DNA of 42,162 nt, taken from positions 1 to 42,162 of the forward strand of contig JAEEXP010000008.1 of NCBI GenBank assembly GCA_016287865.1, read 5' to 3'. Of the stretch, positions 1-42,162 are shown piece by piece. Each line of letters begins with the position of its first letter. Positions within the stretch are counted from its first letter, which is position 1. The notes under the pieces were generated by a model. That model was not told the DNA's origin, did not search any database, and saw nothing but the letters and a program-made list of their open reading frames with translations. The DNA comes from Caryophanales bacterium (lineage in GTDB: Bacteria; Bacillota_I; Bacilli_A; Izemoplasmatales; UBA1188). Position numbers and translations under genes: made by a program.

Positions 1-46
1 GTGCTTCTTTAGATTTTCCGCCCGGATATTTTATAAACGATTCCAT
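1..46 (-). CDS. 5' end of a D12-class (Dam-like) adenine-specific DNA methyltransferase, truncated by the window edge
   Basis: Reverse strand reads M-E-S-F-I-K-Y-P-G-G-K-S-K-E-A, resembling the N-terminal F-x-K-(x)2-G-G-K SAM-binding motif of D12 MTases; AGAGGG ribosome-binding site upstream. Confidence 0.55.
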   Translation of the reverse strand, partial: MESFIKYPGGKSKEA

Positions 47-286
47 TATCTATTTCCCTCTTTTTTATTTATTTTAACATTCGTTTATTCGGAAAATGCA
101 GAACAAACGAATTAACTTGCAATTAATAATGCTTATTTATGACTTTAGTCATATTTTATCACTTTTTTCGCAATTATTTAGTAAACACAGCTGTTTTATT
201 TCGTGATTAGTTTGCACAAAGAACAAATATTCCTATTTTTTTATCAGAACGTAAATCGTTATTATACTATTATTATTCTTAAATAA

Positions 287-314
287 TTAAAAGGCCCACT
301 TAGAAGCCTTTTAA
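287..314 (-). terminator. Rho-independent terminator downstream of surE
   Basis: TTAAAAGGC...GCCTTTTAA inverted repeat, then TTATTT on the minus strand. Confidence 0.7.
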
Positions 315-350
315 CTTTTTTATTCATTTATTTGTTTTTTCTTATTAAAA

Positions 351-1088
351 TTAACTAGTTACCTTTTTAAGCACTTTCTTATAATCTGATCTTTTATAAT
401 TAATTAAAGACATTGGTGTGATTGAGATATATCCATTCTCTACTGCTGATACATCGTATGTATCATCATTAGTGATATCGTTATGGATATAATGTATTTG
501 AATCATCTCTGTCTTTTTATTGTAGTATTCTTTTGTGTAGTGAGTTTTTCTTATGAATAACTCAGTTATTTTAATACCTTTATATGTAGGATATTTTTCT
601 ATATCTGGGAGATTTACGTTTAAGTAATATTTCTTAGATAGTAAATCATTAGATAGAATATAGTCCATTATCTCTTTACCATATTTAGTAATAGATAATG
701 GTGTATTAAATTTATTAGTACTAAATGCGATAGATTTAGTTCTAAATATTAGAGCTTGGAAACAGGCACTACATGTGCCACTATACATTGTGTCATTAGA
801 TAGATTATATCCCCAGTTTAATCCTGAGACTATAAGATCTATTTTCTTGTGTTTTAGGATGACTGAAGCTATTTGAACACAATCTACTGGAGAACCATCA
901 ATAATATAGTTATAGTCATCGATTCTTTCTATACCTACAGGATTTGATGTGTGGAGAGAGGCACCACAGCCACTCTGAGGGCTTTTTGGCGCAAATGTGT
1001 AAACTTCTCCATATTCTTTTAAAACTTCTTTTAAGGCAAGAATTCCGGCTGAATTAAAGCCATCATCGTTAGTTAATAATATATTCAT
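351..1088 (-). CDS. surE: 5'/3'-nucleotidase SurE
   Basis: MNILLTNDDGFNSAGI start motif; SGLNWGYNLSNDTMYSGTCSA; the ORF-track start is 17 codons too early. Confidence 0.9.
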   Translation of the reverse strand: MNILLTNDDGFNSAGILALKEVLKEYGEVYTFAPKSPQSGCGASLHTSNPVGIERIDDYNYIIDGSPVDCVQIASVILKHKKIDLIVSGLNWGYNLSNDTMYSGTCSACFQALIFRTKSIAFSTNKFNTPLSITKYGKEIMDYILSNDLLSKKYYLNVNLPDIEKYPTYKGIKITELFIRKTHYTKEYYNKKTEMIQIHYIHNDITNDDTYDVSAVENGYISITPMSLINYKRSDYKKVLKKVTS

Positions 1089-1089
1089 A

Positions 1090-2046
1090 TTATTGTGCGC
1101 CTCCTTTAACCATTTGAGAGAGACTGTCCATCGCATCACTCCTTCTTTTAAGTACTACTTTAGTATATGACATAAAGTCATGAGGACCACGATTAATAAA
1201 GATTATAAATACTAAAGATACGAGAGGTGTAATAGGCATAAAGACTTGCCACATAAAGTAGATAAAGTAAGTTATTATGAAGTTAATCGCAATAAAGGCG
1301 ATTCCTCTCATAATAACTTGCCATCTTTTAACGGTTGAGCCATCTCTTGAATCAATTACTGCGAGTTTAAAGATTAAATAACCTAGTGTTTCTCCTTCTT
1401 TAGTAAATATAGTAATAATAATATAGAGTGATATTGTTGCTATAAGCATAATAATAAATATAGTATAAAGAACTATTCTATATGATTTATAAGATGCATT
1501 AATATATGTTTCATTAGAATTAAATAATTCTATAGCTTTAGTGTATTCATTATTATAGAATTCAAGTACATCTTTATGTGATGCATCTTCATTTAATATA
1601 TACTTACCATCTTGATAGATAAAATAAGTTGATAGAGCTTTAGCTTCATTAAATGACTCAAGTCTATTTTCTTTTAAAGCTACTTGATCATTTGAATAGT
1701 AATAAGTAATATGACTATCATATTCTTTAACTAAGACAGAATAATCCTCTGAGTATCTATCAACTGATACATAAGAGTTTTCTTTATATTCAACATAAAG
1801 ACCTGATTCTTTAGTGAGAATAAGTTGAGTATTAATTAAATCAAAATAACCAATTGATTTAAAGATAGTACTATATGAAAGAAAAGCTAAAGAAAATGAA
1901 AGAATAGCTAAAAAGACTAAGTCTAATAAACCCGCAAGTACGCGTGTTAAAAGATATGGCTTAGTCATTTTCTTTATCTTTTCTTTAGTTGCCTGTTTCT
2001 GTCTAATTTTTTCTGTTTCAAGAATATAGTCTTTTTCTTTTTTCAT
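1090..2046 (-). CDS. RDD family membrane protein
   Basis: Several TM segments; TKEGETLGYLIFKLAVIDSRDGSTVKRWQVIMRG is RDD-like. Confidence 0.75.
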   Translation of the reverse strand: MKKEKDYILETEKIRQKQATKEKIKKMTKPYLLTRVLAGLLDLVFLAILSFSLAFLSYSTIFKSIGYFDLINTQLILTKESGLYVEYKENSYVSVDRYSEDYSVLVKEYDSHITYYYSNDQVALKENRLESFNEAKALSTYFIYQDGKYILNEDASHKDVLEFYNNEYTKAIELFNSNETYINASYKSYRIVLYTIFIIMLIATISLYIIITIFTKEGETLGYLIFKLAVIDSRDGSTVKRWQVIMRGIAFIAINFIITYFIYFMWQVFMPITPLVSLVFIIFINRGPHDFMSYTKVVLKRRSDAMDSLSQMVKGGAQ

Positions 2047-2064
2047 GCTTATACCAAAAATAGA

Positions 2065-2093
2065 GCCAGAAACTATTTTAGATAATTTCTGGC
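2065..2093 (-). terminator. Terminator downstream of the ABC ATPase gene
   Basis: GCCAGAAA...TTTCTGGC, then TCTATTTTT on minus. Confidence 0.7.
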
Positions 2094-2102
2094 ACTATAA
2101 TA

Positions 2103-3224
2103 TTATTTTGAATTAACTACTTTTACAGAGCCTAAACAAATTTGTTTCTTTGTTTCTTTATCAAATAGAATAATACCTTTACCAACAATATCAAATTTAA
2201 TTTCTTCATCAACTTTATAGTCGATAGAACCAAATACTACTGAAGATAAGATATCACCATCTAAATTAATTTTAACAGTAGTTTCCATACCAGCTGGAAG
2301 AGTTGAGTATGCAAGACCCTTAATAGCGCCTTTAGGACTTATTGGTAAGAACTCAGGTCTAATACCAATAACTACTTCTTTTCCGATTTCTTCTACTTCA
2401 ACTTCTGGAGTATATTCAGCTTCAATTCCAAAGAAGTTTAAACGAATCTTCTTTGGATCTTCAAGTTTAGCAGTAGCTGGGATGAAGTTCATTGTAGGGT
2501 TACCTACGAAGTCAGCAACAAATAAGTTAGCTGGACGATTATAAACTGTAAGAGGTGCATCATATTGTTGGAGTACACCTTTTTCAATTAAGCATACTCT
2601 AGTAGCTAGAGTCATTGCTTCAAGTTGGTCATGTGTTACATATACAAATGTTGAGTTTGTATCACTATGAAGTCTCTTAAGTTCAGTTCTCATTTCTCCT
2701 CTTAACTTAGCGTCAAGGTTAGATAGAGGTTCATCCATAAATAATACTTTTGGTTTAGGTGCAAGAGTTCTTGCGATAGCAACTCTTTGTTGTTGTCCAC
2801 CAGATAATTCTGCTGGATATCTATCTCTAAATTCTTCAATCTTTAACATTTGAAGAACTTCTTGAACTCTAGCTTCAATATCAGCCTTACTCCATTTTAA
2901 GTTCTCAAGACCGAAGGCAATATTCTTATATACTGTCATATGAGGCCATAGAGCGTAGTTTTGGAATAAGAAACCGATATCTCTTTTAGCTGGAGATACG
3001 TTGATATGTTGTTCTGAATCAAATACAACTTGATCTCCAATAGTAATTCTACCTTCAGTTGGAGTTTCAAGACCAGCAATCATTCTTAAAGTTGTAGTCT
3101 TTCCACAACCAGAAGGTCCGAGTAATGTTATAAATTCACGGTCTTCAATAACCATGTTAAGATGGTCTACACCTACAAAGTTTCCCCATCTTTTTGATAC
3201 GTTTTCAAGAACAATTCTTGGCAT
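2103..3224 (-). CDS. ABC transporter ATP-binding protein (PotA/FbpC-like)
   Basis: Walker A GPSGCGKTTT, signature LSGGQQQR, Walker B VLFMDEPLSNLDA, C-terminal TOBE-like region. Confidence 0.93.
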   Translation of the reverse strand: MPRIVLENVSKRWGNFVGVDHLNMVIEDREFITLLGPSGCGKTTTLRMIAGLETPTEGRITIGDQVVFDSEQHINVSPAKRDIGFLFQNYALWPHMTVYKNIAFGLENLKWSKADIEARVQEVLQMLKIEEFRDRYPAELSGGQQQRVAIARTLAPKPKVLFMDEPLSNLDAKLRGEMRTELKRLHSDTNSTFVYVTHDQLEAMTLATRVCLIEKGVLQQYDAPLTVYNRPANLFVADFVGNPTMNFIPATAKLEDPKKIRLNFFGIEAEYTPEVEVEEIGKEVVIGIRPEFLPISPKGAIKGLAYSTLPAGMETTVKINLDGDILSSVVFGSIDYKVDEEIKFDIVGKGIILFDKETKKQICLGSVKVVNSK

Positions 3225-3228
3225 AATT

Positions 3229-5130
3229 TTATCCTCCAATACCTTTATCAATAGATGCGCCTGTTACCTTATTAACTGTAAGGTTAACGCCAATTACGAA
3301 TACAACTAAGAATAAGTTAATTCCGTTTGCAAGTTGACTAATACCGTTTCTAGAATAGTATTCAAGTACGTTAGTAGTGAGTGTTACAGATGATGTGATA
3401 AGAGTGAATAGTGTATATTCTCTCATACAAGAGATAAATGGTAGTAAGTAACCACTTATGAAGCTTGATTTTTGAATAGGGAATATAATTCTAGTCATTC
3501 TCTTTGCCCATGGGCAACCAGTAATGATTGCTGCTTCTTCAATTTCACCTGATAATTGAAGCATTGCGTTTGTACCAGATCTTGATGCGAATGGTAAGAA
3601 CTTAATACCACCGGCAATAATACAAATTAGAATAGCTGAGATTTCCTTCATAGTAATAGCAACATCTAAGAATCCAAATGCTTTAGTCTTTGATAATGCA
3701 AAGAACATAGCTCCAAAGCTTAATGCAGGGATTAAGTATGGAAGGAATGCAAGACTTGATACGAAGTTCGCAACTCTTGATCTTCTCTTTCTAGCAACAG
3801 CATAACCGATTAGAATACCTGATGTACCACAAATAAGTGATACAACAATCGCTACTAGTACTGTTCTACCAAAGGCAGATAAAATTGTTTTATTTAGGAA
3901 TAAACCTTTTGTTGAGAATTGTCTTGCCTCAACAAAGGCATCTTCTACGACAGGTTTATTACTAAACCAATATTTTAAGTCTATTGTATTTAGCATACCC
4001 GGAGTATCTTCCAAGCTATATATAATAAATGTTAATAGTGGAACGATTGCAAAGAATGTTACTAGAATAGCTATAACTGTAAAGATAGGCCATTTAGCTT
4101 TTCTTAGGTTAATCTTAGAGATTTGTCCAGATTTACCTGATACAGTAGTAAAGCTTCTTCTACTCCTTGTAAACCAGTTATTTATTGTAAGAATTAATAC
4201 ACTGAAGATCATTAATATAGTAGATATTACATAACCTTCACCTTTTCTACCACCAATAAGGGCACTTCTTAATGTTATCGATATGGACTGGAATGAACCA
4301 TCTGCATTTAAGAATGCTGGAACTGAATAACTTGAGATTGATGATGCGAATACTAAAAGTACTGTTGATACTAAAGCAGGAGCTACAATTGGAAGAGTGA
4401 TTCTTCCTAAGATTTTAGCTCTTGATGCTTTAAGAATTACTGCAGCTTCTTCTAAGTTAGCATCCATATTTCTTAAGATACCACCTATCAAAATATAGGC
4501 AAATGGTGCATAGTGTAGACCTAAAACGAATGCTGTAGGCCACATACCAAATACGAGCCACGATGGAGCACAAAGTCCAGTGATTGATTGAAGCATACCA
4601 ACATCAGATGCAGCTTCAATTCTAGTGTTTTGGAAGAAGTTTACCCAGAACATCGCAATTGACCATGATGGCATAATGTATGGGAATACAAACACAGTAG
4701 AGATAAATTTCTTTCCAGGAATATTAGTTCTTGTGATTAAGAAAGCTAATGTTCCACCAAATAATACTGCAATTGTACAAGCAACTAGTGCCATAACTAC
4801 AGATAAGCCAAGAGGACGCCAGAAATAATATTTTGAATATCCAGGAGTTTCTTTATTAAAGAGTAAGTATGGCCAATGATAGAATGTATATTGACCAGAT
4901 TTTACGCCTGCATCCCAAATGTCATTAATGTTTCTAGCTTCAGTAAAAGAATGTATTTTAAATGAATCTAGAATCATTGTTGCAAGTGGATATAAAACAA
5001 CCACAGATAGTATTATTCCAAATACTAATAAAATTACATTAGAAGGTGTAGAGAAAAAATGTTTTATACTATTCCATAATCTTGTAAAAAATAATGAAGT
5101 CTTATTTTGTTGAACTACATTTTCAGACAT
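3229..5130 (-). CDS. ABC transporter permease, fused two-domain FbpB/ThiP-like
   Basis: 633 aa, two sets of TM helices each with an EAA-type loop (LEEAAVILKASRAKILGRITLP; IEEAAIITGCPWAKRMTRIIFP). Confidence 0.9.
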   Translation of the reverse strand: MSENVVQQNKTSLFFTRLWNSIKHFFSTPSNVILLVFGIILSVVVLYPLATMILDSFKIHSFTEARNINDIWDAGVKSGQYTFYHWPYLLFNKETPGYSKYYFWRPLGLSVVMALVACTIAVLFGGTLAFLITRTNIPGKKFISTVFVFPYIMPSWSIAMFWVNFFQNTRIEAASDVGMLQSITGLCAPSWLVFGMWPTAFVLGLHYAPFAYILIGGILRNMDANLEEAAVILKASRAKILGRITLPIVAPALVSTVLLVFASSISSYSVPAFLNADGSFQSISITLRSALIGGRKGEGYVISTILMIFSVLILTINNWFTRSRRSFTTVSGKSGQISKINLRKAKWPIFTVIAILVTFFAIVPLLTFIIYSLEDTPGMLNTIDLKYWFSNKPVVEDAFVEARQFSTKGLFLNKTILSAFGRTVLVAIVVSLICGTSGILIGYAVARKRRSRVANFVSSLAFLPYLIPALSFGAMFFALSKTKAFGFLDVAITMKEISAILICIIAGGIKFLPFASRSGTNAMLQLSGEIEEAAIITGCPWAKRMTRIIFPIQKSSFISGYLLPFISCMREYTLFTLITSSVTLTTNVLEYYSRNGISQLANGINLFLVVFVIGVNLTVNKVTGASIDKGIGG

Positions 5131-5164
5131 AGTTTTCTCTCCTTTTATTATTTATTTTGAATAA

Positions 5165-5189
5165 ATGGGAAGGGCATAACCCTCCCCAT
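5165..5189 (-). other. Intercistronic GC-rich hairpin between SBP and permease genes
   Basis: ATGGGAAGGG-cataa-CCCTCCCCAT inverted repeat. Confidence 0.6.
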
Positions 5190-5224
5190 CTTTTTTAACT
5201 ATAACTATATGTTATAAATGTAAA

Positions 5225-6649
5225 CTATTTTTCTACGTTAAGTGATCCAACGAGTGTGTTGATAGCGTTAACTTGTGCACCTTTAACTGTCTTTAAGAAG
5301 TCATAGTTTTCAACGATTTCTTTAGCCATATGTACATCTCTAGTCCAGTCATTCTTAGCATAAGTGATCTTGTTAGAACCTGGGAAGTAGTAACCATATT
5401 GGTTAACTTTTCCATGATTTTCAGGGAGTGGATTAGCAGATGTATTCCAAGTGTAATCTACAGTGTCATCTTTTCCAGGAAGAGTGTTGTTATAAACGCA
5501 CTTTTCATATGTAGAGAGTTCTAATAATGTTCTAGCATATAAGCAAGCTGTATATGGATGTTGAGCGTTGTTAACGATTTGAGAATCCATTGTATACATA
5601 AATCCATTGAATCCATCAATTTCCCAATCCCATTTAACAGTAGTCATAGCGTTTACTGTTTCTTTTGTTCCATCGTTATTGATATCAACTGAACCAGTCT
5701 TACTAACTGCATCCTTCATCTTAGCGAATGCACCATAGTAAACATAACCAGCATTCCAATCTGCTTCAGAAACTTGAGTAGCTTTCATAGCTGTTCCATC
5801 TGAACCATGAAGTCTTGAAATGTTAGATACGAATTCTCTAACCCATTGTTCACCAGCTGATTTATAAGTGTATTCCATCTTATCAATTTTATATGTAGAT
5901 GGTTCCCAATCTTTTCCATAGTAGTTCTTATAAGCAGTCTTAATTCTTGCTTGGTTTTCTTCAGCATAGCAAGAGAGTAAGAAAGACATATTGATCATTT
6001 CTGTAGAAGGGCTTTGGAAAGATACCTTTGAAAGGTGATCAGCATCAGCGCTAGTACCAGCTAATTGCCAAATGTTATGTAAAGTTTTACCTGTAGCATT
6101 TTGGAAATTAGTGTTAGTATAGAATAATTTATTGAAATGAATACCTTTTAATGGCTTCTTTGTATCAGCTTCAGTTAATCCAAGAGCTTGCCAATCTGAT
6201 GGAATATAGTTATGGAGTAATCCAGCTTTAGCATAGTCAGCCATAGATCTTTCATCTTGTACTAATGCATAGTCAGCAACAAAGCCGTTTTCAGCTTCTT
6301 GAAGTGCTGTTAATAAAGAATAGTCTTTATAGTCACTCTTTACTTGAATGTTCTTGTTGTCGCCATCAGCATGTAACCAATCATATTGATTAGCGATTGC
6401 TGTAGCAGCTTTACCTAAAACAGAAGTTAAACCAACAACTACGAATGGAGTGTTAGATTCTTCCATTTCTTTCTTAGAAGCAGCTTTAAGCTCTTCAAGA
6501 GTCATCTTACTTGCTTTTGCTACTGCGAGAGCTGTACCAGTGAGGCCATCGAATTCACCTTCGCCTTTTGCTTTAGTTGTTTTTGTACAACCAACAAGAG
6601 CAAACACAGAAAGTAATACTAATGCTAATGATAATAAAAATTTCTTCAT
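5225..6649 (-). CDS. ABC transporter substrate-binding lipoprotein
   Basis: Lipobox signal (LVGC), extracellular solute-binding family 1-like, upstream of ATPase/permease genes. Confidence 0.85.
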   Translation of the reverse strand: MKKFLLSLALVLLSVFALVGCTKTTKAKGEGEFDGLTGTALAVAKASKMTLEELKAASKKEMEESNTPFVVVGLTSVLGKAATAIANQYDWLHADGDNKNIQVKSDYKDYSLLTALQEAENGFVADYALVQDERSMADYAKAGLLHNYIPSDWQALGLTEADTKKPLKGIHFNKLFYTNTNFQNATGKTLHNIWQLAGTSADADHLSKVSFQSPSTEMINMSFLLSCYAEENQARIKTAYKNYYGKDWEPSTYKIDKMEYTYKSAGEQWVREFVSNISRLHGSDGTAMKATQVSEADWNAGYVYYGAFAKMKDAVSKTGSVDINNDGTKETVNAMTTVKWDWEIDGFNGFMYTMDSQIVNNAQHPYTACLYARTLLELSTYEKCVYNNTLPGKDDTVDYTWNTSANPLPENHGKVNQYGYYFPGSNKITYAKNDWTRDVHMAKEIVENYDFLKTVKGAQVNAINTLVGSLNVEK

Positions 6650-6908
6650 TTTGTCTCCTTTGTTAAAGTTTTTTATTTTTATTATATTTAATTGTTTTTT
6701 AACTTAATTTAATAATATGTATATCCGTACTATCTATATAATTAATGTCGTTTAATTATTATTTATAATTAACCGAAAATTGTCTTTTTTTACCACTTAT
6801 ATGATACCCTCTAGGGTAATCTTTGTCAATTAATTTTTTTCACATATTTTTCACATTTTAAAAAAATAAATGATATAATGATTTTGGTTAAAAAATAAGG
6901 AGATTTTT

Positions 6909-7838
6909 ATGGGAATTGTTAATACAAAGGAAATGTTTAAAAAAGCATATGAAGGTGGATACGCAGTAGGTGCTTTTAATGTCGATTCAATTCCAATGTG
7001 CCAAGCCATTCTTATGGCCGCAGAGGAATTAAAGTCTCCAGTCATTCTGTCAATTTCTAAAGGGTCAAGAGAATTCATGCATCCAGGTAATATAAAGGAT
7101 ATGTTAAGTATAGTAAGTAAAGACATTACTATACCTTTTGCTATTCACCTAGATCATGGTACTTCTTTTGAAATCTGTAAGGATGTTATTGATGAAGGTT
7201 TTACATCAGTAATGATCGATACTGGTGATGCACCATTTGAAGAAACTATCGCTATTACTAAAAAGGTAGTAGATTACGCACACGCACATAATGCTACTGT
7301 TGAAGGTGAACTTGGTCCAGTAGCTGATATTAAAGGACAAGACCCAATATATTATGAATTTACTAATCCAGAACTTGCTAAAGAGTTTGTAGAAAGAACT
7401 GGTGTTGATTCACTTGCTGTATCAGTTGGTACTAAACATGGTTCACGTAAGTTTGAATCAAAAGAAAGTGCTACTTTAAGATTCGATATCATGGATAAAA
7501 TAGCTGAACTTCTTCCAGGTTTTCCACTAGTACTTCATGGCTCTTCTTCTATCAGTGATGCCATTTTAAAGGTCTTCAACGACAATGGAGGCAAGTTAAA
7601 CGGTTACATTGGGGTACCAAATGCATTATTGGTGGAAGCAAGTCGTAAAAATGTGTGTAAAATAAATATAGGGACTGATTTTAGAGTTACATATGTAGGT
7701 GCCTTAAGAAAGTCTTTAAATGAAATTAAAGATAGATTTGAACCAAGAAACTTCCTAGTTCCTGCACGTAATGCAGTATATGAACTAGTTAAGGATAAAA
7801 TAGTTAACGAATTTAATAGTTATAATAAGGCAATATAG
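6909..7838 (+). CDS. Class II fructose/tagatose-bisphosphate aldolase family protein (paralog 1, divergent)
   Basis: HLDHGTS, GELG, GTKHGS, VLHGSSS, NIGTD motifs; AAGGAG RBS. Confidence 0.85.
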   Translation: MGIVNTKEMFKKAYEGGYAVGAFNVDSIPMCQAILMAAEELKSPVILSISKGSREFMHPGNIKDMLSIVSKDITIPFAIHLDHGTSFEICKDVIDEGFTSVMIDTGDAPFEETIAITKKVVDYAHAHNATVEGELGPVADIKGQDPIYYEFTNPELAKEFVERTGVDSLAVSVGTKHGSRKFESKESATLRFDIMDKIAELLPGFPLVLHGSSSISDAILKVFNDNGGKLNGYIGVPNALLVEASRKNVCKINIGTDFRVTYVGALRKSLNEIKDRFEPRNFLVPARNAVYELVKDKIVNEFNSYNKAI

Positions 7839-7848
7839 GAGGAAAGGT

Positions 7849-8793
7849 ATGCCACTAGTTACTACAAAAGAAATGTTTGAGAAAGCTTACAAGGGAGGAT
7901 ACGCTATTGGTGCATTCAATGTAGACAACATTGATTTAATGAAAGCAGTATTAAGAGCTGCTGAAGCTAAGAAGTCTCCAGTTATCATCGCTATCTCAAG
8001 CGGCGCATTACAATTTATGGGTGGAGAAATCATCCGTAAAACTTTAGACGTTATGCTAAAGACTGAAATCACAGTTCCAGTTGCTCTTCACTTAGATCAT
8101 GGAAAATCAGTTGAACTCTGCAAACAATGTGTAGATTTTGGTTTTACATCTGTAATGATTGATGCATCTGCATACGATTTCGAAAAGAATATCGAAATGA
8201 CTAAAGAAGTTGTTGAATATGCTCATGCTCATGGTGTTGTTGTTGAATCAGAACTCGGTGCTATCGCTGGTGTTGAAGAAGATGTTAATGTAGATGACAA
8301 ATATGCTAACTACACTCATCCAGCTGATGTATTCGAATTCGTAAAGAGAACTAATATTGATTCACTCGCTATCGCTATTGGTACTCTCCACGGTGCATTC
8401 AAGTTCAAACCTGGACAAAAACCTCAATTAAGATTTGATATCTTAGAAGAAATTGAAAAAGAACTCCCAGGATTCCCACTAGTACTTCACGGTGCTTCTT
8501 CTGTTCCAAGAAAGTACTTAGATATCCTCAACCAATATGGTGGAGCTATGGAAGAAGCTATCGGTATTCCAGAACCAATGTTAAGAGATGCTGCTAGACA
8601 TGCAGTATGCAAGATCAACGTTGGTACAGATATCAGAGTTGCATATGTTGGCGGTGTTAGAAAGGCTTTAGTTGAAAAACCAGAAACATTCGATGCAAGA
8701 TATGTTATCGTTGGTGGTTTAAACCAAGTTCAAGAACTCGTAGAAGACAAACTCGAAAATGTATTTGCTTCTGCTGGTCATGCTAACGACTAA
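7849..8793 (+). CDS. fba: Class II fructose-1,6-bisphosphate aldolase (paralog 2, canonical)
   Basis: HLDHGKS, MIDASAYDFEKNI, ESELGAIAG, IGTLHGAFKF, VLHGASSVP, NVGTDIR. Confidence 0.9.
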   Translation: MPLVTTKEMFEKAYKGGYAIGAFNVDNIDLMKAVLRAAEAKKSPVIIAISSGALQFMGGEIIRKTLDVMLKTEITVPVALHLDHGKSVELCKQCVDFGFTSVMIDASAYDFEKNIEMTKEVVEYAHAHGVVVESELGAIAGVEEDVNVDDKYANYTHPADVFEFVKRTNIDSLAIAIGTLHGAFKFKPGQKPQLRFDILEEIEKELPGFPLVLHGASSVPRKYLDILNQYGGAMEEAIGIPEPMLRDAARHAVCKINVGTDIRVAYVGGVRKALVEKPETFDARYVIVGGLNQVQELVEDKLENVFASAGHAND

Positions 8794-8821
8794 TTTATTT
8801 AAAACACAAACAATATTAATT

Positions 8822-8849
8822 AACCCTATCACAAAAATGTGGTAGGGTT
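8822..8849 (+). terminator. Terminator downstream of the aldolase genes
   Basis: AACCCTAtCACA-aaaa-TGTGgTAGGGTT, then TTTTCTTTT. Confidence 0.8.
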
Positions 8850-8879
8850 TTTCTTTTGCGAAAAATAAGGAGGTAAATC

Positions 8880-9749
8880 ATGAATACAAAAGAAAATAAT
8901 TATGAATTAATAAAATTTAAAGATGGTGATTTCTGTTTAGAAGTCAATGTATCTCCAGGAGAAGATACAGTATGGTTAACACAAAAAGATATGTCCTTAT
9001 TATTTGGTGTTGATAGAACCGTAATATCAAGGCATATTAGTAACATTTATTTAGAGGGAGAACTTGATAGAATGACTTCTGTGCATTTTTTGCACATAAG
9101 TAATAATAATCCGAAAAATAGGCCTCCAGAGCTATATAATCTAGATGTAATAATTTCTGTAGGTTATCGTGTTAAATCAAAACGTGGTGTTTTATTTAGA
9201 AAGTGGGCTACTTCTGTTCTTAGGGAATACTTATTAAAAGGCTATACTATAAACGAAGAAAGATGTTTAACTTGTACTTCAAATATCTTAGAACTCAAAA
9301 ATAAAGTTGAAGAAATTGAAAATAAATACATTAAATTAGAAAACACAGTCTATACCACAGACAAAATGGTATATGAGGGCGAATTAATTGAACCATTAAC
9401 ACTTCTAAGAAAACTCTTTTTTCTTGCGAAGAATAGAATAGTTATAATTGATGACTATGTAGATAACACAGTTTTAATGCTATTAAAAGATATTAAAACA
9501 AAAACTATTATAATCACAAGTTCTAATACTTATTTAAATAAAGAAAAAGATATTCCAGAAAATATTTGTATTATTAAAGAAAACAAAGAACATGATAGAG
9601 CTATATTTATTGATGATTATGTATATATGTTTGGCACATCTTTTAATGCAATAGGAAAAGAAAGATTTACTATTATTAAAGTTAATCACTTACCTCAAGA
9701 AGTATTTTTAAAAGGAATTAATCTAGATAAATATGATACAAATGATTAG
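8880..9749 (+). CDS. RhuM family protein with a C-terminal single-HKD (PLD-like) domain
   Basis: N-terminal WLTQKDMSLLFGVDRTVISRHI...FRKWATSVLREYLLKGY is RhuM-like; C-terminal HDRAIFIDDYVYMFGTSFN fits HxKx4Dx6GSxxN with K to R and S to T. Confidence 0.75.
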   Translation: MNTKENNYELIKFKDGDFCLEVNVSPGEDTVWLTQKDMSLLFGVDRTVISRHISNIYLEGELDRMTSVHFLHISNNNPKNRPPELYNLDVIISVGYRVKSKRGVLFRKWATSVLREYLLKGYTINEERCLTCTSNILELKNKVEEIENKYIKLENTVYTTDKMVYEGELIEPLTLLRKLFFLAKNRIVIIDDYVDNTVLMLLKDIKTKTIIITSSNTYLNKEKDIPENICIIKENKEHDRAIFIDDYVYMFGTSFNAIGKERFTIIKVNHLPQEVFLKGINLDKYDTND

Positions 9750-9763
9750 TTCTTTAAATAAAT

Positions 9764-9791
9764 AACCTCCTACAAGAATCGGTAGGAGGTT
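9764..9791. terminator. Terminator between convergent genes, probably bidirectional
   Basis: AACCTCCTAC-aagaatcg-GTAGGAGGTT with T/A-rich flanks. Confidence 0.75.
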
Positions 9792-9798
9792 TTATTCT

Positions 9799-9909
9799 TT
9801 ATCTTTTTTCGAATTCATCAAATTCAATATCTTTTGTTTCATTGATTATGAATTCGATATCTTCAATCATTTGTTTAAGGTAGTAAACATCATTCTTTAT
9901 GTTGTCCAT
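9799..9909 (-). pseudogene. Probable truncated HEPN (HepT/DUF86) toxin, 36 aa N-terminal remnant
   Basis: Frame MDNIKNDVYYLKQMIEDIEFIINETKDIEFDEFEKR* overlaps the MNT gene 3' end; resembles the HepT N-terminal helix (xxYLxxILExIExIxxxTxxxxFxEF); no RNase motif. Confidence 0.6.
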
Positions 9910-10384
9910 AAATCTTCACACCATCCCTAATAATTTCTGTGAGCATCTCTGCATTATTAGATAGTGATTTTAGAGTTAATAGATCAACATTCTTATGTAA
10001 ATTCTCTTTCAATTCTTCAAGGAGGCCAAAATACTTTAATCCAGTTATATCAGAATCAATCATCAAATCAACATCACTATTTTCTTTTGCATAGCCCTTT
10101 GCATAAGAACCAAACAAAAAGCATGATTTGATATCATATTCTTTCATAACTTTATTTATTACTTTCTTAATTGAATCAATGCTTAAAATACCATGTTCTT
10201 CATCAACTAATGCAAATTGTTTTGTTCTGTATACATAATAATGATACTTAGGATCTGCATTTTCGTTTTGAAGTTTTTCATATTTTATGTATGTTTTTCT
10301 TGATATGTTAAGCATTTGAGCCATTTTATCTTGTGTATAGCCCAAATTCTTTCTCATTAATAATAATTCATTCATAATTATCAC
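9890..10384 (-). CDS. HTH-MNT fusion: minimal nucleotidyltransferase (MntA-like antitoxin) with N-terminal XRE-like HTH
   Basis: LLLMRKNLGYTQDKMAQMLNISRKTYIKYE HTH; CFLFGSYAKGYAKENSDVDLMID nucleotidyltransferase motif. Confidence 0.85.
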   Translation of the reverse strand: MIIMNELLLMRKNLGYTQDKMAQMLNISRKTYIKYEKLQNENADPKYHYYVYRTKQFALVDEEHGILSIDSIKKVINKVMKEYDIKSCFLFGSYAKGYAKENSDVDLMIDSDITGLKYFGLLEELKENLHKNVDLLTLKSLSNNAEMLTEIIRDGVKIYGQHKE

Positions 10385-10403
10385 CTATTATAATTATATA
10401 ATT

Positions 10404-10473
10404 TTTACACATTTTGTAAATATAGTTTTGTGTAATTATTACACATAAATATAATTATAAATGTGTAATTATT
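10404..10473. promoter_or_regulatory. Candidate operator with repeated TGTGTA elements upstream of HTH-MNT
   Basis: TGTGTAATTATTACACA palindrome at 10429-10445, second TGTGTAATTATT at 10462-10473, inverse TACACA at 10406-10411. Confidence 0.55.
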
Positions 10474-10527
10474 GTTTGCTATATTTAAGTAATTCTATAT
10501 GTTATAATTATTTAGAGGTAAATTTTT

Positions 10528-11214
10528 ATGAGTAAAAGATTATTAGTAAGAATATATTTAATAGTAGAATTAGTACTATTTGTTGGATTAACCATTACAT
10601 CTTTAACAGATACACCTATTCCAAGCGGTATATTTGTATCACTTGCTTTAGCCTCTATGGTTGCTTTAGCGATAATGGTTAAGACAGATAATAAAGTAGA
10701 TAAAATACTACATATTGCATCTTCAAGCATATTCTTTATTGGAAGTTTGCTAGATTTACTATCAATAATGACTGGTATTATTTCATCTATTTTATATATG
10801 ATTGGTTTCTTATGTTTATTAGTAAAATTCTTACTCAGAACATTAGACAATAAAAAAATATTGATAGTTATAATATCAATTCTATTATGTCTACCAATAT
10901 CTTTATTATTTGTATTTAAATTATTCTTAACTAATTATCTTATTCCTGTATTAATGGTTAGTATATTACTCACATCTATTATTCTTGGAATATCTTTATA
11001 TATTAGAAAAGATAAGAATCCAGAATACTTCTTCTATTTTATTGGAGTAATATTCTACCTAGTACACTTTATGTCTTACACTTTAATGGTTGTGCATCTT
11101 GATGTAACTATCCAAATTAATGATATGCTTAATCTTGCGTATATTACATTCATTATTCCATCATTTATGATGATAGGTGCTTCATTTATCTCTTTTCAAC
11201 GACTCTCATCATAG
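10528..11214 (+). CDS. Multi-TM membrane protein (possibly YhhN-like; family uncertain)
   Basis: 228 aa, about 7-8 hydrophobic segments, AGAGG RBS; 3' end overlaps rsmH antisense. Confidence 0.6.
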   Translation: MSKRLLVRIYLIVELVLFVGLTITSLTDTPIPSGIFVSLALASMVALAIMVKTDNKVDKILHIASSSIFFIGSLLDLLSIMTGIISSILYMIGFLCLLVKFLLRTLDNKKILIVIISILLCLPISLLFVFKLFLTNYLIPVLMVSILLTSIILGISLYIRKDKNPEYFFYFIGVIFYLVHFMSYTLMVVHLDVTIQINDMLNLAYITFIIPSFMMIGASFISFQRLSS

Positions 11215-12109
11215 CTGAATGACTTCTATTATTATTAGTAAGTTCAGCTTCTGTTGGGACAATAGGTTTTTTAGTAATACGGATTAGTATAGGGTCTTCT
11301 GCCATAACAGGAAGACCTTTTATATTTTCTTGAGTATAGTTTTTCTTAAATATGTGTTTAACTATCTCATCTTCATCTCTTTGGAAATCTATTACGACAA
11401 TTCTTCCATGAGATCTAAGTAATTCAATAGATTTATTAAGCGCTTCTTCAAGTGCACCCAGTTCATCATTCACATATACACGAAGAGCTTGAAATGACTT
11501 CTTCGCAGGATGACCCTTCTTAGATAACTCTTTTTTAGGATATGCTTTCTTAATAATATCTACTAGTTCAAAAGTAGTCTCAATAGGTTTAATAGTTCTA
11601 GTATTAACTATTTCTCTTGCGATTTCTCTTGAGAATCTTTCATCGCCATATCTATATAGAATATTGGCGATATCTTTTTCACTATATTTATTAACCACAT
11701 CTTTCGCAGTTAATTTAAGTGAATGATCCATTCTCATATCTAGTGGACCATCAAGGTTATATGAGAATCCTTTCTCAGATATATCAAAATCAAAAGATGA
11801 TACTCCAAGATCATATAAGATTCCATCAACCTTATCAATTCCTAGTTTATTTAATTCTTCTTTTATATATCTAAAGTTAGATTTGATTATAGTGTAGTTG
11901 GTTTTGCCTGTCTTATCTAACTTTTCTTTAGCTCTCATAATAGAATAATCATCTATATCAAATGAATATAGATGTCCTTTATCATTTAAGCGTTTTAAAA
12001 TTTCGGAACTATGTCCTCCACCACCTAAGGTCATGTCTACATATATTCCGTCTTCTTTAATATTTAGATAATCAATAGCTTCATTAAGCAATACACTAAT
12101 ATGTTCCAT
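11186..12109 (-). CDS. rsmH: 16S rRNA m4C1402 methyltransferase RsmH (MraW)
   Basis: HISVLLNEAIDYL, DMTLGGGGHS, GILYDLGVSSFDFD. Confidence 0.95.
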   Translation of the reverse strand: MEHISVLLNEAIDYLNIKEDGIYVDMTLGGGGHSSEILKRLNDKGHLYSFDIDDYSIMRAKEKLDKTGKTNYTIIKSNFRYIKEELNKLGIDKVDGILYDLGVSSFDFDISEKGFSYNLDGPLDMRMDHSLKLTAKDVVNKYSEKDIANILYRYGDERFSREIAREIVNTRTIKPIETTFELVDIIKKAYPKKELSKKGHPAKKSFQALRVYVNDELGALEEALNKSIELLRSHGRIVVIDFQRDEDEIVKHIFKKNYTQENIKGLPVMAEDPILIRITKKPIVPTEAELTNNNRSHSAMMRVVEKR

Positions 12110-12127
12110 AAATTTAGATAAAGAAAA

Positions 12128-12144
12128 AGCACTACTTAAGTGCT
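12128..12144 (-). terminator. Terminator downstream of rpmF
   Basis: AGCACT...AGTGCT then TTTTTC on minus. Confidence 0.6.
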
Positions 12145-12149
12145 AGTTC

Positions 12150-12350
12150 TTACTTTTCAGATTTTTTGTCTTCCTTAGACTTAACTTCAACAACTTGTTC
12201 GCCTTTGTAGAATCCTTTTTCATCTACTTGGTGTTGAACACGATATTCACCAGTTGTTGGATCTTTAACGAGAGCTGGTTGTTGTAAACCTTTGTTGCCT
12301 CTTCTGATTCTCTTTACAGATTTACTTGTCTTTCTGAATGGAACTGCCAT
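12150..12350 (-). CDS. rpmF: Ribosomal protein bL32, cysteine-free form
   Basis: [36 protein letters not shown]177 gene adjacent. Confidence 0.88.
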
Positions 12351-12359
12351 AATATCCTC

Positions 12360-12809
12360 CTAATCTTCCTCTAAAAGTATAGAGAATGGGTTTTCTTTTT
12401 CTAATTCTTCGTTGTCATCTTCACTGAACTCTTCACCGTCGAGTGTAACTTTAGAAGGTAAGTGAAGCATTATTTCACCAAAGATTTCATCATCCAAATC
12501 TATCGCATCTCCATATATTTGGAACGAATCATCATCGGCCACTTTAAAAGTATAAAACAAATCGGTGTCAAAATCAATAGAAAGTTTTACAGGTTTTAAA
12601 GATATTGCACTTAATATCTCAATTTCACCTTCTACAGTAAGAGAGAATTTAAATAATTCTCTTTTATGATTATAACTATAAGTTCCATAAACGTGAATAG
12701 GTGAAATTGCGTTTATATCATCTTTTACTTTGTTGTCAAAGTTGATATATTCATCGATATTGTTATTCTTTTGATAGTTTGCTCTTAAATCAGTAATTTT
12801 ATATTTCAT
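12360..12809 (-). CDS. yceD: YceD/DUF177 family protein
   Basis: Position upstream of rpmF, acidic about 149 aa protein, DUF177-like pattern. Confidence 0.75.
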   Translation of the reverse strand: MKYKITDLRANYQKNNNIDEYINFDNKVKDDINAISPIHVYGTYSYNHKRELFKFSLTVEGEIEILSAISLKPVKLSIDFDTDLFYTFKVADDDSFQIYGDAIDLDDEIFGEIMLHLPSKVTLDGEEFSEDDNEELEKENPFSILLEED

Positions 12810-12846
12810 ATAAATATTATAACCTAAAATGTAATATAATTAAAAT

Positions 12847-13971
12847 ATGAGAATCGCAGGAATTGTTACTGAATTTAACCCAATCACATACGGACACCTT
12901 TATTTAATTAATAAAATAAAGAGTGAATATAATATGGATTCTATCATTAGTGTAATGAGTCCTAATTTTGTGATGAGAGGTGAACCTGCAATAATTAGTA
13001 AAATTGAACGTACTAAAATGGCACTAAAAAGCGGAATTGATTTAGTATTAGAACTTCCAACTATTTATGCGGTTGAAGCTGCGGATATCTTTGCATCTCG
13101 TTCAATTGAAATACTAAATACTGCGGGTATTACTGATCTATTCTTTGGAGTTGAATGTGATGACATTAATTTACTTAAAGAAATCGCTAAGGCAGAACTA
13201 TCAAAAGAGTATATTAAACATCTAAAAGAATACTTAAAAGAGGGTTTATCATTTAATACTGCATCAAAAAAATCTTTATACCAAATCAACCCACATTATG
13301 AAGATATTTTAAAAGAACCAAACAACTCTTTAGCTATTGAATATATTAAGGCAATTATATCTAATGGATATAATATTGAGATTCATCCAATCAAAAGAGT
13401 TGATAGTGGTTACTATGATGGATTTAAGAAAAATACCCTTATTCAAAGCGCAAGTTTTTTAAGAGATGAACTTAAGAAAAAGCGCCCAAATAAGAAATAT
13501 TTTCCATATAATTTAAAACACATAGAAAAACATGTGAATGATGATTATTTTGAATTAATAAAATATAAAATTATTTCTTCTACTCTCGATGACTTAAGAA
13601 GTATCCATGGAATCACTGATGGTTTTGAAAATAAACTTAAATCAATTAAAACATTTAAAGATTACGATACTTTAGTTAGTGATTTAGTTTCAAAAAGAGA
13701 TAGAGAAACTAAAGTTAAAAGAATCCTAATTTATCTTTTATTAAACATCAAAAAAGAAGAGTTTAAGACAACTCCTTTAGAGTATATTAAAGTGCTTGGA
13801 TTTAATGAAAACGGACAAGACATTTTAAAAATAATAAAAAAGAAAACTAATATTATTAGTTCAATTAAAACTAATATGAATAATGGGGTATATAGAGAAT
13901 TAGATTTCTCTAAAATATATTACCTAACAAATGATCTTAGTAAAGAAGAATATGAGCCTGTGATTTTATAA
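12847..13971 (+). CDS. tmcAL: tRNA(Met) cytidine acetate ligase TmcAL (YlbM)
   Basis: GIVTEFNPITYGHLYLI, VMSPNFVMRGEPAI, SGIDLVLELPTIYA. Confidence 0.9.
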   Translation: MRIAGIVTEFNPITYGHLYLINKIKSEYNMDSIISVMSPNFVMRGEPAIISKIERTKMALKSGIDLVLELPTIYAVEAADIFASRSIEILNTAGITDLFFGVECDDINLLKEIAKAELSKEYIKHLKEYLKEGLSFNTASKKSLYQINPHYEDILKEPNNSLAIEYIKAIISNGYNIEIHPIKRVDSGYYDGFKKNTLIQSASFLRDELKKKRPNKKYFPYNLKHIEKHVNDDYFELIKYKIISSTLDDLRSIHGITDGFENKLKSIKTFKDYDTLVSDLVSKRDRETKVKRILIYLLLNIKKEEFKTTPLEYIKVLGFNENGQDILKIIKKKTNIISSIKTNMNNGVYRELDFSKIYYLTNDLSKEEYEPVIL

Positions 13972-13981
13972 ACCCAGGCTC
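13954..13981. terminator. Terminator covering both stop codons of convergent tmcAL and the HTH-TPR gene
   Basis: GAGCCTG...CAGGCTC then TTATTTTTT on plus. Confidence 0.75.
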
Positions 13982-15198
13982 TTATTTTTTATCTTTTCTA
14001 TTCTTTTAGTTAAATATATTGCGTCACGGTATTTCTTATTAGAGATTAAATAATCTCTTTCTTTTCTAAGCATTTCAATTCTTACATAATTATCATTTGA
14101 ATTGTAGTATGCCATATAAGGTTTTCCTTCAAAGAAATTTCTAGTTAATGTGCCAGACTTATTCTTCATAAAGTATTCAATAAAGAATGTATAACCTTTA
14201 ATACTAACTTCACTCATCTCTTCAATAACTTTATCTTTTTCATTTGAGATTTCATATTTAATATCTGCGATAAAAGGATAATAAACACTACTTGTGTCAA
14301 GCTCATTAATGTATTGAAGAGCAGACATCTTTTTATCAGTTAAATATAAAGCTTTAGCCATAATGTAGTTATATAGCTCATAATCACAGATTTTTGAGCT
14401 ATATAAGAGATTATCACATACTGTGATTACTTCTTCATATTCGCCTTCATTTAATAATAAATATGAATAATATAGATTACATCTTTCAAGTCTATAGAAT
14501 AACATTCTATTCTTATATTCATTAACGATGTAATCTAGAGCTTTCTTCGCAAGAATTGATCTACCACTTTTCACATAATAAATAAAACTTAATTCTTGAA
14601 ATAGGAGCGAAAGTTCATCAGAGAAATATGCTTCTTTTGATTTCTTTAGAATCTTTTCAACTTCATCAAGTTCATTAGTTAAAGTTAGGTATAATCCCGC
14701 TAAATAATTAAATACATATAATATTGATTTACTCATAGATACTGGGATATTAAGATTTTCAGATATTAAAGCCTCTGCGCTACTTAAATCATTAATATAA
14801 AGATAATAAGCTATCTTAATGATATCAGTACATTGATTATTATCAGTAGTAAGCGCATCATCAAACATTTCTTTCAACTTTTGAGTATTACCATAAAGCA
14901 ATGCATTAACTAATTCTTTCATGATAGAATCACAGTTTTCAAGTGCATATATTTCCCATTTAGATATATCAATTCTCTCCATTAATAATTCAAGACATCT
15001 TTTATTAGGAACAATCTTATTAGATTCTATTTTAGAAAGATAAGAAATACTACATATATTCTTAGAGACTTCACTTAAGGTAAGTCTCTTTTCTAGTCTT
15101 CTTTTTCTCGCTAGAGCTCCTATGGTATAAGATGTGATTTCTTTAGAAGTTCTTTCCGTTTCTTTTTTAACAGCGACTAACAGTTTGTTTATATTCAT
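13966..15198 (-). CDS. HTH (XRE-like) regulator with TPR-like C-terminal region
   Basis: IGALARKRRLEKRLTLSEVSKNICSISYLSKIESNK HTH; helical repeat C-terminus; GGAGG RBS supports MNINKLL start. Confidence 0.8.
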   Translation of the reverse strand: MNINKLLVAVKKETERTSKEITSYTIGALARKRRLEKRLTLSEVSKNICSISYLSKIESNKIVPNKRCLELLMERIDISKWEIYALENCDSIMKELVNALLYGNTQKLKEMFDDALTTDNNQCTDIIKIAYYLYINDLSSAEALISENLNIPVSMSKSILYVFNYLAGLYLTLTNELDEVEKILKKSKEAYFSDELSLLFQELSFIYYVKSGRSILAKKALDYIVNEYKNRMLFYRLERCNLYYSYLLLNEGEYEEVITVCDNLLYSSKICDYELYNYIMAKALYLTDKKMSALQYINELDTSSVYYPFIADIKYEISNEKDKVIEEMSEVSIKGYTFFIEYFMKNKSGTLTRNFFEGKPYMAYYNSNDNYVRIEMLRKERDYLISNKKYRDAIYLTKRIEKIKNKSLGL

Positions 15199-15298
15199 TT
15201 TTACCTCCACATTTTCTTTTTTATCATTTTTAATGTGGACTAGCAATATCCCCCAATTTGAAAAAAATATTCAATTTTTGAACCATTTAATATAAAAA

Positions 15299-15319
15299 GG
15301 CATAATTATTCATTATGCC
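15299..15319 (-). terminator. Terminator at the nth stop codon
   Basis: GGCATAAT...TTATGCC then TTTTTAT on minus. Confidence 0.65.
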
Positions 15320-15938
15320 CAGTTATACATTTTTCTTTTATTTTACAGTCTTTACACATTGGCTTTTTAGCCGTACATTCATTTCTTCCAAAGACAATCA
15401 TCATATGGTGAAACTTCTTTGTCGGATAGTCACCTATAAATTCTTTTAAGTCTTTTTCTACTTTTAAGACATCTGAATCTTCTTTTGAGATACCAAGTCT
15501 TTTAGATATCCTTAAGATATGAGTATCTATACCAAGTGTATTCTTATTATAGTATTCCGCAAGAAATACATTTGCGGTTTTTCTTCCAACTCCTGGAAGA
15601 GTTATTAAATAATCAAATGAATCCGGGATATTAGTATATCCATCTTCATCTAATTTTTGTGCACATTTAATAATGTTAGATGATTTATTCTTATATAAAC
15701 CAATTTGATGAATGATGTTTTCAACATCAGTTTGGTTGGCGTTAGATAAGTCTTTTATATTCTTATATTTACTAAATAAGATTGGAGTAACCTTATTAAC
15801 TGATTCATCAGTTGTCTGCGCACTTAAGATGATTGCGATTAAAAGTTCATAATCATTAGTATAATTTAGTGCACATTTAGCATCGTTATGAAGACTTTCT
15901 AAATAAGAAATTAGTTCATCTTTAGTTACTTTTTCCAT
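15306..15938 (-). CDS. nth: Endonuclease III
   Basis: LLIAIILSAQTTDESVN, LPGVGRKTANVFLAE, C-x6-C-x2-C-x5-C cluster. Confidence 0.95.
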   Translation of the reverse strand: MEKVTKDELISYLESLHNDAKCALNYTNDYELLIAIILSAQTTDESVNKVTPILFSKYKNIKDLSNANQTDVENIIHQIGLYKNKSSNIIKCAQKLDEDGYTNIPDSFDYLITLPGVGRKTANVFLAEYYNKNTLGIDTHILRISKRLGISKEDSDVLKVEKDLKEFIGDYPTKKFHHMMIVFGRNECTAKKPMCKDCKIKEKCITGHNE

Positions 15939-16579
15939 TTTTCACTTAATTCTTTAATTACAGTTGATTGATTTGTATATTCTTTATTGTTTTCAGTTTC
16001 AATATGTTTCTTAACAAGTTTAGAATCTACATACTTTAGAGAGAATTTGCCTACTTTAGCAGCAGCTAAAATCTCAGTTTTAATTTCTTCAAGTTTGTAT
16101 TCTTCTTCCATTGACCATTTTCTAATGATGTCTGCATCACTTACAGTTAAAGGACGTTCAAAAGTTCTTTCAAATAAATTAGTTATTTCTTCTTCAAATG
16201 ATTGATTCTTTTGTTCATTCTCTTTTCTAATCTTTTCAAGATATAGTTCAGCGAGTTCATCATAGAAACCATCTAAATAGAAATATTCAACAATCTTACC
16301 AGTTTTTGGAGATGTGCCTTCTTCAATCTTGATGAAGTTTCTATTTTCAAGTTTTTCAATAGAACTACAGAATTCATCTATTTCAAGGCCAATCTTCTTA
16401 CTCATATTTTTAGAGCTAAAAACATGATTTCCCTTAATTTCTTGGCGAGAAAGCATAGATAAAACTATAATATCTTTTTCAGTAATATGAAGACCTCTAT
16501 AATTCTTAATTAATAAGGCATTCACATTGACCATATCATCATCTATTAATTTAATTAATAATTGAGTTTCTTTTTTCAT
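15926..16579 (-). CDS. dnaD: DnaD domain replication protein
   Basis: ITNLFERTFERPLTVSDADIIRKWSME DnaD signature; adjacent to nth. Confidence 0.9.
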   Translation of the reverse strand: MKKETQLLIKLIDDDMVNVNALLIKNYRGLHITEKDIIVLSMLSRQEIKGNHVFSSKNMSKKIGLEIDEFCSSIEKLENRNFIKIEEGTSPKTGKIVEYFYLDGFYDELAELYLEKIRKENEQKNQSFEEEITNLFERTFERPLTVSDADIIRKWSMEEEYKLEEIKTEILAAAKVGKFSLKYVDSKLVKKHIETENNKEYTNQSTVIKELSEKWKK

Positions 16580-16580
16580 A

Positions 16581-17252
16581 TTATTTAACCGCGAGTTTAC
16601 TTAAAGCTTCTTTAGCCGCAGCCATCTCAGCTTCTAAGTGACTCTTTCCCTTTCCTACACCAAGAACAATGTCGTCATCCATAATTACTTTAAAAGTAAA
16701 TACTCTGTCATGAGGTTTACCTTCAACTTTAACAAGTTCATATTTAAGCATTCTCTTTTCAGCTTGAACATATTCTTGAAGCATTGTTTTGTAGTCGATA
16801 GTTTCTTTAAATGCATAATCTAGATTTGGAATAATAATTTTATTGATTACTTTACGACAAGAATCTAATCCTTGATCAATAAAAATAGCTCCAATAAAGG
16901 CTTCAAATAAGTCACACTTAATTGAATCCATTTCTCTACCACCAGTCTTTTCTTCTCCTTTTCCAAGTTTAAGATAATCTTCAAGATGAAATAAAGAAGC
17001 ATAATATGATAGAGATTTTTCACATACAATATTCGCACGTTTTTTAGTAAGAGCTCCTTCTTTTTCAGGAGTATTCTTAAATAAATATTCGCCAATTAAA
17101 AGGTCTACAACAGCGTCACCAACAAATTCTAATCTTTCGTTGTTTTTACCACCGAATTCATTAGAATATGATGAATGAGTTAATGCAGTTTCAAGTAAGT
17201 TTATATCATTAAATGTAATATCAAAATATTCTTCTAAAGGATGTCTACTCAT
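16581..17252 (-). CDS. rnc: Ribonuclease III
   Basis: NNERLEFVGDAVVDL; C-terminal dsRBD. Confidence 0.95.
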   Translation of the reverse strand: MSRHPLEEYFDITFNDINLLETALTHSSYSNEFGGKNNERLEFVGDAVVDLLIGEYLFKNTPEKEGALTKKRANIVCEKSLSYYASLFHLEDYLKLGKGEEKTGGREMDSIKCDLFEAFIGAIFIDQGLDSCRKVINKIIIPNLDYAFKETIDYKTMLQEYVQAEKRMLKYELVKVEGKPHDRVFTFKVIMDDDIVLGVGKGKSHLEAEMAAAKEALSKLAVK

Positions 17253-18258
17253 TTGTCTCACCTTGAGGCATAGAATCCTTCAAAGCTTTACTTACCTTTT
17301 CAATAACGCCCTCTCTTGCGACAGATGCGGCAAGTAAGATTCCGTAACTAAAGCCAATTCTATTAGATGAGCCATGAGCTTTAACACATGGATATTTAGT
17401 ACCAAATACCATAGCTGCAGAAGCATCATCTGGATTCATGTCTTTTTTAAATTTATCTAAACTCTTCTTAGCGAATAATGCACCAATTTTACTGAAGAAT
17501 GAACTCATTAAACTACGTTTAAGCATAGCGCCCATAGTTTTAGCAGTTCCTTCAAGTGTTTTAACACAGATATTCATTGTAAATCCATCTGAAATAAGAA
17601 TATTACATGGTGGGTTTAAAATTTCTTTTGGTTCAACGTTACCTACAAAGTTAAGATCTGATTCACTTAAAAGTTTATAACATTCATTTTCAAATACTCT
17701 ACCCTTACCTTCTTCAGTACCGATATTTAAAAGGCCAATCTTAGGTTCTTTAATACCCATAACTTCTTTTGCGTATACATGTGCAAAATAAGCCTGTTGT
17801 AAGAGTTGTTCTGGTTTAACTTCAAGGTTTGCACCACTATCAAGAATGATAGTGTTTCCACCATTAAATGATGGAATAAATGGTGCTAAAGCTGGACGTT
17901 TAAATCCATCCATTCTTCTTACAATTAAGTGAGCACCAACTACAAGTGCTTGAGTAGGTCCTGATGAACAGAATGCATCAGCTTCTCCTTGTGCTACTGC
18001 AGTCATAGCTTTTACCATAGATGAATCTTTCATAGTTCTAATAGCTCTAACTGGATCATGTTCTCCCATAGGGATAACATCTCTAGTTTCAACTATCTTA
18101 ATTCTATCGTGTGGTTTTAAATATTTATTTATTTCTTCTGGTCTACCAAATAATATAATTTCAATATCATCGCATTTTTTAACGGCTTCCATTGCGCCTA
18201 AAACTTGTTCTTGTGGTGCGAAATCTCCGCCCATTGCGTCTACTGCTACTCTAATCAT
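17245..18258 (-). CDS. plsX: Phosphate acyltransferase PlsX
   Basis: RVAVDAMGGDFAP, DVIPMGEHDPVRAIRTMKDSSMV. Confidence 0.96.
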   Translation of the reverse strand: MIRVAVDAMGGDFAPQEQVLGAMEAVKKCDDIEIILFGRPEEINKYLKPHDRIKIVETRDVIPMGEHDPVRAIRTMKDSSMVKAMTAVAQGEADAFCSSGPTQALVVGAHLIVRRMDGFKRPALAPFIPSFNGGNTIILDSGANLEVKPEQLLQQAYFAHVYAKEVMGIKEPKIGLLNIGTEEGKGRVFENECYKLLSESDLNFVGNVEPKEILNPPCNILISDGFTMNICVKTLEGTAKTMGAMLKRSLMSSFFSKIGALFAKKSLDKFKKDMNPDDASAAMVFGTKYPCVKAHGSSNRIGFSYGILLAASVAREGVIEKVSKALKDSMPQGETNE

Positions 18259-18287
18259 TTTAAGTCCTCCATATACAAGTTTATCAT

Positions 18288-20246
18288 TTAATCAAATTTA
18301 TCGCTATAAAGATGAGAATTATAATATGTATATACATTATAATTCTTTATAAGTTCTTTTGCATCATTTATTGCATTTTCAAGGATTTTCTTATCCTTCA
18401 CAAAATCCGCGAATCTAAAATTAAGTTTTCCTGATTGATTAACTCCTAAGAAATCTCCAGGACCTCTTAATCTTAAATCTTCTTCACTGATTAAGAATCC
18501 ATCTTGAGTTTCTTCAAGTATTTTAAGTTTATCAATTTGTTCTGTCTTTGATACTAATAAGAAACAATATCCTGTATCAGATCCTCTTCCAACTCTACCT
18601 CTTAATTGATGTAAGCTAGATAAGCCAAATGATGATGCATCAAGAATAACCATTATTGATGCATTAGGATTATTTATTCCAACCTCAATTACAGTAGTTG
18701 AAGAGAGAATATCTATTTCATGATTCATAAATTTATTTATGACATCTTCTTTTTCTTCAGATGTCATCTTACCATGAAGAAGTCCAATCTTATAATTCTT
18801 AAAATATGATTCAAGGTCATTTTTAACTTTAAGTACATTTGAGTTTTCACTATCATCTTCAATTAAAGGTGATACGAAATAAGCTTGGCGACCCTCTTTT
18901 AGTTCGCTTTCCACAAACTCTAATACTTTTAAATATTCTTTATAAGTATGAATCTTAGTAATGATACTCTTTCTATTTTTAGGCATAGTCTTTACGCTTA
19001 CTAGTTTCATATCATTAAAAAGAGTTAAAGATAGGGTTCTTGGGATTGGAGTTGCGGTCATATATAGAACGTCTGGATTATTACCTTTTTCTCTAATAAT
19101 CTTTCTCTGTTCTACTCCAAATTTATGTTGTTCATCGCAGACTACAAATCCTAAGTTTTTAAACACAACTTCATTATTTAATAATGAATGTGTACCAATT
19201 ACTACATCAATATCTCCATTCTTTAAGCCTTTTAAAATAGCTTCTCTTTCTTTTGTTTTAGTTGATGAAGTTAAGCATTCAACTCTCACATTAAAATCTT
19301 TAAAATATGATTTAAAGTTTTCATAATGTTGGAAAGATAATACTTCAGTTGGAGCCATCACAAGAGCCTGTGAACCCGATGTAATTGCCGCATAAATAGA
19401 GATGATTGCAATAATAGTTTTACCACTTCCAACGTCACCTTCAAGAAGAGTAGACATTGGATGGTTTAATTTCATATCACTAAAGATAGTATTAACCGCA
19501 TTCTTTTGGTCTTGAGTTAATTCAAAAGGAATGCTTTTAATAAATTCTTTTACCTTTTCTAAATCTGGCTTTTTAGGTACTTTAACCTCTTTTTCTATAT
19601 TAGATCTAATAATAGACATTCTAATAGAGAATGAGAGTAATTCATAATACTTTAAAGCTTCTATAGCTTTATAAGCTTCAGTCATTGAAATAGGTGAATG
19701 AATTGATTTAAATAAATCTATACCTGTTTTATATCCATATTTAAGGTAATATTCTTCAGGTATTAAACTATTTTTAGGTTCATAGAACTTTAATGCCTCA
19801 AGTACTATCTTTTGATAATTAGAATTATTAATACCTTCTATATTATATTCAGGAATAATACCTTCTTTATATTCTCTTTCTTTAAATACTTTAGTTACTT
19901 GAATAGATTTAAAGTCTTGATCATATCTACCTACAAGAACTATTTCATCTCCAACCTTTAAAGTATTTTTAAGGAAAGTCATATTAAACGCAACTGCGTT
20001 TATAATTAAACCTTCATAAGTTACTTTAAAAGATATCTTTATTACTTTCTTAAGTCTTTGGATTTCTGGAGCTTCACTAACTATACATCTTAAGTTCATC
20101 TCATTTAACATGTCAAAGTCGGTTAAATGATACTGAATATAGTTTTTAGGCACAAGGTATAGTAAAGATTGGATATCATCGATACCCTCACTTTTAAGTA
20201 TTTTAAGTGTTTTGTCGCCTATGCCTTTTATATTCTTAAGTTCCAT
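18288..20246 (-). CDS. recG: ATP-dependent DNA helicase RecG
   Basis: LLEGDVGSGKT, DEQHKFGVEQR, MTATPIPRTL, QLRGRVGRG. Confidence 0.97.
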   Translation of the reverse strand: MELKNIKGIGDKTLKILKSEGIDDIQSLLYLVPKNYIQYHLTDFDMLNEMNLRCIVSEAPEIQRLKKVIKISFKVTYEGLIINAVAFNMTFLKNTLKVGDEIVLVGRYDQDFKSIQVTKVFKEREYKEGIIPEYNIEGINNSNYQKIVLEALKFYEPKNSLIPEEYYLKYGYKTGIDLFKSIHSPISMTEAYKAIEALKYYELLSFSIRMSIIRSNIEKEVKVPKKPDLEKVKEFIKSIPFELTQDQKNAVNTIFSDMKLNHPMSTLLEGDVGSGKTIIAIISIYAAITSGSQALVMAPTEVLSFQHYENFKSYFKDFNVRVECLTSSTKTKEREAILKGLKNGDIDVVIGTHSLLNNEVVFKNLGFVVCDEQHKFGVEQRKIIREKGNNPDVLYMTATPIPRTLSLTLFNDMKLVSVKTMPKNRKSIITKIHTYKEYLKVLEFVESELKEGRQAYFVSPLIEDDSENSNVLKVKNDLESYFKNYKIGLLHGKMTSEEKEDVINKFMNHEIDILSSTTVIEVGINNPNASIMVILDASSFGLSSLHQLRGRVGRGSDTGYCFLLVSKTEQIDKLKILEETQDGFLISEEDLRLRGPGDFLGVNQSGKLNFRFADFVKDKKILENAINDAKELIKNYNVYTYYNSHLYSDKFD

Positions 20247-20263
20247 AGTCATTTATTAGAAAA

Positions 20264-20293
20264 AGAAATTCTTTCTTTTCAAAAAGAATTTCT
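20264..20293 (-). terminator. Terminator between fakA and recG
   Basis: AGAAATTC...GAATTTCT then TTTTCT on minus. Confidence 0.55.
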
Positions 20294-21956
20294 ATTCAAC
20301 TTCAATTATATAAGAGTAAATCTTTTGACCACCATCAAAGATTTGAACTTCAAGATCTGGATATGTTTCATTAATGAATTGTTGGAGTTCATTAATTTCT
20401 TCTTCTTTAACACCGATACCATAGAAGAGTGTAAGCATGTATGATTCATTAGTAATCATTGAAGATACTAAATCTTTAACTGAATCAAATCTAGATTGAA
20501 CTGAGTTAATGATTTGACCATCAAGAATTGAGATGTAATCACCTTTATGAATTTCAAGACCGCTTGATACACTGTTTCTAGTAGCATATGTAACTTCACC
20601 AGATCTAATAGATTTAATCTTAGCTTCCATTTCTTTAATGTTATTTGATGCTTTTTCTGAACCATCAAATGCAAGAAGTGAAGCGTATCCTTGTGGGATA
20701 GTCTTAGCTGGTACAATTACAATGTGTTTATCATTGATTAAAGCCTTAGCTTGTTTTGCAGATAATAATACGTTCTTATTGTTAGGGATGATATAAATAT
20801 CATCAGCATTAACTTTATTAACAGCTTTAATAAAGTCTTCAGTAGATGGGTTCATTGTTTGACCACCATCAATAATTACTGAGCAACCTAATTCAGTGAA
20901 GATTTCTTTTAAGCCTTTACCATTAAGAACTGAGATAATTGCATATGGTACTCTTTCTTTATAAGACTTTTGAGAAGTTTCTTTCTTAACCTTCTTAGCA
21001 GCGAGTGAAGAGTTTTCTTCAGTTTGAACTGCCATGTTGTCAGCCTTAACTAAACATAATGCACCATACTTTTGAGCGAATGAGAATACATCGCCTGGAG
21101 TCTTAGTGTGGATATGAGCTTTTAAGATATCATCTTCTTTTACTACTACCATTGAAGAACCAAATACTTCCAGTTTCTTAGTAAAATCTTCTTTATCAAA
21201 TTCTTGATCAGGGTTTAACTTTAATGTGAATTCAGTACAATAACCATATGTATTTAAAGTATAGTAATCATATGCATCAAAGTTAACTACTGATTGAACT
21301 TTGCCTTGAAGTTCAAGAACATCACTAACTTGATGTCTTTCGCCTTCTTCAAAGTATGCCTTACATCCTTTAACAAGTTCATTAATACCAGCAGCACCAG
21401 AGTCTACTACACCAGCTTCTTTTAATACTGGAAGTAGGTTTGGTGTGTTATTTAATGATTTGAATAATGCTTTATCATAAATTGAAGCTAATTGTTCAAC
21501 AGTTTCAATTTTAATTCTGTTTTTCTTAATAGCCTTAGTTGCATCTTTAATAACTGTAAGAATAGTTCCTTCAACTGGGTTAACTACAGCTTTATAAGCG
21601 TATTCACAACCAGCATCAAGTGAATTCATTATGTCTTTAATTTTAGCTTTCTTAAGTTTTCCTGATGTAGATGCAAGTCCTGCGAAGAATTGTGATAAGA
21701 TAACACCACTATTTCCTCTTGCGCCATAAAGTACGCCTCTTGCGAATTTTTGAATAACAGTTGAGATGTTAGGATTAACTCCTAAATCTTCTATTGCCTT
21801 AAGACCAGAAATATAAGTATAAGACATATTGCTTCCAGTATCACCATCTGGTACTGGGAATACGTTTAAATCATCTATTTTCTTTGCGTTACTTTTTAAG
21901 TGATAACCTGCGGTAGCTAATATATCAATTAAATCGGATCCTGTAATTTCTACCAT
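20292..21956 (-). CDS. fakA: DAK2 domain fatty acid kinase catalytic subunit FakA (YloV)
   Basis: DLNVFPVPDGDTGSNM, GARGNSGVILSQ; GGGGG RBS before MVEITG. Confidence 0.93.
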   Translation of the reverse strand: MVEITGSDLIDILATAGYHLKSNAKKIDDLNVFPVPDGDTGSNMSYTYISGLKAIEDLGVNPNISTVIQKFARGVLYGARGNSGVILSQFFAGLASTSGKLKKAKIKDIMNSLDAGCEYAYKAVVNPVEGTILTVIKDATKAIKKNRIKIETVEQLASIYDKALFKSLNNTPNLLPVLKEAGVVDSGAAGINELVKGCKAYFEEGERHQVSDVLELQGKVQSVVNFDAYDYYTLNTYGYCTEFTLKLNPDQEFDKEDFTKKLEVFGSSMVVVKEDDILKAHIHTKTPGDVFSFAQKYGALCLVKADNMAVQTEENSSLAAKKVKKETSQKSYKERVPYAIISVLNGKGLKEIFTELGCSVIIDGGQTMNPSTEDFIKAVNKVNADDIYIIPNNKNVLLSAKQAKALINDKHIVIVPAKTIPQGYASLLAFDGSEKASNNIKEMEAKIKSIRSGEVTYATRNSVSSGLEIHKGDYISILDGQIINSVQSRFDSVKDLVSSMITNESYMLTLFYGIGVKEEEINELQQFINETYPDLEVQIFDGGQKIYSYIIEVE

Positions 21957-22073
21957 AAATTTCCCCCTATATATTATAAAAATATATATGAGCATATTTT
22001 GCTCGCTAAATATAATAGCATATATTGTTTTTTTTCACAACTTTTTCACAACTATTAAGGTCAAAAATAAAAA

Positions 22074-22094
22074 AGATTAGGTAAAACCTAATCT
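22074..22094 (-). terminator. Terminator downstream of zinc-ribbon protein gene
   Basis: AGATTAGGT-aaa-ACCTAATCT then TTTTTTATT on minus. Confidence 0.8.
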
Positions 22095-22113
22095 CTTTTA
22101 GCAACTTTTTATA

Positions 22114-22518
22114 CTAATATTCATCCTTTTCAACTAACATGCAAATGCCTGAAACCAAGTTGACAAAAAGAAGTGTACATACTTTAAATCCTACTGAAAC
22201 AGGTCTATTTTCTTTAACTGATTTCCAGTAATAAACAGTAATTGGGATTATCCAAGCTAAACTAATAACACTAGAAATTCCTCTCACAGCAAGTACTCTA
22301 TCAAACCAAAGACAAACGATACCAGCGATTAATGCAAGAGCTGATGAAATAAGTGAAATAAGCATAAATACTTTAGCTACAGTTCTTAAAGTTTTCTTAG
22401 TTTCAGGAGATTGTGTAGAACTATTTGGTTGACTAGCTCCTTCTACTGGGCATCCACAACTAGGACAAATTACTGCTTCATCAAATAATTCGTTTCCACA
22501 TTTTGAACAATATTTCAT
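22114..22518 (-). CDS. Zinc-ribbon membrane protein
   Basis: MKYCSKCGNELFDEAVICPSCGCPV followed by TM helices. Confidence 0.8.
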   Translation of the reverse strand: MKYCSKCGNELFDEAVICPSCGCPVEGASQPNSSTQSPETKKTLRTVAKVFMLISLISSALALIAGIVCLWFDRVLAVRGISSVISLAWIIPITVYYWKSVKENRPVSVGFKVCTLLFVNLVSGICMLVEKDEY

Positions 22519-22647
22519 TTATATCACCTCTAAATATAATATCCTTATTTATTATATACTAATCTATTAAAAAATATTTCTTGAAAATAAAAGGTAAATA
22601 TCATATAATTATTAAGGCTTTTAAAAAGCTATATAGGAGGGACTATA

Positions 22648-22848
22648 ATGAAAGCGTGTTACGTTACAGGCGTTAAGTCTATGAAAGGACACAAAAGATC
22701 ACACTCTCTTCATGCTACAAACAAAACTTGGAAAGCTAATCTTCAAAAAGTAACTATCATCAATGAAAAAGGTGAAGAAGAAAGAGTATTTGTTTCAGCT
22801 AGAGCCCTCAAAAGAGGAGTTAAGAGAGGAACAATCAAGAGAGCATAG
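22648..22848 (+). CDS. rpmB: Ribosomal protein bL28
   Basis: CYVTGVKSMKGHKRSHSLHATNKTWKANLQKV...VSARALK; AGGAGG RBS. Confidence 0.95.
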   Translation: MKACYVTGVKSMKGHKRSHSLHATNKTWKANLQKVTIINEKGEEERVFVSARALKRGVKRGTIKRA

Positions 22849-22904
22849 TTCTCTTATAAAAAGACAAACTGCGGGTTTGTTTTTTTATTGCCTTTTTCCA
22901 TATT

Positions 22905-22930
22905 AAAAGCGAGCTTCGTGCTCGCTTTTT
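22905..22930. terminator. Bidirectional terminator between rpmB and the HtrA-like gene
   Basis: AAAAGCGAGC-ttcgt-GCTCGCTTTTT. Confidence 0.85.
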
Positions 22931-22931
22931 A

Positions 22932-24149
22932 TTATTCAGTTACGTTAACTGTTCTTTTAAATACAATTGTAACTTCTATTTCTTCTCCTGCTCTTAATAC
23001 AGTAAGTACTACAGAATCACCAATCTTTGAATTCCTTAAATATGGTTGAAGATCAGATGCTGAAGAACATTTAAGTCCATCAGTTTTAATAATAATATCA
23101 CCAGCTTGAAGAAGTCCATCACAAGATTTACCTTTAGTTACTTCTGCAACTAAGATACCTTCAGTTACTGAGCTTGGGACATTATATTTAATTCTTCCTT
23201 GATTAGTAAGTCCACTTACTTCAATAGTAGTTATACCAAATGAAACAGTTCCATCATATGAACCATATTCAATTAATTGTCTTTGAACTTCTTTTACTAA
23301 ATCAATTGGAATAGAGAAGTTTAATCCTTCAATATCAGCTGAAGCATATTTAATTGAGTTAATACCAATTACTTTACCATCTAAAGTAAATAATCCTCCT
23401 CCAGAGTTACCACTATTAATAGCAGCATCGTGTTGGATATAGAATAAGAATTGATTAACTGAATTATTTTCATCAATTAAGTGTCTATCGTTACCAGACA
23501 CAATACCAAATGTAGCAGTACCAAATAATGTTTCACCTTTAGGGTTACCTACAGCAAGAACAATAGTTCCAGGTTTGATAGATGAACTTTCACCAAGTTC
23601 TGCTATAGTAAATTCTCTACTAGTCTCAAATGTAATTACTGCGATATCAGTAGTATCATCTGCGCCAACTAGTGTAGCTTCAAGTGTAGTCTCATCTTCA
23701 AATCCTACCATATATGCTTGACCGCCATCAACTACGTGTTCATTAGTGATAGCGTAATATTTATATTTGAATTCACTTCCTTCAGGATTTACATCTCTTC
23801 TATAAATAACACCTGAACCATATGAAGATTTAACTAAATCAGTTTCATTCATCTTGAGTGTATATACACCAATATTAGCTTTAGCTGCGCCTTCAAGGAC
23901 ATTATAGATTTCATCTTGAAGTCTTTCCCATTCTACAGTGCCTTGTCCATATTTTTCCATAAGGTCATTGTAGATTTGTTCTCTTAAGTCACGCTCGATA
24001 TCATCTTTAACTTTAGAATAAATTTCATCAGCTATTGATTTTCTATCAATTGCAGTTTGTCCATTTTGAGTTGGATTGAATTTAAAATCACAACCAGTAA
24101 CAAGCACAAGTGATAAAGCTAATAGTAAAAAGCTTAATAATCTTTTCAT
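22932..24149 (-). CDS. HtrA/DegP-like trypsin-family lipoprotein protease with PDZ domain
   Basis: Lipobox VTGC; TNEHVV (His), DTTDIAV (Asp), NSGNSGGGLF (Ser); C-terminal PDZ. Confidence 0.92.
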   Translation of the reverse strand: MKRLLSFLLLALSLVLVTGCDFKFNPTQNGQTAIDRKSIADEIYSKVKDDIERDLREQIYNDLMEKYGQGTVEWERLQDEIYNVLEGAAKANIGVYTLKMNETDLVKSSYGSGVIYRRDVNPEGSEFKYKYYAITNEHVVDGGQAYMVGFEDETTLEATLVGADDTTDIAVITFETSREFTIAELGESSSIKPGTIVLAVGNPKGETLFGTATFGIVSGNDRHLIDENNSVNQFLFYIQHDAAINSGNSGGGLFTLDGKVIGINSIKYASADIEGLNFSIPIDLVKEVQRQLIEYGSYDGTVSFGITTIEVSGLTNQGRIKYNVPSSVTEGILVAEVTKGKSCDGLLQAGDIIIKTDGLKCSSASDLQPYLRNSKIGDSVVLTVLRAGEEIEVTIVFKRTVNVTE

Positions 24150-24160
24150 ATTAATACCTC

Positions 24161-24802
24161 CTATAAAAGAGCCATAAAGTGCTCTGCATAGGCTTTCGCA
24201 TAATCTTCAGCTTTAGTAATTGCACTGCCAACTACACATAGGTCACAATATGGTTTAACCTTTTGACCAGTAACCATATTGATTCCGCCATCAATACTAA
24301 TTAAATAGTGAAGATTATTCTTAGTCTTATATTCTTTTAAGTGTTTAACCTTATCTACTGAAGATTCAATGAATGCTTGTCCTCCAGCTCCAGGGTTAAC
24401 ACTCATAACTAATACTAAATCTAACTTATCTAAATACTTATCAAGTACATGTACATCAGTTTCAGGATTAATCGCAAGACCTGCCTTAAGGCCAAGTGAA
24501 TGAATCATATCGATTCTTTCATCCACCTTACCAGTTTCATAGTGGAAGGTAATAAAGTCTGCGCCTGCTTCTTTATACTTTAAGAAATAATTTTCAGGAT
24601 CAGTAACCATTAGATGTACATCAATTACGCTTCTTGGAGAAGCTAAATAAGATTCTTTAACAACTCTTTCATCAAATGAAGTATTAGGAACAAACTTGCC
24701 ATCCATAATATCCATATGAAGAATTGGAAGCATTTGGAATTTAGAATAATATTCTTTTAAATTGTCTTTTGGAGAATTGAGAATTGATAAATTTACCATC
24801 AT
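24161..24802 (-). CDS. rpe: Ribulose-phosphate 3-epimerase
   Basis: HMDIMDGKFVPN, DVHLMV, VMSVNPGAGGQAF, SIDGGI. Confidence 0.95.
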   Translation of the reverse strand: MMVNLSILNSPKDNLKEYYSKFQMLPILHMDIMDGKFVPNTSFDERVVKESYLASPRSVIDVHLMVTDPENYFLKYKEAGADFITFHYETGKVDERIDMIHSLGLKAGLAINPETDVHVLDKYLDKLDLVLVMSVNPGAGGQAFIESSVDKVKHLKEYKTKNNLHYLISIDGGINMVTGQKVKPYCDLCVVGSAITKAEDYAKAYAEHFMALL

Positions 24803-24803
24803 A

Positions 24804-25682
24804 TTAGTATTTCCTCCCATACACTTTTTTAGCTTGTTTTATCTCTGTATAAATCTTCTTATAGCTCTCATATCTAGTAGCTAAAATATCGCCAGAATTC
24901 ACTAAATCTTTAATCTTACAGTTAGGTTCTGATAAGTGTAAACATTCATTGTATTTGCATTCATTTAAATGTTCTCTAAACTCTGGATAATAGTCTTTAA
25001 GACGTTCTGTCTCTATCTCGCTAAAATCTAGTGATGAGAAGCCAGGTGAGTCTGCGATATACATGCCATCTATATCATATAAAGTTGTCTCACGAGTAGT
25101 ATGTTTACCACGTCCTAAGGCTTTACTAATCTCTTGAGTTTCAAGAGATAGTTCTGGGAATATTGTGTTCAAAAGGTGACTCTTTCCCGCTCCTGTTTGT
25201 CCACTTAAAATAGAGACTTTTCCTTTTAGAAGATTAAAGAGTTCACCTTTTTCTTTTAGTCCATTTATATCAGAATAAAATACATTGTAGTAGTTTTTGT
25301 AGTAAGCCATATATGACTTAATAGTATCGAGTTCTTTTGATTCTAATAAGTCACATTTGGTTATTACAATAATTGGTTTTACATAGTTTCTTTCTATATT
25401 TAGTAAGAATCTATCTAATAAATCTAAATCAAAGTTAGGTGACTTTGAAGACATAATCAAAATAACATAATCAACATTAGAAACTTTAGGTCTTACGAAT
25501 GTATTCTTACGATCATACATCTTTAAAATTGTGGTTTCATTAAATTCCACATCATCTCCAACCTTAGGTTCTAAAGAATGGTATCTAAAAATACCTTTAG
25601 GTTTAACAATATGAATAGTGTTTGATTCTATATCTTTAACACTATATGTACCAGATACTATTTTGATTATTTTACCTTTCAA
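24804..25682 (-). CDS. rsgA: Ribosome small-subunit GTPase RsgA
   Basis: ILSGQTGAGKSHLLN, DSPGFSS, Zn-binding C-x4-C-x-H-x5-C. Confidence 0.95.
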   Translation of the reverse strand: MKGKIIKIVSGTYSVKDIESNTIHIVKPKGIFRYHSLEPKVGDDVEFNETTILKMYDRKNTFVRPKVSNVDYVILIMSSKSPNFDLDLLDRFLLNIERNYVKPIIVITKCDLLESKELDTIKSYMAYYKNYYNVFYSDINGLKEKGELFNLLKGKVSILSGQTGAGKSHLLNTIFPELSLETQEISKALGRGKHTTRETTLYDIDGMYIADSPGFSSLDFSEIETERLKDYYPEFREHLNECKYNECLHLSEPNCKIKDLVNSGDILATRYESYKKIYTEIKQAKKVYGRKY

Positions 25683-25685
25683 AGC

Positions 25686-26807
25686 TTATTCACCTAAATA
25701 AATACCAAGTTCTTTTGCACACTTGATTAGTGGGCAATCGAGTTCAACATTGTGTGCTCCACCTGTAGATGTTTCACCAACAGGTCCATTACCTACGATA
25801 TCAGTAATTGGAACAAATGTATCTTCTCCACCCTTAACAGCTACCATCTTTCCATAATCTTTATTCTTGATAGCTCTGATAGCGAGTGCTCCATATCTAA
25901 AACCAAGAATGATATCGTTAACGTTAGTGTCGCCACCTCTTTGAATATAAGCGAGGTTAGTGTTTCTAACTTCTTGACCAGTGATTGGTTTTAGTTTTTC
26001 TTCAATTTGTTTAGCAAGGATAGCACCTACACCACCAAGTTTAACTGCATCTGGATAGTTCTTATCAATAAATGCAACTTGTTCTTTTCCTCTTTCATGT
26101 GCACCTTCTGATACAACGATTACAGAAGATCTATATCCTTTTTCAAATCTGTCTTTTAAGAATGCTACAATCTTTTCTACTTCATAGTTAATTTCAGGGA
26201 GTAAAATAGCGTCAGCATTTCCTCCAATACCACCTTCAAGCGCAAGCCAACCAGCTTGACGACCCATAACTTCAAGAACCATTACTCTTTCATGAGAGTA
26301 TGCAGTAGTCTTTAATGATTGAACTGCATCAGCAATATGGAAGTATGCAGTAGTGTAACCAAATGATCTATCAGTGTATGGAACATCATTATCGATAGTT
26401 TTTGGAACACAAACAACATTAATACCCTTTCTCATGAAGTCACGTGCAGATGTCATAGAGCCATCACCACCGACAACTACTAAACATTCAACGTCATCTT
26501 CTCTTAAGTTTTTAACAGCGATATCAGAAACATCTTTATATTCATATGTTCCATCATCTTTCTTTACTCTAAAGTTGAATAGATTTGTCTTGTTTGAGTT
26601 TCTAATAATAGAACCACCTTTTCTAGATAAGTCCATTACACTTCTTTCATCAAGTTTAATATAATCGTTTGAAAGTAGTCCATCATATCCTCTTTCAAAA
26701 CCGATAATTTCATAACCTTCTTTAATTCCGCCTCTAACGACAGCCTCAATAACTGCGTTAAGGCCACTACAGTCACCGCCAGATGTTAGCACTGCAATCT
26801 TTTTCAT
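25686..26807 (-). CDS. pfkA: 6-phosphofructokinase family protein
   Basis: KKIAVLTSGGDCSGLNAVIEAVV, VVVGGDGSM, VPKTIDNDVPYTDRSFGYTTA. Confidence 0.92.
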   Translation of the reverse strand: MKKIAVLTSGGDCSGLNAVIEAVVRGGIKEGYEIIGFERGYDGLLSNDYIKLDERSVMDLSRKGGSIIRNSNKTNLFNFRVKKDDGTYEYKDVSDIAVKNLREDDVECLVVVGGDGSMTSARDFMRKGINVVCVPKTIDNDVPYTDRSFGYTTAYFHIADAVQSLKTTAYSHERVMVLEVMGRQAGWLALEGGIGGNADAILLPEINYEVEKIVAFLKDRFEKGYRSSVIVVSEGAHERGKEQVAFIDKNYPDAVKLGGVGAILAKQIEEKLKPITGQEVRNTNLAYIQRGGDTNVNDIILGFRYGALAIRAIKNKDYGKMVAVKGGEDTFVPITDIVGNGPVGETSTGGAHNVELDCPLIKCAKELGIYLGE

Positions 26808-26809
26808 TT

Positions 26810-27841
26810 TTATATTTCTCCCTTCAATTGTTTTGCTCTTAGTTGTCCGCAAGCGGCATCAATGTCTCCACCCATTTTTCTTCTTCTAGTGACATTTATG
26901 CCCCTCTTTTTTAATGTATCATAAAATACATTAACTGAATCAACTTTTGATGTCTTAAATTCAAATTCCTTAACTTCATTGTAAGGAATTAAGTTTACGT
27001 ATTGATTTAATCCTCTAAGTAAATCAGATAACTCATTAGCGTTTTCTTTTGAATCGTTAATGCCGTCAAGCATTAAGTATTCAAAGGTAATTCTTCTTTT
27101 TGTCTTGTCGTAATAATATTTAATCGCTTCTATTAAATCGCTAAGTTTGTACCTTTTACTTATAGGCATTAACTTATTTCTGATCTCATCATTTGGTGCG
27201 TGAAGAGAAATAGCTAAGTTAATTCCTAAGTTTAAATCAGCTAGTTCATAAATTTTTGGAACAATTCCACAAGTACTCATAGTGATGTGTCTTATTCCAA
27301 TTTCTAGTCCTTTTGGACTATTAATGATGTTGATAAAATTCATAACATTTTCAAAATTATCTAATGGTTCACCAATTCCCATGATAACAATGTGACCAAT
27401 TTTAACGTTAGAATCTTCTTCAACAGTCATAATCTCAGAAACCATTTCTGATGCTTCAAGTTCTCTTTTCTTTTTAAATAAGCCAGATGCGCAGAAGGCA
27501 CATCCCATATTACATCCAACCTCAGATGTAACACATAAACTTATTCCGTAATCATGATACATAAGTACGGTTTCTATTAAAGAATTATCATTTAATCTTA
27601 GAAGATATTTAGTAGTGTTATCACTTGAAACTTCCTTCTTATCAATTTTTGGAAGTTCAAGTGAATAATTACTTACTAAGTATTCTCTTAATTCTTTTTT
27701 AATGTTAGACATTAAGTTAAAATCTTTAACTTTCTTTCTATATACCCAATCAAAGATTTGACTCGATGAGAATTTGGAATATCCTAAAGATACTAACTCA
27801 TCTTTTAAATCTGATTCTTTTATTCCATAAAAAGATTTCAT
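26810..27841 (-). CDS. rlmN: 23S rRNA/tRNA adenine-C2 methyltransferase RlmN
   Basis: Radical SAM CNMGCAFCASG; IGEPLDN; RRRKMGGDIDAACGQL. Confidence 0.96.
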   Translation of the reverse strand: MKSFYGIKESDLKDELVSLGYSKFSSSQIFDWVYRKKVKDFNLMSNIKKELREYLVSNYSLELPKIDKKEVSSDNTTKYLLRLNDNSLIETVLMYHDYGISLCVTSEVGCNMGCAFCASGLFKKKRELEASEMVSEIMTVEEDSNVKIGHIVIMGIGEPLDNFENVMNFINIINSPKGLEIGIRHITMSTCGIVPKIYELADLNLGINLAISLHAPNDEIRNKLMPISKRYKLSDLIEAIKYYYDKTKRRITFEYLMLDGINDSKENANELSDLLRGLNQYVNLIPYNEVKEFEFKTSKVDSVNVFYDTLKKRGINVTRRRKMGGDIDAACGQLRAKQLKGEI

Positions 27842-30201
27842 TATTTTCTTAACTCAATGTTTAGAGATTGGAGTTTATTTAGAATAAGTTCAATCGCATC
27901 ATCAACTTCTTTAGTCTCTAAAGTTCTTGTGTTGTCACCAAATGTAAGTGATACAGCAATTTGTTTCTTGTCTTTACCAAGTGATTCATCTTGGTATAAG
28001 TCAAAGATCTTAACTCCAAGTAAATTCTTTCTTACAGCTCTCTTGATGTTTTCTTCAAGTTCTTTAGCTGTAACAGTGTTATCCATAACTAAAGCTAAAT
28101 CTCTTTCAATAGTTGGATATTTAGAAATCTCTTTAACTGTCTTTAGTTTATGACTTGATTCAAATAACTTAGTTAAAGATATTTCAAAGCAGAATACATT
28201 CTTAACTTCATACTTCTTTTCATAATCTGGATGAATCTTACCAATTACACCAACGTTATCTCTTCCAAGTACAATTGATGCGCTTACACCTGGATGGAAT
28301 CCTTTTAATGGACTAGATGGTTTTACGATTGAATAATTCTTAATTGATAACTTATCAAATAAATCTTCAACGATACCTTTTAGATAAAAGAAATCAACTA
28401 CTTCTTTTTGTCCTTTCCAAAGTGTAGATTCATTTACTCCAGTTAAAGCCATACTTAAGATATAATCTTCACCTTCTTTAGTGTAGCTTCTACCAATTTC
28501 ATAAATAGCTACATCGTTTAACTTACGGTTATTATTATATTTAATTGTCTTAAGTAGTGATGGGATTAATGAATGTCTCATAACGGCTCTATCATCAGAT
28601 AGAGGATTCATTAATTCAATAGTACTTAATTCAGTATTATCAAAATCAACTGCCTCATCTTTTCTAACTAAAGAATATGTGATTACTTCATTTAAATGAT
28701 TTGATAAAGTATGTCTAATATTCTTCATGAAAGTTTGGAATGGAGTAAGTCCTCCAGCTTGATATGAAGCTGGGATTCTTGATTCAATCTTAGAGAGTCC
28801 TGAAATTCTTACTACTTCTTCAATTAAATCTTGATAAGTATCAATGTCAGGTCTTCTCTTAGGAACGAGTACTGTGAATTCTTCACCTTTAAGAGTATTT
28901 TCAAATGAAAGTGAATCAAATACAGTCTTAACTTCATCAAGTGTATAAACTCTTCCAAGTACTTTATTGATTTGAGTTAAAGTAACTTTTACTTCTTTTA
29001 AACTATAGTCATCATTATCGAATGATGATGAATTAGATAATACCTTACCATCAGCAAGTTCAATTAACATCTTTGTGGCTAAGTCTAACGCATACTTAGT
29101 TAAATCAGGATTAATTCCTTTTTCATATCTTAAAGATGATTCAGATTGAAGGCCAAGTCTCTTTGAAGTTTCTTTAATTGATTCAGGATCAAAGTTAGCA
29201 CATTCAAGGAAGATATTCTTAGTGTTATCAGTAACTTCTGATTCAAGTCCACCCATAACACCACCAAGACACATTGGTTTAACTCCATCAGTAATAACGA
29301 TATCAGTATCTTTAAGTACTCTTTCTTTATTATCTAAAGTTATGAATACATCACCTTCTTTAGCATTCTTAACTACAACTTTCTTAGTCTTAATGTAGTC
29401 ATAATCGAATGCGTGTAGTGGGTGGCCAGTAACCATAAGTACATAGTTAGTAATATCAACTACGTTATTAATAGGACGAATATTCATCTTCATTAAGGCA
29501 CCTTTAAGCCAAGCTGGAGATTCTTTAATCTTTACATCTTTAATTACATTTGAGTAATAAGCTCTACATTTAGGTGTTTCAGTTGAAACTGTGATATCTG
29601 AAGATTCCTTAATTCTATCGTATTTAACTTCTTCAATATGCATAGATGAATTAAGCATAGCCTTAGTATCGTATGCAACACCAATGATAGAGAGTAAATC
29701 TTGTCTATTAGGTGTAAGTTCAATTTCAAGAACATTATCATCTAAATGCATATATTTAATTGGGTCTTCACCAAGTGGAGCATCATCATCTAAATAATAG
29801 ATTCCATCATAACCTTGGAACTTAGAATCAATACCAAGTTCTTCTAAAGAACAGTTCATACCACAAGATTCAACGCCTCTTATAACTGCCTTCTTAATTT
29901 CTCCACCAGGAAGTTTAGTACCGATTTGAGCAACGATAACCTTTCTTCCCACTTCTACATTTGGTGCACCACATACAATTTCTTGAGTATGATCACCAAA
30001 ATCTATAGTAGTGATGTGTAAGTGATTTGAATCTGGATGATCAGCAATTTTAATAATCTTTCCAATAACAAGTCCCTTAACATCACAGAATTTATTAAAT
30101 GAATCTACTTCAGCACTTTTTAAAGAGAAGTCTTTAACAAATTCTAATTCATTAACATTTAAATCAACATATTTCTTTAATATCTCAATTGGAATAAGCA
30201 T
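27841..30201 (-). CDS. pheT: Phenylalanyl-tRNA synthetase beta subunit
   Basis: N-terminal tRNA-binding domain, ELTPNRQDLLS, LRYEKGINPDL, C-terminal FDX-ACB. Confidence 0.97.
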   Translation of the reverse strand: MLIPIEILKKYVDLNVNELEFVKDFSLKSAEVDSFNKFCDVKGLVIGKIIKIADHPDSNHLHITTIDFGDHTQEIVCGAPNVEVGRKVIVAQIGTKLPGGEIKKAVIRGVESCGMNCSLEELGIDSKFQGYDGIYYLDDDAPLGEDPIKYMHLDDNVLEIELTPNRQDLLSIIGVAYDTKAMLNSSMHIEEVKYDRIKESSDITVSTETPKCRAYYSNVIKDVKIKESPAWLKGALMKMNIRPINNVVDITNYVLMVTGHPLHAFDYDYIKTKKVVVKNAKEGDVFITLDNKERVLKDTDIVITDGVKPMCLGGVMGGLESEVTDNTKNIFLECANFDPESIKETSKRLGLQSESSLRYEKGINPDLTKYALDLATKMLIELADGKVLSNSSSFDNDDYSLKEVKVTLTQINKVLGRVYTLDEVKTVFDSLSFENTLKGEEFTVLVPKRRPDIDTYQDLIEEVVRISGLSKIESRIPASYQAGGLTPFQTFMKNIRHTLSNHLNEVITYSLVRKDEAVDFDNTELSTIELMNPLSDDRAVMRHSLIPSLLKTIKYNNNRKLNDVAIYEIGRSYTKEGEDYILSMALTGVNESTLWKGQKEVVDFFYLKGIVEDLFDKLSIKNYSIVKPSSPLKGFHPGVSASIVLGRDNVGVIGKIHPDYEKKYEVKNVFCFEISLTKLFESSHKLKTVKEISKYPTIERDLALVMDNTVTAKELEENIKRAVRKNLLGVKIFDLYQDESLGKDKKQIAVSLTFGDNTRTLETKEVDDAIELILNKLQSLNIELRK

Positions 30202-30212
30202 AACCTCTCCTC

Positions 30213-31241
30213 CTATAACTTGAATTGTTTGAGTAATCTTAGATCATCACTGTATAAAGATCTAATATCATCAATTCCATATTTAAGCATTGCGATTCTC
30301 TCAACTCCCACACCAAATGCGAAGCCTTGGTATACCTTAGGGTCATATCCACACATACTTAAAACATTATTATTAACCATACCAGCACCAAGGATTTCAA
30401 TCCAGCCAGTATCTTTACATAAAGAGCATCCTTTACCTCTACACTTGAAGCATGAAACATCTACTTCAATTGATGGTTCAGTAAATGGGAAGTACGAAGG
30501 ACGAAGTCTAATTTCTCTATCTTCACCAAAGAGTCTCTTAGCCATAACTTCAAGTGTACCTTTAAGTTCAGCCATAGATGCATCCTTGTTTACAACTAGA
30601 CCTTCAATTTGAGTAAATTGATGTGAATGTGTTGCATCATCTTCATCTCTTCTATAAGCTTTACCTGGGCAGATGATTCTAATATCTTTTTCACCTTTAT
30701 ATTCAAGCATAGTATGAGCTTGAGCAGCACTTGTTTGAGTTCTAAGTAGAGTCTCAACATCTACATAGAATGTATCTTGCATAGCACGTGCAGGGTGATT
30801 CTTTGGAACATTTAAAAGACGGAAGTTGTATTCATCTTTTTCAACTTCAGGTCCATCTTTAACTTCATAACCCATTGAAATAAATAAGTCTTCTACTTCT
30901 TCAATAACTTTTGAAATTACATGAACAGATCCTTCATTGAATTTCTTTCCAGGAAGAGTAACATCCACAGCTTCCTTTTTAAGTTTTTCTTCAACTTCTC
31001 TTTGTTCTAACTCTTTTCTCTTTTCATCAAATAATTGATTTGCGAGCATCTTAAGAGCGTTTACTCTTTCACCAAACGCAGGTTTTTCTTCTTTAGGTAG
31101 GTTCTTCATTTCAAGCATTAATTCTTGAATAGGGCCTTTCTTACCTAAGTATTGAGCTTTAAGTTCGTTTAAAGCTTGAAGATTTAATTTCACATTCTTT
31201 AATTCTTCTTCAAGTTTGCTTCTTAATTCCTCTAGTGTCAT
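30213..31241 (-). CDS. pheS: Phenylalanyl-tRNA synthetase alpha subunit
   Basis: LRTQTSAAQAHTM, GKAYRRDEDDATHSHQFTQIEGL, FGVGVERIAML. Confidence 0.97.
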   Translation of the reverse strand: MTLEELRSKLEEELKNVKLNLQALNELKAQYLGKKGPIQELMLEMKNLPKEEKPAFGERVNALKMLANQLFDEKRKELEQREVEEKLKKEAVDVTLPGKKFNEGSVHVISKVIEEVEDLFISMGYEVKDGPEVEKDEYNFRLLNVPKNHPARAMQDTFYVDVETLLRTQTSAAQAHTMLEYKGEKDIRIICPGKAYRRDEDDATHSHQFTQIEGLVVNKDASMAELKGTLEVMAKRLFGEDREIRLRPSYFPFTEPSIEVDVSCFKCRGKGCSLCKDTGWIEILGAGMVNNNVLSMCGYDPKVYQGFAFGVGVERIAMLKYGIDDIRSLYSDDLRLLKQFKL

Positions 31242-31260
31242 AATTCCTCCATAAAAAATA

Positions 31261-31485
31261 TCCTTAAAACAAAAATTTGTCTTAAGGACGAATAATAATC
31301 CGTGGTACCACCTTAATTCTAGATTTCTCTAGCACTTGGTTTGTGTTAACGCAGGTCTTGCGGGAGTGATTGGCTCCACTCGGGAATGAATTCATAAGAC
31401 GCTAATATTGTGATCTCACCATCCACAATTCTCTTGGATTAGTTGAATCTTATTACTACTTTCCTTCAACGTTTTCATATTATTA
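31261..31485 (-). promoter_or_regulatory. T-box leader (Phe) upstream of pheST with terminator
   Basis: Minus strand has AAGGTGGTACCACGG at 31297-31314 and TCCTTAAGACAAATTTTTGTTTTAAGGA plus T-run at 31261-31288; upstream AGTAGTAA and GGTGAGA stem I-like motifs. Confidence 0.92.
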
Positions 31486-31544
31486 TAATATATGAAAAAG
31501 TAAAGCGCAAGTGTAGTGTTTGTGATAGATTAAATATTTTATAT

Positions 31545-32294
31545 TTATTTTCTTTTCTTAAGTGTGTATATAAAATAGCTAATTATCTCAAATATAAACA
31601 TCTTAATTAATGAAATATTAAGAATAGAGAGCAAGAATAAATCATATTTTAAATCATCATATTTAATGTTTTCTCTTATAACCTCATAGTATACATGAGA
31701 CATAAAAGTAATAATTAGAACTATTAAAGTTGAAGATAATAGAGACGGGATAATACTAAATGAATCAAAAGTATAATCAAAATAGAGATTAAGTCCCATA
31801 GAAACAAGGAGTGATAATCCAAGCGATACTAAGAAAACAATGATAAAGTTCTTAATCTTATCTCTTAATACAAAGTTAATTAAACTAGTAATGAATAAAG
31901 ACACTACTATTGCGGATGATAAAGACAATAAAATATTTCCAATAATGATTGTGGTATAAGTATTAAGGTTTAAAAAGTAATGTGGAATAGAACCAATACT
32001 TATTCCTTCAAACACCACATACAAAGACATAATTATCTTATTCTTTTTAGATATGAATGATAAAAGAATAAAGAATAAAACTGTGATAAGTGTAGACGAT
32101 AAAGCTACTATAAATGAAACCACATTATCACTAATTAATGCTTGAAATAGAGTAATTGTGGTTAGGTAAAAAATCGCTAGAACTAAGGAAAACAATAGCG
32201 AAAGTATCGAAGAATATTGAACATTCTTCGATACTACTTCATTTGTCTCTATATAGTTTGTCTTTTCTAATAATGGATTAATTGGTTTATACAT
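31545..32294 (-). CDS. Multi-TM protein, possibly Bax inhibitor-1/YccA family
   Basis: About 7 TM segments, VFEGISIGSI-like motif. Confidence 0.5.
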   Translation of the reverse strand: MYKPINPLLEKTNYIETNEVVSKNVQYSSILSLLFSLVLAIFYLTTITLFQALISDNVVSFIVALSSTLITVLFFILLSFISKKNKIIMSLYVVFEGISIGSIPHYFLNLNTYTTIIIGNILLSLSSAIVVSLFITSLINFVLRDKIKNFIIVFLVSLGLSLLVSMGLNLYFDYTFDSFSIIPSLLSSTLIVLIITFMSHVYYEVIRENIKYDDLKYDLFLLSILNISLIKMFIFEIISYFIYTLKKRK

Positions 32295-35200
32295 TTAGAT
32301 ACCTAAATCAAGAGTTAATTGATTATCTTCTGCCATACCATTAAACATACCTAATTCTTTCATCTTTTCAAAGTTAGTTGCGTTAACTTGGCATCTATCT
32401 TTGAAATCTTTTTGAGTATCAAATGGTTTTTCATTTCTAGCTTTTACAATAGATAAAGCACTGTTTTCACCAAGACCATCAATAGCGATAAATGGTAAGT
32501 AAAGTCCTGAACCATCTTCCGCAACTGCGAAGTCTTTAGCTTCTGATTTATTTAAATCAACATTATAGAATTTCATGCCTCTGGCAATCATTTCAAGAGC
32601 GAGTTCAAGCGTAGTCATAAGATCTTCATCTTTTACTTTTCTTTCACCAATAGGCATGTTTCTTAATTCTTGGAGTCTCTCTTTAACTGTTTCAGCACCA
32701 CCAACCATAGCTTCAATATCAAATGAAACCATCTTCTTACTCATAATTGCACTATAGAAATAGATAGGTTTATATAATTTAAACCACGCAATACGAAGAG
32801 CCATAATGATATAAGCTGTAGCATGAGCTTTAGGGAATAAGTAACTTATCTTAGCACAGGAATTAATATACCATTTAGGAATATCATATTGGCTTAAATC
32901 TTCAAGAAGTTTTTGCCAGTCTTTTGGCTTTTTAGGCCCTACACCTTTTCTGATTGATTCCATCGCACTGAAAGCTGTCTTTGATGGTACACCAAAGTTA
33001 ATTAAGTCGAGCATGATGTCATCACGACAACCAATAATAGTCTTTAATGGTAGTGGATGTTTCTCAATTCCTTTACCTAAGAATAATTCTTCAGCGTTAT
33101 TATTCCATACGTCAGTACCATGTGAAAGACCTGATACTTTAACTAGTTCTGCGAAAGTAGATGGTCTAACTACTTCAAGTAAGCCTCTAACGAATGATGT
33201 ACCAAATTCACTAATACCGTAAGTCGCAACTGGAGAGTTGATATCTTGAGGTAAGATATTTAATACTTTAGTATCATTCATCATTTGATATACTTTATGG
33301 TCATTAACTGGAATATCTTTTGCGTTTGTGAATGGGAATTCTTCTGGATGTTCCTTAACGAACTTCATTAAGTATCTAATAACGGTCGGGTCATCATGTC
33401 CAAGTACGTCTAGTTTAAAGAAGTTCTTTTCAAATGTATGATAATCAAAGTGAGTTGTCTTCCAGTTTCTATCAGTTGAATCACCTGGATATTGAACTGG
33501 AGTAACTTCATATACTTCATGGTCTTCAGGTACTACAACGATTCCGCCCGGATGTTGTGATGAAGACTTTTTAACTTCTATGATATGTTGAGCAAGAGCA
33601 TCAATCTTAGCTTTTGAAATCTTGATTGTACTCATTCCTCTTTTTTGTCTTTCAAGATTTATTTGATCATAATAATCTCTTACAATAGCGAATGATACGT
33701 TTGATTTACAAGTTAGAATAGTACCAGCTCTAAATGCCTTAGTTTCGCCAAATAACTCTCTTATATAGTTATGAATTTGACCTTGGTTATCACCACTAAA
33801 GTTAAGGTCAATATCTGGAGTTTTTGGTTTTTCTTTAACACCTAAGAATGTTTCAAATGGGATATCATGTCCATCTCTTATCATAAGAGTTCCACAACAT
33901 GGACAATTCTTATCAGGAAGGTCATAACCACTTAATACTTCATTAAGATCTTTTTGGAATGGTTCTTCATCCTTTCTAATTCCATACATCTTCTTTTCTT
34001 CTTCAGTATACTTGAAAGCACTAAAGAAACACTTAGGACATCTATAGTGAGGTGGTAAACTATTAACCTCAGTAATATCCATTAAGTGCGCAACGAAAGA
34101 TGATCCGACAGAACCACGGGAACCAACGACATATCCATCTTCTTCACTCTTCTTAACTAAAGCTTGTGAGATTAGATAAATTGTTGAGAACTTATTATCA
34201 ATAATAGATGATAATTCTCTATCTATTCTATCTTTTACAATTCCAGGTAATAGTTCACCATACATTTCATGAGCTCTATTATAGACACTAGATTTAACAT
34301 ATTCTTCCGCAGATGGAATTCCTTTTTTCTTCATGAAATCATCTTTTGGAGGGAATGGTTTATCAGTGAATGATTGAACAAACTCACATGAGTCAGCGAT
34401 TAAGTTAGAGTTTACAACCACTATTTCATAAGCTATCTTTTCACCTAAGAAACTAAATTCATCAAGCATTTCTCTTGTGGTCATATAGTATTCATCTGGA
34501 ATGATATTCTTACCAGCTAAGAAATCTTCATAGTTAGATGCCTTAGGGTCAGCCTTAAGATCATGCCTATAAGCACTTGATTTAGTAGAGTAGTTAACAA
34601 GTATTTGTCTATATTTAGTATCTTCTTTATTGATTTGGTGACAGTCACCAGTTGCGACAACTGGAATACCATGTTTCTTCGCAACTCTTACAATCTTTTT
34701 AATTGTATCAGTGATACAGTAATGCCAATCATCCATAGATTCTTTTTGGTATTCAAATCTTGATGGAGGTTGAACTTCAATATAATCATAGAAATCAATT
34801 ATCTTTTCAAGTTGTTCTTCTGATTCTCTTAATGCTGTATCAAAGAATACACTATTTCTACAACCAGATCCAATTAGTAAGCCTTCTCTATATTCTTCTA
34901 AGAATTTCTTTGGAATAATTGGATCTCTCACAAAGAAATCAGTGTTAGCCATTGAAGTAATATAGTATAGGTTTCTTAAGCCTTCTTGAGTCTTACATAA
35001 AATATTTATATGTCCAGGTCTAACTGGATATCTAAAGAACTCTTCTTTCTTTATAACGCTATTAATTTCATCATGATATTCAATACCTAACTTCTTTAAT
35101 TCTTGAAGCATATGTAGGAATACTTCACCAGTCGCAGTAGCGTCATCTAAGGCTCTATGGAATACTGTCTGTTCTACACCGAGCATTTTACCTAAAGATT

Positions 35201-36824
35201 CAAGGTTATATCTCTTGTGATCTGGATATAATGCCTTAGCTAAATAAAGAGTATCTATAACTGGAAATCTTTCATATTTATATCCTAAGTTATTTAAGTT
35301 TTGGTATAAGTGACCAATATCAAAGTGAGCGTTGTGAGCAACTAAAATTGCACCATCAAAGAATTTATAGAAATCTTTAAGTACTGCATCTATAGTTCTT
35401 GCGTCTTTAACATCTTCATTAGTAATCTTAGTGAGGTCCATAACCTTTTGAGAAATTAACTTACCAGGATTAACGAATTCACTGAATCTATCAACAATAA
35501 CACCGTTTTTAATCTTAACAGCACCTATTTCAATAATCTTTTCATAGTTTACTGAGAAACCAGTAGTTTCAAGGTCATATACTACAAATGTTGCATCATC
35601 AAGTTTAATGTGCTTTGGATCATAAGCACATTTAACTCTGTCTTCATCAACAAAGCAGAATTCAGCACCATATAATGGCTTTAAATCTGGATGTTTCTTT
35701 GTATATTCATAAAGGTCATGAAATGATTGAACTGATCCATGATCAGTACAAGCAATAGCTTTATGACCAAAGATTTGAGCAGTTTTACAATAATCTTCCA
35801 TATATGCGATACCATCAAGTTGACTCATCTTTGTGTGAAGGTGAAGTTCAACTCTCTTAACTGGTTCATCATCAACTCTATCTGTGATAGGCTTAATATA
35901 ATTAGAAACAAATATATTAGTAATAGTGAATGATACATCACCATTCTTTTGAAGATACATATATCCAGATACTTCAACATATTGGTTAAGTTGAATGTCT
36001 TTAAAGAATCTCTTTTCTTCTACCGCTCTTAAGTTTCTTTCAATATAACAATATCCAGTTTCATCACTTATTGCAAGTTTTGCCTTACTCTTCTTTTCAA
36101 TAGTTTCTTCATCATTAAGTTCTACGAAACCTTTAATGATGATTGAGTTTTCAAATTTACCTGAATTCTTAAATTGATTGTATTCTTCTTCATTAGTAGG
36201 AAGATATTGAATATCCATTTGAGTACCAAATAGTCTTCCTTTCTTATCATTTAAGAATACACCTTCTTGGGCTTGTTTCTGTCTTGAAAGCATTAAGTCA
36301 ACACCATCTAAATGTCTCTTTTTAGCTTCTTCGATTTCAGTTTCAATTCTTTCATCTAAATCAACCATTTCAAACTCAATATTGATATTCTTAAATCCAT
36401 ATTGATTAAATAGTTTAACTATCTTCTTTTTAGAAATAATTATTTGAGCAAATGAAGATGGTACATTAATATTTAATTCATTTAATTCTTTATTAAACCT
36501 AACAGAAAAATCAACCGCGTTTAAAAAGTCTAGTGATTCACTAGATAGAATATTCATTATTACTTTATAGTAATCTTTTACATCACTTTCTTCATATGAT
36601 TCATAAACAAAATCATAATTGATTTTATTTATGTTTGGGATAGATTGATTATTTAGTGCATCAATAAGATTATTAAATTCATGATATTCTAGTGGTTTTT
36701 GTGCATTTAAAACGACAAAAAGTTCTCCTTCTTCTTTATCAAGTTTAAGGGAACTTAAATCTAGATTATTTAATATATAATCACTATCATATCCAATTAA
36801 ATTTAATAACTTATCTATATACAT
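32295..36824 (-). CDS. polC: DNA polymerase III alpha subunit, PolC type
   Basis: 1509 aa; PHP HLHTKMSQLDG, exonuclease VVYDLETTGFS, KTPDIDLNFSGDNQ. Confidence 0.98.
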   Translation of the reverse strand: MYIDKLLNLIGYDSDYILNNLDLSSLKLDKEEGELFVVLNAQKPLEYHEFNNLIDALNNQSIPNINKINYDFVYESYEESDVKDYYKVIMNILSSESLDFLNAVDFSVRFNKELNELNINVPSSFAQIIISKKKIVKLFNQYGFKNINIEFEMVDLDERIETEIEEAKKRHLDGVDLMLSRQKQAQEGVFLNDKKGRLFGTQMDIQYLPTNEEEYNQFKNSGKFENSIIIKGFVELNDEETIEKKSKAKLAISDETGYCYIERNLRAVEEKRFFKDIQLNQYVEVSGYMYLQKNGDVSFTITNIFVSNYIKPITDRVDDEPVKRVELHLHTKMSQLDGIAYMEDYCKTAQIFGHKAIACTDHGSVQSFHDLYEYTKKHPDLKPLYGAEFCFVDEDRVKCAYDPKHIKLDDATFVVYDLETTGFSVNYEKIIEIGAVKIKNGVIVDRFSEFVNPGKLISQKVMDLTKITNEDVKDARTIDAVLKDFYKFFDGAILVAHNAHFDIGHLYQNLNNLGYKYERFPVIDTLYLAKALYPDHKRYNLESLGKMLGVEQTVFHRALDDATATGEVFLHMLQELKKLGIEYHDEINSVIKKEEFFRYPVRPGHINILCKTQEGLRNLYYITSMANTDFFVRDPIIPKKFLEEYREGLLIGSGCRNSVFFDTALRESEEQLEKIIDFYDYIEVQPPSRFEYQKESMDDWHYCITDTIKKIVRVAKKHGIPVVATGDCHQINKEDTKYRQILVNYSTKSSAYRHDLKADPKASNYEDFLAGKNIIPDEYYMTTREMLDEFSFLGEKIAYEIVVVNSNLIADSCEFVQSFTDKPFPPKDDFMKKKGIPSAEEYVKSSVYNRAHEMYGELLPGIVKDRIDRELSSIIDNKFSTIYLISQALVKKSEEDGYVVGSRGSVGSSFVAHLMDITEVNSLPPHYRCPKCFFSAFKYTEEEKKMYGIRKDEEPFQKDLNEVLSGYDLPDKNCPCCGTLMIRDGHDIPFETFLGVKEKPKTPDIDLNFSGDNQGQIHNYIRELFGETKAFRAGTILTCKSNVSFAIVRDYYDQINLERQKRGMSTIKISKAKIDALAQHIIEVKKSSSQHPGGIVVVPEDHEVYEVTPVQYPGDSTDRNWKTTHFDYHTFEKNFFKLDVLGHDDPTVIRYLMKFVKEHPEEFPFTNAKDIPVNDHKVYQMMNDTKVLNILPQDINSPVATYGISEFGTSFVRGLLEVVRPSTFAELVKVSGLSHGTDVWNNNAEELFLGKGIEKHPLPLKTIIGCRDDIMLDLINFGVPSKTAFSAMESIRKGVGPKKPKDWQKLLEDLSQYDIPKWYINSCAKISYLFPKAHATAYIIMALRIAWFKLYKPIYFYSAIMSKKMVSFDIEAMVGGAETVKERLQELRNMPIGERKVKDEDLMTTLELALEMIARGMKFYNVDLNKSEAKDFAVAEDGSGLYLPFIAIDGLGENSALSIVKARNEKPFDTQKDFKDRCQVNATNFEKMKELGMFNGMAEDNQLTLDLGI

Positions 36825-36964
36825 GTTTAATACCTCTTCTAAATAATTATATCATTATAATTATTATAAATATTTGTTTATTTTAGAAAAATTGTGAGTT
36901 AATAAAAAGAGAATAAATATCTCTTCTTTTTCTTATATTATTATAGTAAAAATAGAAAAAATAA

Positions 36965-36986
36965 AGTGCCCATAATTATGGACACT
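36965..36986 (-). terminator. Terminator downstream of rpoZ
   Basis: AGTGcCCATAATTATGGaCACT, T-run on minus. Confidence 0.75.
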
Positions 36987-36994
36987 ATATTTTA

Positions 36995-37273
36995 TTACTT
37001 AATTTCTTCTGCGCCTGCTTCGTTTGGATTAGTGCTTGTAGGAGCAAATTCTACAGTGATTTTATCTGCTGCGATTTCTTCAAGTGCCATACCTACAGGT
37101 TTAGCAGCTTTGTTTCCTCCATATTCTTCCATGCAAGAATATTTTTCAGCTTTAATGATCTTTGCTCTTTTTGCTGCTGTATAAGCAAGTTTATATTTAG
37201 AATCGATATGAGTTAAGAGTTCATCAATTGATGGATATCTTAAACCGTCACTATTTTTGTTCATCTTCTTCAT
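36995..37273 (-). CDS. rpoZ: RNA polymerase omega subunit
   Basis: LRYPSIDELLTHIDSKYKLAYTAAKRAKII; next to gmk. Confidence 0.85.
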   Translation of the reverse strand: MKKMNKNSDGLRYPSIDELLTHIDSKYKLAYTAAKRAKIIKAEKYSCMEEYGGNKAAKPVGMALEEIAADKITVEFAPTSTNPNEAGAEEIK

Positions 37274-37886
37274 CTCCTAATAATTCATAATATTTGTAGA
37301 TACTTCTACGAGTACGAGCGTGCTCCGCTCTTATTATAGCACTAATTCTGTCTGCTGCATTATTAACATCATCATTTACGACTATATAGTCGTATTGATA
37401 AGCTAGTCCGAACTCAGCATTAGCCTTATTAATTCTTTCTTGAATTTGATAATCAGATTCAGTACCACGATGTTTAAGTCTTTCATATAAGGCTTCTCTT
37501 GATGGAGGTACAATGAAGATTGTGACTGCATCAAGCATCTTTTCTTTTACTTGTCTACAACCATTTACTTCAATTTCAAGAATTAATTCTTTACCACTAT
37601 TAAGTGCTTTTTCTACTTCATCCATTGGAGTTCCGTAATAATTTCCACAGAAATAGTTATATTCAAGGAAACCACCTTCCATGATTTTCTTCTTAAACTC
37701 ATCTTCCGTAACAAAATAGTAGTCCTTACCATTTACTTCCCCTGGACGCATTGGTCTTGTGGTCATAGATATTGAATATGTTAAATTTTTACCATACTCG
37801 TCAAATAAAGCTTTTCTTACAGTGCCTTTTCCAACACCTGAAGGTCCACTTAATACGACAAGGAGTCCTCTTTCGTTAAGTTTCAT
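37251..37886 (-). CDS. gmk: Guanylate kinase
   Basis: VLSGPSGVGKGTV, TTRPMRPGEVNGKDYYFV. Confidence 0.97.
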   Translation of the reverse strand: MKLNERGLLVVLSGPSGVGKGTVRKALFDEYGKNLTYSISMTTRPMRPGEVNGKDYYFVTEDEFKKKIMEGGFLEYNYFCGNYYGTPMDEVEKALNSGKELILEIEVNGCRQVKEKMLDAVTIFIVPPSREALYERLKHRGTESDYQIQERINKANAEFGLAYQYDYIVVNDDVNNAADRISAIIRAEHARTRRSIYKYYELLGDEEDEQK

Positions 37887-37946
37887 ACTTCCCTCTAATT
37901 GTTATTATATTTTAACACAATTATAAAATATTAAACAAAAAAATTA

Positions 37947-37968
37947 GCCATGTAAACATTTACATGGC
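37947..37968 (-). terminator. Terminator downstream of the cinA-like gene
   Basis: GCCATGTAAA-ca-TTTACATGGC; minus strand continues TAATTTTTTTG. Confidence 0.85.
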
Positions 37969-37976
37969 CAAATTTG

Positions 37977-38438
37977 TCAAATAAGTTCTTCAATTCTTTC
38001 GTATACAAAGTCTGTGATAGCTTTAATATTTTCTATTCTTGAACCAAATAATTCAAGATGATATACATTTGTATATCCATCTTTAGTAATACCCACATAT
38101 ACCACACCAACATCTTTAGTTAGATCACCTTTAGTTGGACCTGCGTTACCTGTTGTTGAAATTGAGATATCTGCTTTACTTCTTTCTGCGAGTCCAGTAG
38201 ACATTTCATAGGCAACTTCTTCAGATACTACACCATGTTCAAGGATAGTTTCTTCTTTTACTCCAAGTAAGTTTACTTTAGCTTTATCACTATAAGTAAC
38301 TAGTCCTACTTGGAATATACTAGATACTCCAGGAACCTTAGTTAAAGTTGCGGAGAGTTCTCCTCCGGTGCAGCTTTCTGCGAAAGAGATTGTAATATTT
38401 CTTTTAATTAATTCTTTAATTAATTCTCTTTTAGTCAT
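37977..38438 (-). CDS. CinA C-terminal domain protein (nicotinamide-nucleotide amidase-like)
   Basis: ITISFAESCTGGELSATLTKVPGVSSIF. Confidence 0.92.
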   Translation of the reverse strand: MTKRELIKELIKRNITISFAESCTGGELSATLTKVPGVSSIFQVGLVTYSDKAKVNLLGVKEETILEHGVVSEEVAYEMSTGLAERSKADISISTTGNAGPTKGDLTKDVGVVYVGITKDGYTNVYHLELFGSRIENIKAITDFVYERIEELI

Positions 38439-39535
38439 TATACATTAAACCTAATATTAACTATATCTCCATCTTTAACGATATATTCTTTACCTTCTAA
38501 GCGATAGAGATTTAATTCTTTAGCTTTTTGTTCACTGCCTGATTTGATTAAATCTTCATAAGATACTACTTCCATTCTAATGAATCCTCTTTCAAAGTCA
38601 GTATGGATACAACCAGCAACTTGTGGAGCTTTCATACCTTTATGGTATGTCCATGCATGGCAATCCTTTTCGCCACAAGTAAATATAGTTTCAAGACCAA
38701 GAAGTGAATATGATGCTTGAACAACAGCGTTTAGTCCAGGTCTTTCTAGACCATATTCAGCTAAGAATACTTCTTTATCAGCGTCATCAAGTTTAGAGAT
38801 TTCATATTCTACTTCAGCTGAGAGTGTAATAGCCATAGAACCTTCAGCTTCAGCCTTAGCTTTAATTCTTTTAACTACTTCACTATCTTCTTTACCAATT
38901 TCTGATTCACTAATATTTAATACATAAAGAATTGGTTTAGCAGTTAAGAATGCATACGCTCTAATAACTTTTTCATCTTCTTTAGATAAATGAAGATCTC
39001 TAATAGGTTTCATATTAAGAAGTTGTTCATGACAACGACATAAAATATCATATTCAACCATTGCATCTTTATCACTCTTAGATTTAGCTTTAGTTTCAAG
39101 TCTTGGGAGTCTTTTTTCAACTACATCTAAGTCTGCGAATATTAATTCAAGTCCAAGATTTTCAATGTCAGCTTCAGGATCAATCTTTCCATCTACTGGA
39201 ACATCTTCTGATTCAAAGCATCTTACAACCTCAACTATCGCATCTGATTCTCTAATTGATACTAAGAATCCATTTCCTAAACCTTCACCTTTTGATGCGC
39301 CTATTCCAAGTCCTGGGATATCTACAAATTCAATTGATGCGTGTACTACCTTTTTAGGATGATAAATACTTACTAATTTATCTAATCTTTCATCTGGCAC
39401 TGATACAGCACCTAAGAATGGTTGTGTTGTAGTAAATGGAAAGCTAGATACTGGTTGATCTAGTCCAGTCATTGAATTGAATAAAGTTGTTTTACCTGTA
39501 TTTGGAAGTCCAACAATTCCTACTTTTAAACTCAT
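38438..39535 (-). CDS. ychF: Ribosome-binding GTPase/ATPase YchF (EngD)
   Basis: KVGIVGLPNTGKTTLFN, FVDIPGLGIGASKGEGLGN, C-terminal TGS. Confidence 0.97.
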   Translation of the reverse strand: MSLKVGIVGLPNTGKTTLFNSMTGLDQPVSSFPFTTTQPFLGAVSVPDERLDKLVSIYHPKKVVHASIEFVDIPGLGIGASKGEGLGNGFLVSIRESDAIVEVVRCFESEDVPVDGKIDPEADIENLGLELIFADLDVVEKRLPRLETKAKSKSDKDAMVEYDILCRCHEQLLNMKPIRDLHLSKEDEKVIRAYAFLTAKPILYVLNISESEIGKEDSEVVKRIKAKAEAEGSMAITLSAEVEYEISKLDDADKEVFLAEYGLERPGLNAVVQASYSLLGLETIFTCGEKDCHAWTYHKGMKAPQVAGCIHTDFERGFIRMEVVSYEDLIKSGSEQKAKELNLYRLEGKEYIVKDGDIVNIRFNV

Positions 39536-39540
39536 ATCTA

Positions 39541-40320
39541 TTAATCTCCTACATTAAATACTATATTAAAATTATTATCTATAATTCTTTCAAGTTCAAA
39601 TTTATCCATATTTTTAAGATTTGAAATCTCTTCAAGTATATATGGAATATTTTTTGGCTCATTCATTGTACCACGAAGTGGAGTTGGAGCCATATATGGT
39701 GAATCTGTCTCAGTTAAGAGTTTATCAACCGGGACTACTGATGCAACTTCTTTTTGAACTCTTGCGTTTTTAAAAGTTACTGGTCCAGATAATGAAATAT
39801 AGAATCCATATCTAATTAATTCTTCCATTATTTCTTTTGATTCACTAAAGCTATGCATAATTGGTTTATTTTTAAATACGCCATTAACTTTAACATAATC
39901 TCTAATTATATCCATGAAATCACCAGTTGCATCTCTTAAATGAATTTCACATGGTAGATTTAATTTAACCGCTAAATCTAATTGTCTTTTAAAGAATTCA
40001 ATTTGAATATCTTTATCATCTTTGGTATAGTGATAATCAATTCCTATTTCACCAATACATACAACTTTAGGGTCTTTTGCGAGTTCTTCAATTGTTTTAA
40101 TTGAATCGAGAGTTTCATCAGAAACATTTTGAGCGTGTACACCAACTGCGGCATAAACTCCCTCAAATTCATGAGCAATTTTTATCGCAAGTTTACTAGA
40201 CTCTACGTTCCATCCAGGAATAACTATTTTATTTACTCCCGCAAGTTTAGCGTTATTAATTATCTCTTTATAATTAGTATATAGTTTTTCATCATTAATA
40301 TGTGCGTGCGAATCAATCAT
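39541..40320 (-). CDS. tatD: TatD family metal-dependent hydrolase
   Basis: MIDSHAHIND, CIGEIGIDYHY, LTETDSPYMAP. Confidence 0.95.
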   Translation of the reverse strand: MIDSHAHINDEKLYTNYKEIINNAKLAGVNKIVIPGWNVESSKLAIKIAHEFEGVYAAVGVHAQNVSDETLDSIKTIEELAKDPKVVCIGEIGIDYHYTKDDKDIQIEFFKRQLDLAVKLNLPCEIHLRDATGDFMDIIRDYVKVNGVFKNKPIMHSFSESKEIMEELIRYGFYISLSGPVTFKNARVQKEVASVVPVDKLLTETDSPYMAPTPLRGTMNEPKNIPYILEEISNLKNMDKFELERIIDNNFNIVFNVGD

Positions 40321-40429
40321 ATTAAACCTTAACCTATATTATTTTATAATATTGGTTAGTCTTTTTCAATTAAACTATAATCTATAATGAGTTATAATAT
40401 AAATATAAAGACATTTATTGGGGTGAATT

Positions 40430-40648
40430 ATGTTTAAACAATTTGATAATGTAGAACTAACAAAAGAATATAAAGGTGGAGTAGATTTAGGTATTAAACC
40501 TGGACTAGTTTATCCAAAAGGAAGTAAAGGTGTAATCGTTCAAATGTATGGCGATATGGCTATGGTTGAAATAGTTGAACCTAAAGTAGCTAATAAAATG
40601 GTTACAGTTAGAATCGCTGATTTAAAGCTAGTTGAAGTACATTTCTAA
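40430..40648 (+). CDS. Small protein, DUF4926-like
   Basis: 72 aa with start, RBS (GGGGTGA) and FDNVELTKEY...GSKGVIVQMYGDMAMVEI pattern. Confidence 0.45.
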   Translation: MFKQFDNVELTKEYKGGVDLGIKPGLVYPKGSKGVIVQMYGDMAMVEIVEPKVANKMVTVRIADLKLVEVHF

Positions 40649-40678
40649 TTAAATTATTTATATATGTGATATAGTAAA

Positions 40679-40788
40679 TTGTACTATGGAGAAATAGTCA
40701 TGAAAATTAAAATATTTACCCTGTTAGTACAACTTAATATAATAAACACAAGCCTCGTTGTGAAAATACACAGCGAGGCTTTATTTTT
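40679..40788 (+). ncRNA. Candidate small structured RNA
   Basis: TATAGT -10-like box at 40670-40675, TTGTACTA/TAGTACAA inverted repeat, then strong terminator; no stop-terminated ORF inside. Confidence 0.35.
40751..40788 (+). terminator. Strong Rho-independent terminator
   Basis: AGCCTCGTTGTG-aaaata-CACAGCGAGGCT then TTATTTTT. Confidence 0.9.
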
Positions 40789-40844
40789 GCGAAAATTAGC
40801 AGTATTTAAAACAAATTTTATTATAAATAAGGAGAATTTTATAT

Positions 40845-41150
40845 ATGTCTAGAAGTGAATTTAGATGGAACAAAAAGAGAAAACATTATGCATACTTACA
40901 CAAGGATGATGGAGAAAAAAGATTAAACATACTAATTACATCAAAACCTTATGTTCTACGTAAAGGCAAGATTCAAATGATCAATATTCCTTTATATAAA
41001 CATCCGAATAACAAAGAGGGACAATATTATCTAGTACCAAGAAACTATGCAGATAACAAAAACTCGTTTGACAATAAAATATACAAGTGGAATTGGAATA
41101 AGAATGATAAAAGGAAAGTAAAAAGAATTAAAAAGAATAAATACAAATAA
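40845..41150 (+). CDS. Small highly basic protein of unknown function
   Basis: AAGGAG RBS; 101 aa MSRSEFRWNKKRKHYAYLHKDDGEKRLNILITSKPY...KWNWNKNDKRKVKRIKKNKYK. Confidence 0.7.
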   Translation: MSRSEFRWNKKRKHYAYLHKDDGEKRLNILITSKPYVLRKGKIQMINIPLYKHPNNKEGQYYLVPRNYADNKNSFDNKIYKWNWNKNDKRKVKRIKKNKYK

Positions 41151-41189
41151 AAAGTCGGCTACGAAGCACTATTTCAGCAAATCACCGAC
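41145..41189 (-). ncRNA. Candidate small RNA unit C (third of three tandem units)
   Basis: -35 TTGACT (41219-41224), 17 bp, -10 TATAGT (41196-41201), 6 nt, GTCGG...CCGAC stem (41189-41185/41158-41154), T-run. Confidence 0.65.
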
Positions 41190-41222
41190 ACAATTACTAT
41201 ATCAAACAATTATTCATAAGTC

Positions 41223-41277
41223 AAATAAAAAAACCGGTATCGAACTCACATCAATTAAGACAGGTATATCAACCGGC
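41223..41277 (-). ncRNA. Candidate small RNA unit B (second of three tandem units)
   Basis: -35 TTGATA (41307-41312), 17 bp, -10 TATATT (41284-41289), 6 nt, GCCGGT...ACCGG stem, TTTTTTTATTT. Confidence 0.65.
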
Positions 41278-41310
41278 ATAATTAATATAGCAAATAATTA
41301 TTCATATATC

Positions 41311-41354
41311 AAATAAAAAGTCGGCTACGACACCAGTAAAGGTAAATCACCGAC
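41311..41354 (-). ncRNA. Candidate small RNA unit A (first of three tandem units)
   Basis: -35 TTTACT (41384-41389), 17 bp, -10 TAAATT (41361-41366), 6 nt, GTCGG...CCGAC stem, TTTTTATTT. Confidence 0.6.
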
Positions 41355-41393
41355 ATATGTAATTTATCATATTTTATTTATTTAGTAAATAAA

Positions 41394-41415
41394 AATAGAC
41401 TCTCGCGAGTCTATT
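41394..41415. terminator. Bidirectional terminator downstream of tuf
   Basis: AATAGACTC-tcgc-GAGTCTATT flanked by A-run and T-run. Confidence 0.85.
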
Positions 41416-41440
41416 TTTATTATTTGTTAGTGATTAGTAA

Positions 41441-42162
41441 TTATTCAACGATCTTAGTAACTGATCCAGCACCAACAGTTCTACCACCTTCACGGATAGA
41501 GAACTTAGTTCCTTCTTCAAGAGCGATTGAGTGGATGAGTTCTACAGTCATTTCTACGTTATCACCAGGCATAACCATTTCAGTTCCAGCTGGGAGTTCG
41601 ATAACACCAGTTACGTCAGTAGTTCTGAAGTAGAATTGAGGACGATAACCATTTAAGAATGATGTATGACGTCCACCTTCTTCCTTAGAAAGAACGTAAA
41701 CTTGAGCTTGGAATTTGTGGTGAGGTTTAACTGATCCAGGTTTAACGATAACTTGACCTCTTTGGATTTGGTCTCTGTTAATACCACGGAGTAAGATACC
41801 TACGTTGTCACCAGCTTCTGCGTAGTCAAGTAACTTCTTGAACATTTCGATACCAGTAGCAACTGATTCTTGTGTAGGTTTGATACCAACGATTTCAACT
41901 TTATCACCGAGTTTTAATACACCTCTTTCAACTCTACCAGTAGCAACTGTACCACGACCAGTGATTGTGAATACGTCTTCTACAGGCATTAAGAAAGGTT
42001 TGTCATCTTCTCTTGGTGGAACGTCGAAGTAGTTGTCAACAGCGTCCATTAATTCTTGGATGTGAGATTGAGCTTCAGCATCGCCTTCAAGAGCTTTTAA
42101 AGCTGAACCACGGATAATTGGAAGATCATCTCCAGGGTATCCGTATTCATTTAATAATTCTC
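41441..42162 (-). CDS. tuf: Elongation factor Tu, 5' truncated by the window edge
   Basis: [22 protein letters not shown]-terminal EF-Tu domains; frame stays open to the window end ([27 protein letters not shown]). Confidence 0.98.

Follow-up and report, generated by a model that had tools for sequence, protein, structure and literature searches.

Three small hairpin RNA units and the gene that converges on them, which encodes a basic 101-amino-acid protein with a predicted MazF fold, probably form an RNA-antitoxin/toxin module that acts like a type III system and is built differently. The three units belong to this gene and not to a free-standing small RNA locus. They lie in a stretch of 42,162 nt, hereafter the window (GenBank assembly GCA_016287865.1, contig JAEEXP010000008.1, positions 1 to 42,162, forward strand), from a MAG of a Caryophanales bacterium (GTDB Bacillota_I; Bacilli_A; Izemoplasmatales; UBA1188) with 6.7% contamination. 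The features of the locus are, in window coordinates:

40845..41150, plus strand: gene of the 101-aa basic protein with a predicted MazF fold, the proposed toxin (ORF; profile family; AF2 and Foldseek)
41145..41153, minus strand: T-run of U3, overlapping the last bases of the protein gene (sequence)
41154..41189, minus strand: U3, type-A hairpin RNA, the unit closest to the gene and the proposed cognate antitoxin (sequence; covariance model match with E 1.5e-11, the model including U3; covariation)
41196..41224, minus strand: U3 promoter, TTGACT-17-TATAGT (sequence, automatic detector)
41224..41232, minus strand: T-run of U2, its last Ts running into the U3 -35 (sequence)
41233..41277, minus strand: U2, type-B hairpin RNA with core ACCTGTCTTAATTGATGTGAGT (a type seen elsewhere beside proteins of the FRYN/FRFN subtype)
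41284..41312, minus strand: U2 promoter, TTGATA-17-TATATT (sequence, detector)
41311..41319, minus strand: T-run of U1 (sequence)
41320..41354, minus strand: U1, type-A hairpin RNA, ACC...GGU apical variant (sequence; covariance model match with E 8.3e-11, the model including U1)
41361..41389, minus strand: U1 promoter, TTTACT-17-TAAATT (sequence, automatic detector)
41391..41420, no strand given: tuf terminator hairpin, which bounds the array and is outside the system (sequence; same hairpin after tuf in the congener G003)

Each of the three units has its own promoter, one closed hairpin and then a T-run. Direct reading of the minus strand gave TTTACT-17-TAAATT-6-G(41354) for U1, TTGATA-17-TATATT-6-G(41277) for U2 and TTGACT-17-TATAGT-6-G(41189) for U3. 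The first-pass annotation had described this three-unit architecture, and its 17-bp spacers, its 6 nt to the first stem base and its interval 41145-41389 were confirmed to the base; the 5-bp stem it gave becomes a closing stem of 6 bp once a G-U pair is included, and the layout of hairpin plus T-run is as described. The RNAs would be about 45-55 nt long. U1 and U3 are of one sequence type (A) and U2 is of another (B), so that the order of the array is A, B, A. Single-strand folding compared with shuffled sequences gave z values of -4.5 (U1), -1.4 (U2) and -2.0 (U3); U1 and U3 fold better than shuffles. No Rfam family covered the units at the gathering score in the window or in 19 related loci, which agrees with the earlier description of a multi-copy small RNA locus of no named family, and a relaxed threshold returned sub-gathering chance matches only, with no credible weak match around the units. 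A tRNA search found none, and the 261-bp array, compared by BLAST with 100 relatives, gave AT-rich noise only.

Relatives of the protein were sought in other genomes. The window protein is missing from 100 related genomes, including six congeners. A scan of 85,462 GTDB genomes identified eight relatives, in rumen Erysipelotrichaceae and Bacilli MAGs, and at all eight the gene is followed directly, on the opposite strand, by a convergent U1/U3-type (type-A) hairpin unit with a T-run, whose promoter is recognisable in nearly every case. The genomic contexts of these eight genes vary (upstream of rplU, beside a tRNA and rpsU, beside tuf, and others). Profile searches, which covered genomes of one class and reported all their homologs from that class, used rounds of 10, 16 and 31 sequences, which brought the genomes with homologs to 12, 28 and 30 of about 397. 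A genome carries up to four homologs, and gene-RNA-gene-RNA clusters occur, as in L096 (G312 contig C12, 80721-82025), where three tandem toxin-like paralogs are each followed by their own opposite-strand hairpin RNA. The first-pass annotation had seen in the basic protein gene nothing more than the boundary of the array; the gene is instead the partner, strictly linked to the RNA, and its family extends far beyond the window.

We quantified this association with an automatic detector at 41 distinct homologs, looking on the opposite strand and at most 250 nt from the stop codon for promoter hexamers with a 16-18 spacer, a stem of 5 bp or more that begins 4-9 nt past the -10, and a T-run at the stem end. 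Units were detected at 26 of the 41 homologs, many of which are less than 35% identical to the window protein, and at 0/41 in the same-strand control. Dinucleotide shuffles gave 10/410 and control ORFs of the same loci 5/118, an enrichment at the homologs of p ~1e-14 (Fisher), so the arrangement noticed at first in the window exceeds chance. Since the detector was designed after the first loci had been seen, the fair test is that on 20 further homologs obtained later, at ten of which it found a unit (p ~8e-7). Units missed by the detector are visible by eye at L037, L039, L073, L100 and L148, and also at L075-L077, where the RNA is upstream of the gene, yet still on the opposite strand. No clear RNA unit was seen at L110, L112 and the second gene of L099. 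The 6-nt spacing is constant in the window units, as first noted, and near-constant overall; it does not hold in L037 and L039, where near 3365-3395 (minus strand) the type-A RNA has an extra 5' hairpin (CTTGCAAAA(A)GCAAG) between the promoter/-10 and the main stem. That the units are an intergenic repeat of a generic kind, or a DNA hairpin element that matches promoters by chance, is the least probable reading of these data: promoter-like matches are easily found in AT-rich DNA, as the control ORFs illustrate, but the strand bias of 26:0, the scarcity of units in shuffles, the near-constant spacing and the compensatory RNA changes described below all argue against it.

Covariance searches placed confident type-A matches only beside the gene, in 8/8 gene-bearing genomes; among the 397 class genomes the window genome was the single one with confident matches, again only beside the gene. 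The DNA around the gene differs from locus to locus, and the RNA is its sole constant partner, with no conserved protein antitoxin adjoining. Every unit is a complete transcription unit, as would suit a multi-copy regulatory small RNA locus unrelated to the adjoining protein, the general reading first given to the array; we regard this as very improbable, because the units occur only beside the protein family and do so across many genomic contexts. In L040, L041 and L078, the protein gene is broken and the RNA unit is intact, which is the order of loss expected of a toxin and its antitoxin. The distribution of the family is patchy, with several paralogs per genome, as in toxin-antitoxin loci. 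Viral contigs yielded no relatives of the protein and no exact match to the type A or B RNA patterns, and tblastn against plasmids and phages found nothing with the window protein or with L075, L085, L097 and L100 (not each member being run in both collections).

Several loci of the family showed further elements. In L163 and L164, a mutually conserved opposite-strand segment of about 140 nt, with promoter-like and terminator-like ends, replaces the mini hairpin. At L085, three similar units of about 75 nt follow one another in tandem, each with TTTACA-17-TTTAAT, and a related unit of the same type is present in L080. L037, L039 and L054 share a motif, TTTTTTGGACAAA-N..-CGATTAGTAA or CGTCTATTGG, about 30-50 nt upstream of the toxin-like gene; it resembles an alternative-sigma (ECF-like) promoter, and in L054 it also precedes the neighbouring gene, about 250 nt downstream.

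Alignment of 12 type-A RNAs with MAFFT revealed as shared features a 6-bp stem, GAU conserved opposite NUC, a 3-nt 3' bulge GUA and an apical RCY/RGY stem. In this structure 88.9% of cells are paired, changes on both sides are seen at 6 pairs, and the covariation score is 0.388, compared with 0.219 in shuffles and no more than 0.144 in slid versions. Type-B RNAs (U2 and its relatives) have the core CTTAATTGATGTG, or a near version of it, and fold in a way common to their type. The RNA type follows the protein. In genomes with the gene, the diverged paralogs L050, L051 and L054 carry FRYN/FRFN instead of FRWN; the nearest RNA is type B for these three and type A for all FRWN genes, so that protein subtype and RNA type agree at 12/12 loci (Fisher p 0.005). 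RNA distance also tracks protein distance over 10 pairs (Mantel r 0.887, p 5e-5), and within type A alone (r 0.65, p 0.0009), although part of this co-variation could be expected from linkage alone. The order of RNAs differs at other loci, being B, A in L050 and A, A plus a B upstream in L040. The window MAG (G000) and G106 have a B unit and no B-type protein was found there, G106 having been searched with the window protein only; such B units may be remnants or may protect against sibling toxins.

These properties bear on a type I-like antisense mechanism, in which the hairpin RNA would pair with the 3' UTR of the toxin mRNA and block translation or trigger decay. The gene and the array are convergent, there is no plus-strand terminator between them, and the 3' end of the RNA overlaps the last bases of the ORF. 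The two transcripts are complementary only if the mRNA runs past the stop codon, and since it may extend that way into the array, antisense action keeps some probability. A Bacillus type I system, SR6/yonT, has an antisense RNA antitoxin that overlaps the toxin 3' end (PMC5848175). However, pairing requires neither a conserved fold nor a conserved loop sequence, whereas here the fold covaries and the GAU/UCGUA loop has been preserved; the RNA type follows the protein subtype, and extra units of a different type are retained; the RNA is upstream of the gene in L075-L077; and the protein is no hydrophobic peptide but is basic and MazF-like. We therefore consider an antisense mechanism unlikely.

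The 101-aa protein has 29 K+R against 8 D+E and a beta-rich model. It matched no family in Pfam, NCBIfam, PHROG or PADLOC; a Pfam scan of 31 family members at E 10 gave no sequence-level match to PemK/MazF or ToxN, and sequence-profile searches of the PDB returned nothing credible. AF2 models had a mean pLDDT of 86.6 for the window protein (10 sequences) and 95.3 for the distant member L100 (31 sequences). Among the PDB matches that Foldseek listed for the window-protein model, nearly all are MazF toxins and one is CcdB. The 50 listed for the L100 model are all MazF or annotated MazF-like toxins, with probabilities of 0.90-1.00, a modest best E of 2.5e-3 and TM values of 0.50-0.63, mostly 0.55-0.63. 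In a viral library, the structure matches of high probability were PemK-like proteins and endoribonucleases. His14, the Thr of [IL]T[SH], Leu50, Tyr62 and Asp88 (window numbering) are invariant or nearly so; by analogy with MazF and ToxN, His14 and the Thr of [IL]T[SH] may occupy the places where catalytic residues would be expected. A MazF fold is no proof of toxicity, since the superfamily also includes the non-nuclease CcdB, and we regard the protein as a putative RNA-cutting or otherwise growth-arresting toxin. The basic charge and the strict RNA-protein pairing would also suit a non-toxic ribonucleoprotein, in which the protein binds or processes RNA and the small RNA is its regulatory or guide component. 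We find this doubtful, given that MazF toxins dominate the fold matches, that the family is patchily distributed, includes paralogs, sits in variable contexts and has protein pseudogenes whose RNA is retained, and that the type-A apical loop is short, with no long variable guide-like stretch. Among the roles first proposed for the array (regulatory, antitoxin, decoy or guide-like), the evidence favours antitoxin and does not favour decoy or guide.

The putative module was then compared with known systems. Type III toxins belong to the MazF/Kid/CcdB fold class, and in ToxIN, CptIN and TenpIN a toxin of this class adjoins a short structured RNA (PMC5086642), as it does here with a predicted fold; RNA monomers are about 34-50 nt in type III (PMC12373285), compared with a predicted 45-55 nt here. 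A type III operon has promoter, tandem repeats, terminator and toxin on one strand, and its precursor is cut by the toxin (PMC5086642). In contrast, the units described here are on the opposite strand with their own promoters and terminators (26/41 antisense, 0/41 same strand), and no tandem-repeat precursor is predicted: each unit ends in its own T-run, so the monomer would be transcribed directly. The putative toxin, at about 100 aa, matched no ToxN, CptN or TenpN sequence family in Pfam, NCBIfam or PADLOC. Because it differs in operon layout, repeat precursor and toxin sequence family, we did not file the module as type III. Type III antitoxin RNAs are pseudoknotted; the predictions made for the unit RNAs gave nested folds only. 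AbiF/RCd22, an RNA-regulated abortive infection system that its authors link to the origin of Cas13, likewise pairs a toxic protein with a small structured RNA that restrains it and that has a SigA promoter and a terminator; RCd22, however, is upstream of abiF on the same strand and cotranscribed (PMC12373285), and the literature covered gives AbiF no MazF likeness. The predicted protein fold is shared with type II MazEF, but the constant partner here is an RNA and not a conserved protein antitoxin. The convergent antisense RNAs of type I systems (Bacillus, Clostridium) are also encoded on the opposite strand, close to the 3' end of the toxin, each under its own promoter and ending at its own terminator, whereas the RNA here is structured, conserved and barely overlaps the ORF. 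The literature covered, with few subscription journals or preprints, contained no description of the own-promoter opposite-strand layout.

The origin of the window contig was also considered. The 1.33-Mb MAG carries three different tuf genes, on contigs C50, C48 and C6, with 73-100% identity to the window tuf, which suggests mixed binning. Since the window tuf is 98% identical to that of G003, the contig may come from a close relative of the binned genome. G003 lacks the cassette, though it has the same hairpin after its tuf; a different gene follows there, and no clean empty site for the window cassette was obtained. Elsewhere in the window, a T-box leader was found at 31281-31478 (minus strand, 116.6 bits). 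A 72-aa ORF at 40430-40648 (plus strand), with a weak KOW-like match (Pfam E 0.11), is just upstream of the 101-aa gene, and a terminator-like hairpin (AGCCTCG...CGAGGCT) with a T-run lies between the two at 40749-40789. The 72-aa ORF was rejected as a partner of the system, being missing from 6/6 congeners.

In the RNA-antitoxin/toxin reading that we prefer, the 101-aa gene would produce a small, very basic MazF-fold toxin, and each convergent unit a hairpin RNA, antisense to the toxin gene and already monomer-sized because each unit has its own promoter and terminator. The RNA would bind the protein through the conserved internal loop (GAU facing NUCGUA) and the apical stem, and the bound RNA would block the toxin active site, as ToxI blocks ToxN; the Mantel r of 0.887 and the broken protein genes beside intact RNAs bear on this binding indirectly. 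The extra units of other type (U2, U1) may protect against other toxins of the family, or descend from them. The chances seem to us about even that Bacilli contain a large undescribed class of modules in which separately transcribed hairpin RNAs from the opposite strand neutralise MazF-fold toxins of about 100 aa, and extra units (U2 and U1 of the window, L040, L050) confer RNA-only immunity against sibling modules.

To our knowledge, few families of RNA antitoxins acting on proteins are known, and the operons described for these place RNA and toxin on the same strand. The opposite-strand layout would escape a search based on repeats upstream of a toxin, and the protein family is present in about one in 13 of the sampled class genomes (30/397). 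The layout shows a route to antitoxin monomers without processing by the toxin, and the module would supply many small, diverse and naturally matched RNA-protein pairs for studies of specificity. It could also account for orphan mini-hairpin genes in gut and rumen bacteria.

Follow-up and report, generated by a model that had tools for sequence, protein, structure and literature searches.

A probable type III-like toxin-antitoxin module with opposite-strand hairpin RNA genes beside a small basic protein gene

Architecture of the RNA units

Downstream of a gene for a 101-amino-acid protein, the window (the whole stretch of 42,162 nucleotides analysed here) carries three similar hairpin units that differ in their cores, which raises the question of what these units are, what they have to do with the gene beside them, and toward what any specificity of their cores would be directed. 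The first-pass annotation had drawn attention to the three units, and we confirmed their presence and assigned them to the minus strand, where they are convergent with the protein gene (40845-41150, plus strand) and follow one another in the 5' to 3' order C, B, A. Unit A, the gene-proximal one (41149-41189), consists of a hairpin at 41189-41154 (GTCGGTGATTTGCTGAAATAGTGCTTCGTAGCCGAC) with the A-type core GCTGAAATAGTGC, followed by TTTTT. Unit B (41228-41277) has its hairpin at 41277-41233 (GCCGGTTGATATACCTGTCTTAATTGATGTGAGTTCGATACCGGT), a B-type core (ACCTGTCTTAATTGATGTGAG) and a T-run, and unit C (41315-41354) has a hairpin at 41354-41320 (GTCGGTGATTTACCTTTACTGGTGTCGTAGCCGAC) with the C-type core ACCTTTACTGGT, which is near the A type, and again TTTTT. 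In all three units the closing stem comprises 6 bp and the T-run follows immediately.

Each unit is preceded on the minus strand by a sigma-70-type promoter of identical geometry, with 17 nt between the -35 and -10 elements and 6 nt from the -10 element to the RNA start. The elements are TTGACT (41224-41219) and TATAGT (41201-41196) for unit A (promoter at 41196-41224), TTGATA and TATATT for unit B (41284-41312), and TTTACT and TAAATT for unit C (41361-41389), the weakest of the three. When the exact spacing was demanded, the fraction of dinucleotide shuffles that scored as high was 0.0016 for the promoter of unit A, 0.0018 for that of unit B, and 0.046 for that of unit C. Folding of the minus-strand array was also stronger than that of shuffled sequences (z -5.3), the folded stretch including the terminator of tuf. 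This bidirectional terminator (41388-41421) separates the RNA array from tuf and is the first terminator-like site 3' of the 101-aa gene. Judged from its sequence, each of the units A, B, and C has the appearance of a full RNA gene, some 40-50 nt long, in which a single hairpin doubles as the terminator. The first-pass annotation was thus accurate on the sequence but incomplete on strand and meaning, as it had missed the promoter 6 nt upstream, the T-run, the link to the protein gene, and the conservation of the core types.

Another element of this kind lies on the plus strand, 5' of the 101-aa gene (40715-40790), where 6 nt separate a promoter-like TTTACC-17-TATAAT from a perfect 13-bp hairpin with a T-run behind it. 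Its anatomy matches that of the minus-strand units, but the stem is long and perfect, and the element could act as a terminator, or it could be a fourth RNA gene of this miniature kind.

Covariation and conservation of RNA structure

The closing stem differs between the units while pairing is kept, and this exchange had previously been read as a sign of selection at the RNA level. Within the window alone the argument is weak: only pair 2, where U-A is replaced by C-G, shows a true double change, and the changes at pair 1 (G-C/G-U) and pair 6 (U-G/U-A) are one-sided. It is in the relatives that the claim holds up. Among 17 RNAs of the A/C type the lower stem takes the forms GTCGG/CCGAC, GTTGG/CCAAC, ACCGA/TCGGT, TCCGA/TCGGA, GTCAG/CTGAC, GCCGG/CCGGT, and ATCGG/CCGAT, so pairing is kept despite substitutions, with 94.8% of cells paired against 16-47% in slid controls. 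Double-change cells numbered 24, compared with 7.6 in shuffles (0 of 500 as high); in this count the sixth pair was scored with column 35 rather than 36, and the other pairs carry the result. The 10 RNAs of the B type have 100% of their stem cells paired, with 8 double changes. Covariation is found as well in the longer RNAs (about 65-85 nt) of a distant protein clade, in which 8 of 13 pairs have compensated changes. All of these structures were modelled as nested pairs, a form of model in which a pseudoknot, as in type III antitoxin RNAs, would not appear.

Because some hairpins had initially been chosen by their pairing, we also performed a stem-blind scan using the inner motif alone. Here, 15 of 36 matches had flanks with 5/5 pairing, the stems differed in sequence, and nearly all were followed by a T-run. 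As the homologues covary in the stem, comparative sequence analysis gives good support for selection on RNA structure. Neither the units nor their longer relatives had a match in Rfam at gathering or relaxed thresholds.

The linked protein family

The gene that converges with the array encodes a basic, lysine-rich protein, and is preceded by a putative promoter and ribosome-binding site of its own (40796-40834, plus strand; TTAGCA-17-TATTAT at 40796-40824, then AAGGAG). The protein belongs to no family in Pfam, NCBIfam, PADLOC, or PHROG; compared with ToxN/AbiQ, CptN, and TenpN it gave no meaningful Pfam or NCBIfam score, and it had no PDB sequence match to any toxin. To gain insight into its fold, we used AlphaFold models of the window protein (pLDDT 90, pTM 0.80) and of a distant relative (32 sequences; pLDDT 90, pTM 0.81). 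In Foldseek searches of the PDB, almost all matches to both models were toxins of the MazF/CcdB fold (TM about 0.6, probability up to 1.0), and the best matches in a library of viral structures were endoribonucleases or PemK/MazF proteins. The models therefore predict a MazF/CcdB-like fold and make the protein a putative RNase toxin, although a MazF/CcdB/SH3-like barrel need not mean a nuclease and the best Foldseek E values were only 0.01-0.05. The invariant or near-invariant residues of the family (F6, R7, H14, L50, P54, Y62, F75, and D88 in window numbering) are compatible with RNase activity. No gene for a protein antitoxin lies beside the 101-aa gene in the window, and its linked partner is RNA.

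The same partnership recurs in relatives of the protein, which have hairpin RNA genes encoded opposite them, for the most part immediately past the 3' end of the gene. A mechanical search reaching 320 nt from the 3' end recovered a unit of promoter, hairpin, and T-run on the opposite strand for 30 of 63 genes, as against 1 of 63 for the gene's own strand. Throughout the family, the -35/-10 promoter sits 6-7 nt ahead of the stem. For 35 family RNAs the promoter score at a fixed distance was 9.46, compared with 6.96 for shuffled sequences (0 of 300), when the -10 form TTTAAT, as used in relatives, was permitted besides TATAAT.

The RNAs can also be found independently of the protein. When 279 genomes were searched with a covariance model built solely on the A/C type, 22 matches were obtained. 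Seven A-type matches lay outside the training set: four were beside a protein that could be recognised as a family member, weakly so in two cases (L150, L147, L135 with a second profile at E 0.0006, and L146 at E 0.14), and three were orphan RNAs with no family gene (L142, L148, L149). New matches to the B-type model include a three-RNA array beside a distant relative of the protein (L163) and two orphans (L164 and L165). Arrays that are heterotypic, like that of the window, occur in L079, L149, and L163. In L149 (1380-1700), a long-type RNA, an A-type RNA, and a third RNA gene are arrayed with no recognisable family protein gene, possibly as an orphan antitoxin array.

In three further loci (L071, L082, and L083) the protein genes are broken and the RNAs intact. 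The reading frames of two of these (L082:5001-5302 and L083:5001-5305) shift by -1 in the identical place, at an A-rich run (A AAA AAA in L082, A AAA AAG in L083), which may represent either programmed frameshifting or shared decay.

RNA types and protein clades

The cores fall into conserved types that recur in distant genomes, such as the A core GCTGAAATAGAGC and the B core CTTAATTGATGTGAG, and the window holds one each of the types A, B, and C. When the gene-proximal RNA types, 12 in all and assigned by eye, were placed on the protein tree, they required 12 changes, compared with a minimum of 11 and a mean of 35.8 after shuffling (0 of 200). The window protein is a member of the A clade and has unit A as its proximal unit, whereas the type of unit B is the one that adjoins another protein clade and unit C is similar to the gene-proximal RNAs in a sub-clade (L090, L093, L094). 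Since RNA type tracks the phylogeny of the adjacent protein, any specificity of the cores is more likely to be directed toward the cognate protein, but linkage by itself would cause protein clade and RNA type to be inherited together, so that their co-inheritance is no proof of recognition.

Distribution and genomic context

Within the class, a profile of the protein family detected members in 70 of 279 genomes from a different order, often in multiple copies, whereas the remaining 89 genomes of the window's own order yielded none. The window copy was therefore probably acquired horizontally. No member was found in phages, plasmids, or viral contigs. The array and the protein gene adjoin tuf, and in a congener (G003) whose tuf is 97% identical a different gene directly follows the shared terminator. 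The tuf match ties the contig to the genus, which argues against contamination.

Some observations on genomic setting can be added. In five loci (L077, L078, L082, L116, and L117) the relatives sit between apparent rplU (L21) and radC genes, an apparent insertion hotspot. Two others (L127 and L133), from GC-richer genomes, have a cassette-like arrangement of three tandem copies of a minus-strand protein gene and a plus-strand RNA gene, with both proteins and RNAs diverged. Elsewhere in the window (31281-31478, minus strand), an ordinary T-box leader (Rfam RF00230, 116.6 bits) precedes a pheS-like gene.

Interpretation of the locus

We consider it probable, at roughly 0.7, that the locus is a type III-like toxin-antitoxin module with autonomous hairpin RNA antitoxins on the opposite strand, for which we infer the antidote function. 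In such a module, the 101-aa gene would encode a ribonuclease toxin of the MazF/ToxN fold, and the three minus-strand units would be autonomous antitoxin RNA genes, each expressed from its own promoter and each with a hairpin that serves as both functional RNA and terminator. The RNA would be made in excess and would fold into a lower stem, an asymmetric internal loop (UGAUU / UCGUAG), a short upper stem, and a loop, and the folded RNA would inhibit its cognate toxin directly, by binding and blocking it. Unit A, which adjoins the toxin gene, would be the cognate antidote, while units B and C, of types that adjoin the toxins of other clades, may provide cross-protection by neutralising related toxins that arrive horizontally. 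Expression, toxicity, RNase activity, direct inhibition of the protein by RNA, and cross-protection are all steps that we infer.

That the family forms a distinct class of RNA antitoxin, with single-hairpin genes in heterotypic arrays in which the proximal RNA is the antidote and the distal ones are a stock held against the toxins of other clades, is a tentative proposal that we would sooner doubt than accept. If true, the heterotypic array would be an RNA-based library for anti-addiction or immunity that sometimes outlives the toxin gene.

Other explanations have to be weighed against the toxin-antitoxin reading. The protein might form a stable ribonucleoprotein with the hairpins, as an RNA-binding partner or processing factor for which they are guides or cargo, and with no toxicity involved. 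A small basic protein so tightly linked to a structured RNA would suit this arrangement, and SH3-like barrels can be non-catalytic RNA binders, but we think it unlikely, as the patchy distribution, the multicopy cassettes, the pseudogenised protein genes with retained RNAs, and the orphan RNAs fit a selfish or defence module better. Slightly less credible still is a type I-like arrangement in which the units are cis-antisense regulators. Because there is no terminator before 41388, the sole terminator-like site 3' of the gene being that at 41388-41421, the protein mRNA may read through the array, which is then antisense to its likely 3' untranslated region and could pair with the minus-strand RNAs. 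However, the RNAs of L070, L072, and L074 and one unit of L082 are divergent and upstream of the gene and need not overlap the mRNA, and regulation by antisense pairing predicts neither conserved internal loops nor RNA types that track the protein clade. The protein, moreover, is basic and soluble and not a small hydrophobic toxin.

Ordinary intrinsic terminators that have been duplicated and have no function as RNA would account for the T-run after a GC stem in each unit, but they are very improbable, and we rejected them on the position of the promoter 6-7 nt ahead of the stem across the family, the conservation of the internal loops, and the placement of the units opposite the gene and hardly ever on its own strand. 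Finally, the suggestion of the first-pass annotation that the variable core carries base-pairing specificity, as in a CRISPR-like array of guide or target-specific small RNAs directed at foreign nucleic acid, draws on the tandem units with their similar scaffold and differing cores, but it is largely contradicted and we give it almost no credence: there is no pattern of identical repeats and unique spacers, the cores recur across genomes, nothing elsewhere in the host genome matches the A or the B core, even with up to 3 mismatches allowed, and exact core patterns gave 40 chance matches in viral contigs, mostly GC-rich and without the stem and T-run anatomy.

A toxin-antitoxin module of the kind we favour would be of wider interest. 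To our knowledge, RNA antitoxins that act on the toxin protein come for the most part from a small number of families whose RNA is transcribed before the toxin gene, and a widespread gut and rumen family with self-terminating RNA genes of about 40 nt on the opposite strand would extend the type III concept. Neither partner is named in the protein or RNA databases that we searched, and searches of the open-licence literature turned up no account of the pair. Such a family would offer very small protein-RNA recognition pairs, of which many cognate ones can be compared, and with it cross-neutralisation and the hoarding of antitoxins would become directly testable.

Comparison with known systems

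Several known systems share features with this probable module. As in type I systems, the RNA lies on the strand opposite the toxin gene, but here it is outside the ORF and sometimes divergent and upstream, and in place of a small hydrophobic peptide whose mRNA is overlapped by an antisense RNA there is a basic protein of predicted beta structure. The predicted toxin fold is shared with the type II systems MazEF and PemIK, whereas the partner here is RNA and no protein antitoxin gene is adjacent. A functional precedent is provided by AbiF (Abi_2) and its abiF RNA, such as RCd22 of C. difficile: this small structured RNA, which like the units here has a promoter and a terminator to itself, binds the toxic protein directly and thereby neutralises it (PMC12373285). 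In contrast to the present locus, the abiF RNA lies upstream on the same strand, and the protein, Abi_2, is unrelated and is linked structurally to Cas13; neither an Abi_2 protein nor the abiF RNA motif had a Pfam, PADLOC, or Rfam match at the window.

The closest resemblance is to the type III systems (ToxIN, CptIN, TenpIN, and AbiQ), in which toxins of the MazF/Kid/CcdB-like fold adjoin a small structured RNA whose units measure about 35-45 nt, and in which RNA type is co-inherited with protein clade (PMC5086642). The locus has a MazF/Kid/CcdB-like beta core by fold prediction only, and the covarying hairpins linked to its gene are putative antitoxins. It differs in that each RNA gene has a separate promoter and lies on the strand opposite the protein gene, a hairpin usually makes up a transcript by itself and also terminates it, the units are heterotypic rather than repeated, and there is neither sequence similarity of the protein nor an Rfam match. 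The locus should not be classified under ToxIN, CptIN, or TenpIN, because it lacks two of their usual features, namely homology to the type III toxins ToxN/AbiQ, CptN, and TenpN and a same-strand bicistronic operon in which RNA repeats that are processed by the toxin, a terminator, and the toxin gene follow one promoter. Among the relatives, only L073 (1220-1780), which has an integrase as its neighbour, looks like such an operon, with a promoter, then a structured region, a terminator, and the protein gene, all on the same strand in the classical type III order, and it is possible that this locus represents a bridge to the type III arrangement.
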